39,980 nucleotides of DNA from Nitrososphaerota archaeon (GTDB lineage: Archaea > Thermoproteota > Nitrososphaeria > Nitrososphaerales > Nitrosopumilaceae). The stretch lies in assembly GCA_028866895.1 (NCBI GenBank), contig JAGWHF010000002.1, positions 241,279 to 281,258 of the forward strand, given 5' to 3'. Below, in pieces: positions 1 through 39,980 of this stretch. The translations under genes and the position numbers were made by a program. Numbering within the stretch: position 1 is the first letter of the stretch; each line of letters begins with the position of its first letter. The notes beneath the pieces were generated by a model that made no database searches, was not told the DNA's origin, and saw only the letters and a list, made by a program, of their open reading frames with translations.

Positions 1-1143
1 CTGCGGCTTCTTTTGTTGTACCTGTTGTGAGCCTTTCGATCCTGGCATCGGCCTCATTTTACTCCGTAACACATTCATCCTAGCCCTGTACCCCTCAGCA
101 TATTCAAGCTCGGATGGAATGAGTGTTGCAGGATGTATGAATCCTTGACTCCTTATCGCGAATGCTCTCTTTACAGCAATGTGTCTTACGTACTCCCAAT
201 CCGCAGAAGCAAACCCGTCAACCGGTCCTACCAATCTTCCGTTATGCATACTAAAGACCAGTGCAGACACTATCGGAATTGCAAAGTTGATGCTTGCGGG
301 CGAGTTAATCTTAACAGGCATCAACGGGACATGATGGCTGCCACGAGTGTTTCCAGCTACAAGATGAGGGTTGCTGAATGCTGCACCAACCTCTTCAGTT
401 GCAGGGAAGTCCTTCTGAGTCCTAATTATACATATGGGATCATCCTTTCCCACATATTTTCCCGCTATGTTGTGCAACCTGTCAGTAGAGGCTGCAAGAA
501 TAGGTTGGTTATCTCTAGTATAAACACTGGAAACGACATAGCGTCCAGGATACATCAATGCAGCTTCTAGCGTAGGTTTGTCTTGCCACATTACAAGTTG
601 AGCCACCGTTCCCTTTTCAACATCCATTACGTTAATCTTCACCCCACCAGCAAGGTTCTGGTTGACAATTAGGCCAGTATTGCTCAAGGTGTCAACAAAC
701 ATCCTGTAAAATGGATAGTTGAATGCACCAGGTTCTGTCTTATCTGCCGCGTAAACCGTGAAGGCTTCGTTCGGCCTCTCCTCAAAGGTCATTTCTGCTA
801 CTCCTGGACCCATCCCTTTTACATTTCCAGAGAATGAATCCTTTAGGAGATCCTGACCGGCCCCATAGAGGCCTTCATTCTTCGCCACCTTTGTTGCAGC
901 CTCGAAAGATCTCCAAGCAAGTTGATGGATTTCTTTGTTGTCCGTTCCTTTGGTGTGAGTCATAACAATGTGGATGTCATCACCACAGTATCCGATATAC
1001 GAGTCAATGAGGAGACCTTTTCCATTTCGATTCACTTGGGATTTTACGATGTTTCTAACGGCATTGAGGAGGCCATCGCTGGGTCTTGTATGACCCCCAA
1101 TACCGCCAACATCAGCTTTGATTACAGTTACAGTGATTTTCAT
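1..1143 (-). CDS. fbp: Fructose-1,6-bisphosphate aldolase/phosphatase, 3' end cut by window edge
   Basis: Bifunctional archaeal enzyme that condenses dihydroxyacetone phosphate and glyceraldehyde 3-phosphate into fructose 1,6-bisphosphate and then dephosphorylates it, the one-way step of gluconeogenesis. The reading frame is open from an ATG at 1143 down to base 1 (381 codons), close to the usual 380-400 residues, so only a few C-terminal residues should be missing. Family signatures visible: N-terminus MKITVTVIKADVGGIGGHT, the CGDDIHIVMTH metal-binding stretch, GAGQDLL, MYPGRYVVSSVYTRDNQP, NTRGSHHVPLMP and GPVDGFASADWEYVR. The last codons seen are rich in Gln, Ser and Lys and look like a divergent tail. 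It is divergent from tuf. Together with GAPDH at 6568 it indicates a gluconeogenic central metabolism. The assignment is firm; only the C-terminus is unseen. Confidence 0.95.
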   Translation of the reverse strand, partial: MKITVTVIKADVGGIGGHTRPSDGLLNAVRNIVKSQVNRNGKGLLIDSYIGYCGDDIHIVMTHTKGTDNKEIHQLAWRSFEAATKVAKNEGLYGAGQDLLKDSFSGNVKGMGPGVAEMTFEERPNEAFTVYAADKTEPGAFNYPFYRMFVDTLSNTGLIVNQNLAGGVKINVMDVEKGTVAQLVMWQDKPTLEAALMYPGRYVVSSVYTRDNQPILAASTDRLHNIAGKYVGKDDPICIIRTQKDFPATEEVGAAFSNPHLVAGNTRGSHHVPLMPVKINSPASINFAIPIVSALVFSMHNGRLVGPVDGFASADWEYVRHIAVKRAFAIRSQGFIHPATLIPSELEYAEGYRARMNVLRSKMRPMPGSKGSQQVQQKKPQ

Positions 1144-1546
1144 TGTATTTTTAACCACAAAAATCCTCGATTTATAGTATGTGAAAAACAGTTCTAGATA
1201 GCTATATTTTTTCAGAACATGATCTAGTCCAACCAAGATACAAAAACAACGCCTAGGAAGACTTTTGGACGAGAGACAACTACGAATCTCCAGAACAGCT
1301 GGTGCCCCTCCACCTCTGCGCAGAAGGTTGAATGGATGTATGAAGTAATGGCATGCCCAAGCAATGATGATATACGTCGTTAAGAAACCGGAAGATTAGA
1401 CTCAAAACATACGACTTGACGACATGGATTTCTAAAAGCCAGTAAACGTGGCTTGAGTCAAAACATCGGGCAAATAGCTGAGTCCTATCAAAATCAATTC
1501 TAAAAAATCGAAATGGTAATAAAGCCCAAGACTTCAAGGGTTCGGT
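1144..1546. promoter_or_regulatory. 403-nt divergent intergenic region fbp / tuf
   Basis: I see no convincing gene here. An AT-rich stretch TCTAAAAAATCG near 1499-1510 is about 42 nt before the tuf ATG and is the likely TATA element of the translation operon. An AT-rich stretch near 1145-1160 probably belongs to the fbp promoter. The nonamer TCAAAACAT occurs twice (near 1402 and 1459), without further symmetry. An isolated ATGATGA could be a C box, but no matching D/D' boxes follow, so I do not call a C/D RNA. Confidence 0.4.
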
Positions 1547-2854
1547 ATGAGCGCTTCGAGTAAAAAGCCACACTTGAACATGATAGTTGTTGGTCACATC
1601 GACAATGGTAAATCCACAACTATGGGACATTTCCTAATGGAATTGGGTTTGGTTGATGAGAGAACAATTGCAGCACATGCCGCAGAGTCTGAGAAGACTG
1701 GCAAGGGTGATACTTTCAAGTATGCGTGGGTCATGGACAACATAAAAGATGAGCGAGAGAGAGGTATTACGATAGATTTAGCGTTTCAGAAGTTCGAGTC
1801 TCCGAAATTTTTCTTTACTTTGATTGACGCTCCAGGACACAGAGACTTCATTAAAAATATGATAACTGGAGCCTCCGAGGCTGATTGTGCAGTTCTTGTG
1901 CTCTCCGCTAAAGAGGGAGAAACTGACACCGCAATAGCCCCAGGCGGTCAAGCAAGAGAACATGCATTCCTTCTAAGGACACTTGGCGTAGGCCAGCTGG
2001 TGGTTGCCATAAACAAGATGGATGACAGTAATTACTCCGAACAGGCTTACAAGGTGGCAAAAGAGAAGGCTGAAAAACTACTGAAATCCGTGGGTTACAA
2101 ACTCGAACAGGTTCCAATAATTCCGGTTTCAGGTTGGAAGGGAGACAACCTTGTGAAGAAATCCGGCAACATGCCTTGGTGGACAGGAAAAACACTCTAC
2201 GAGGCATTTGATGATTTCAAGCTTCCAGATAAACCAACTAACAAACCACTAAGGATTCCAGTGCAGGATGTATACACTATTACAGGTGTAGGAACCGTGC
2301 CGGTTGGCCGTGTTGAAACAGGAGTAGCAAAACCAAACATGAAGATTGTGGTAATGCCTTCCGGAGCAAGTGGAGAAATAAAGAGTATTGAGACACATCA
2401 CACACAGATGGAGTCTGCAGAACCTGGCGACAACATCGGATTCAACTTGAGAGGAATAGAGAAAAAAGACATCAAGAGAGGTGATGTCATCGGATCACCA
2501 GACAATCCTCCGAATGTTGCAAAGGAATTCAGGGCACAGATTATAGTCATACACCACCCCACTGCCATCGCGCCAGGATATACGCCTGTAATGCATGCAC
2601 ATACGGCACAAGTCGCGGCAACAATTGTCGCGTTTGAAGCAAAGATCAACCCACAGTCAGGTGCAGTGGAGGAGAAGGATCCAAAGTTTCTGAAGGCAGG
2701 AGATTCTGCGATTGTAAGGATCAAGCCGGTCAGGCCGCTACCAATTGAGACATTCCAGGACTTTCCAGAGCTTGGAAGATTCGCATTAAGAGACATGGGT
2801 GCCACAATTGCTGCAGGCATTGTAAAAGAGATCACAGAGAAGTTCACAAAATAA
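1547..2854 (+). CDS. tuf: Translation elongation factor 1-alpha (aEF1A)
   Basis: GTPase that delivers aminoacyl-tRNA to the ribosomal A site. 435 residues, the normal archaeal length. The GTPase motifs are in order: GHIDNGKST (P loop, about residues 16-24), RGITIDLAF (switch I), DAPGHRDF (G3), NKMD (G4) and SGWKGDN (G5 area), followed by the two beta-barrel domains (for example VGTVPVGRVETG). The P loop reads HIDNGKST where most archaea have HVDHGKST, a conservative variation. It starts the unit tuf-rps10-rpo12, a usual archaeal neighbourhood, with uS10 only 7 nt downstream. The ATG at 1547 gives the expected N-terminus. Assignment certain. Confidence 0.98.
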   Translation: MSASSKKPHLNMIVVGHIDNGKSTTMGHFLMELGLVDERTIAAHAAESEKTGKGDTFKYAWVMDNIKDERERGITIDLAFQKFESPKFFFTLIDAPGHRDFIKNMITGASEADCAVLVLSAKEGETDTAIAPGGQAREHAFLLRTLGVGQLVVAINKMDDSNYSEQAYKVAKEKAEKLLKSVGYKLEQVPIIPVSGWKGDNLVKKSGNMPWWTGKTLYEAFDDFKLPDKPTNKPLRIPVQDVYTITGVGTVPVGRVETGVAKPNMKIVVMPSGASGEIKSIETHHTQMESAEPGDNIGFNLRGIEKKDIKRGDVIGSPDNPPNVAKEFRAQIIVIHHPTAIAPGYTPVMHAHTAQVAATIVAFEAKINPQSGAVEEKDPKFLKAGDSAIVRIKPVRPLPIETFQDFPELGRFALRDMGATIAAGIVKEITEKFTK

Positions 2855-2861
2855 GATCTAA

Positions 2862-3170
2862 ATGACCCAGACAGCCAGGATAAAATTGACAAGTACTAGT
2901 CTCCAAAGGCTGGACGGGGTATGTAGTGAAATAAAGGGAATAGGAGAGAAGACAGGAGTCAAAGTGAAAGGACCAACTCCGCTCCCGGTGAAGAAGTTAA
3001 ATGTTGTAACTCGCAAATCACCCTGCGGTCAAGGAACCAACACATACGAAAAGTGGGAAATGAGAATACACCGGAGAGTCATAGACTTGAGCGCAGATGA
3101 CAGGGCAATAAGGCAACTAATGAGAATAAAAATTCCAAATGATGTCTATATAGAACTTACCCTCAAGTAA
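2862..3170 (+). CDS. rps10: 30S ribosomal protein uS10
   Basis: Small-subunit ribosomal protein, 102 residues, the standard archaeal size. Recognised from TARIKLTSTSL at the N-terminus, VKGPTPLPVKKLNVVTRKSPCGQG in the middle (the KGPTPLPxK block is diagnostic of archaeal and eukaryotic uS10) and WEMRIHRRVIDL. It begins 7 nt after the tuf stop, so it is cotranscribed and probably coupled to tuf. Confidence 0.98.
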   Translation: MTQTARIKLTSTSLQRLDGVCSEIKGIGEKTGVKVKGPTPLPVKKLNVVTRKSPCGQGTNTYEKWEMRIHRRVIDLSADDRAIRQLMRIKIPNDVYIELTLK

Positions 3171-3209
3171 TTTGGTAGCCTTAAATTACAGATAACCAAG
3201 TGATCATCT

Positions 3210-3407
3210 ATGTCTGAACCTGTTGAAGAACAAAATACCACCCCGGAAAAACAGTCAACATTCAGTGTTTACTATTCCTGCATGAGATGTGGGACACAAG
3301 TCAGCCAGTCTGAACTGACCAGACTGCCAGAAATAAAATGCATCTGTGGATTCAGGGTCTTCACCAAGGTGAGACCACCGATAGTTAAGACGATCAAGGC
3401 CTACTGA
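3210..3407 (+). CDS. rpo12: DNA-directed RNA polymerase subunit Rpo12 (RpoP)
   Basis: Small zinc-binding subunit of archaeal RNA polymerase, equivalent to eukaryotic Rpb12/ABC10-alpha, which stabilises the Rpo3-Rpo10-Rpo11-Rpo12 assembly platform. 65 residues with an acidic N-terminal extension of about 20 residues, then YSCMRCGTQVS (first CxxC), a short spacer, IKCICGFRVFTKVRP (second ligand pair, CxC) and the basic tail typical of the family. It follows uS10 by 39 nt; a TATA-like CCTTAAATTA at 3180-3189 may give it its own promoter as well. The last 7 nt overlap the convergent zinc-finger gene. Confidence 0.93.
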   Translation: MSEPVEEQNTTPEKQSTFSVYYSCMRCGTQVSQSELTRLPEIKCICGFRVFTKVRPPIVKTIKAY

Positions 3408-3604
3408 TTGTCATTTTTTCCCTTATAGCTATGTTCTCTCTGCAGGTGAGTGCGCATCTCTTCCATGCTTGAGAAATTGAGACCGCATGCCTTGCAATCA
3501 TACAAGGAATTACCATGCGCCAGTAACTCATGGTGCATCATCTCTTCTTCCTGCCCAAATTTTCGCCCACATTTTTGGCACTTGTGTCTTTTTAAAAAAT
3601 GCAT
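3401..3604 (-). CDS. Two-finger C2H2 zinc protein
   Basis: 67-residue basic protein made almost entirely of two classical C2H2 zinc fingers: CQKCGRKFGQEEEMMHHELLAH (C-x2-C-x12-H-x4-H type spacing) and CKACGLNFSSMEEMRTHLQREH. Such small C2H2 proteins are common in thaumarchaea and are presumed nucleic-acid or protein binders; no specific role can be read. The ATG directly follows the TAA of the upstream zinc-ribbon gene (TAAATG, no gap), so the two are one transcriptional unit and probably translationally coupled. The 3' end overlaps rpo12 tail to tail by 7 nt. Confidence 0.85.
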   Translation of the reverse strand: MHFLKRHKCQKCGRKFGQEEEMMHHELLAHGNSLYDCKACGLNFSSMEEMRTHLQREHSYKGKNDNQ

Positions 3605-4015
3605 TTATCCCATCTTTGCTTTCTGAGAGTCCCAGCATTCCCTGCATAATTGCCCGTCCATAGACCACTTGCTTTTAGGATGATACCGTATAACCCCGAG
3701 TTTCTTACCACACATCTTGCAGTATTCTTTCAAGTTTTTGTACTCTCCTTCCTTCTTATCAAAACATTCTTTGCACAACAGCCCCTTCATGTCCCACTGG
3801 TACCGCGGTTCCCACAAGTCTGGCACGTCTTTCTCGACGCCACACGTAACACAGTTTTGCTTCAAACTCAATTCGTGAAATTTACGCATCTGGTCAACAT
3901 AACAGTCTCCACACAGCGGCCCTTCCACCTGCCATTCGCTTTTTGGTTTGTGCTTATGCTTTATTTCCTTCCTACAAATTGCACAAAAATAACTCTTCTT
4001 TCCAAGTAATGGCAC
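3605..4015 (-). CDS. Triple zinc-module protein of unknown function
   Basis: 136 residues built from three tandem copies of one module: CxxC, about 20-25 residues with a conserved Trp (SEWQVEGPLC, YQWDMKGLLC, SKWSMDGQLC), then LCxxC. Each repeat therefore offers four cysteines for one zinc ion in a treble-clef or ribbon-like fold. No catalytic motif is seen. The start is GTG at 4013-4015; a T/A-rich TATA element around 4040-4050 sits about 28 nt before it, the near-leaderless spacing seen elsewhere in this window. It is the first gene of a two-gene zinc-protein unit. I cannot name a function; RNA, DNA or protein binding is plausible. Confidence 0.8.
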   Translation of the reverse strand: MPLLGKKSYFCAICRKEIKHKHKPKSEWQVEGPLCGDCYVDQMRKFHELSLKQNCVTCGVEKDVPDLWEPRYQWDMKGLLCKECFDKKEGEYKNLKEYCKMCGKKLGVIRYHPKSKWSMDGQLCRECWDSQKAKMG

Positions 4016-4091
4016 ACTTTAAGGTTGATTCGATTCATTAAAAAAGATAATGCATTTACTCTGAAACCAAAAATAAGAAAAACTGTGGCGC

Positions 4092-4217
4092 TTATATCTC
4101 GCCTAGGATCTCTTCGATGAGCTGGCTTGCGTTTAGCATTCCTCTCTGTTTTGCAATCTGCTCGATCCTTCCGTATTGTTCTGCGCTAAAGCAGATCGGC
4201 ATTGAACGATCTTTCAT
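4092..4217 (-). CDS. Small ribbon-helix-helix (CopG/Arc-like) protein
   Basis: 41-residue ORF, ATG at 4215-4217 and TAA at 4092-4094. The sequence MPICFSAEQYGRIEQIAKQ followed by RGMLNASQLIEEILGEI has the pattern of the ribbon-helix-helix fold: a short beta strand, helix A, a turn with Asn/Ser, then helix B. These proteins bind DNA as dimers through the paired beta strands. An in-frame TAA just upstream excludes a longer N-terminus. It lies between HMG-CoA synthase and the zinc-protein unit on the same strand as both. Its target is unknown; autoregulation or control of a neighbour is possible. Confidence 0.7.
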   Translation of the reverse strand: MKDRSMPICFSAEQYGRIEQIAKQRGMLNASQLIEEILGEI

Positions 4218-4284
4218 GCAATACCTACATTGCCTGAATTAATATCTTTTTTGCTGATTGTCCAGATCGTACTTTCCAGCAAGC

Positions 4285-5679
4285 CTACTCTTTGAAGACG
4301 TATTTTCGCTGCCCTCTCATCTCAGGCGCCTTTTCTACACCTACGAGAACAAACTCCTTTTTACTGTCAAGTAAGTTCTCGTTGAGCCCCCTCTTATTCT
4401 CGTGGATTTCCTCGTATTCCTCAAGTGAAATCTTTATCCTACTGCCTATCTCTGATTCCAGATTCATGTCCTTTACAATCTCCTTGTAAGTTGGCATTAT
4501 GACGCCGCTAAAGACCATGGCACTGCTGCCGCTTCCATACGATCCAAATCCGAACCGCTTGCCTTCTAAATCCGTCCCCTTTTGAAACTCGAATTCGAGG
4601 CAACTCCTAAAGCCCATGTAAAGCGAGGCCGTGTAAAGATTCCCAACTATTCTTGATGCTATCAACGAACTTGCAAGCTTTGAATCATACACGTCTTGAA
4701 ATTCCTCTGTCTGGGTAAATCGCTTGGTAAACTCATGATCCCTTGCCATGAATTCCTCGTCGGCAAGAACTGATTCTATTGTCCCCCTGGGGTCCTTCGG
4801 TGCCGGTTCTTCCATTCCCATCTTCTGAACAATTTCCTTCCAGTATGGCATGGATCTCCATTCGTGTCTGAGCAAGTACGCCAGAGCTTTCTTCCCCATG
4901 TTACTGTATGGCAGATGCATGTTTATGAAATCAATATAATCCAAAATGGTTTCTCCCTCCTTGAGCGCGATAAGACCTGTGGAAAGTGCCTTTTCCTTGT
5001 ATGCCATAAGGGCTTTCTTTACCTGAATCATGTAGAGTAGATTGGAGTACTGACCGTTTACAATGGGGGTCTCCTTTCCAAAAGGTCTGTAAAAGTCATA
5101 TTCGTTTTTTATCGAGGTTGACGTCACCTTGGGGTCGAATGTCATGATTCTCGGGTCATCATTGAGCAGCATGGCCACAGCACCAGCACCTTGGGTGTAC
5201 TCGCCACTTGAACCAAGATCGTACTTGGCAATATCTGAGACTACCACTATTGCATGTTTACCCTCTGCCTCTCCTGCCCTAATCCAGTTCGAGTTGTCGT
5301 ATAATGCATAAGAACCACTCACACATGCAAACTTGCATTCAATCCCGCCGCAGTGTTCAAAGGAGTCTTCGCCATAGACCTGTTCAAGCATTCCTATTAC
5401 GTAGGAATTCATGGCTTTGGATTCATCAAGGGACGACTCGGTCGCGACATATAACCTACCTATATCCTTGGGAGCAATCTTGTTTCTCTCCATTATCCTA
5501 AGGCATGCATTTGCAGCCATGCATGCAGGATCTTGATTAGTATCAACCATAGCCATCTTCGATACCCCCAATCCACGTTGAAGTTTATCTGGGTCCATAC
5601 CGCGGGCTTTTGCGAAATCCCGCGCATCGACAAATAATCTTGGAACGTAGATGGCTATGTCGTCAATTCCTGCAGCCAA
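4285..5679 (-). CDS. Hydroxymethylglutaryl-CoA synthase
   Basis: Condenses acetyl-CoA with acetoacetyl-CoA to HMG-CoA, the second step of the mevalonate pathway that feeds archaeal lipid synthesis. 464 residues. Seen: GIDDIAIYVPRLF at the N-terminus, VATESSLDESKA with the general-base Glu81, GGIECKFACVSGSYAL with the nucleophilic Cys119, and NMHLPYSNMGKKAL with the active-site His region. The length and the insertions in the second half are closer to eukaryotic/bacterial-style synthases than to the roughly 350-residue euryarchaeal form. The start is TTG at 5677-5679: a TATA element CTTATATTTG is about 28 nt before it, fitting a leaderless mRNA. The thiolase and DUF35 partners that form a complex with this enzyme in many archaea are not adjacent, but a pair of that type is found at 14225-15678. 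Confidence 0.93.
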   Translation of the reverse strand: MAAGIDDIAIYVPRLFVDARDFAKARGMDPDKLQRGLGVSKMAMVDTNQDPACMAANACLRIMERNKIAPKDIGRLYVATESSLDESKAMNSYVIGMLEQVYGEDSFEHCGGIECKFACVSGSYALYDNSNWIRAGEAEGKHAIVVVSDIAKYDLGSSGEYTQGAGAVAMLLNDDPRIMTFDPKVTSTSIKNEYDFYRPFGKETPIVNGQYSNLLYMIQVKKALMAYKEKALSTGLIALKEGETILDYIDFINMHLPYSNMGKKALAYLLRHEWRSMPYWKEIVQKMGMEEPAPKDPRGTIESVLADEEFMARDHEFTKRFTQTEEFQDVYDSKLASSLIASRIVGNLYTASLYMGFRSCLEFEFQKGTDLEGKRFGFGSYGSGSSAMVFSGVIMPTYKEIVKDMNLESEIGSRIKISLEEYEEIHENKRGLNENLLDSKKEFVLVGVEKAPEMRGQRKYVFKE

Positions 5680-5782
5680 CAGCTAAAACTTTATTGCAAC
5701 AAATATAAGGATTTTGAGATCCAAATTTGATCTAACAGGATCATAAATTTTACTTATTTTCTCTATAAAAGATAAAAAAATA

Positions 5783-6490
5783 TCAAGATTGGAGTTTAGA
5801 CTTAAAAATCTCATCAAAAACCGAATAAGGCTGTGCTCCTACCACCTTGGTGACCGAGTTATCCGGCCCTATGATGAAAAAATCAGGAGTTCCCGTTAGG
5901 CCTAGATTGTTGGCATCCGATACACTGTCGCGTATGATCGGGATGTATTTGGACTGGTTCATACACTGGTCAAACTGGCTCTGATTTAGTCCTAATTGCT
6001 TTGCAAATTCCGTCAAATGTGTGGTTGAAGCCCAGCCCGTGTTCTCTCCCGACCAGTTAGTGTAAAGCATGTCATGAAACTGCCAAAATTTCCCCTGTTC
6101 CTGAGCACAATGTGCAGCATTAGCTGCATAAACCGAGTCTTGTCCGATTATGGTAAAATCTTTGAAGTACATCTTGACCTTTCCGGTGTCGATATAGTTC
6201 TTCACTATGGCAGGCTCCGTGTTGTGAAAAAAGTTGTTGCAATAAAAACACTGGTAGTCACCAAACTCTATCATTGTTATTGGAGCTTCAGGAGACCCTA
6301 GGACGGGAGAAGAATTGAAGGTAATAAGGTCCATCCCAACATTCGGTACGCCGCTCTTTCCTGCCTGCATGGAAGCATCAGACTGGGGTGTCACCACCGG
6401 GAATCCATGTCCAAATACTAGGAAAAAAGATGCTACCAAGGCTACTACAATACCAGACCCAATCCCTACTGATGGGAGGTGTATCTTCAC
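5783..6490 (-). CDS. Membrane-anchored DsbA-like thiol:disulfide oxidoreductase
   Basis: 235 residues. An N-terminal hydrophobic segment (about residues 8-30) anchors or exports the protein; a thioredoxin-fold domain follows with the redox motif CFYC (Cys81, Cys84) in FGDYQCFYCNNFF, an inserted helical region, and the cis-Pro loop in GLTGTPDFFII. This is the layout of the DsbA_4/DSBA family, which forms or isomerises disulfides outside the membrane. Thaumarchaea usually carry several copies. The start is GTG at 6488-6490; the ATG two bases upstream runs straight into TGA. It is transcribed divergently from gap with only 77 nt between the start codons. Confidence 0.88.
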   Translation of the reverse strand: MKIHLPSVGIGSGIVVALVASFFLVFGHGFPVVTPQSDASMQAGKSGVPNVGMDLITFNSSPVLGSPEAPITMIEFGDYQCFYCNNFFHNTEPAIVKNYIDTGKVKMYFKDFTIIGQDSVYAANAAHCAQEQGKFWQFHDMLYTNWSGENTGWASTTHLTEFAKQLGLNQSQFDQCMNQSKYIPIIRDSVSDANNLGLTGTPDFFIIGPDNSVTKVVGAQPYSVFDEIFKSKLQS

Positions 6491-6567
6491 ATTACGATCT
6501 GAGCCAGAAGTCTATTTAGTTCTTGTCAGCGCATATCTAAATAAGAGGGAATGCAACTTTGACAAAC

Positions 6568-7617
6568 ATGAAGCGCGTTTTTGTAAACGGCTACGGCTCA
6601 ATCGGCAGTAGGATAGCCCAATTTATTGCAGATGACAAGGATATCACGGTGACAGGAATAGGAAAGTATTCGCCAGATGAAAAGGTATCAGATGCTTTAT
6701 CCAGAGGTTTCAATGTATACGTTCCCAAAAGCAGGATAGAGGATTTCAAAAATTACAGGATCTCTGGAAGTATTGAGGAGGCTGTGTCAAACTGTGATCT
6801 CATAATAGATGCCTCACCCGGTGGTCTTGGTTATGAAAATAAAAAGACTATTTATGAACCGCTCAATGCTAGGGCCATTTTTCAGGGGGGAGAAAAGATC
6901 ACAGGCAAGAAGTCAGTTGCACACCTAATCTTCAATTCCAGAGTGAATTATGAGGGAGCATTTGACAAGCAATTCGTAATGCAGGGAAGCTGTAATGTTA
7001 CGGGTATGGGTAGGATTATCCAGCCCCTCAAGGAGAAATACGGAAAAAGGATCAAGCGACTGGATGCCACACTACTCAGGCGTTGGGCTGACTTGGAGGA
7101 CCTCAAGACCCCGATAAAAGATTCTATCGAATGGACCCGCAATCCTCATCATGATGACGACGTCAAAAGCTACATGGGAGCGGATACGCCGCTCTTCATC
7201 CGAGTATTCAAAGTGCCCACTAGACAGATGCATGTTCACCTGATGGACATAAGGTTTGACGGGAAGGCACCTTCCATATCGGAGATAACTGAAATTTACA
7301 AAAACGAATACGGCGTTGCCACACTTTACGGGGTGAAAGGTACAAAAGACATCCGCGACTTTGCAGATTCGACAAAGTTCAGTTTCAAGGACACTAACAT
7401 GATACACATACATGCAGACCTGACTGAGGTTCAAGACGACACAGTCAAGATCACATATTCCGACGACCAGACCGGAATAGTAGTACCGGAAAACCATCTC
7501 CTCATGCAGGCAATGCTGTTTAAGAGGGACAGACAAGAAGCATTCAGACACACAGAAGAATTATTCCACATGAACGAGAAAAAAAAGATGCTTGAAGAAC
7601 ACTTTAGTCCAACATAG
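6568..7617 (+). CDS. gap: Archaeal type II glyceraldehyde-3-phosphate dehydrogenase
   Basis: Phosphorylating NAD(P)-dependent GAPDH of the archaeal class; interconverts glyceraldehyde 3-phosphate and 1,3-bisphosphoglycerate, here presumably in the gluconeogenic direction. From the ATG at 6568 it has 349 residues. VFVNGYGSIGSRIA is the Rossmann nucleotide loop and GSCNVTGMGR holds the catalytic Cys142; RRWADL and HHDDDVKS also match the archaeal family. A TTG nine bases upstream (6559) could extend the frame by three residues, but the TATA element near 6534-6544 is about 28 nt before the ATG, which supports the ATG and a leaderless transcript. Confidence 0.95.
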   Translation: MKRVFVNGYGSIGSRIAQFIADDKDITVTGIGKYSPDEKVSDALSRGFNVYVPKSRIEDFKNYRISGSIEEAVSNCDLIIDASPGGLGYENKKTIYEPLNARAIFQGGEKITGKKSVAHLIFNSRVNYEGAFDKQFVMQGSCNVTGMGRIIQPLKEKYGKRIKRLDATLLRRWADLEDLKTPIKDSIEWTRNPHHDDDVKSYMGADTPLFIRVFKVPTRQMHVHLMDIRFDGKAPSISEITEIYKNEYGVATLYGVKGTKDIRDFADSTKFSFKDTNMIHIHADLTEVQDDTVKITYSDDQTGIVVPENHLLMQAMLFKRDRQEAFRHTEELFHMNEKKKMLEEHFSPT

Positions 7618-7672
7618 TGCACAGATTGTTTAAAAATAACGGGTTGCAAACTAGTACAGATAAGGTTTCGAG

Positions 7673-8572
7673 TTGAGTTCTACAGAAAAGAGTAAGGGAT
7701 TGAGCCGTTCTGATGTGTTAACGAAGGCCCAGATTGCAGCAAAATTGTCGGTGATAACGCTTGCCGCAATAGGCATAGCGGAACTTATTGTGACTCTCTT
7801 TACTGGAAGTACCACACTTACTGCTGACGGTCTAGACTCTCTTGCAGATTCCATGATATCGTTTGTTGTTTGGTTTGGAATTGGCATGATTAGAAAACCA
7901 AGAAGTAATCTGTTCCCGTTCGGGTACCGAAAGGTGGAGGTTCTTGCAGCATTTACAGCTGCCATCATAATAGTCATCCTTGGTGCGCTGATCACATTTC
8001 ATGCCGCCAGCGTCTTATTCAACCACGTTCCAACGCACTATCCGGAGATAACCATGATAACACTAGTCTTGGCGGGAAGCATATCGCTGCACCGTGCATT
8101 CACCATACGGAAAGTGGCCAACGAGTCAAACCTGATTTCTCTTCAGCTTGATGCGAAAAACTCAATCAAAGACGGAACGGCGTCATTTGTAGGTTTTGCC
8201 AGTGTCCTCATAGGGACATTTACAAGTTTCAAGTTCATGGATGCCGTGGGTGGGATAATAATAGCTGGCTATATTTTCCTAATGGCCTACACTGCAATTC
8301 GTGAATCTACCTTGGTTTTGGTCGATGCGGTCGAAAATCCTCAGATGACCGACAACATAAAAAATTTTATTTTTTCCAGATTTAACCTCAGGACGAGGGA
8401 TATCTTCCTTAGACCGGTAGGAAGAGAATTCAATGCAGAGATTCACGTGATGTTCCCAAACGATGCAAGACTTGCAGAGACAAGTAAAGCCATCAAAATC
8501 ATCTCGACCGCGGTAAAGTCCGAAATGAACCTAGCCAGGGTGCTAATAATTCCAGAACCCGAAAGCGACTAG
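7673..8572 (+). CDS. Cation diffusion facilitator family transporter
   Basis: 299-residue divalent-metal efflux protein with six predicted membrane helices followed by a cytoplasmic C-terminal ferredoxin-like domain of about 85 residues. The second helix carries the metal-site DxxxD in DGLDSLADSM. The fifth helix has NSIKD (NxxxD) where zinc exporters have HxxxD, so zinc specificity should not be assumed; manganese, iron or cobalt are possible. The start is TTG at 7673, with a TATA element TTTAAAAAT at 7629-7637. It converges with threonine synthase and the two genes share 4 nt at their ends. Confidence 0.9.
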   Translation: MSSTEKSKGLSRSDVLTKAQIAAKLSVITLAAIGIAELIVTLFTGSTTLTADGLDSLADSMISFVVWFGIGMIRKPRSNLFPFGYRKVEVLAAFTAAIIIVILGALITFHAASVLFNHVPTHYPEITMITLVLAGSISLHRAFTIRKVANESNLISLQLDAKNSIKDGTASFVGFASVLIGTFTSFKFMDAVGGIIIAGYIFLMAYTAIRESTLVLVDAVENPQMTDNIKNFIFSRFNLRTRDIFLRPVGREFNAEIHVMFPNDARLAETSKAIKIISTAVKSEMNLARVLIIPEPESD

Positions 8573-9900
8573 GATTTGGGCGGGTGGGCAAACCTGTTTT
8601 TCGGATTCTTGTGGTACTCTACAGGGATGCTGGAGTCTTTCTGCCTCCCAGTCAGAATCCCAACAACCGTATCATCCTTTTTGATGACACCTTCCTGCAT
8701 CAGCTTCCTGATTCCAGCGGGCACTGCGCCTGAGGCCATTTCGCAATCAAACCCGTTTAGTCCAACCAAGGCCATCCCATCCAACATATCGCCGTCAGAA
8801 ACTTGGGTGACTACACCGTCTGTAAAGTCCAAAGCCCTTAATCCCTTGACTATGTTTGCAGGTTTTGCAATTTGAATTGCGGTCGCCTTCGTCTTGGGTT
8901 TTATTCCATTTGAATCCATGAATTTGTAATATCTGTTTATTATATCCGTGTCAGGCTTGCCATTGTTCCATCTGACTTCCACGCCCTCGAACTTCCCGTT
9001 GTACAAGGTGTAGAGCGTATTTGCACCCTCAGAATTCACTACCGCAATTCTGGGAATCTTTTTAATCCACCCCCATTCATAAAGCTCCATCAGGCTTTTT
9101 CCGCAACTTGATGTATTCCCAAGCGCCCCTCCGGGATATACTATCCAATCAGGGGCGTTCCAGTCTAAAGACTCGAGAGCTCTGAAAACGATTGTCTTCT
9201 GCCCCTCTATCCTGAAAGGATTTACAGAATTTACGGTGTACCCACCTCCCTCTCCAGCCCGCTTGAGCGAAGTCGAGAGGGCATCGTCGAAATTTCCTTT
9301 TATCTCTATTACCTGAGCCCCAAATTGAAATGCCTGCCCTAATTTCCCAGGAGCCACTTCTCCAGCTGGTATGTATACATCGCATTCCATGTTCTCATTG
9401 GCGGCGTACATTGCAGCCGAGGCGGATGTGTTGCCAGTCGATGCGCAAATGATTTTCTTGATATTTACAAGCTTGGCGTGTGTAACAGCGGTTGTCATGC
9501 CGTTGTCCTTGAAAGATCCGCTTGGGTTGTACCCCTCTGGCTGAAGCCACAGGTTTTGCACGCCAACATAATCCGATACTTTGGACATGTGATACGGTTT
9601 CGAGAGTCTACCCTCTGCCCCGTCAAGCGAAACAAGAAATTTTGAACAATCTTCTATGCTTTCGGTATCAATCTCGCAAAAATTGAGCAGTTCCCTGAAC
9701 CTCCAGACCCCACTCTCGTTGAAAATGTTATTAGCATGATTCCTGCGCTTGTAAAAAACTTCCTTGAGAGAGGTTGACGGCGTTGATTTGTATCTCACAT
9801 CCAGAAGGTGTCCACGCTCGCATTCGATTCTGACCTCCCGGATGGGATATTCCAGACCGCAACTTGGGTCTATGCATTTCTGGAACGCTTCAATCGGCAT
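8569..9900 (-). CDS. thrC: Threonine synthase
   Basis: PLP enzyme converting O-phosphohomoserine to threonine and phosphate. 443 residues. NPSGSFKDNGM holds the PLP-binding Lys131; CASTGNTSASAA is the phosphate-binding loop region; GAQVIEIKGNFDDA and YPGGALGNTSS are further family signatures. The N-terminal part has Cys9, Cys14 and Cys27 in a ribbon-like arrangement, as in many archaeal threonine synthases. The start is ATG at 9898-9900, with a TATA element TTTAAATAAG about 28 nt before it, indicating a leaderless mRNA. I prefer threonine synthase to cysteate synthase or threonine dehydratase because of the long N-terminal domain and the overall length, but did not run a phylogeny. Confidence 0.9.
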   Translation of the reverse strand: MPIEAFQKCIDPSCGLEYPIREVRIECERGHLLDVRYKSTPSTSLKEVFYKRRNHANNIFNESGVWRFRELLNFCEIDTESIEDCSKFLVSLDGAEGRLSKPYHMSKVSDYVGVQNLWLQPEGYNPSGSFKDNGMTTAVTHAKLVNIKKIICASTGNTSASAAMYAANENMECDVYIPAGEVAPGKLGQAFQFGAQVIEIKGNFDDALSTSLKRAGEGGGYTVNSVNPFRIEGQKTIVFRALESLDWNAPDWIVYPGGALGNTSSCGKSLMELYEWGWIKKIPRIAVVNSEGANTLYTLYNGKFEGVEVRWNNGKPDTDIINRYYKFMDSNGIKPKTKATAIQIAKPANIVKGLRALDFTDGVVTQVSDGDMLDGMALVGLNGFDCEMASGAVPAGIRKLMQEGVIKKDDTVVGILTGRQKDSSIPVEYHKNPKNRFAHPPKS

Positions 9901-10037
9901 TATGGAAAATTTAGGCGGTACTTATTTAAAGCTAGGGGGTTCCCATTTCCCACACAACGATTGCAAGAAAACCCCACTTACTTTGTAGACAGGAATAAAA
10001 GAGATAACGCGCATGACTTTCCAGCAGGTGATCAGCA

Positions 10038-10283
10038 ATGCGGTTTACCATAATGTCATACGGGGGGGCAATTCTGATAATTTCTGCAATTATGCACTAC
10101 TTGGTGGTTCCAGGACTGGAGAATTGCAGCTCCATGACGGGAATAGTCTCAACCTACATGTCAAAGGATTATTCCCTTGGATGTCGTATCCTCTCAGACA
10201 TTCAAATCGGTGTAGTGGCAGGCGAGATAGCCGGCGCCGCAATCATTGCGGTGGGCCTGTTGCTAAAACCCAGAATTGTATGA
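10038..10283 (+). CDS. Small two-helix membrane protein
   Basis: 81 residues: N-terminal hydrophobic helix (about residues 7-25, GGAILIISAIMHYLVVPGL), a polar loop with two cysteines, and a second helix (about residues 54-75, ending AAIIAVGLLLKP). No family is recognised. The ATG at 10038 is preceded by AGGTGATC, a possible ribosome-binding site, and an AATAAAAGAGA TATA-like stretch lies near 9990. A longer, overlapping frame of the same strand (10013-10312) has no membrane pattern and is rejected. The 3' end abuts the convergent Cys-rich peptide gene. Confidence 0.6.
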   Translation: MRFTIMSYGGAILIISAIMHYLVVPGLENCSSMTGIVSTYMSKDYSLGCRILSDIQIGVVAGEIAGAAIIAVGLLLKPRIV

Positions 10284-10284
10284 A

Positions 10285-10413
10285 TCATCTTTTCGGTCCT
10301 GACCTCATGTGAAAATTTACACAACATTTGCATTCCTTTAAAATGCAATCCCTCTCCGTCAAATGACCGCAAATCCCGCATTCACAGTGTGTTTGCATAC
10401 CTTTCCTTGACAT
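10285..10413 (-). CDS. Cys-rich zinc-binding micro-protein
   Basis: 42-residue ORF, ATG at 10411-10413 and TGA at 10285-10287; an internal ATG at 10396-10398 would give 37 residues. The sequence contains HCECGICGHLT, then a short helix-like segment, then CKCCVNFHM: seven cysteines and several histidines in under 30 residues, the makeup of a zinc knuckle or small zinc ribbon. Such peptides are frequently left out of annotations. It ends tail to tail with the membrane protein at 10283, one base apart. No function can be assigned. Confidence 0.6.
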   Translation of the reverse strand: MSRKGMQTHCECGICGHLTERDCILKECKCCVNFHMRSGPKR

Positions 10414-10468
10414 ATCTTAACATTTCACCCATATGAGGGTTATTTTCTGATTAATTTGTGAATTTGAG

Positions 10469-10831
10469 CTATTTTTTTAGCTTTTTTTGTTTTGCGGCCG
10501 TCTTGCCTTTTTCTGTCTTGGCTTTCTCCTCGGCATGCCTAGCCCGTGCTTCCTCCGTTTCTTTGCTCTTCTCATCAACCGCCTTCATCACAGCTTGAAT
10601 TAATGCGTCAAGATCACTGTCGGAAACAGCTGGCTCCACCGTGCTTGCAATCTGGTTTATCGCATCAGAAATTGCAGAACTTACCTCGCCAAAACTTTCA
10701 GGGTCCTCGTAGGCCGCATTATAAAGAGCTTTGAGCCTCCTTACGTCCGACAGAAGCTGATCAGTCAGTGTTATTCTATACTTCTTGCCGCTTAATGTGA
10801 TCTCCTGACTTATCATGTTTGGATTCTTCAT
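10469..10831 (-). CDS. Conserved-type hypothetical helical protein with Lys-rich tail
   Basis: 120 residues. The first about 25 residues (SQEITLSGKKYRITLTDQLL) look like a short beta hairpin; residues 28-85 are amphipathic helix; the tail after residue 88 is highly charged (ETEEARARHAEEK and then a Lys-rich end). No recognised domain. The charged end suggests a nucleic-acid or protein contact, but this is a guess. It lies 35 nt downstream of the anchored protein at 10867 on the same strand, so they may be cotranscribed. Confidence 0.6.
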   Translation of the reverse strand: MKNPNMISQEITLSGKKYRITLTDQLLSDVRRLKALYNAAYEDPESFGEVSSAISDAINQIASTVEPAVSDSDLDALIQAVMKAVDEKSKETEEARARHAEEKAKTEKGKTAAKQKKLKK

Positions 10832-10866
10832 CCTACTGTCATAAAGTTTTCTGTGGTAAATCGACG

Positions 10867-11436
10867 TTACCCGGATCCTGATGGGAACTGATATGAATCT
10901 GGTATGATCGAGGGGGCTTTACCATAAACCAAGACCACCTCCCCATTTTGCGGCAGGATGGTATCGTTTAGATCAGATGCGGCCTTCTTACCGTCAATGA
11001 ATATGGCCGGGCTTCCAAGAGGTGGCAGACTGCTTGTACCTTTCCAAACATCGATAAGCTGGGAGAGACTGAATTGTCTTTGCTCTGGGGCCTCAATATT
11101 TATGATTCCGCCAGTGTTACCAGTATTTATCCAGTATTTGCAAGTACCATTCATGATTCCAATATTGCTTGGAACTGTCTGCGGCTTACCATCGATGAAG
11201 ATGTCCATATGGGCCTCGCCCCTGAAACCATAGGTCGCCATTTCGTCGCATTGAACTCCGTCAATTATGGGGGCGGCGGTCGAACCAGTTTGTTTTGGAT
11301 TCAACCCAAAAGAAAGGCCGACCAATAATGCCACAAAAGCTCCTATTGCCACTACTGCAATAATTGTCTTCTTATCCTTCCCGCGCTCTTTTTCCACATC
11401 TATTTTGCCTGTTTTCTTTCTAGTTTTTTTTACCAA
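10867..11436 (-). CDS. Membrane-anchored extracellular protein, thioredoxin-like pattern possible
   Basis: 189 residues. A very basic cytoplasmic N-terminus (about 22 residues, KKTRKKTGK and so on), one membrane helix (about residues 23-45, IIAVVAIGAFVALLVGLSFGL) and an outward domain. The domain has CDEMATYGFRGEAHMDIFIDGK, then CKYWINTGNTGGIINIEAP, then AIFIDGKKAASDLNDTILPQNGEVVLVYG. Two cysteines could pair. The pattern recurs in thaumarchaeal and some bacterial hypothetical proteins; no function is known to me. The start is TTG at 11434-11436 because no ATG or GTG occurs in the basic leader. Confidence 0.65.
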   Translation of the reverse strand: MVKKTRKKTGKIDVEKERGKDKKTIIAVVAIGAFVALLVGLSFGLNPKQTGSTAAPIIDGVQCDEMATYGFRGEAHMDIFIDGKPQTVPSNIGIMNGTCKYWINTGNTGGIINIEAPEQRQFSLSQLIDVWKGTSSLPPLGSPAIFIDGKKAASDLNDTILPQNGEVVLVYGKAPSIIPDSYQFPSGSG

Positions 11437-11541
11437 ATCTTCCCACGTTTTGAGGTTTCAAACCCTCTAGTTTTCAATCTAATTTTAACCTCTTGTTTGC
11501 TCGCCTCTCTTTTGGACAACATTGGGCCCACTCCTTGGGAA

Positions 11542-11553
11542 ATCTTATAAGAT
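11542..11553. promoter_or_regulatory. Palindrome ATCTTATAAGAT containing a TATA element
   Basis: A perfect 12-bp palindrome whose centre CTTATAAG is TATA-like, in the divergent space between the anchored protein (11436, minus) and the flavin reductase-like gene (11634, plus). It may serve as a core promoter or operator. A second TATA-like stretch (CTATTATTC, near 11604-11612) is nearer the 11634 start and fits the near-leaderless spacing better, so the role of the palindrome is uncertain. Confidence 0.3.
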
Positions 11554-11633
11554 ATCATGACCCTTGAGAGAAATTTCAGGCCCTCAAAACAAACCAAGGT
11601 AGACTATTATTCGCGGAAACTGAAAACCATCCT

Positions 11634-12527
11634 ATGAAATCCAACCAGATGGGAGAGGCCCAAAGATTTTTTCTTACCAGCGTCAGCCTCATAACTTCAG
11701 ACGGTCCATACGGTCAAAACGTCATGGCTGCCGAATGGACCATGCAGATATCATATAGGCCCATGCTTATTGCAGTTTTCATTCATGAAGGTTCTGCCAC
11801 ACTTTACAACATAAAAATGAAGAAAAAGTTTGCCATAAACTTGGCATCTGAAGATCAATCCGCACTCGTAAGTGTAGCTGGAGGATATTCAAGGAGAGAG
11901 GTAGACAAGCTAAGGTTAACTGGATTGTTCAATACGAGGACCGGCAGGTTTGGCCTTCCATTAATTAGAGATTGCGTGGTTGCTGCCGAATGCAAATTGT
12001 TTTCCATTGAAAAATTCGGTGATCACACCATGGTTGTAGGAAAGGTCTTGTCGATAGAATACAATCCGGAAAAAAAACCATTGATTTACCATCAAAGAAG
12101 GTATTTCAAAGTTGGCCGGAAGATTGAACCCAGGAGGAAGGAGGTCAAAGTTGGTAAGAAAATTTTTGATGTTTTCAATAGTGGGAACAAGGAATTTGTA
12201 GCAAAGTATGCTGGTTTCAGGGTTATTTCAAAAGGCATGGTCCTAGTCTCTCAAAATGACACGCATGCGACCAATTGCTTCATACCGTATGTGCGCACAA
12301 CAAAACATCACGATAACAAGAAAGAGTTAGAGTCTCATTTGAAAAGGCTTCAATTGAAGATCCAACTGTATGACGAACCCGAGATAAAACGCCTGATGTT
12401 AAAATACAACGGAAGGTGTCTTCGAACCAATTTCATCCTTTTCGGTGGCAAACTTGGCGATACACCAAAAAATTACCAATGGAAGCCTTTTGCACGTGAC
12501 GCATTTCTAAAGTCCCTTATCAAATAA
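11634..12527 (+). CDS. Flavin reductase-like (FMN-binding split barrel) protein with extra C-terminal domain
   Basis: 297 residues. The first about 165 match the flavin reductase-like split-barrel fold: SVSLITSDGPYGQNVMAAEW (FMN phosphate-loop region), PMLIAVFIHEGSATLYNIK, FAINLASEDQ and GDHTMVVGKVLSIEY followed by PLIYHQRRYFKVG. These proteins bind FMN and often reduce it with NAD(P)H or act as partner reductases. The remaining 130 residues form a basic domain I do not recognise, containing CFIPYVRTTKHHDNKKE and a helical stretch. The gene converges with 12520-12885 and overlaps it by 8 nt. Confidence 0.8.
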   Translation: MKSNQMGEAQRFFLTSVSLITSDGPYGQNVMAAEWTMQISYRPMLIAVFIHEGSATLYNIKMKKKFAINLASEDQSALVSVAGGYSRREVDKLRLTGLFNTRTGRFGLPLIRDCVVAAECKLFSIEKFGDHTMVVGKVLSIEYNPEKKPLIYHQRRYFKVGRKIEPRRKEVKVGKKIFDVFNSGNKEFVAKYAGFRVISKGMVLVSQNDTHATNCFIPYVRTTKHHDNKKELESHLKRLQLKIQLYDEPEIKRLMLKYNGRCLRTNFILFGGKLGDTPKNYQWKPFARDAFLKSLIK

Positions 12528-12885
12528 CAATGTAATCAAGCGCCACCGCATCGCCTAAAAGAGATGCATGTCTTGTACTCAGTATATACCCGTTTTTTAT
12601 ATCGGTTGTCTGGACCCAACGGTTTGTTGAGCTGTAATGCCTCTTCTCCTTCATCTCCTTTTCAATTTCTTGAAGGTCAAACTCACCCTCCTCCACCTGC
12701 TGTGTCTTAATGTGTTTTATTGTAACTAGGATTTTTTTCACTTTTACCCTTACTCCGAACCTCCAGACATGGTCAGAGGTATCATCCTGCACCTCGAGAA
12801 GCTTGAGCTTTATTTCTTTGGTGCCCAGAGCATCATGGCTTACAAGACTTCGCTCATCTACAAAGTCCTCAAAACTCATTAGCAC
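12520..12885 (-). CDS. Hypothetical protein, 121 residues
   Basis: No recognised domain. The pattern is mixed beta (KLKLLEVQDDTSDHVWRFGVRVKVKKILVTIKHIK) followed by a charged helix (DLQEIEKEMKEKRHY) and a final beta segment ending ALDYIVI. Soluble and cytoplasmic by composition. It is 27 nt downstream of the resolvase gene on the same strand, so an operon with a DNA-repair function is possible, but nothing in the sequence itself shows this. Confidence 0.55.
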   Translation of the reverse strand: MLMSFEDFVDERSLVSHDALGTKEIKLKLLEVQDDTSDHVWRFGVRVKVKKILVTIKHIKTQQVEEGEFDLQEIEKEMKEKRHYSSTNRWVQTTDIKNGYILSTRHASLLGDAVALDYIVI

Positions 12886-12912
12886 TGATATGTATGGTCG
12901 CCATTAAAGAAG

Positions 12913-13533
12913 TTATTGGATCCTGGGCATGCTTTCCGATGGAGCCGCATTCTCAATCGGCGTAATCCTGACCCTGGTCCTAAAAGGCATAAAACAATCC
13001 TCCAAATTCAACGGGTTCCTTTTTCCATCCACTATGGAATATGTCGACCCATCATACGTGCATACAAAATTGGTTACCGGGTTTGAATCTGACCACACCT
13101 TGTAGTATTCCCGCAGTTCCCGCTGCTCATACCTTCCTTTCCCTATCCTTTTCTTAGAGAGAAACTTGAAGGCAACAATCATTTTCCTCGTCTCATAAAT
13201 CTCGAACGTGTTAATCCATTTAAGACATCGGAGGATCTGATCATGTGGAACTTGGAGTGTCGTACTTGTTCCTGACTTGGCCTCTATGGTGTAAATCGTG
13301 TTCGCTCTTGAACTCACAGCTAAAATATCCGGCAAGCCCACGCTTGGTGACCCAAGTCGAAATGCTTTCCACCCTTCAACTGAATTGAATCTTTTCACAA
13401 GCGTATCCTCCCAGTTGTATCCGCGTTGCCTCCTCACCCGTGCAACTTTCTGGTTTTCCGACTTGTAATCATGCCTGCCCGGCCGCCTTCCATTATTAAC
13501 TACTCGCCCGATCCCTGTCTCTTCCATCTCCAT
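12913..13533 (-). CDS. hjc: Archaeal Holliday junction resolvase (Hjc type)
   Basis: Endonuclease that cuts four-way DNA junctions. With the ATG at 13531-13533 the product has 206 residues. The nuclease motif runs GYNWEDTLVKRF (Glu42), GSPSVGLPDILAV (Asp69) and YTIEAKSG (Glu84, Lys86), the E-D-ExK core of the archaeal Hjc/restriction-like fold, preceded by a basic stretch with VARVRRQRG. The frame is open to an ATG at 13695, but the added 54 residues (MKRHPFPVKCNG and on) do not resemble the family. An AT-rich TATA element (TTTATTTGTAAAT in mRNA sense, near 13547-13560) is about 20-28 nt before the shorter start, so I chose the shorter start. About 80 residues after the nuclease core are extra compared with euryarchaeal Hjc. 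Confidence 0.85.
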   Translation of the reverse strand: MEMEETGIGRVVNNGRRPGRHDYKSENQKVARVRRQRGYNWEDTLVKRFNSVEGWKAFRLGSPSVGLPDILAVSSRANTIYTIEAKSGTSTTLQVPHDQILRCLKWINTFEIYETRKMIVAFKFLSKKRIGKGRYEQRELREYYKVWSDSNPVTNFVCTYDGSTYSIVDGKRNPLNLEDCFMPFRTRVRITPIENAAPSESMPRIQ

Positions 13534-13895
13534 GGTTAACAATACCGATTTACAAATAAAGTAATAGACTTGTGGGTAATTCTGATATGACCTGCAGACC
13601 AACTGTGCCATATACTGATACCGCGATCCGAATTGCCAATAATCTGCCATCTGGTCCGTCCCATTACACTTAACCGGGAATGGATGCCTTTTCAAAACGG
13701 ATGGTTAGCCACGGGATGTCAGGTTCCCGAGAATTCAAGCCCGTAACTACTGGCAACTCTTGCTGGGAAGAACCCTGGGAGATCGCCAAACCATCATTCA
13801 TTTTGATTCAACCAGAACGCGGATTGAACATTACTATATAAATCCGAGAGAAAACAAACTCAGGATTAATATGTTGTAGTGAAATTTGAAAAGAC
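13534..13895. other. 362-nt divergent intergenic region hjc / hypothetical
   Basis: It holds the hjc promoter at its left end and, at 13833-13841, a clear TATA element (TATATAAAT) for the plus-strand gene at 13896. In between I see no coding pattern other than the unlikely N-terminal extension of hjc, and no repeat or RNA structure. Confidence 0.4.
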
Positions 13896-14228
13896 ATGTC
13901 CTCAAATGAGGTCTTCACCTATCTGAAATACAAAGACTATGTCGATCTACTGAAGGTTATCCTTTATTCATCTCAGTCCATGTTGGGCGCCATCCCGTTA
14001 CTTTATCACATAAACCACAACGGCCAAAACGTCATTTTCATCCAGACAGGAACAATAGGAGGCATCGTTGTTCATTATCTCACCGCACCTGAGAAACCAA
14101 AAAAGAAATTCGTCGAGCTAAAACGACTCACCGGTGATTTTGCCTTTGTGGACAAGATTGGAAGCGACAGCATGTCGATATACATCCCGATATTGGAGCT
14201 TGAAAAATCGACCCTGGTCTTTCCTTAG
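13896..14228 (+). CDS. Hypothetical protein, 110 residues
   Basis: Mixed alpha/beta, soluble. Recognisable segments are an N-terminal helix (YLKYKDYVDLLKVILYSSQSM), two hydrophobic beta strands (NVIFIQTGTIGGIVVHYLT), a basic linker (KPKKKFVEL) and a final strand (SMSIYIPILEL). No known domain. A TATA element lies at 13833-13841, giving a leader of roughly 30 nt. The stop overlaps the DUF35 gene tail to tail by 4 nt. It might be a lineage-specific thaumarchaeal family. Confidence 0.6.
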   Translation: MSSNEVFTYLKYKDYVDLLKVILYSSQSMLGAIPLLYHINHNGQNVIFIQTGTIGGIVVHYLTAPEKPKKKFVELKRLTGDFAFVDKIGSDSMSIYIPILELEKSTLVFP

Positions 14229-14572
14229 GAGTTTTGGCTGCCATTTCGTTGCACCGTTGAAGAAAAAATAAAGATCTCATCGCCGTCATAATCGCATTTT
14301 TCAAGATTCATTATCTGTCCTACATCTGGCCTTTCTGAACCCTTTACGGTTCCTACAATTCTTATCTGACTCTCAAATTCAACTATGCCAAAGCATTCTC
14401 CTTTATTATACGAATATTCGACCAGTTTTCCTTTCCGAGAAATCTCCCTCCAAGTTGTCTCGTTAAGGCATTTGTTGCAGTAATTGCTAGGGGGCCACAC
14501 AATTTTTTTGCACCTAGAGCATTCGCTACACACGAATTTGTCTCTCTTCAATTCCTCCTCGAATCTGCTCAT
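14225..14572 (-). CDS. DUF35 zinc-ribbon/OB-fold acyl-CoA-associated protein
   Basis: 115 residues. An N-terminal helix is followed by a rubredoxin-like zinc ribbon (VCSECSRCKKIVWPPSNYCNKC, with two CxxC knuckles) and an OB-fold barrel (GKLVEYSYN, GIVEFESQIRIVGTV). DUF35 proteins pair with thiolases and, in archaeal mevalonate synthesis, form a thiolase-DUF35-HMG-CoA synthase complex. Its start overlaps the thiolase stop by 4 nt, which strongly links the two. OB fold plus zinc ribbon should not be read as nucleic-acid binding here. Confidence 0.88.
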   Translation of the reverse strand: MSRFEEELKRDKFVCSECSRCKKIVWPPSNYCNKCLNETTWREISRKGKLVEYSYNKGECFGIVEFESQIRIVGTVKGSERPDVGQIMNLEKCDYDGDEIFIFSSTVQRNGSQNS

Positions 14573-15678
14573 GCCTGAAGGATTAAGACTGTAGAAGAGG
14601 TTGCCGCCGCAGACATGTTGTGAATCAAGGCGGTCTTTGCACTTTCTACCTGCCTCCCGCCTGCGGTTCCTTGCAGTTGATAGAAACCCTCTATTGTCTG
14701 TGCAACGCCAGTTGCTCCCAACGGATGACCCGTACCAATTAATCCCCCCCGAGGATTCACCTTCTTACAGTTTGTATCATGCAATTCCCTAACCAACGAC
14801 GAGCCTTTTCCTCGCTCGGCTAGTTGCAAATCCTCCAAGGCCATTATCTCGCAAATACTGAAAGCATCATGAACCTCTGCCACGTCTATATCTTTTGGGG
14901 ATTTTCGCGCCATGCTGTACGCATCACGTGAGGCTAGTACAGTACTTTCCATAGATGACAGGTCCGCGTTCTTCGTAAATCCGGCCGATATCGACTTTTG
15001 TCCAATCCCAGCAATCCAAACTGGACTATCTGTAAATTGTCGGATGGCATCTTCAGAAGCGAGCAGGATGGAGGCTGCACCATTACACGGCATGGAACAA
15101 TCCAAAAGCCTTACATTGTCAGTCAGGGTCTTTGATCTCATCACTTCACCTACAGAATATGAGCGGTCAAAAAAAGAATACGGATTTTCCAGCCCGTTTC
15201 TGTGATTTTTAGCCGAGACGTAAGCCAAGTCTTCCAATGTAGTCCCAAACTTTCTCATATGCGAGCTTGCAAATAGGGAAGACCAGAATATAGGGTGCTT
15301 GTACTTCCCTCTTGATTTGTCCCAACTCAGGACAAGCCCAGGGCTATCTGTCCTTTCAGCCCCCGTTACCAATGCCACATCTGCAAGTCCGGATGAGATG
15401 TAGGCAAATGCTGATACGATGCAGTTTGTTCCAGAGTTACAGAGGCTCTCTACGGAGTGGGCAATCCTTGGAGATATGCCTGCAAGTTCGGAAACTATGC
15501 TTGCAAGATATTTTTCATTAGCATTGGTTGATGTCAGTACAACATCAATATCCTCCTGGCTCAGGTTCCGAGTCTTATCAAAAATCGGCCTCATGGATGA
15601 AATCATCAATGATTCAACCGTATCTGGTTCTTTACTAAACTTAGCAAGACCAGCTGATGCAATACCCACTCTCTTCAA
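14569..15678 (-). CDS. Thiolase family protein (acetyl-CoA acetyltransferase / SCP-x type)
   Basis: 369 residues from the TTG at 15676-15678. The N-terminus MKRVGIASAGLAKFSK, SVESLCNSGTNCI with the nucleophilic Cys80, EVHDAFSICEIMAL, and GGLIGTGHPLGATG with a catalytic His are typical of the archaeal/SCP-x thiolase class. The C-terminal block reads HNMSAAATSSTVLIL; the Gly-rich or Cys-containing form common in acetoacetyl-CoA thiolases is missing, so the exact reaction is open. An upstream ATG at 15732 would run 54 nt into the preceding gene and is unlikely: a strong Shine-Dalgarno GGAGGAGGTC lies about 7 nt before the TTG, and the TTG is 1 nt after the LLM stop. It probably works with the DUF35 partner. 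Confidence 0.9.
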   Translation of the reverse strand: MKRVGIASAGLAKFSKEPDTVESLMISSMRPIFDKTRNLSQEDIDVVLTSTNANEKYLASIVSELAGISPRIAHSVESLCNSGTNCIVSAFAYISSGLADVALVTGAERTDSPGLVLSWDKSRGKYKHPIFWSSLFASSHMRKFGTTLEDLAYVSAKNHRNGLENPYSFFDRSYSVGEVMRSKTLTDNVRLLDCSMPCNGAASILLASEDAIRQFTDSPVWIAGIGQKSISAGFTKNADLSSMESTVLASRDAYSMARKSPKDIDVAEVHDAFSICEIMALEDLQLAERGKGSSLVRELHDTNCKKVNPRGGLIGTGHPLGATGVAQTIEGFYQLQGTAGGRQVESAKTALIHNMSAAATSSTVLILQA

Positions 15679-15679
15679 A

Positions 15680-16648
15680 TTACATGACCTCCTCCATAGT
15701 GGATGCAAGTAACCTGAAGGATTCCAGGACATTCCCCACGGGATTAAATTGCAGAATGGGGATTGTTATCCCAGCCCTCGCAAATTTTTCAATTTTTCTT
15801 ACTGCATCGTTTGGGGTACCATACAAGGCAAGGGATTCCACCATGGAGTCTGGAACAAATTCGAAAGTTTCTTCAAGGCCCGACCGACGGTATTCCTCAA
15901 ATATGGCACTGACTTCCCTTTCAAACCCATGCCCGGCCAAAAACTCTCGGTAGGTTTTTCCCACTGACACATAAAACGCTATTGTTTTTTTTGCCCTTAC
16001 CAATGCCTGTTCCAGATCTTCAGAGACACATGTTATCAACTGACATGCCACGTCAATCTCGCGCCTACTTTGCATCTGTGATATAGTTGCCTTCATCTCT
16101 TCGAGAGGTCTGAGGTAAAAAATTACGCCATCCCCCAGATCCCAGGCAAGGTCAACCATTTTTTTATTGATTGCTGCAAGAAAGATAGGGATTTTCGTCC
16201 TTACTGGTTTTACCAGCAAGGCAAAATTCCGGAGGTGAAAAAATTTGCCATCATATGTAACTTTCTTTCCGCACAATATCATCCTGATCACCTCCACGTA
16301 TTCTCTCATCCTGCCAATATTATGTGCATATTCCAACCCGTGCCAGTCTTCCACTATGGCCTTGCTGCTTGCCCCCAATCCCAACAACAGCCTTCCGTTG
16401 GAAAGTGCATCCAATGTAACTGCACTCATTGCTATGAGCGCTGGAGTCCTCGAATAGGTGTTAATAATCGAAGAGCCAATTTTTGGTTTTTTTGCAATCT
16501 GCGATATTGACGCCAACATGGCGCCGCTTTCCATGCCCCATGTCTCTGGAATCCATATTGAATCGGCAGAATGCCGGGACAAAACCTCTGCACAGTCCAG
16601 AACCTCACGTATTGTGAGGAGAGAGCCCAAACTAAACCCTATTCTCAT
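15680..16648 (-). CDS. F420-dependent LLM-class oxidoreductase (luciferase-like / Mer-like)
   Basis: 322 residues with the TIM-barrel pattern of the luciferase-like monooxygenase family: MRIGFSLGS, DSIWIPETWGMESGAMLASISQIAKK, GSSIINTYSRTPALIAM, LSNGRLLLGLGASS and PIFLAAINKKMVDLAWDLGDGVIFYL. In archaea this group includes methylene-tetrahydromethanopterin reductases and other F420-dependent hydride transferases. The substrate cannot be read. It is the second gene of a four-gene unit, 11 nt after the nucleotidyltransferase and directly before the thiolase. Confidence 0.87.
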   Translation of the reverse strand: MRIGFSLGSLLTIREVLDCAEVLSRHSADSIWIPETWGMESGAMLASISQIAKKPKIGSSIINTYSRTPALIAMSAVTLDALSNGRLLLGLGASSKAIVEDWHGLEYAHNIGRMREYVEVIRMILCGKKVTYDGKFFHLRNFALLVKPVRTKIPIFLAAINKKMVDLAWDLGDGVIFYLRPLEEMKATISQMQSRREIDVACQLITCVSEDLEQALVRAKKTIAFYVSVGKTYREFLAGHGFEREVSAIFEEYRRSGLEETFEFVPDSMVESLALYGTPNDAVRKIEKFARAGITIPILQFNPVGNVLESFRLLASTMEEVM

Positions 16649-16659
16649 ATTAAGTCACA

Positions 16660-17346
16660 CTACGCAGAGAGGAATTCCTCATAATGAATTGCTTCCATCT
16701 TTAGGGTACATTCATCCACATCCTTGTGTGAATCTATGGAATACCAGAAAGGCTTGACATATGTGACTGCTTGCAATTTTCCTGATTCGGCAAGATGCGG
16801 AAACACTGCCTGTTCTATGTTGCCTACTTTCGGAAGGACTCTCAAGACGTCGTTCTGAAGGTAGTATATGCCGGCATTCATCCAATAATTCGAAAGTTCT
16901 GGTTTTTCTTCGAATTTTTCTACCTTACCCTCCTTGAGGTGCACAACACCAAAATTGGTTCTCAGCGGAATCACTGCCATGCTGTTCTTATTCTTCGCCA
17001 TTCTCTTTAAATCCAAATTGGTGATGACATCCCCGTTTATGACAAAGAAATCTTCTTGTCCTATGAGCCGTCGGGCATGACGTATTGCCCCCCCAGTACC
17101 AAGTGCTTCCCTTTCCACAGAAAACCCCAAGCCCACGCCAAAATCCTTCGCCTCAAAAAAACTTATGATTTGTTCTGCCCTGTAGCCTGCACAAACTATG
17201 ATCTCATCAACGCCAAATTTTTTAAAATACCTAATCTGCCATTCGATTATAGGAACACTGTCTACTGGAACCAACGATTTAGGAAGATAATCCGTCAGAG
17301 GCTTCAGTCTTTTCCCCATTCCGCCAGATAGAATTACAGCCTTCAC
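16660..17346 (-). CDS. Sugar-phosphate nucleotidyltransferase
   Basis: 228 residues. The pyrophosphorylase signature LSGGMGKRLKPLTDYLPKSLVPVD is at the N-terminus, EREALGTGGAIRHA forms the nucleotide pocket, NGDVITNLD carries the metal-binding Asp, and EEKPELSNYWMNAGIYYL and WYSIDSHKD match the sugar-binding half. It activates a sugar 1-phosphate to an NDP-sugar (mannose or glucose are the common choices) and lacks the C-terminal acyltransferase repeats of bifunctional enzymes. It is the first gene of the unit with the LLM oxidoreductase, thiolase and DUF35; a TATA element (TTTAATTTAAAG) at about 17362-17374 precedes it, with a near-leaderless start. Confidence 0.9.
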   Translation of the reverse strand: MKAVILSGGMGKRLKPLTDYLPKSLVPVDSVPIIEWQIRYFKKFGVDEIIVCAGYRAEQIISFFEAKDFGVGLGFSVEREALGTGGAIRHARRLIGQEDFFVINGDVITNLDLKRMAKNKNSMAVIPLRTNFGVVHLKEGKVEKFEEKPELSNYWMNAGIYYLQNDVLRVLPKVGNIEQAVFPHLAESGKLQAVTYVKPFWYSIDSHKDVDECTLKMEAIHYEEFLSA

Positions 17347-17486
17347 AATCCAACACTCTATGACTTTAAATTAAAACATTTGGAAATGCGCTCGAACAGA
17401 ACGTAGATCACGGGATGTAAGCCTCATCCTGCAAGAAAAAAACCCCGTTAGTTGTCAGAGATTTCCTTGCACTCGGAAGATTCCAA

Positions 17487-17672
17487 TTATGATTTTTTCT
17501 TCCCTTCCGTCAAATAGTAATGCAATTCCGTATAGCATTCCACACAAAAGTCCTGTTCCGCAGTATGTTCGCAATCATAAAGCTTTTTTGATTCTTTGCC
17601 ACATTTTGCACAGGACTGCACTGGATCATTAGTACCACAGTTGTGAAGATTTTCATCCTGATCCTCTTTCAT
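17487..17672 (-). CDS. Small Cys-rich zinc-binding protein
   Basis: 61 residues with CAKCG, a CEH and CVECYTELHYY: two CxxC pairs plus Cys and His in between, consistent with one or two zinc sites. Acidic N-terminus and Lys-rich C-terminus. It overlaps the preceding membrane-protein gene by 4 nt (ATGA), so translation is probably coupled. No family name. Confidence 0.65.
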   Translation of the reverse strand: MKEDQDENLHNCGTNDPVQSCAKCGKESKKLYDCEHTAEQDFCVECYTELHYYLTEGKKKS

Positions 17673-18085
17673 GGTGCAGGATTGGCCTTTCTCGATTTCT
17701 TGATTTTGATGCCGCCCAGAACCAGAATCACTATCCCTATTACAACAACTGCTCCAAACTCTCCAGCAACTCTGCCGCCACCTTGGGACTGGTTTCCTTG
17801 CATGGCCAGTATTACTCCAGTTCCCACAATTATCAAGCCCCCTCCAATAATCAAGAGGATTCCTAGAAGGTTAGATGGCTCCTTTCTAGTTATGAAAAAC
17901 GACGCGATTAGCATTGCGGAAGGAATTATCCCGAAAATCGAACCCCTAGTAGAGGCATCCATTGGAAGAAACCCTGTCTTTCCCGCCTGACTTGCCTGAG
18001 GACCAGCTGAGATCACATCAGCTCCATAAACTGCAAGCATGACTATCGAGATTATGGACATAACCATAGCCGCCTTCAAAGCCAT
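17669..18085 (-). CDS. Four-helix membrane protein of unknown function
   Basis: 138 residues: membrane helices at about residues 5-25, 48-66, 72-93 and 108-127, and a basic C-terminal end (KIKKSRKANPAP). The loop between helices 1 and 2 (DVISAGPQASQAGKTGFLP) is probably external. The sequence is rich in Gly and Ile with no catalytic motif. It is the first gene of a two-gene unit with the Cys-rich protein at 17487. Confidence 0.65.
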   Translation of the reverse strand: MALKAAMVMSIISIVMLAVYGADVISAGPQASQAGKTGFLPMDASTRGSIFGIIPSAMLIASFFITRKEPSNLLGILLIIGGGLIIVGTGVILAMQGNQSQGGGRVAGEFGAVVVIGIVILVLGGIKIKKSRKANPAP

Positions 18086-18403
18086 GATCTTTGCTAATTT
18101 TGATTAGGTAATAAACCTTCAAATGCCATTCGAGAATCTACCATGCGTTTCCAAATTTGTTATGTGTGAGCCCATCCAAAAAGCGATCGGATGACATCCC
18201 TCAAAATTTTATCATGAATTTGGTTATGCTACGACAAAAATGATTCCATCATAGGATCATTTTGCCCATCAAATAAACCGCTCCATACACAGCGCACATG
18301 AATTTCCAGAATCCAATAAGAAAATCAGACTACCTGCCGTAAACGTTTGTTTATTTTGGACAAACATCATCTCATATCCCCCAAGTGATTGAAACCCAGT
18401 GAA
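18086..18403. other. Intergenic region with hairpin, AGCGATC half-site and GTTTGT dyad
   Basis: The left end holds the promoter of the membrane-protein gene. At about 18236-18262 a hairpin is formed by AAAATGAT(T)CC and GGATCATTTT around ATCATA; on the minus strand it is followed by a T run, like an intrinsic terminator. AGCGATC occurs at 18182-18188. The 21-bp dyad at 18345-18365 is listed separately. On the minus strand, 56 nt from the dyad centre, lies a 16-codon frame (18249-18299), too short to call. Confidence 0.4.
18345..18365. promoter_or_regulatory. GTTTGT-N9-ACAAAC operator-like dyad, copy 1 (perfect)
   Basis: Both arms match the consensus exactly (6 + 6 bases, spacer TTATTTTGG). 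The centre at 18355 is 49 nt before the ATG at 18404 on the plus strand and about 21 bp before a weak TATA-like TCATATCC. The same distance class is seen at the other copies. It could also act on the minus strand. Confidence 0.55.
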
Positions 18404-18667
18404 ATGAACTCATCATGCGGTAGAACCGTCAAAAATTTCTGGGTCAGAGTCAATAGAAATAGACACGACCTAGGCAAATGTGAAGCGATCTTCTTATATA
18501 CTAATAGCGATCATATCCGATCTCCGTTGATCGCTATGAGAAACAGCAAACCTTGGACGGACTATTTTCCTCCTCGAAATGCAAAGATTTCAGGTTTTAC
18601 AGCATCGATGGGATTTTGTTCAGGACAAGCCATAGAGACAGAGAAAAAAGGATTGGAAAAACTATGA
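18404..18667 (+). CDS. Small ORF coupled to the TrmB-like regulator (uncertain)
   Basis: 87 codons from the ATG at 18404, ending in a TGA that overlaps the regulator ATG as ATGA (18664-18667), the classical sign of translational coupling. No family is recognised; the product is basic with two Trp and a few Cys. The dyad at 18345 is 49 nt before this start. Alternatively only the last 43 codons are used, from the ATG at 18536 (MRNSKPWTDYFPP), which would be expressed from the strong TATA at 18493-18500 with a leader of about a dozen bases. Either form could also be a leader peptide controlling the regulator, or mere open frame. Confidence 0.35.
   Translation: MNSSCGRTVKNFWVRVNRNRHDLGKCEAIFLYTNSDHIRSPLIAMRNSKPWTDYFPPRNAKISGFTASMGFCSGQAIETEKKGLEKL
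18484..18537 (+). promoter_or_regulatory. Promoter with inverted repeat ATAGCGATCA-N14-TGATCGCTAT
   Basis: A TATA element TTATATAC (18493-18500) is flanked by an AGCGATC half-site on its upstream side (18484-18490) and by a perfect 10-bp inverted repeat downstream (arms 18504-18513 and 18528-18537). The predicted transcription start falls inside the repeat. Half-sites on both sides of the TATA box are what an autorepressor would use, and the next gene encodes a TrmB-like DNA-binding protein. A fourth AGCGATC lies at 18182. Confidence 0.55.
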
Positions 18668-19476
18668 GCTCTGAAGAAGATCTAATTTCTGCATTAAAGT
18701 ATTTTGGTCTGGAAGGCGATGACGCAAAGATTTACCTGGGACTTTTGAGAACAGGAGAAGTTACAGTTGGAAGCCTCTCGGCAAAATTGGACGTGGACCG
18801 GGGGAAGACCTACCGGGCCCTGAACAAACTTCGAAATTCCGGGCTCATAACCACTACGCTGTCAAACCCAACAATCTGCAAAGCTGTAGACCCTCAGGAA
18901 GCACTGAAGAACATAATTGCAAAAAAACAGGACGAGATTACCACCATGGAAAAGCTTTCAAAACAACTGATCACAAACTTGGAAGAATTGAGAAGACCAA
19001 CTCCTGTAACCGAGGTTTCATCATTCTCCATAATCCAGGGTCGGTCAAACATATATTCCAGGATCGGCAAAATGATTACCGAGTCCTCAGATGTGGTGTA
19101 CATTGTAACGACTGTGGAGGACATCATGAGGATGTATCACACCGCTATTCCAGAGAAGATAAAGGAATGCACCAAAAAAGGAGGCCAAGTAAGGATAATA
19201 ACCGAGATTTCAAACAAGCAGTCAATCCAGCTTGTCAACAGGCTTGGTGCAAGTGAGATAAGACTTGGTAAACTTCCCTCCAAGGGCAGGATAGTGGGAG
19301 AAAAAGACAAGCAGATAATCATGTCAGGATCAATGAAGGGTTCTATGGATCTAAATGACGATGCAGATTCCATCGTACATACGAACTCAATCGAGATTGT
19401 AAATAACATCCTGAGCCTCTGCTCACACCTCTGGAAGAAGTCGAAACCTCTGGAAGTTATGTACCAATCAGTCTGA
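18664..19476 (+). CDS. TrmB-family transcriptional regulator
   Basis: 270 residues from the ATG at 18664. Residues 1-75 form a winged helix: DLISALKYFGLEGDDAKIYLGLLRTG, then TVGSLSAKLDVDRGKTYRALNKLRNSGLITTTLSNP with the recognition helix. A short coiled coil (about 85-115) follows, then a C-terminal domain (SSFSIIQGRSNIYSRIGKMI) of the TrmB/PLD-like type that in relatives binds sugars or other effectors. The extra 37 codons available upstream (TTG at 18553) have no family character. The promoter region carries a dyad that is a candidate autoregulatory operator. Its regulon is unknown; it is also a candidate reader of the GTTTGT dyads in this window, though nothing proves that. Confidence 0.88.
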   Translation: MSSEEDLISALKYFGLEGDDAKIYLGLLRTGEVTVGSLSAKLDVDRGKTYRALNKLRNSGLITTTLSNPTICKAVDPQEALKNIIAKKQDEITTMEKLSKQLITNLEELRRPTPVTEVSSFSIIQGRSNIYSRIGKMITESSDVVYIVTTVEDIMRMYHTAIPEKIKECTKKGGQVRIITEISNKQSIQLVNRLGASEIRLGKLPSKGRIVGEKDKQIIMSGSMKGSMDLNDDADSIVHTNSIEIVNNILSLCSHLWKKSKPLEVMYQSV

Positions 19477-19530
19477 TTTCGGCATGATCTCCAAATATGG
19501 AGAAATTAAAATCAGATAAAAAGTCAATAG

Positions 19531-19551
19531 ATTCGTTCAAAAAAGATACAC
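19531..19551. promoter_or_regulatory. GTTTGT-N9-ACAAAC operator-like site, copy 2 (degenerate)
   Basis: Arms read ATTCGT and ATACAC. Base by base it matches the archaellin copy (39849) at 17 of 21 positions, including the shared core GTTCAAAAAAGA. The centre at 19541 is 49 nt before the TTG of the 835-residue surface protein and 20 bp before the TATA element CTTATATC (19557-19564). Confidence 0.5.
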
Positions 19552-19589
19552 AGAATCTTATATCGGAATTTTTTGAACATTAGTATGTA

Positions 19590-22097
19590 TTGAGAAGATT
19601 ATTGATAATTATAATTTTACTTTCTGGCTTCATGACCATAAAATCGTATGAGGATCAAGGAACTTTTGGTATCAGGCTCATCCCAAACAACATGGTGGAG
19701 AACTCTCTCGGTATTCTCGAGGTCTACCCCCTATACGGTGGTCATGTTTTTCCTACACCAATTGAAAATCTTGCATACTCTTCAACAAATTCCAACATAA
19801 TTCAAGTAATTGGAGAAAAACAGAACAGTACGGGATTTTCCACCGAATTGATGGTCAAGGCAAACAACCCTGGAAAGGCTAACATTGTACTTGCCGCACC
19901 TGGATTTACACCAGAACAGTATCCCATAACGGTGTATACCGATAAGATATCTCCAAGCAGCATAATCATAAAGGCGGTTCCCCAGGCATTTTCGTTAGGA
20001 GGCCCCAAAAATGGCTATTTCTCAGTAGAGCTTACCAACAAGGATGGACTTCCAGTGACCTCGCAGAACGACCTCCCCGTAACTATTGTGAGCACGAACG
20101 ATAAGATTCTGATGCCCCACACATCGCAATTAACCATCAAAAAGGGACAATATTATGCGGAAGGTCAATTCAGCACAGGACAGCCCGGATCTGCAAGATT
20201 GCTTGCCTCTGCATCCTCCTTCCAAGTTTCCAATGCCACGATTTCCGTATCGGCATCAAACACCCCAATCATACAGGCTTATGTTTATCCCTCAGTCATC
20301 AACAATTTCCAGACTTCTACCGCCTTTGTTATAGCCCAGCTTCGCGACAAAACGGGCAGTGAGATACTGGCAAATGAGGACATACCCATTTCCATCATGG
20401 TGTCAAATTCCACCACGACTGGACTGGTAAATACTAGTCCGCAAAACCAGCTTATCAGCGCCAACACGCCGCTGGTAATAAAGAAAGGAGATTATGAAGG
20501 ATATGCCCCAATCCAGGTTGAAGCTGGTCTGAACGGAACCTTCAACATAGGTTTGTCAGCACCCGCGGGATATCTAGTCTCCAACCATACCGCAGCACCT
20601 GCAGACTGTGTGGAGATAAGCGGATGCGTCGTGCCATCAACCACCACCCTAGAATCCGTGCCAGTTCAACTGACCACCGAAACATCCCAGATCCTCGACG
20701 ACAAATCGGCCAAACTCGACCTGGTTCCCATGTTGGCAACAGGAAAAAAGGAACTGATCGGAGTGATGCACCTAGAGGATCCATATGGAAAACCGGTGAT
20801 TGCAAACAAAGACATTCAGATAGAGGTGGACTCCTCCGAACCAAACTACCTTTCCGTTGATCCCGTCGACATAAGCCAAGGCCAAGCTGCAACGCCTGTC
20901 TTTGGCACCTTAAGCAACACCGCCCCGCCAAGTTCGTCCGTGTCTGATGGGTTGCCCTCCCTGGTTCAACTTCACGTGATCACCTACAAGGACACCACAG
21001 TCTCCGCTGCAATAAATGCCTCTTCGACAAACTCCTTCAACCTAGTGGCAACGCCTCTTGTCTCCAAGATTCTCAGCCAGTCAAGCTTCCCAATTGCGCT
21101 ATACCTTACCGATCCCTCAAATACGCTAACCTATTTTCCAAATAGCTACAATCCTACCATCCTTCCAAACGATAACTTTCAAGTCAAATCACAAAAAATA
21201 GCCGAGGGGGATTCCGTGGAAGTATTGAATGCCACCGCAGTGCATGACGGCTCTTCGACCCTCCAGATAATCGCAGGAAACTACCCAACAAACCTACAGC
21301 TTGCATCCGTCAGCTCTTCACCAGCAAAGGCTGATTTGGATTATTCCTCACCCCTTTTCGCAAATTTCACCAACCTAATGAGTGTCCAAGTCCTTGATTC
21401 TAATTCAAATCCAAGGTACTTGGACAAGAACATGTCCATAAAGTTGATCTCAAGCAATGATTCAATAATCCAGATGCCTTCAAACGTCACAATTTCAAAG
21501 GATACGTACTATTCCACATTCGATGTCATGCCTAGGATGCCGGGGATTGTGACAATCTCAGTGGTGGCAAACAACCTTCCACTTGAGACCTACCCTGTCA
21601 ACATCGATACCCTAGTTCCTGATGCCAGTATCAATGCTACAAAATCAGTACTTCCAAGCGAGACCTTTTTTGCCACGTTAAAAGTGGAAAAATACGGAAA
21701 ACCCCTGCCAAACATGAGCGTAAACTGGAAAGTCTCAGGTGGTAAGATTCAGACAGCAGATAAGACGACCAACAGGTTTGGAATTGCAAACATTGCCTTG
21801 CTGTCGGACCCTAATGGGACAATTAACCTTGACCCGTCAGTCTCAGGACATGGATTTAATCCTACCACTGTTAAGGAAATCGTAAGGATAAACTCAACAT
21901 CATCATTTCCAAATATGACAAAAGATACGACAAAATCATCGAACACGCCAACAAACAAACTGTTTCGGATCCATGGGGTGGACCCACTTCCCTTCGTGGT
22001 CCTTGGTTCGATAGCTGTAGGTGGGTTGATGATGAAAAAGAAAACCATCTTCAGATCAAAAAAGAATAAGCAACCTGGCATTCCAACCAATAAATAA
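19590..22097 (+). CDS. Large secreted, membrane-anchored Ig-like repeat protein
   Basis: 835 residues. N-terminal signal peptide (RRLLIIIILLSGFMTIKS), a long extracellular part rich in Ser, Thr, Asn and Pro with many NxS/T sites, a C-terminal membrane helix (about residues 796-812, PFVVLGSIAVGGLMM) and a basic cytoplasmic tail. The ectodomain has repeated units of about 100-130 residues with recurring phrases such as VTIVSTNDKI, ISIMVSNS, IEVDSSEPNYL and IKLISSNDSIIQM, each followed by a strand like LTIKKGQYYAEGQF or VTISKDTYYSTFDV: bacterial-Ig-like (Big) folds. A cell-wall, adhesion or S-layer-associated role is likely. The TTG start at 19590 is 29 nt after the TATA element CTTATATC, a leaderless layout; the nearby ATG at 19584 hits a stop at once. 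Confidence 0.8.
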   Translation: MRRLLIIIILLSGFMTIKSYEDQGTFGIRLIPNNMVENSLGILEVYPLYGGHVFPTPIENLAYSSTNSNIIQVIGEKQNSTGFSTELMVKANNPGKANIVLAAPGFTPEQYPITVYTDKISPSSIIIKAVPQAFSLGGPKNGYFSVELTNKDGLPVTSQNDLPVTIVSTNDKILMPHTSQLTIKKGQYYAEGQFSTGQPGSARLLASASSFQVSNATISVSASNTPIIQAYVYPSVINNFQTSTAFVIAQLRDKTGSEILANEDIPISIMVSNSTTTGLVNTSPQNQLISANTPLVIKKGDYEGYAPIQVEAGLNGTFNIGLSAPAGYLVSNHTAAPADCVEISGCVVPSTTTLESVPVQLTTETSQILDDKSAKLDLVPMLATGKKELIGVMHLEDPYGKPVIANKDIQIEVDSSEPNYLSVDPVDISQGQAATPVFGTLSNTAPPSSSVSDGLPSLVQLHVITYKDTTVSAAINASSTNSFNLVATPLVSKILSQSSFPIALYLTDPSNTLTYFPNSYNPTILPNDNFQVKSQKIAEGDSVEVLNATAVHDGSSTLQIIAGNYPTNLQLASVSSSPAKADLDYSSPLFANFTNLMSVQVLDSNSNPRYLDKNMSIKLISSNDSIIQMPSNVTISKDTYYSTFDVMPRMPGIVTISVVANNLPLETYPVNIDTLVPDASINATKSVLPSETFFATLKVEKYGKPLPNMSVNWKVSGGKIQTADKTTNRFGIANIALLSDPNGTINLDPSVSGHGFNPTTVKEIVRINSTSSFPNMTKDTTKSSNTPTNKLFRIHGVDPLPFVVLGSIAVGGLMMKKKTIFRSKKNKQPGIPTNK

Positions 22098-22180
22098 AAA
22101 TCAATGACTGAAATCTGTTGCGGGGAGGAAGATCAGGTTTTGAACAGATTTTGCTGTTGATTCGGCAAGACCATACAAAC

Positions 22181-22201
22181 GTCTGTTCAATGTGAACATA
22201 C
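22181..22201. promoter_or_regulatory. GTTTGT-N9-ACAAAC operator-like site, copy 3
   Basis: Arms GTCTGT and ACATAC (one mismatch each), with an internal perfect repeat TGTTC-AATGT-GAACA. It lies directly before a TATA-like TAAAAAATAT (22203-22212). The next gene start is 22294, about 103 nt from the centre, further than for the other copies; a 14-codon frame at 22243-22287 stands in between at the usual distance (52 nt). Confidence 0.45.
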
Positions 22202-22293
22202 TAAAAAATATCATTCCTGTGCCACAAGATAGAACGTGTTTCATGAAACCTCTTCAATTAAGACGCGCCATAGTTTTCAAGCGATGATACCTT

Positions 22294-23193
22294 ATGAATG
22301 CTAACTTTATGCTTAACCTAAGGAAGAAATTGTACGGCAGCGATGGAGTTTCAAGACCATGGAAGCAACACCCGTTTCCATTTAAGGCCGGAACTAGAAT
22401 TTCAGTTCAGAAAGGTTGTACCATCGAAGGCATACTCCCGCACCTGCTGGTCAGTTCCTCATTTGCCTCGATAGGCTCCAAAGAAAAGATGTGGGTGGCA
22501 ACATCCATGCTCGTAAGGTTTCTTGGTACGACCACCAACAACTTGGTCGTGATCGAAAACGACGAACCATCAGGATTACTCGGAGGAAGCGAGGCCTTGG
22601 AGAACTTCTCCAAAAACCCATCATATTCGTTCTTCTTAGACACTACAGTAGAGGACGTAATGAGTAAGAGTTTGTACCTGGCCTCATCACAGACCCGAAT
22701 AGCCGACCTAGTGGAAAAGATGCGCAAGATCAGGAGGGATTTTGCACTAGTCCAGAATAGCGAGGGTGCGTATTCCACCGTATCCGCAAGGCGATTGCTC
22801 GAGGCCGGCATTCTTAGCGAGTCACACCTCAAAGTTGCCGATATCCCTAGAAAGGAAATTTGTGCCTTTAAGAGGGATGACACAATAGGCATGGTTATTT
22901 CTACCATGATCAGAAATGAGACCGAAATACTTACCCTGGAAAACACCCCGCAGTATGTCAACCCCCAAACCATATTTGAAAAGATTGTGGAATTGAACTA
23001 CCTTGAGAAGATAGACAACTTCCTTGATTTGAAAGGAACCGCCCTCAACCTAAAATACGGGAGAATCATCTCCGAGAACACCTCGCTCCCCGAAACGTGC
23101 AGAATTATGCTAAGCATGAAGAATTCATTCGTTATGACCTCTAACAATGTGGTAACTCCTTGGGACATTGTGCAAGCATTAAGGTGGGAATAA
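22294..23193 (+). CDS. CBS-domain-like protein
   Basis: 299 residues, soluble. The stretch TTVEDVMSKSLYLASSQTRIADLVEKMRKIRRDFALVQNSEGAYSTVSARRLLEAGI follows the CBS pattern (entry strand, helix, two strands, DVM-type start), and HLKVADIPRKEICAFKRDDTIGMVISTMIRNETEILTLENTP looks like a second, more divergent copy. The first 110 and last 70 residues may hold further degenerate copies. CBS pairs usually bind adenosine nucleotides and regulate a partner. It is followed after 27 nt by the membrane protease gene, with which it probably forms an operon. Confidence 0.6.
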   Translation: MNANFMLNLRKKLYGSDGVSRPWKQHPFPFKAGTRISVQKGCTIEGILPHLLVSSSFASIGSKEKMWVATSMLVRFLGTTTNNLVVIENDEPSGLLGGSEALENFSKNPSYSFFLDTTVEDVMSKSLYLASSQTRIADLVEKMRKIRRDFALVQNSEGAYSTVSARRLLEAGILSESHLKVADIPRKEICAFKRDDTIGMVISTMIRNETEILTLENTPQYVNPQTIFEKIVELNYLEKIDNFLDLKGTALNLKYGRIISENTSLPETCRIMLSMKNSFVMTSNNVVTPWDIVQALRWE

Positions 23194-23220
23194 GGAAATT
23201 GTTGAGAGGTATATCATAGG

Positions 23221-24210
23221 ATGCGATTGGACCAATCGTCTGAAAAGAGCAGATCCATAAAGGAACTTCGGGATCAGCTGCTTGCGCTTACAAGAGAACT
23301 CAACAATACAACCGAGAAGCTTCAGGTGCTAGAACTTATTACAGATTTAAACGAGCTGCCTGACAGCGATCTCACGCCTGACGAGATAGGGGATCTGATC
23401 AAGAAAAGAAAAAAAATCTCGCATGAAATAATCGCAATAAAAAAAAGGATACAAAAACTAAGCGCTAAAACAATACTCAAGACCGAGCTTGTGGTGCTTC
23501 CACTCATAGCCGTCCTACTTTTCTATGGGGCAGAGAATCAAATTCATCATACAATAGCCCAACCGAACCACATCAAAACAAGATACCTTATCGAAAACCT
23601 CGCAGGAAATCCAAACCCGACTTACAAGTACTGGAATATCGCAAAGGGAATTCCCCTGACGGTAAGCATTGTGAACCCCAACAATTTAAATCAAGATAAA
23701 ATTTCCGTAGTGAAAAAAGCTATTCTCTCCACCCAATCCGTAGAGATAAGCAACCTCCAACTCGGAACGTCACCATCAAGCGGAAACACCTTATACTTTA
23801 AAGGTTGGCAGGGCGCACTAGATACAATCAATAATACAAGGTTCAACATCCCCACCAACTTCCACATTGTGCAATCAATAGATGGACCCGGTCAGATCGT
23901 AATCACATTGTCAGACCTGGAGGACCCAGACGGCTATTCTGGATACACAAGATCCATAGTGGACAATTCCCAGATCCTAAAATCCTACATCACAATATAT
24001 GACGCTGGCAACCTCTCAGACCATCGTCTTGCAGCTATAGTTCGTCATGAGTTCGGTCATGCCCTAGGTCTCCCACATACCAGCGACGCACAAGACCTGA
24101 TGCATGCAGTAATAGAGACCAATTACCCTTATGTCTCACCGTGTGACATCAAAGATATTCAGGACGTTTATGACGGCAATCCAAGCCCTAATAGTTGCAG
24201 TATCCAGTGA
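23221..24210 (+). CDS. Membrane-anchored metzincin (matrixin-like) metalloprotease
   Basis: 329 residues, type II topology: a cytoplasmic coiled coil (about residues 8-80, heptad-rich and very basic), one membrane helix (about 87-104, ELVVLPLIAVLLFYGAE) and an external catalytic domain. The zinc motif is HEFGHALGLPH (His276, Glu277, His280, His286; HExxHxxGxxH) followed by DLMHA whose Met294 forms the Met-turn, which places it in the M10-like metzincins. Strands such as FHIVQSIDGPGQIVITLSD precede the site, and CDIKDIQDVYDG closes the domain as in matrixins. No propeptide Cys switch is seen. It could process surface proteins, for instance its neighbours. Confidence 0.85.
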   Translation: MRLDQSSEKSRSIKELRDQLLALTRELNNTTEKLQVLELITDLNELPDSDLTPDEIGDLIKKRKKISHEIIAIKKRIQKLSAKTILKTELVVLPLIAVLLFYGAENQIHHTIAQPNHIKTRYLIENLAGNPNPTYKYWNIAKGIPLTVSIVNPNNLNQDKISVVKKAILSTQSVEISNLQLGTSPSSGNTLYFKGWQGALDTINNTRFNIPTNFHIVQSIDGPGQIVITLSDLEDPDGYSGYTRSIVDNSQILKSYITIYDAGNLSDHRLAAIVRHEFGHALGLPHTSDAQDLMHAVIETNYPYVSPCDIKDIQDVYDGNPSPNSCSIQ

Positions 24211-24250
24211 CAATCAGATACTGCAAGGACACATCTGGACACGCTATTTC

Positions 24251-24760
24251 CTAAAATGTCCTTCCTTTCTGTAGCCTGCAGAGAACATCAAAATATGCCT
24301 TGATTTGCGCATGGGACGGATTGAGTTCCTTGATTGCAGCGACATCCACGTTCAACTTTTCAAGTTCGGAATAGATCTCGTTGTCCTCTATTGTATCCGC
24401 AAGCGCCTGCAGGGAGAACGGTTTTTTCATTATTTCCGTTACCTGCCTTAACTGCTTTATGGAATCAAGAAAAGTCTCCTGAATGTATCCAGAGGCGAAA
24501 ATAATTCGCTGGTGCGGGTTTAAGGCCAGAATCCTCTGTGCAACCTCTATCCCGTTTTTTTTAGGCATCTGATAGTCCAAAACAACGGCATCAAAGGGTG
24601 TTGCAGAATCATTTCCCTCAATCTGTTTCGATTCCACTTCGTAAACTTTGAGGCATTGCTCGCCATCCAGGCAGGTAGTTACGTTGTGGCCCCTTCCCTC
24701 CAAACTAGACTTGTATTGGTCAAGCAGGTCCCTCTCATCGTCAGCAATTAATACCTCCAT
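24251..24760 (-). CDS. Stand-alone response regulator receiver protein
   Basis: 169 residues from the ATG at 24758-24760. The receiver domain shows MEVLIADDE (acid pair Asp7/Asp8), VVLDYQMPKKNG (phosphorylated Asp62), IIFASGY (switch Ser) and MKKPFS (Lys). About 12 extra residues (ESKQIEGNDSATP) lie before beta 3, a feature shared by all three receivers in this region. After the domain comes a 45-residue helical tail but no DNA-binding domain, so the output is by protein contact. The frame reaches an ATG at 24784, but TATA-like AAATATGATA (around 24787-24797) makes that start too close, so I chose 24760. A dyad copy lies at 24803. Confidence 0.88.
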   Translation of the reverse strand: MEVLIADDERDLLDQYKSSLEGRGHNVTTCLDGEQCLKVYEVESKQIEGNDSATPFDAVVLDYQMPKKNGIEVAQRILALNPHQRIIFASGYIQETFLDSIKQLRQVTEIMKKPFSLQALADTIEDNEIYSELEKLNVDVAAIKELNPSHAQIKAYFDVLCRLQKGRTF

Positions 24761-24802
24761 CCACATCTCAAATCCTCCCATCATTATATCATATTTACGG
24801 AA

Positions 24803-24823
24803 GCGTGTTCATTCCGTACAAAC
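24803..24823. promoter_or_regulatory. GTTTGT-N9-ACAAAC operator-like site, copy 4
   Basis: Arms GCGTGT and ACAAAC (spacer TCATTCCGT); read on the minus strand the perfect arm comes first. The centre at 24813 is about 20 bp upstream of the TATA-like element of the receiver gene and 53 nt from its start at 24760. It lies in the divergent space shared with the YVTN protein gene (24998), whose start is much further away. Confidence 0.45.
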
Positions 24824-24997
24824 GGGACTTAATTTACCTCCGTCTGTCATGTTAATCAGGCACTGGGGCCTATCTATCATTCCCAACCTATAGGTTCCCA
24901 GTCCTGTTTTTTACACCTTGATATGACCATCTTGGCATGATTTTTTGCCCCAAGATTCCAGCCCAGTTAAACCGTGCCCCCGCCTACCTTATCTAGC

Positions 24998-26608
24998 ATG
25001 AAGATAAAGACCGTCTGCCTAGTCCTAATAATTGCCATGTTCGCCACCCTTTCCATTCATGATGCTGCGGGCGCAATGATGAACATCAATGTTGGATGGG
25101 GAAGTAGTGGAATTTCGGTCAATCCGGCAACCGACAGGATCTACGTGACAAGTTATGTGTTCGGATTCGTGGCAGTCATAGATGGAACAATTGACAAGGT
25201 AATAGCCACCATACCGCTGGCACATGAAAATCTCCTAGTAGGTTCCGGTCCAGTCCAAATAGTTGTAAACCCCCTCAGTAACATGGGTTATGTCACAAAC
25301 CGTTTCTCAAACGACGTATCAGTTATCGATCTTGAAACAAACCACGTAGTGACAAACATCAAGACGAGTGGCAGCCCATGGGGAATTGCAGTAAATCCCT
25401 CTACAAACCTAGTTTATGTTACAAACTTGGGCTCTGATTCGGTAACCGTAATCAACGGGTCCGACAACATTACACTTGAAAATATTAAGGTCGGAAATGG
25501 CCCCTGGGATATAGCTGTAAACCCTTTTACTAACAGAATTTACGTGCCAAACAGCATCTCAAATACGGTCACGGTGATTGACGGGGCCACAAATGAGGCA
25601 ATCTCCTCCATACCCGTTTCCGGAGGGCCTTGGGAAATAGCCGTAAATCCCATGACCAACCTCATATATGTTACAGGTTGGGATAGCGGTTCAGTCAATG
25701 TAATTAACGGTACAACCAACAGCCTTATCACGACGATTCCCACCATGGCAGGATCATCCGCCCTAGCAATAAATCCCGTTACTAACAGGATTTACGAAGC
25801 AAATGAGCAAGCGGGTATAATTTTTGAAATAGACGGGAATTCGAACACGGTGCTGAGGGAGATAAACTCCGGGACTTCGGTCAGGAACATGGCATTGAAT
25901 TCCATGACTGACCAACTTTACATCTCCAGTCTCTTCTCAAATGCAGTAGTATCGATACCCCTTACAAATCCCACCTTAGGAAACCAGACATCCTCCGTCC
26001 AGTATGGCAACACCTCTCTAGGAATCTCCCCTTACAACAATGCCCACATGGGCGTCACTCTCCAACAACTGCATGCAATGGCTAAGCAGAATCTTACTGT
26101 TGGAATGACAGATGAGAATCTCAAGTATGTGCTGGATGGAAACGCAACGCTGAACATGACTCCTGGCCAGATTGGAAAACTTTTGGGCAACTCATCGGCT
26201 GCCTATTACCTTGGCAACGAATCAAAGTACAACAATACAATCAGAATCACTGCAGAAGAATTGGCAAAATTATACGATGGAAACGCAACGCTGAACATGA
26301 CTCCTGGCCAGATTGGAAAACTCTTGAATCTAAACTATACCTCAAACCCCACACTACAAATGCTGCGGACTGCATTGCCGGAGGGTCCCAAATCATATTT
26401 TGACGGCAATCTCACCCTCTCAAAAGCAGAATGGCGGGAGATAAATTCAACATTAGGGAGCCTAGGTAACGAATCAGCCAATAATGCCAACGTGAACAGC
26501 TCTGGCATGAACCTACTACATGTTTCCTGCATAATCAAAAGATCAGATCTCGGAATTCTATTCGACAATTTTTCAATACCGCTATCGGACTGCAGGGTCG
26601 GCGAATAG
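24998..26608 (+). CDS. Secreted YVTN-type beta-propeller protein
   Basis: 536 residues from the ATG at 24998 (a GTG at 24974 is less likely because the signal peptide begins at MKIKTVCLVLIIAMFATLS). Residues about 35-330 contain seven or so repeats of about 42 residues with the core GIAVNPSTNLVYVTNLGSDSVTVING, the YVTN/NHL propeller blade. The C-terminal 200 residues are Asn- and Thr-rich with two near-identical units (DGNATLNMTPGQIGKLL) and many glycosylation sites. No C-terminal anchor is seen. Such propellers are typical thaumarchaeal surface proteins; ligand binding or cell-surface scaffolding is likely, but not shown. Confidence 0.82.
   Translation: MKIKTVCLVLIIAMFATLSIHDAAGAMMNINVGWGSSGISVNPATDRIYVTSYVFGFVAVIDGTIDKVIATIPLAHENLLVGSGPVQIVVNPLSNMGYVTNRFSNDVSVIDLETNHVVTNIKTSGSPWGIAVNPSTNLVYVTNLGSDSVTVINGSDNITLENIKVGNGPWDIAVNPFTNRIYVPNSISNTVTVIDGATNEAISSIPVSGGPWEIAVNPMTNLIYVTGWDSGSVNVINGTTNSLITTIPTMAGSSALAINPVTNRIYEANEQAGIIFEIDGNSNTVLREINSGTSVRNMALNSMTDQLYISSLFSNAVVSIPLTNPTLGNQTSSVQYGNTSLGISPYNNAHMGVTLQQLHAMAKQNLTVGMTDENLKYVLDGNATLNMTPGQIGKLLGNSSAAYYLGNESKYNNTIRITAEELAKLYDGNATLNMTPGQIGKLLNLNYTSNPTLQMLRTALPEGPKSYFDGNLTLSKAEWREINSTLGSLGNESANNANVNSSGMNLLHVSCIIKRSDLGILFDNFSIPLSDCRVGE
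26135..26181 (+). repeat. 47-bp exact direct repeat, first copy
   Basis: Identical to 26276-26322; the two copies are 141 bp apart, exactly three times the repeat length and in frame. Both encode DGNATLNMTPGQIGKL within the C-terminal part of the YVTN protein. Confidence 0.9.
26276..26322 (+). repeat. 47-bp exact direct repeat, second copy
   Basis: Second copy of the repeat at 26135-26181. The nucleotide identity, including third codon positions, points to a recent duplication, slippage or gene conversion rather than long-kept protein similarity. Confidence 0.9.
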
Positions 26609-26797
26609 GCCGTTTCATTCCAGACTCAGACACATATACCGCGTACGCCATGTAAAATGATTAGATCTTAAACGATCCCAAGAAGCAAAGGTTGGAATGA
26701 GAGATAAATAATTCAGGTGTTTCTCCATGCCAATTATTGATTGTTCTCAGTTCCAGAAAAAACTTTGTAATTGCTTATAATTTGTAGAGTAGCAAAA

Positions 26798-26937
26798 CGG
26801 ACGGACAAGAAATACCCAGTGCCAGATCTGGGTCTTTTAAAACAGGAGCTTGTCTCGTGAATCACTCAACATACCCCCGTCCGCGGCAAATTGTAATCAC
26901 ATGATATCACAGATTGACTCCAATAGGTCATTTTTTG
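26798..26937 (+). ncRNA. Candidate structured RNA with three nested helices
   Basis: Three helices nest without conflict: CGGACG (26798-26803) with CGTCCG (26878-26883); GACAAG (26804-26809) with CTTGTC (26849-26854); ACCCAG (26814-26819) with CTGGGT (26828-26833), with the first two stacked directly on the 5' side. A TATA-like CTTATAATT (26774-26782) is placed to start transcription close to the first helix, and a T6 run at 26932-26937 could end it. It matches no RNA family that I recognise. The inner hairpin followed by TCTTTT (to about 26838) could alternatively be a simple terminator. Confidence 0.35.
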
Positions 26938-27227
26938 GGGGGCAAAGTCTTGACATCTTTTGGACAATACTTGAATCTAGCCGCCCTGGCCTTTTACCAT
27001 TTTATTCAAAATTAACCGGCGCATGCGCTTTGGTTACCAATCCACTCCAATGTACAAGGGATGAAGGAATGAGTTGTTAGACCTTCTCTAGTTTCAGATA
27101 TCAGACGATTCCCGATACACGGATTTGTTGAAAAATGGAAGAGATTTAGAAATTTTCATGACCGACTAGCTTTGAAGGACTTGCAAACCAATCACAGATT
27201 CCAAGAATAATGTCAAATTTACGCATG

Positions 27228-27248
27228 TTGTGTTTAATATAGACAAAC
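27228..27248. promoter_or_regulatory. GTTTGT-N9-ACAAAC operator-like site, copy 5
   Basis: Arms TTGTGT and ACAAAC around TTAATATAG; one arm perfect, the other 4 of 6. The centre at 27238 is 57 nt before the preferred start of the receiver gene (27295). The spacer is itself TATA-like, so the site may overlap the core promoter here. Confidence 0.4.
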
Positions 27249-27294
27249 AAGATACTATATGGAAAACACAGATAAAAAAGAAGGATGTACAAGA

Positions 27295-27774
27295 ATGGCT
27301 CTTAAGATACTTGTAGCTGAGGACAGTACAGACCTAGCTGAAACATACAGGATGGCCCTTGAAAGTAGGGGTCATGTTGTCATTTCTGCCAGAGATGGTA
27401 TCGAATGCCTTCAAACATATTCTGACAACCTTAAGAAAACAGGCAAAGATACCAAATCATTTGTCGATGTGGTTATACTAGACCAGCAAATGCCAGGAAT
27501 GGACGGCATAGACGTGGCAAGGGAGATCCAAAAAGTAAATCCAAAGCAGCGGATAATTTTCATCACAGGTTACGGTTTCGAGGTGATAAAGAAGCTAAGA
27601 GAACTCACCGAGGAGGTGGAGGTCATGAACAAACCTTTCACGCTAAAGGCGCTCGTAATTCAGATTGAGGGATGGTCACTATATTCATGGAGAGAAAATG
27701 CAAGAAAAGGATTCAGAGATTGGGATGGATATACGGGAACCTCCGTTCCAGTAGGTCCCAGTAGATCTACATAG
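27295..27774 (+). CDS. Stand-alone response regulator receiver protein
   Basis: 159 residues from the ATG at 27295. Receiver motifs: ALKILVAEDS (Glu9/Asp10), VVILDQQMPGMDG (Asp63), IIFITGY (Thr) and MNKPFTLKAL (Lys). As in the other two receivers there is an insertion before beta 3 (NLKKTGKDTKSF). A C-terminal tail of about 35 residues follows, with no DNA-binding domain. An earlier in-frame ATG (27259) adds 12 charged residues, but it would lie at or ahead of the expected transcription start. The histidine kinase begins 26 nt downstream, so the two are a likely cognate pair. Confidence 0.88.
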   Translation: MALKILVAEDSTDLAETYRMALESRGHVVISARDGIECLQTYSDNLKKTGKDTKSFVDVVILDQQMPGMDGIDVAREIQKVNPKQRIIFITGYGFEVIKKLRELTEEVEVMNKPFTLKALVIQIEGWSLYSWRENARKGFRDWDGYTGTSVPVGPSRST

Positions 27775-27799
27775 CACACAAATTTGAGTTGAACCGGTA

Positions 27800-29260
27800 T
27801 TGGGTTATCAAAAAACAAGCACGGGCTTCAAAATGGGGGCTTCCGTAGGAATAATAATTTTGATGCTTGGCGTGGCAACAGTCCTCAGTTTTTCCGCAAC
27901 CTCCACCATAAACGACCAGATGAGAATAATGACCATCTTCAACACTCCCCTTGAAAAAGCAATAATTCAGATGAACGGCCTACAAAAAATTCAAAACTTG
28001 ACCGTTGAAAATTCTGTCTTATTTTACGAGTCCAAGGACGTAAAAAACTTTGAAGTGGTCAAAAACCAGTTTTATGTCAATTCCGCCCTAATGACAGACC
28101 AAATAGAGGAGGCCAGGAATATCATCATCTCATCTGGCAAGACCCTTCCACCGGAATATGCAAAGTCATCTGTCAACTCCCTATCCCAGAAAATGGACTC
28201 CCTCGATGGCCTTGAAATTGCCTATCTCAATACGGCGGAGAGGTTTTTCAAGTCAACCAGCTCCAATGGCACGACAAACATTGCCGCCATTGCAAACGAA
28301 TTGAGATTGGAGGAAAAACTTTCCGAATCCCAGCAGAAGGACATTCTTGCCGAGCTGCAAAATTCAGACAAAAGCATTGAATCTACTGCTCACGCAAACA
28401 AGGAAAAATTACTGACACTGGAGGTGATCCTAATCGTTTCTGTCGGGATCATCTCCCTCACTTCGAGCCATCTAGTGAACCAAATAAACAAGGATCTTAT
28501 TCTCGAGGTGGTAAAAAAGACCAAATCTCTACAGAAAGCTAACGAAAAACTCAGAAGATTAAACAACCTCAAAGACGAATTCATCAGTGAGGCATCGCAC
28601 GAGCTCATAAGCCCGCTCAATCCCATCTACGGCTTTGTGGAATTGGCAAAATGTGGAGACATTGACAAGGAGGAGGCGTTGACGGGAATAGCTAAACAGG
28701 CCCACCAGATTGAGGAGGTCGCCAATAAGATGTTAGACATAGGAAAGATAGACAGGAACCGACTGCAGTTATCATTTGAAAAGTTTGACCTCAACGAACT
28801 CTTATTCGACATAGTCCAAGCATCTCGTTTAGAGTTGGTAAAAGGAGTAAAAATCCAGACCAGACTGGAGGGAATCATAGAGGTGGAAGCAGACAGGACG
28901 CGAATAGGTCAAGTTGTTAGAAACATGATTAACAATTCCTTAAAATTCACAAGCTGCGGAACAATACTTGTTGCCTCTTCCAATGACGGCACCCATGCGG
29001 AAGTAAGGATAAAGGACACTGGCGCTGGCATACATCCTGCCATGTTTCCCAATCTTTTCAACAAATTTTCCACAATGAGTAACAACAAACACAATCCAAA
29101 CGGAAACGGCCTTGGTCTACACCTTTCTAAAGGAATCATAGATGCACACAATGGGAGGATTGGAGCATTCAATAACCCCGATGGAGGCGCCACCTTCTTT
29201 TTCTCCCTTCCCAAAACCTGCCAGAAGGCAGGCGTTATTCAAAATTCGCTTACAACATAG
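27800..29260 (+). CDS. Membrane sensor histidine kinase
   Basis: 486 residues. Membrane helix 1 (about residues 12-34), an external helical sensor domain (about 35-203, four-helix-bundle type by pattern), membrane helix 2 (about 205-226), a coiled coil (KTKSLQKANEKLRRLNNLKDE), the H-box SEASHELISPLNPIYGF with His267, the N-box MINNSLKFTS, the G1 box DTGAGI and the G2 box GNGLGLHLSKGI. The H-box reads SHELISPL in place of the usual SHELRTPL. No HAMP domain is evident. The start is taken as the TTG at 27800; an ATG at 27833 (MGASVGII) would remove 11 residues and is also possible. It sits between two receiver genes and probably phosphorylates one or both. Confidence 0.88.
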   Translation: MGYQKTSTGFKMGASVGIIILMLGVATVLSFSATSTINDQMRIMTIFNTPLEKAIIQMNGLQKIQNLTVENSVLFYESKDVKNFEVVKNQFYVNSALMTDQIEEARNIIISSGKTLPPEYAKSSVNSLSQKMDSLDGLEIAYLNTAERFFKSTSSNGTTNIAAIANELRLEEKLSESQQKDILAELQNSDKSIESTAHANKEKLLTLEVILIVSVGIISLTSSHLVNQINKDLILEVVKKTKSLQKANEKLRRLNNLKDEFISEASHELISPLNPIYGFVELAKCGDIDKEEALTGIAKQAHQIEEVANKMLDIGKIDRNRLQLSFEKFDLNELLFDIVQASRLELVKGVKIQTRLEGIIEVEADRTRIGQVVRNMINNSLKFTSCGTILVASSNDGTHAEVRIKDTGAGIHPAMFPNLFNKFSTMSNNKHNPNGNGLGLHLSKGIIDAHNGRIGAFNNPDGGATFFFSLPKTCQKAGVIQNSLTT

Positions 29261-29261
29261 C

Positions 29262-29280
29262 TGTTCGTATGGTCCGAACA
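29262..29280. promoter_or_regulatory. Inverted repeat TGTTCG-N7-CGAACA before receiver gene
   Basis: Perfect 6-bp arms around TATGGTC, one base after the kinase stop. The centre (29271) is 49 nt before the receiver start and about 23 bp before the TATA-like TTAATCTATTAA (29289-29300), the same geometry as the GTTTGT dyads. The half-site (TGTTC) is shared with some of them but the spacing differs, so it may be read by the same or a related protein. Confidence 0.4.
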
Positions 29281-29319
29281 CACTAGTGTTAATCTATTAA
29301 CCACAGTGTGACAATATTA

Positions 29320-29724
29320 ATGGGCCTTCAAATCCTATCGGGCGAGGACAACGAATTTGCCGCCATGCAATACAAGAAGATATTTGAAAAGTACCAACAC
29401 CGCATAACCATCGCAAAAGACGGGGATGATTGTGTCGCAACCTACAGGAAAGCCTTGAAGGAATCTGCGGACGGGCAAACGCCCTTTGACATTGTTTTGT
29501 TAGACTTTATAATGCCAAAGAAAAACGGTGTGAGAGTGGCAAAGGAGATACTCGACATGAAGCCGAACCAAAGGATAATCTTTGCCTCCGCCTTTGGTAC
29601 CGGGATCTTGGACGATGCCTCTGCCATCCTCAAGGATTCAGTTGAGATACTGCAAAAGCCATTTTCACTAGATTTCCTTGTTAAAAAAATAGAGAACGCC
29701 TGCACGTTGAAGACCCCCCGCTAG
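29320..29724 (+). CDS. Stand-alone response regulator receiver protein
   Basis: 134 residues from the ATG at 29320. Receiver motifs: LQILSGEDNEF (Glu9/Asp10), IVLLDFIMPKKNG (Asp62), IIFASAF (Ser) and LQKPFS (Lys). The insertion before beta 3 (ALKESADGQTP) is shared with its two neighbours. A GTG at 29308 would add 4 residues, but the TATA-like element at about 29289-29300 is 26 nt before the ATG, favouring a leaderless start there. No output domain. Confidence 0.88.
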   Translation: MGLQILSGEDNEFAAMQYKKIFEKYQHRITIAKDGDDCVATYRKALKESADGQTPFDIVLLDFIMPKKNGVRVAKEILDMKPNQRIIFASAFGTGILDDASAILKDSVEILQKPFSLDFLVKKIENACTLKTPR

Positions 29725-29803
29725 TCACACACCTTCCAATCTGGAAGCATCCAACAGCCAGAAATTCCGGAGTTCTTATCTTTTCCAGTATGACCATAGT
29801 TAC

Positions 29804-30100
29804 ATGGACGTTTCCACTAGCATCACCATGCCGGAAGCAATGATGAGGAGTTTGCAGGACCTCTCAAAGGGCAAGAATTGCTCCAGCAATACCATAATCA
29901 AGTTGGCAATAGCAAAATTTTTGTTTGACCAGACACTAAAGGGACCCCAGGCGGAAACCCTTGAATTTGGCGATGTCCCGACCGACAGATCTGATGACGG
30001 GTTATGTGAAAAGATACCTTTGGACAGGATCGTTTCTGTTCGGTATACACTCGACGATGGAAGGATCATACACGTCGTGCGAGAAAGAAAGATACGCTGA
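29804..30100 (+). CDS. Possible ribbon-helix-helix DNA-binding protein
   Basis: 98 residues. The N-terminal part STSITMPEAMMRSLQDLSKG, then KNCSSNTIIKLAIAKFLFDQ, has the strand-helix-turn-helix pattern of the CopG/MetJ fold. The C-terminal 45 residues are acidic at first, then end in beta segments (IVSVRYTLDDGRIIHVVRERKIR). It sits between a receiver gene and the convergent histidine kinase gene, so it could be a transcription factor for this signalling cluster; this is inference from position. The antisense frame covering the same bases (29800-30117, minus) has no family pattern. Confidence 0.6.
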   Translation: MDVSTSITMPEAMMRSLQDLSKGKNCSSNTIIKLAIAKFLFDQTLKGPQAETLEFGDVPTDRSDDGLCEKIPLDRIVSVRYTLDDGRIIHVVRERKIR

Positions 30101-30122
30101 CTGCAGACTGAACACATCAGCC

Positions 30123-31214
30123 CTATGATGCACGTATTGAAGGTACTTCATACTTTGGGATATTCTTTGGCAGCCTTATCGTGAAGACTGTGGGCTTGGA
30201 CCTTACTGATATGGTCCCTCCATGCTGCTCCACGATGCTCTTACAAATCGACAAACCTAGCCCTGTTCCAGTCTGTTTAGTTGTAAAAAGCGGGTCAAAT
30301 ATCTTTGGAAGGGCGTCAGCAGAGATTCCCGGACCCGTATCTTCAAATTCCAACTGGACGCCAGAGTTCAAATCCACCATCCTAATTATGACATCACCGC
30401 TGTCCTCCATGGCCTGGATTGCATTTATTATTATGTTGGAAAAAACCGCCTCAAGCTTCCTGGAATCACACCTTATCTGGGCATCGGAATCGGGCTTGAT
30501 TATTCTAATGCCAGCAGGAATCATCAGCCCCACTATCACACTGTCAAGCATGGCTTGGACTGATGCGGTCTGCATTGTGAGATCCGAACGCTTTACAAAA
30601 TTCAAAACATCATCTATCTGGTGTGCCATCCTTTGAACTGCCCTGTCAAACCTAGTAAAGTGCTGGAGACGCTCCTCCACCTTCATGTTGGGCTTTGCTC
30701 TCATTATGTCCATCGTGTTTTTTACTATCGAGAGTGGGTTGCGAAGGTCGTGAGCAAGCCTTGCCGCAAGCTCTCCGATTACCGTAAATTTCGCAGACTT
30801 GATTAAATCCTGGGTTTTCTCATCAACCTGTTTTGCAAGAAAATCCCTCTGCAGGGAAAGCTCTCTCTCCTCGGAAATGACCTTGTCGAGCTTTTGCCTC
30901 AATTCAGATGTCATTTTGTTATAATGAAACTTTTGCTGCTCTAGTTCCTTGTTGGACTTGACGAGTTCGTCATTCTTCTTGTTCATGGAAGCACTAAGAT
31001 CGAGCAAAAACCCCACCTTGTCCTGCAAGTCATGATTGATTTTAGAGAGTTCCTTTATCTTTTCCAGGGATTCGAATGAGAGGTGGTTGAGAAGTTTTTC
31101 CTTCTCCAAAAGCTCCGACTTTGTTGCGTCCAGCTCCTTAAAGGCCCTGCTGGTCAATAGGCTCAGGTCTTCCACTAGTGATTTTTTTTCCGAATCCACA
31201 GGTTGCTGCCCCAT
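30123..31214 (-). CDS. Cytoplasmic coiled-coil histidine kinase
   Basis: 363 residues without membrane helices. Residues about 10-140 are continuous coiled coil (heptads such as LVEDLSLLTSRAFKELDATK and KNDELVKSNKELEQQKFHYN). Then come the H-box GELAARLAHDLRNPLSIVKN (His155), the N-box IIINAIQAMEDSG, the G1 box DTGPGISADALPKIFDPLFTTK and the G2 box GTGLGLSICKSIVEQHGGTI. The H-box HDLRNPL is the NtrB/HPK4-like type. Input must come through the coiled coil from a partner. It lies head to head with no receiver in its own unit; the receivers at 24251, 27295 and 29320 or the chemotaxis CheY are candidate partners. A dyad copy is 48 nt upstream of its ATG. Confidence 0.88.
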   Translation of the reverse strand: MGQQPVDSEKKSLVEDLSLLTSRAFKELDATKSELLEKEKLLNHLSFESLEKIKELSKINHDLQDKVGFLLDLSASMNKKNDELVKSNKELEQQKFHYNKMTSELRQKLDKVISEERELSLQRDFLAKQVDEKTQDLIKSAKFTVIGELAARLAHDLRNPLSIVKNTMDIMRAKPNMKVEERLQHFTRFDRAVQRMAHQIDDVLNFVKRSDLTMQTASVQAMLDSVIVGLMIPAGIRIIKPDSDAQIRCDSRKLEAVFSNIIINAIQAMEDSGDVIIRMVDLNSGVQLEFEDTGPGISADALPKIFDPLFTTKQTGTGLGLSICKSIVEQHGGTISVRSKPTVFTIRLPKNIPKYEVPSIRAS

Positions 31215-31251
31215 ACAACCTCTAATATTTCAATGAATCATTAACTTTTAT

Positions 31252-31272
31252 GTTTGTATAAAATGAACGAAC
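31252..31272. promoter_or_regulatory. GTTTGT-N9-ACAAAC operator-like dyad, copy 6
   Basis: Arms GTTTGT and ACGAAC, one mismatch from the perfect dyad. On the minus strand the centre (31262) is 48 nt before the ATG of the coiled-coil kinase and about 21 bp before a weak TATA-like GTTAATGA. Confidence 0.5.
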
Positions 31273-31398
31273 ATCTTTTTGGAAAGACATGACCTCCTTT
31301 AATAAATGGTCCAAACCTGCTTCCTGCATTTTTTATTCCGATAAAGCACCGGGCATGGAATTTGGATGTCTCTGCACTCTGGATTTGGTTACGTAAGC

Positions 31399-32040
31399 CT
31401 ACTTGACCGTAATTGATCCTACCTTTTCAGCCAGGGGTTTTTGGAAGTATCTTGGAAATACCTCTCTGTAGAAAAATATCAGGCCCAAAACTTCAAACTG
31501 TTCGACCAACAAGATAGTATCCAAATTGACGAGCCATCCGCCCATCTTGTCATTCATTATTGCATAGGTCATGGACATCACCTGATCAAATTTAGAGAAT
31601 ACCGAGAGGGAGTTAACCTCACCTCCCCTCATAACCGCGCTGATGTTTTTTACTTGTACTCCACTTGGATGGTGGTTTGAAAAGATCATCTGTACAATTA
31701 CCTGTTTTTCGTCCGCATATACTGTTTCTCCCCTCTCGATCCACACAATTGTGCATCCAAGATAGGCTATTAGTATGACAGACACGATCACTGCAAAAAT
31801 TCCGGATTTTCCCTTCATGGTCTTCGTCATCTGAGCAACAAAAATGCCTCCAAACCAGCCAAGCTTGTTTTTGTATGCAAGAAAGGTAATCCCCAAAAGG
31901 ACCGACGATACCATCCCCAAACTGCCAATCCAATGGGCGGAGATGAATCCGTAAAAGAGCAGCCTGACCGGCAGGAAAATCCCCGTAATCACTGAAAACA
32001 CGATTAACTTATCCCTAATCCCTTGTAGCCGCAGCCCCAA
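31399..32040 (-). CDS. Membrane protein following the che operon
   Basis: 213 residues. Hydrophobic helices at about residues 12-33 (LIVFSVITGIFLPVRLLFYGF), 36-55 and 78-98 (GIFAVIVSVILIAYLGCTIVW), then a soluble part of about 115 residues (GETVYADEKQVIVQMIFSNHHPSG and on) with a possible further hydrophobic stretch. No family is recognised. It is on the same strand as the che operon and 137 nt downstream of cheD, so a link with chemotaxis or archaellum function is suggested only by place. The start is TTG at 32038-32040; an in-frame stop three codons upstream excludes a longer form. A TGTTCA half-site lies near 32091. Confidence 0.65.
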   Translation of the reverse strand: MGLRLQGIRDKLIVFSVITGIFLPVRLLFYGFISAHWIGSLGMVSSVLLGITFLAYKNKLGWFGGIFVAQMTKTMKGKSGIFAVIVSVILIAYLGCTIVWIERGETVYADEKQVIVQMIFSNHHPSGVQVKNISAVMRGGEVNSLSVFSKFDQVMSMTYAIMNDKMGGWLVNLDTILLVEQFEVLGLIFFYREVFPRYFQKPLAEKVGSITVK

Positions 32041-32177
32041 CCGCCATCATTCCCATTCACATTACGTCGAGGATGGATATTTATTTATCTGAACATTTGT
32101 TCGTGCCTGTGAAAATGCCTTTTTTGCCTACCCTCTCCAGTCCCCCAGGACACGTTTGGAGGCATTGAACAAATATC

Positions 32178-32675
32178 CTATATCACTTTCTCAAGTTTCT
32201 TAAAATTTGATGTAATAGTCATCTTGCCAGATGCGAGACTGAATATTACTTTTCTTCCAAAGTTGCTTCCCGTATCCTCAGATATGAGAGGGATGTTCTT
32301 CTCATGAAGAATCCCTTTTATTGCCTGGACGTTCCTTTTCCCGACATCTATACTTCCTCCTCCTGCCCGGCTTGGAAACATAGAGGCCCCGCCTGCAATT
32401 TTCGACCTTATTCTAGTCCTTTCTGCGCCCATTCGAACCAATCCATCAATCATGTTGGCAATCGCCTCGTCAGCATACTTGCCCTCCATGCCCACCGTCG
32501 TACTCTTGCCAGATGCTTCTTTCCTTGGAAGCATCACGTGGGCCATGCCAGCAACCTTGGCATTAAAGTCAAAGAGGCACACAGCCACGCATGATCCAAC
32601 GAAAGTTTTCAGATCCACATTTTTTCCGCTCATCATTGCTATTCCCCCCATTTCTACCTCCCCGACTATCTTCAT
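32178..32675 (-). CDS. cheD: Chemoreceptor glutamine deamidase CheD
   Basis: 165 residues. It deamidates Gln residues on chemoreceptors and interacts with CheC. The catalytic Cys is in LKTFVGSCVAVCLFD (Cys29), the His in GMAHVMLP (His46) and the Thr/Ser region in KIAGGASMF. It is 6 nt downstream of cheR, inside the che operon. Presence of both CheC and CheD is the Bacillus/archaeal-type adaptation arrangement. Confidence 0.95.
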   Translation of the reverse strand: MKIVGEVEMGGIAMMSGKNVDLKTFVGSCVAVCLFDFNAKVAGMAHVMLPRKEASGKSTTVGMEGKYADEAIANMIDGLVRMGAERTRIRSKIAGGASMFPSRAGGGSIDVGKRNVQAIKGILHEKNIPLISEDTGSNFGRKVIFSLASGKMTITSNFKKLEKVI

Positions 32676-32681
32676 TTGTCA

Positions 32682-33638
32682 TCACCCTTGCTGGATAGCT
32701 ATTTTTCCTAACTCCTTGGTGCCTTTGGCAGGATCTATTTTTTGATAAATCCTTTCACGTGCCATCAGGGGAGAAAATAATTTTTCACACCGTCTACCTA
32801 GCATCGTTTCATCCATCCCCAACACTAGATATCCCGTTGGTTTGAGGATTTGGTGGAATTTACTCAAAATAAGATCCTGTGCTTCCTTTTCGTAATAAAT
32901 CAGCACGTTCCTGCAAAAAATTGCGTCCAGCCCCCTTGCATCACTTGACAAAATATCAGACATTCCAAACGAGACCATGTTTTTTATAAACTGGCATATC
33001 TCGTACTCTTTATCTTCCTCCTCCCCGACCGGAGTGAAATGCTTTCCAATTACCTCTACCGGTAGATTCTCAAGGCTTTTTGACGGATATCTGCCAAGGC
33101 GCGCCCATTCGATGGCCTTTTGACTGATATCACTTGCGATTATCTCTACCGTCAAGTCCCTTGTTTTCTCGAGAACCCGTGAAAACATTATCGCGATAGA
33201 ATAAGGTTCTTCCCCTGACGCGCAGCCCGCACTCCACACCCTTATCTTGCCGCTTTGTCCAGCGTTAGAAATCATGCTTGGCACAATTGTCGAGCTAAAA
33301 ACCTCGTAAACGGTAGGGTCCCTAAAAAAATTTGTAACATTTATGGAGAACGACCTAAATAATTCCTCAAACTCCTTCCTGTTATTTTTTAAAAAATCCG
33401 CATAGTCTTGGTACGCACCTATCCCGAGGATGCTCATCCTTCTGTCAAGCCTCCTTTTGAGGAAATTTGCCTTGTACCTCGTAAAATCGAGTCCGTAACC
33501 TTCAAAGATTTTTGAAAATGAATCCAAAACCTCTCCAGCAGGGGGATCTTCCTGCCTCTGACTTGTTTCTTCCTCGAAGAATCCCTCGTATGGCATCCTA
33601 CCGTTTTTCTCCGATGCTCCCGCGTGCTGTTTCTCCAT
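32682..33638 (-). CDS. cheR: Chemotaxis protein methyltransferase CheR
   Basis: 318 residues. Methylates receptor glutamates using S-adenosylmethionine. An N-terminal extension of about 35 polar residues is followed by the CheR helical domain (FTRYKANFLKRRLDRRM) and the SAM-binding domain with VWSAGCASGEEPYSIAIM, then IIASDISQKAIEWARLG and LDAIFCRNVLIYYEKEAQD. Length without the extension is normal. It sits 3 nt after cheC. Confidence 0.95.
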   Translation of the reverse strand: MEKQHAGASEKNGRMPYEGFFEEETSQRQEDPPAGEVLDSFSKIFEGYGLDFTRYKANFLKRRLDRRMSILGIGAYQDYADFLKNNRKEFEELFRSFSINVTNFFRDPTVYEVFSSTIVPSMISNAGQSGKIRVWSAGCASGEEPYSIAIMFSRVLEKTRDLTVEIIASDISQKAIEWARLGRYPSKSLENLPVEVIGKHFTPVGEEEDKEYEICQFIKNMVSFGMSDILSSDARGLDAIFCRNVLIYYEKEAQDLILSKFHQILKPTGYLVLGMDETMLGRRCEKLFSPLMARERIYQKIDPAKGTKELGKIAIQQG

Positions 33639-33641
33639 TTT

Positions 33642-34241
33642 TCATCCCTTCCGACCCAGAAGTTTGCGCGCATTCTCCGGGTCTTGAATTATCAGCATGT
33701 GAACCCTTATACCACTACCTTTGCAGGAGAACTCCACCTCGGTCATGATGTCGCCTTCGGCGGGAACGAATTTGGAGACAATAGGATCAAACAGGGATGA
33801 GAACGGAGCCATGGCAAACCCTGGTGTGGAAAGGTCCACCTTCAGCCCCGTATGGTCAGACAGTGCATTGAAAAAGGAGCCAGACATTATATTTCCAACC
33901 TCTGATACTGCAGACTTTCCCAGGTCGTCAAGAGTTTCAACCGATTCCAGACACAAAAGTTTTGCAGCAATCATCTTTGCGTCTCTCTCAGGGATCGAAT
34001 ACAATATGCCCAATCGTATATCACCTCCCCCATGGAGGAAAACGCAGCAGAGGGCAAGATCCTTTGTATGATTCCTAACATCCTGAATCTCCCCAAGTCC
34101 CGTACGTGTTTTCGTAACGACATGACCCACGGGCTCCCCAATAAGTGCAGATAGCGCCACCGCGGTTTTTTCAGCTATGTAGGAGCTTAGGAGGTTTTCA
34201 AGAGAGCCCAGTTCAGCACTGTCAAGTGAAGCGATTTTCAT
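33642..34241 (-). CDS. cheC: CheY-P phosphatase CheC
   Basis: 199 residues. The C-terminal half contains the phosphatase helix SAVSEVGNIMSGSFFNALSD (Glu and Asn of the E-x2-N motif present). The equivalent N-terminal helix reads LLSSYIAEKTAVALSALIG, where Leu and Ser replace the Glu and Asn, so only one of the two active sites seems intact. CheC removes phosphate from CheY-P and is stimulated by CheD. It follows cheA by 1 nt. Confidence 0.9.
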   Translation of the reverse strand: MKIASLDSAELGSLENLLSSYIAEKTAVALSALIGEPVGHVVTKTRTGLGEIQDVRNHTKDLALCCVFLHGGGDIRLGILYSIPERDAKMIAAKLLCLESVETLDDLGKSAVSEVGNIMSGSFFNALSDHTGLKVDLSTPGFAMAPFSSLFDPIVSKFVPAEGDIMTEVEFSCKGSGIRVHMLIIQDPENARKLLGRKG

Positions 34242-34242
34242 T

Positions 34243-35811
34243 TCAATGCACCAACAACAGGGTAGGTTCCAAGATCAAGGCAACCTTTCCATCTGGAAGG
34301 ATCGTTGCGTTTGCAAAGTCAGCAAAAAGACCAGAAGATCCTTCCAGTCGCTTTATTACAATTTCCTGCTCCTTTTCCAGAGAGTCAACCACTAGGCCGT
34401 ACGGTGCGCCTTCCTTGTTTACCACAATGATGTTTACCTGTCCGTCCTTTCTGCAACTATCATTTGTCAATCCAAGCACTTCGGAAGCTCTTACGACTGG
34501 CATTATCCTTCCCCTCAAATTTATCATCTCCCTCCCGTGAACCCGCTGAATCTCCCTGCTATCGACAGTGACTGTGGAAGAAATGCTCGACATTGGCATG
34601 ATGAATTTCTGATTGGAGACGTTCACAAGCAGTCCGCCTATCACAGCCAAGCTGGTAGGTATCGTCAGTACGATTCTAGTTCCCTTGCCTTTTTCAGTCC
34701 GTATCTTAACCTGTCCTCCCACGTTTTTTACCTGAGTGATGACGACATCCATTCCGACACCCCTGCCGGAGATGTCAGTTATTTCCTTCGCTGTTGAGAG
34801 TCCCGGGGTACCTACCAGCCCTATTATGTCCTCATCCGACATCGTCTCCACCTCTTCCCTTGTCTTGACCTTCCTTTCGACTGCCTTACTCTTGATTGCT
34901 TCCAAGTCAAACCCACGTCCGTCGTCCCCAACCTCGATCTCAACCTTCTGGCCAACCCTTCTTGCCCTAAGATGGATGGTTCCAACAGCCGGTTTGCCCA
35001 AAGCTTCCCGCTCCTCTGCCTTTTCAAGCCCATGGTCTACCGAATTTCTGAGCATGTGCAGGACAGGTTCCATTATGGCATCGAGTACAGTCCTGTCCAA
35101 CTCTATGCCAGAATCCTCAGTCTCCATCCTTACCTTTTTTCCAAGCGATGTGGAAAGATCTCTCACCATTCTTGAAAACCTGTTAAATATCTGTTCAATC
35201 GGGACCAGTCTTATCTGCATCGTGTGGTACTGAAGGTCGGCAACCAGCCTGCCGAGGGTCATCAGAACATCCCTCCCCTCGCCCATTTTGTGGGACTGTA
35301 GCACCATATCCAGTTGCATCTTCGAGATCATTATCTGACCCACCAGATTTACTAGCGAGTCAAGATCCTGCATTTTTACCCTTACCGTGGGGGTTTGTGC
35401 AGGTTTGTGCGGACTATCTTGTCCACCTACAGCCTCAGGCTTTATTGAGCCCGGATTCCTTACCTGTTCTAAAAATCCTTCCAGATCAATTCGCTTTGTC
35501 TCGTCACTGACCAGTTCCCTTAGGTGATCCACACCAAGAAGAAGGACATTGCCCAATCCCGCAGATATGGAGGTCTCTCCCTGTCTTAATTTTTCAAAAA
35601 TCCCCTCAATTGCCTTGCAGATCTCGGTAATCTGACCATACTGCATGGTGGCAGCCATTCCCTTAAGGGTGTGGGCAGATCGGAACAGGACGTCCACATG
35701 CTCCTTTACCGACGGCTCCTCCTCCAGTTTAACAAGGTAAAGACTCAGGTTATCCACATGTTCCAAAGCTTCCTGTACAAACAGTTCTCGATACTTGCTG
35801 TTCTCAGACAC
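34243..35811 (-). CDS. cheA: Chemotaxis histidine kinase CheA
   Basis: 522 residues. The P1 (Hpt) domain has FRSAHTLKGMAATM with His47 as the phosphorylated residue. A short linker (about 105-140, rich in Pro, Gln and Gly) leads straight into the P3 dimerisation helices (MQDLDSLVNLVGQIMISKM). P4 has LRNSVDHGLEKAEEREALGKP, GDDGRGFD, GTPGLSTA and GRGVGMDVV; P5 is CheW-like (VSNQKFIMPMSSISSTV). There is no clear P2 CheY/CheB-docking domain. The start is GTG at 35809-35811, overlapping the cheB end by 8 nt. Confidence 0.95.
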   Translation of the reverse strand: MSENSKYRELFVQEALEHVDNLSLYLVKLEEEPSVKEHVDVLFRSAHTLKGMAATMQYGQITEICKAIEGIFEKLRQGETSISAGLGNVLLLGVDHLRELVSDETKRIDLEGFLEQVRNPGSIKPEAVGGQDSPHKPAQTPTVRVKMQDLDSLVNLVGQIMISKMQLDMVLQSHKMGEGRDVLMTLGRLVADLQYHTMQIRLVPIEQIFNRFSRMVRDLSTSLGKKVRMETEDSGIELDRTVLDAIMEPVLHMLRNSVDHGLEKAEEREALGKPAVGTIHLRARRVGQKVEIEVGDDGRGFDLEAIKSKAVERKVKTREEVETMSDEDIIGLVGTPGLSTAKEITDISGRGVGMDVVITQVKNVGGQVKIRTEKGKGTRIVLTIPTSLAVIGGLLVNVSNQKFIMPMSSISSTVTVDSREIQRVHGREMINLRGRIMPVVRASEVLGLTNDSCRKDGQVNIIVVNKEGAPYGLVVDSLEKEQEIVIKRLEGSSGLFADFANATILPDGKVALILEPTLLLVH

Positions 35812-36862
35812 CTCTTACCACCCTGGCTATCTCGTTTGCGATCTCCCCAGCCCCCACCATCCTGTCCACTGCATGGAGGTCGTTTGCAGCCTTTGCCATG
35901 CCGAAAACCACCGATGTGGATTCATCTTGCGCCAGGGTGATTCCGTGCCTTTTCTTTATCATCTTCATCCCGAATGCGCCATCCTGACCCATTCCAGAAA
36001 GGAGGACTCCGATCGTATCTGCCCCAAATACTTCCGACGCCGAGACCATTGTGACGTTTATTGCAGGCCTTACACCAAACCTCTTCGGCCCCTGGTTGAG
36101 GGCAATCCTGCGATTATTTGATACCTCCATGTGCATGTCTCCAGGTGCGAGCAAGGCAACTCCCTCCCTTATCAAGTCGTTCTGCTCGGCCTCCTTGACA
36201 TGTATCTTGGAAACCTCATTGAGTCTTTCTGAGAAGGATGTTACAAAATCCTTGGACATGTGTTGTACTATCAAAAAACCAGCGGGTAGATCCTCCGGCA
36301 TCTCAGACAATATGTCAGATATGACCCGAGGGGCACCCGTAGAAGCACCAATGACAACCACCTTTGAAGCCATGTTGCAGGAAAATTTTTCCTTGATTGC
36401 AGGAGGCCTCAACTTTGAGATTGCCTTTGGAACAAGCATTTCAGGGTTTGATCTTGAGGCTACCTCTATCTTCGATACCAAAATAGACTTGAGATTTTTC
36501 AAAATTTCACTGCCATCCTGCGGAATTGGAACAAAATCCACGGCCCCAAGCTCCAGTGAATCAAGAATGAGCTTCGTCCCAGACTTGCTGTAATTGCTTA
36601 CCACTATTATGTTGACTGTTCTTTCCCTCATGACATTCTCTATGAATGACAGTCCGTCCATATTTGGCATCTCAAGGTCTAGCAATACGACATCAACAGC
36701 AACATGCCTGATTTTCCGCATTGCCTCCAGCCCGTCCCGCGCCGTTTCTACCACTTTTATGTTGGTCTCGCCCGCAAGAAGGTCCTTTAGGAGCTCTATC
36801 ATGTATGCAGAATCATTTACTATCATGATGCGTATCTGGTTTTTTTCGGATGATACCATCAT
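35804..36862 (-). CDS. cheB: Chemotaxis response regulator methylesterase CheB
   Basis: 352 residues. The N-terminal receiver has IMIVNDSAYM (acid pair Asn16/Asp17, where Asp-Asp is usual), VVLLDLEMPNMDG (Asp62) and VVSNYS. After a linker (about 130-165) comes the methylesterase domain with VVIGASTGAPRVI (nucleophilic Ser), LIVQHMSKDF (His) and LSGMGQDGAFGM (Asp). It removes receptor methyl groups when phosphorylated by CheA. It begins 2 nt after the cheY stop and overlaps cheA. Confidence 0.95.
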   Translation of the reverse strand: MMVSSEKNQIRIMIVNDSAYMIELLKDLLAGETNIKVVETARDGLEAMRKIRHVAVDVVLLDLEMPNMDGLSFIENVMRERTVNIIVVSNYSKSGTKLILDSLELGAVDFVPIPQDGSEILKNLKSILVSKIEVASRSNPEMLVPKAISKLRPPAIKEKFSCNMASKVVVIGASTGAPRVISDILSEMPEDLPAGFLIVQHMSKDFVTSFSERLNEVSKIHVKEAEQNDLIREGVALLAPGDMHMEVSNNRRIALNQGPKRFGVRPAINVTMVSASEVFGADTIGVLLSGMGQDGAFGMKMIKKRHGITLAQDESTSVVFGMAKAANDLHAVDRMVGAGEIANEIARVVRGV

Positions 36863-36864
36863 GC

Positions 36865-37197
36865 CTATCTTGCCCTGATAACCTTGCTAATCACCATTGC
36901 TACATTTGATCTGTCAAAAGGCTTAACCACGTAGTCCCTTGCCCCGGCCCTTATCGCATCCTGTACGATGTGCTTCTGCTCAACCGACGTCACCATGACC
37001 ACCTTTGCTCTAGGATTGATCTGTATTATCGCCTTGAGGGCCTGTATTCCGTCAGCCTTTGGCATGTTGACGTCCATGGTGACAATATCCGGCTTTACCT
37101 GCCTGTATGACTCTACAGCCGCAACGCCATCTCCTGCCTCGTAAACCTGCGAGACAAGCCCGTGTGATACAAGGATGTCCTTCAGGACAACCCTCAT
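36865..37197 (-). CDS. cheY: Chemotaxis response regulator CheY, start codon unresolved
   Basis: Receiver protein carrying the CheA signal to the motor. From the only usual in-frame start (ATG at 37195-37197) the product has 110 residues and lacks the first beta strand and acid pair. The in-frame codons just upstream, 37198-37230, encode VKVLIVDDASF, exactly the missing part, so the true protein is about 121-128 residues. Yet between the cheW TGA (37252-37254) and that ATG there is no in-frame ATG, GTG or TTG. VTMDVNMPKADG carries the phosphorylated Asp, VVMVTSVEQ the Thr/Ser and YVVKPFDRS the Lys. cheW and cheY share one frame separated only by the TGA and 17 further codons. Confidence 0.85.
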   Translation of the reverse strand: MRVVLKDILVSHGLVSQVYEAGDGVAAVESYRQVKPDIVTMDVNMPKADGIQALKAIIQINPRAKVVMVTSVEQKHIVQDAIRAGARDYVVKPFDRSNVAMVISKVIRAR

Positions 37198-37251
37198 GAA
37201 AGACGCGTCATCAACAATTAAGACCTTTACTGCACTCGTTGTAGAAAAATC

Positions 37252-37734
37252 TCACACCCCCTTTATTGCATCTGCACTGCCATCATCCAGTAACTTTACG
37301 ATATCAAGAAGCACTATCAACCTGCCAGATGTCTTTGCAACCCCCTTTATGTATTCGAGAGACTCGAACCCTCCTGAAAGGTGTGTCTCTACCTCTTTTA
37401 GCGGAATGCGCATGACTTGGTCCACCTCATCAATCAAAAGTCCGACGAGTTTGCCATTTGCCTCCGATACCAGGATTCTTGCCTTTGGATTCAATTCGCC
37501 CAGTCCGAGGCCAAGCTTTTCCTTCATATCTATGACCGGAATTATAGTTCCCCTCAGGTTCATCACCCCCCTGACGAATCTTTTTGCATTTGGAACCTTA
37601 GTGACTGATTCCAATGGTCTAATCTCCCTTACCTGTTCTATACTAACACCGTAATCCTCCTTCCTGCCCCCCCTGCCATCCCGAAGACAAAACGCCACCA
37701 CCTGCAGATTGTCCTCGATTAATGTCTCGCTCAT
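37252..37734 (-). CDS. cheW: Chemotaxis adaptor CheW
   Basis: 160 residues; couples CheA to the receptors. It shows VVAFCLRDGRGGRKEDYGVSIEQVREI, RFVRGVMNLRGTIIPVIDMKEKLG (the core CheW signature) and a C-terminal beta barrel with GRLIVLLDIVKLL. A Gly/Arg-rich loop in the first strand pair (DGRGGRKEDY) is slightly longer than usual. It begins 2 nt after the MCP stop. Its TGA is followed in the same frame by the cheY N-terminus. Confidence 0.95.
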   Translation of the reverse strand: MSETLIEDNLQVVAFCLRDGRGGRKEDYGVSIEQVREIRPLESVTKVPNAKRFVRGVMNLRGTIIPVIDMKEKLGLGLGELNPKARILVSEANGKLVGLLIDEVDQVMRIPLKEVETHLSGGFESLEYIKGVAKTSGRLIVLLDIVKLLDDGSADAIKGV

Positions 37735-37736
37735 CC

Positions 37737-39077
37737 CTATGCCAGAGCCTCCTCTCCCCTCGCTTTCTGAATGTCGGCAAGGATCGCCCCTTCAGGAAGT
37801 CTGAACCCAGACGCAATCTTGGAGAGATTATCAGCCATACTTGCCATCTTTTGTACGGAAGCTGCGATCTCCTGCGTCCCAGCGGTCTGCTGTTCTGTTG
37901 CAGCAGATGCCTCTTCGGTAGCAGATGCATTTTGTTCCGAAACTGCGGCGATCTCAGAGGCTGATCTTGACAGCTTCTCTATTTCGGCAACCTGGGTTTG
38001 CGTGGTGTTTGCCACATCCATCACGTTTACTGAAACTTCCTTTACCTTTGCAGCAATCTCGTTGAGGGCCTTTAATGCCTTGTCAATCACAACCCTCCCC
38101 TCAGAAACCTCCTTGCTTCCACCCTCGATACTCTCAACCGTTGCCTTGGCATCATCCTGAATCTGTCTTATCAATGCGTCTATCTCCTCAGACGATTTTG
38201 CGGAGCCTTCTGCAAGCCTTTTTACCTCATCTGCAACCACGGCAAAGCCCCTTCCCGCCTCGCCTGCACGCGCGGCCTCTATTGCAGCGTTCAATGCGAG
38301 AAGGTTTGTCTGGTCGGCGATCTTCCTTATTACATCAAGTACAGATGTTATCTGCCCGCTCCTTTCAGCCAACTCCCTTATCTTGGTAGCAGACTCGTTT
38401 GTGACGCTGATTATTTTTGACATCCTAAAATCAGCCTCTGATGCCGATTTTGAACCTGTCTCTGAGATCATTCCGACATCCCTTGTCAGACTGGCTGTAG
38501 ATGCTGCCTTTAGTGCAAGGTTCTTCATGTCCTTGCTTAGTTTCGTCACCACTCTACTGGTCTCTTCCAATTCATGGGCCTGCGTCTGTGAGCCCTTAGA
38601 AATCTGCTGTATTGTCGACGAAATCTGTTGGACCGAGGAGTTCATCTGCTCAGTAGATGAAGCAACTTGTTCCGAATTTGATGCAACAAGCGATGAGCTG
38701 TCTCGTACCTGTTTTACTAACAACCTGAGATTTACAATCATGTGATTGAATGCTCTCGTCAGTTTGCCCACCTCGTCGTTTGATTTTGATTCCATGGTTT
38801 CTACCGTCAAGTCTCCCTTGCCAATCTTCTCAGCCATGGTTGCCATCCTCAGTATAGGTTTTGTAATAGAACGGGCTACAAAATAAGCTGGAATTCCCAC
38901 CACCGCCTGCATCACTATGCCTGTCAAGACGTAATGGATCGTGTTGTCAGCACCTCCGTTTCCTCCCGCAGAATAGCTGGAAAGGGAAACAGTAGCAATG
39001 GAGACGGCAGACGCCACGTTAACCATTGCGTTTATTTTCGTCTTCAGTCCAATCTTGAAAATTCGATCCAAACTCAT
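37737..39077 (-). CDS. Methyl-accepting chemotaxis protein without an external sensor domain
   Basis: 446 residues. Two membrane helices (about residues 16-36 and 49-68) are joined by only a dozen residues (AGGNGGADNTIH), so there is no room for an extracellular ligand domain. A HAMP domain follows (about 69-123, RSITKPILRMATMAEKIGKGDL), then the long coiled-coil signalling domain whose hairpin tip reads IADQTNLLALNAAIEAARAG and GRGFAVVADEVKRLAE. Methylation sites probably lie in the Ala/Glu/Gln-rich segments on each side. It may sense membrane or internal signals, or take input through partner proteins. It is the first gene of the che operon. Confidence 0.93.
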   Translation of the reverse strand: MSLDRIFKIGLKTKINAMVNVASAVSIATVSLSSYSAGGNGGADNTIHYVLTGIVMQAVVGIPAYFVARSITKPILRMATMAEKIGKGDLTVETMESKSNDEVGKLTRAFNHMIVNLRLLVKQVRDSSSLVASNSEQVASSTEQMNSSVQQISSTIQQISKGSQTQAHELEETSRVVTKLSKDMKNLALKAASTASLTRDVGMISETGSKSASEADFRMSKIISVTNESATKIRELAERSGQITSVLDVIRKIADQTNLLALNAAIEAARAGEAGRGFAVVADEVKRLAEGSAKSSEEIDALIRQIQDDAKATVESIEGGSKEVSEGRVVIDKALKALNEIAAKVKEVSVNVMDVANTTQTQVAEIEKLSRSASEIAAVSEQNASATEEASAATEQQTAGTQEIAASVQKMASMADNLSKIASGFRLPEGAILADIQKARGEEALA

Positions 39078-39121
39078 AGCTGCGACGGCATTTTTTATCT
39101 AGCTACAAATAATATGTTCAC

Positions 39122-39142
39122 GTTTGTTTGATTTGATCATAC
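39122..39142. promoter_or_regulatory. GTTTGT-N9-ACAAAC operator-like site, copy 7
   Basis: Arms GTTTGT (perfect) and TCATAC (3 of 6). The centre at 39132 is 55 nt before the MCP ATG and about 22 bp before the TATA-like CATATTATTTG (39106-39116 region on the minus strand). It would control the whole che operon. Confidence 0.4.
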
Positions 39143-39199
39143 AAAAACTGCCGCTCGTCTACACTCTGAAACCCAGCTGACTGTCCTGGCAGTTAAAAA

Positions 39200-39460
39200 T
39201 CAGACCCCGTTTGTCAGACTTTTCCTAAGTTCCTCTTGCACTTCCAACGCACGCAGCTTTGAATTAACGATGCTGTGAAGCATTTCTTCATCCCGCCTAT
39301 TCAACGCCCGTTCCTCCAGCTTTTGAAGTTCTTTTTTCACGTATTCTATGTGCAAGAGTCCCCATCTGTACCCGTCCTCCCTGCTTATGGATTCAGGCTC
39401 GTGCCTTCCAAGGAATCTCCAAATCCCATCAAACGCCTCGCCGCCAGTGCTATCATGCAT
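39200..39460 (-). CDS. Hypothetical helical protein, 86 residues
   Basis: Soluble, mostly helical. The segment DGYRWGLLHIEYVKKELQKLEERALNRRDEEML is a probable coiled coil. No domain is recognised. It lies upstream of the che operon on the same strand (122 nt before the MCP), with its own TATA-like CTTAAAATAT close to the ATG at 39458-39460, and opposite to the archaellin gene. A role in taxis is possible by position only. Confidence 0.6.
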   Translation of the reverse strand: MHDSTGGEAFDGIWRFLGRHEPESISREDGYRWGLLHIEYVKKELQKLEERALNRRDEEMLHSIVNSKLRALEVQEELRKSLTNGV

Positions 39461-39848
39461 ATTTTAAGGTCAAGATTCATGAATTAAAACGATTAGGCAA
39501 TTTCCCTTGAAATAATACTCCTTTTTGGAACTTGATGTCATATTTCTGGTACCAGTCCCATTCATTTTCAATATTTAGAGCGACCCGGCGAGTTCTAGAC
39601 GAAGAACAGACAGTGCGAGACATAAGGAACTCAATTAGGTTTCTCAGGCTTCAATTGCGGCCTCCCCGGGTCAGTCTTGCCCATGACGAAAGCACACGGT
39701 AGCAAAAACCAACAGCCGTTTTAATACCTATTTCCCGAATGCAGAACATATTCCCTACAAACCAAGTGCCTGACAAACGGCAAAACCGCAAGCCATGAGC
39801 CTTCGGCTTCCCCAGGCCTATCGTCCTATGTCTCTCCCAACAATTTCG

Positions 39849-39869
39849 GTTTGTTCAAAAAAGACAAAC
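39849..39869. promoter_or_regulatory. GTTTGT-N9-ACAAAC operator-like dyad, copy 8 (perfect)
   Basis: Both arms perfect around TCAAAAAAG. The centre at 39859 is 46 nt before the archaellin ATG and about 18 bp before the putative TATA element GGATAATAC. It is the second exact copy in the window. Confidence 0.6.
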
Positions 39870-39902
39870 TTGTGGATAATACCCCAGACATTTATCCACA
39901 AG
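39869..39902. promoter_or_regulatory. 11-bp inverted repeat enclosing the archaellin core promoter
   Basis: Arms CTTGTGGATAA (39869-39879) and TTATCCACAAG (39892-39902) are perfect, with a 12-nt spacer. The left arm overlaps the putative TATA element (GGATAATAC, about 28 nt before the ATG) and the right arm ends 2 nt before the ATG, so the repeat spans TATA to transcription start. It could be an operator blocking the core promoter or, if transcription begins further upstream, an RNA hairpin at the start codon. Confidence 0.55.
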
Positions 39903-39904
39903 CA

Positions 39905-39980
39905 ATGAACTCTGTTTCAAGACGCAGAACTCGTCGTGGAGTCATGGGTATAGAAGCTGCAATTGTTATGATTGCATTTG
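39905..39980 (+). CDS. Archaellin (archaeal flagellin), 5' end only
   Basis: The window ends after 25 codons. The visible part has a basic leader (SVSRRRTRRGVMG) followed by IEAAIVMIAF, the class III signal peptide of archaellins: the archaellin peptidase cuts after the Gly, and the hydrophobic IEAAIVMIAF stretch forms the filament core. This is the typical thaumarchaeal form. Neighbouring che genes suggest an archaellum locus beyond the right edge. Two regulatory elements, a dyad and an inverted repeat, precede it directly. Confidence 0.85.
   Translation, partial: MNSVSRRRTRRGVMGIEAAIVMIAF

Follow-up and report, generated by a model that had tools for sequence, protein, structure and literature searches.

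The window, a stretch of 39,980 nucleotides, is the terminal part of a 281 kb contig in a 2.26 Mb archaeal metagenome-assembled genome (MAG) that is 99.7% complete and that, judged by its sequence, is of the Candidatus Nitrosotalea type, an uncultured ammonia-oxidising archaeon. Its minus strand carries a che operon in the order mcp-cheW-cheY-cheB-cheA-cheC-cheR-cheD, within which cheY is encoded. Listed in this order, the features are:

37737..39077, minus strand: chemoreceptor (MCP) gene, intact, with a HAMP domain (Pfam MCPsignal and HAMP), upstream of cheW
37252..37734, minus strand: cheW, intact (Pfam CheW, 120.9 bits), which begins with ATG, ends with TGA and shares its frame with cheY
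37255..37262, minus strand: Shine-Dalgarno (SD) sequence AGGGGGTG, inside the 3' end of cheW and 6 nt before the TTT
37246..37248, minus strand: TTT at the cheY start-codon position, which is ATG in Nitrosotalea relatives (gapless alignment with relatives)
36865..37248, minus strand: cheY, a receiver domain (Pfam Response_reg, 94 bits) with 127 codons intact from TTT to stop
35804..36862, minus strand: cheB, intact (Pfam CheB_methylest and Response_reg)
34243..35811, minus strand: cheA, intact (Pfam Hpt, H-kinase_dim, HATPase_c and CheW)
33642..34241, minus strand: cheC-like gene, intact (Pfam CheC, 42.9 bits)
32682..33638, minus strand: cheR, intact (Pfam CheR)
32178..32675, minus strand: cheD, intact (Pfam CheD)

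Divergent from the operon, an archaellin N-terminus with a class III signal peptide (MNSVSRRRTRRGVMGIEAAIVMIAF) lies on the plus strand at about 39905-39980, where it is truncated by the contig end. More archaellum-type genes, seemingly the rest of the archaellum cluster, are found at the end of another contig (C11), and from its gene content the che/archaellum system as a whole looks functional. The receiver of CheB has an Asn-Asp pair (IVNDS) where Asp-Asp is usual, a pair that the CheB proteins of the Nitrosotalea relatives, and of the others checked, also keep. CheF (PF04283) was not found in any of six Nitrosotalea genomes tested, the window genome and five others, so its absence is uninformative about this strain; all six have che and archaellum genes, and how CheY connects to the archaellum motor is not evident in them.

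The minus-strand codons that follow the cheW TGA (37254-37252) are GAT TTT TCT ACA ACG AGT GCA GTA AAG GTC TTA ATT GTT GAT GAC GCG TCT TTC ATG, the last of these being at 37197. Reading these codons bears out the first-pass annotation, which had reported that cheY has no in-frame ATG, GTG or TTG between the cheW stop and ATG 37197. The segment VKVLIVDDASF is encoded at 37230-37198 as described there, and because ATG 37197 sits behind the acidic pair, a protein begun at that codon would indeed lose strand β1 and both Asp residues. What had been overlooked is that a TTT occupies the position of the homologous ATG, and that a strong SD sequence stands ahead of it.

Alignment with cheY of relatives, which had been proposed as a check, shows that the start codon is present there: ATG is found at the triplet homologous to TTT (37248-37246) in every Nitrosotalea relative with a readable cheY start, and in none of them is a non-canonical start conserved. 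The junction reads TGA GAT TTT TCT ACA in the window and TAA GAC ATG TCG ACA in L009, and the equivalent segments of L039 (TAA AAC ATG TCT ACA), L010 (TAA AAT ATG TCT ACA) and L014 (TAG AAC ATG TCA ACT) likewise align without gaps. All four relatives thus share one layout, in which the cheW stop is followed by a single codon and then by ATG in the same frame. Since this in-frame spacing is identical to that of the window, it is the start triplet itself that differs, which can be explained without invoking an indel or a fusion. It also follows that the common frame is inherited, as is the absence of space for any other start; the observation that cheW and cheY lie in one frame was correct, but it is not an oddity of this genome.

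The closest comparisons are cheY of Ca. N. devanaterra (LN890280.1; L018/L048) and of the MAGs L009 and L039, which also lie behind cheW and encode receivers 88-94% identical to that of the window, but all of which have ATG in place of the window's TTT. The gene behind cheW in Ca. N. devanaterra is one of two cheY copies, and several Nitrosotalea genomes (L048 and L051, both Ca. N. devanaterra, and L046 and L049) have two near-identical copies about 4.7 kb apart. The similarity between the Ca. N. devanaterra copies sets in shortly before the start codon, a pattern suggestive of gene conversion or recent duplication. As these copies diverge upstream just before the ATG, a chimeric junction arising from collapsed copies was considered for the window, and is unlikely given that the contig spans both sides of cheY; neither a second near-identical copy nor a contig end within cheY was found in the window genome. 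A phage search with cheY gave no match.

Beyond its start, cheY appears intact, as had been stated. Response_reg (PF00072) is the only domain, covering residues 10-117 of 128 counted from the cheW stop, and the translation contains the acidic pair, the phospho-acceptor Asp and the conserved Thr/Ser and Lys in the segments VDD, TMD, VTS and VVKPF, of which the acidic pair and the TMD stretch match those of the relatives. Compared with the relatives, pN is 0.02-0.06 against a pS of 0.72-1.0, with silent change nearly saturated. By these rates, purifying selection on the gene is strong in comparison with all relatives, and nothing points to decay; general sequence decay is rejected by the pN/pS values and by the lack of any credible frameshift or internal stop.

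The SD sequence is unusually strong. The duplex of AGGGGGTG with the 16S 3' end GAUCACCUCCU, taken from Ca. N. devanaterra as the exact one was not found in the window genome, comprises 8 bp at -13.0 kcal/mol, whereas the SD sequences at the cheW-cheY junctions of the relatives range from -5.8 to -9.5. A duplex this strong or stronger is seen at 6 of 303 sampled starts in the genome (cheY included; the top 2%) and at 0.2% of random positions.

For a genome-wide control, about 1.0 Mb of the 2.26 Mb window genome was compared with 1.63 Mb of Ca. N. devanaterra, and 570 genes could be used. In eight of them the comparison flagged the lack of a start close to the homologous position, and inspection left cheY and one TusA-like gene. 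Among the 570, cheY is the sole gene without a start that its relatives have, and in no other gene is TTT the only start available, so a systematic use of TTT starts in this genome is rejected. No credible frameshifts were found in the genes compared, and such internal stops as turned up lay either at the ends of alignments or in spurious frames, from which we judge that the assembly is not error-rich.

We conclude that this is very probably an ordinary che-operon cheY whose TTT stems from a recent point change. Before it, the triplet was probably TTG, from which one substitution (G to T) leads to TTT, or else ATG. Among genes whose canonical start aligns to position 1, TTG is used in 59 of ~291 and 64 of ~333 (~20%); with TTG at the head of roughly every fifth gene, the shortest path to TTT would be one such substitution in a TTG predecessor. 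In prokaryotes, genes starting with GUG or UUG tend toward stronger SD sequences (PMC5622118), a tendency that the strong SD sequence here would fit if the predecessor was TTG.

The change may be a consensus error of the metagenome assembly, or a genuine start-loss allele that would abolish or strongly reduce CheY; we give these two about equal weight. Because the system looks functional, such a loss, if real, would be recent. Of the options put forward in the first-pass annotation, a base error or a real start loss fits best once it is placed at TTT 37248-37246, whereas a fusion is not supported and an ACG start is poorly placed. Two considerations weigh against a point change: the genes compared are free of credible frameshifts and internal stops, and a real loss would strike a regulator within an otherwise complete che set accompanied by archaellum genes, where selection would be expected to keep cheY. 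Start-lost alleles and base errors in draft genomes resemble this case in having an intact frame with a substituted start triplet, but unlike them the window cheY retains an SD sequence, and an exceptionally strong one.

That SD sequence, with its ideal spacing, also speaks for reading UUU as a weak but working start, on which the SD duplex and coupling to the cheW stop would place the initiator tRNA, yielding low levels of CheY. The conserved N-terminus STTSAVKV directly follows the TTT, the gene is under purifying selection, and a TusA-like gene of the genus appears to begin at ATT. Bacterial infC has a rare AUU start, and like the cheY TTT such starts are non-canonical triplets behind an SD sequence; AUU, however, mismatches the anticodon at a single position and can be conserved, whereas the cheY TTT has two mismatches to CAU and occurs in one genome only. 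Rare switches to AUU starts have been recorded (PMC5622118). With TTT at this position in no relative, and as the only possible start of no other gene among the 570, we regard initiation at UUU as unlikely, and the more specific proposal that it is sustained by the extreme SD sequence and cheW termination coupling as a means of holding CheY low as decidedly unlikely.

A start at the GTG that overlaps the cheW stop (37255-37253, in GTGA) is very improbable. The reading GTG AGA TTT (T) TCT ACA enters the cheY frame once one T is dropped, so that MRFSTTSAVKV... would result if the run of five T residues had one too many, or if the ribosome shifted by +1 at UUU. This GTG is nevertheless out of frame and overlaps the end of the SD sequence, which therefore cannot serve it. 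Recovery of a start by correcting an indel, as had been envisaged, is not favoured, since the indel-free spacing already matches that of the four relatives exactly; frameshifts are absent elsewhere in the genes compared, and the arrangement is seen in no relative.

There is scarcely any likelihood that CheY starts at ACG (37239-37237) or at ATG 37197. The former is near-cognate and in frame, as had been suggested, but it is poorly placed, 15 nt from the SD sequence and three codons inside the conserved N-terminus (MSTTS...); the latter is canonical but drops two elements that every relative keeps, strand β1 and the acidic pair. A CheW-CheY fusion made by reading through the cheW TGA, an earlier suggestion that has in its favour the shared frame with no other stop between the genes, is extremely improbable, because L009, L010, L014 and L039 inherit the same frame with a normal ATG one codon after a cheW stop that is kept in position, and no sign of readthrough is seen.

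The missing start thus cautions against inferring a novel mechanism, given that every close relative has a normal ATG at the aligned position; a new way of starting proteins is not the simplest reading, and a point change or base error accounts for the TTT most simply. If the TTT is real, it would offer a clean natural experiment on whether an almost non-cognate start can be carried by a very strong SD sequence in archaea or, alternatively, a natural CheY-null within an otherwise complete che/archaellum system.

The more durable lead is the TusA-like gene (RGMFCPEP), which lies outside the window (G000:C54:114578-114814, minus strand) and has ATT at its N-terminus. This ATT is kept in the window genome and in 13 of the 14 Nitrosotalea relatives read (L270-L292), most of the relatives having an SD-like AGGTGA/GGCGA some 6 nt ahead of it, and in many relatives the stretch from the preceding stop to the ATT holds no ATG, GTG or TTG. 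From this pattern of conservation, AUU looks like the start of this gene across the genus; in one relative, L292, the very same triplet is ATG.
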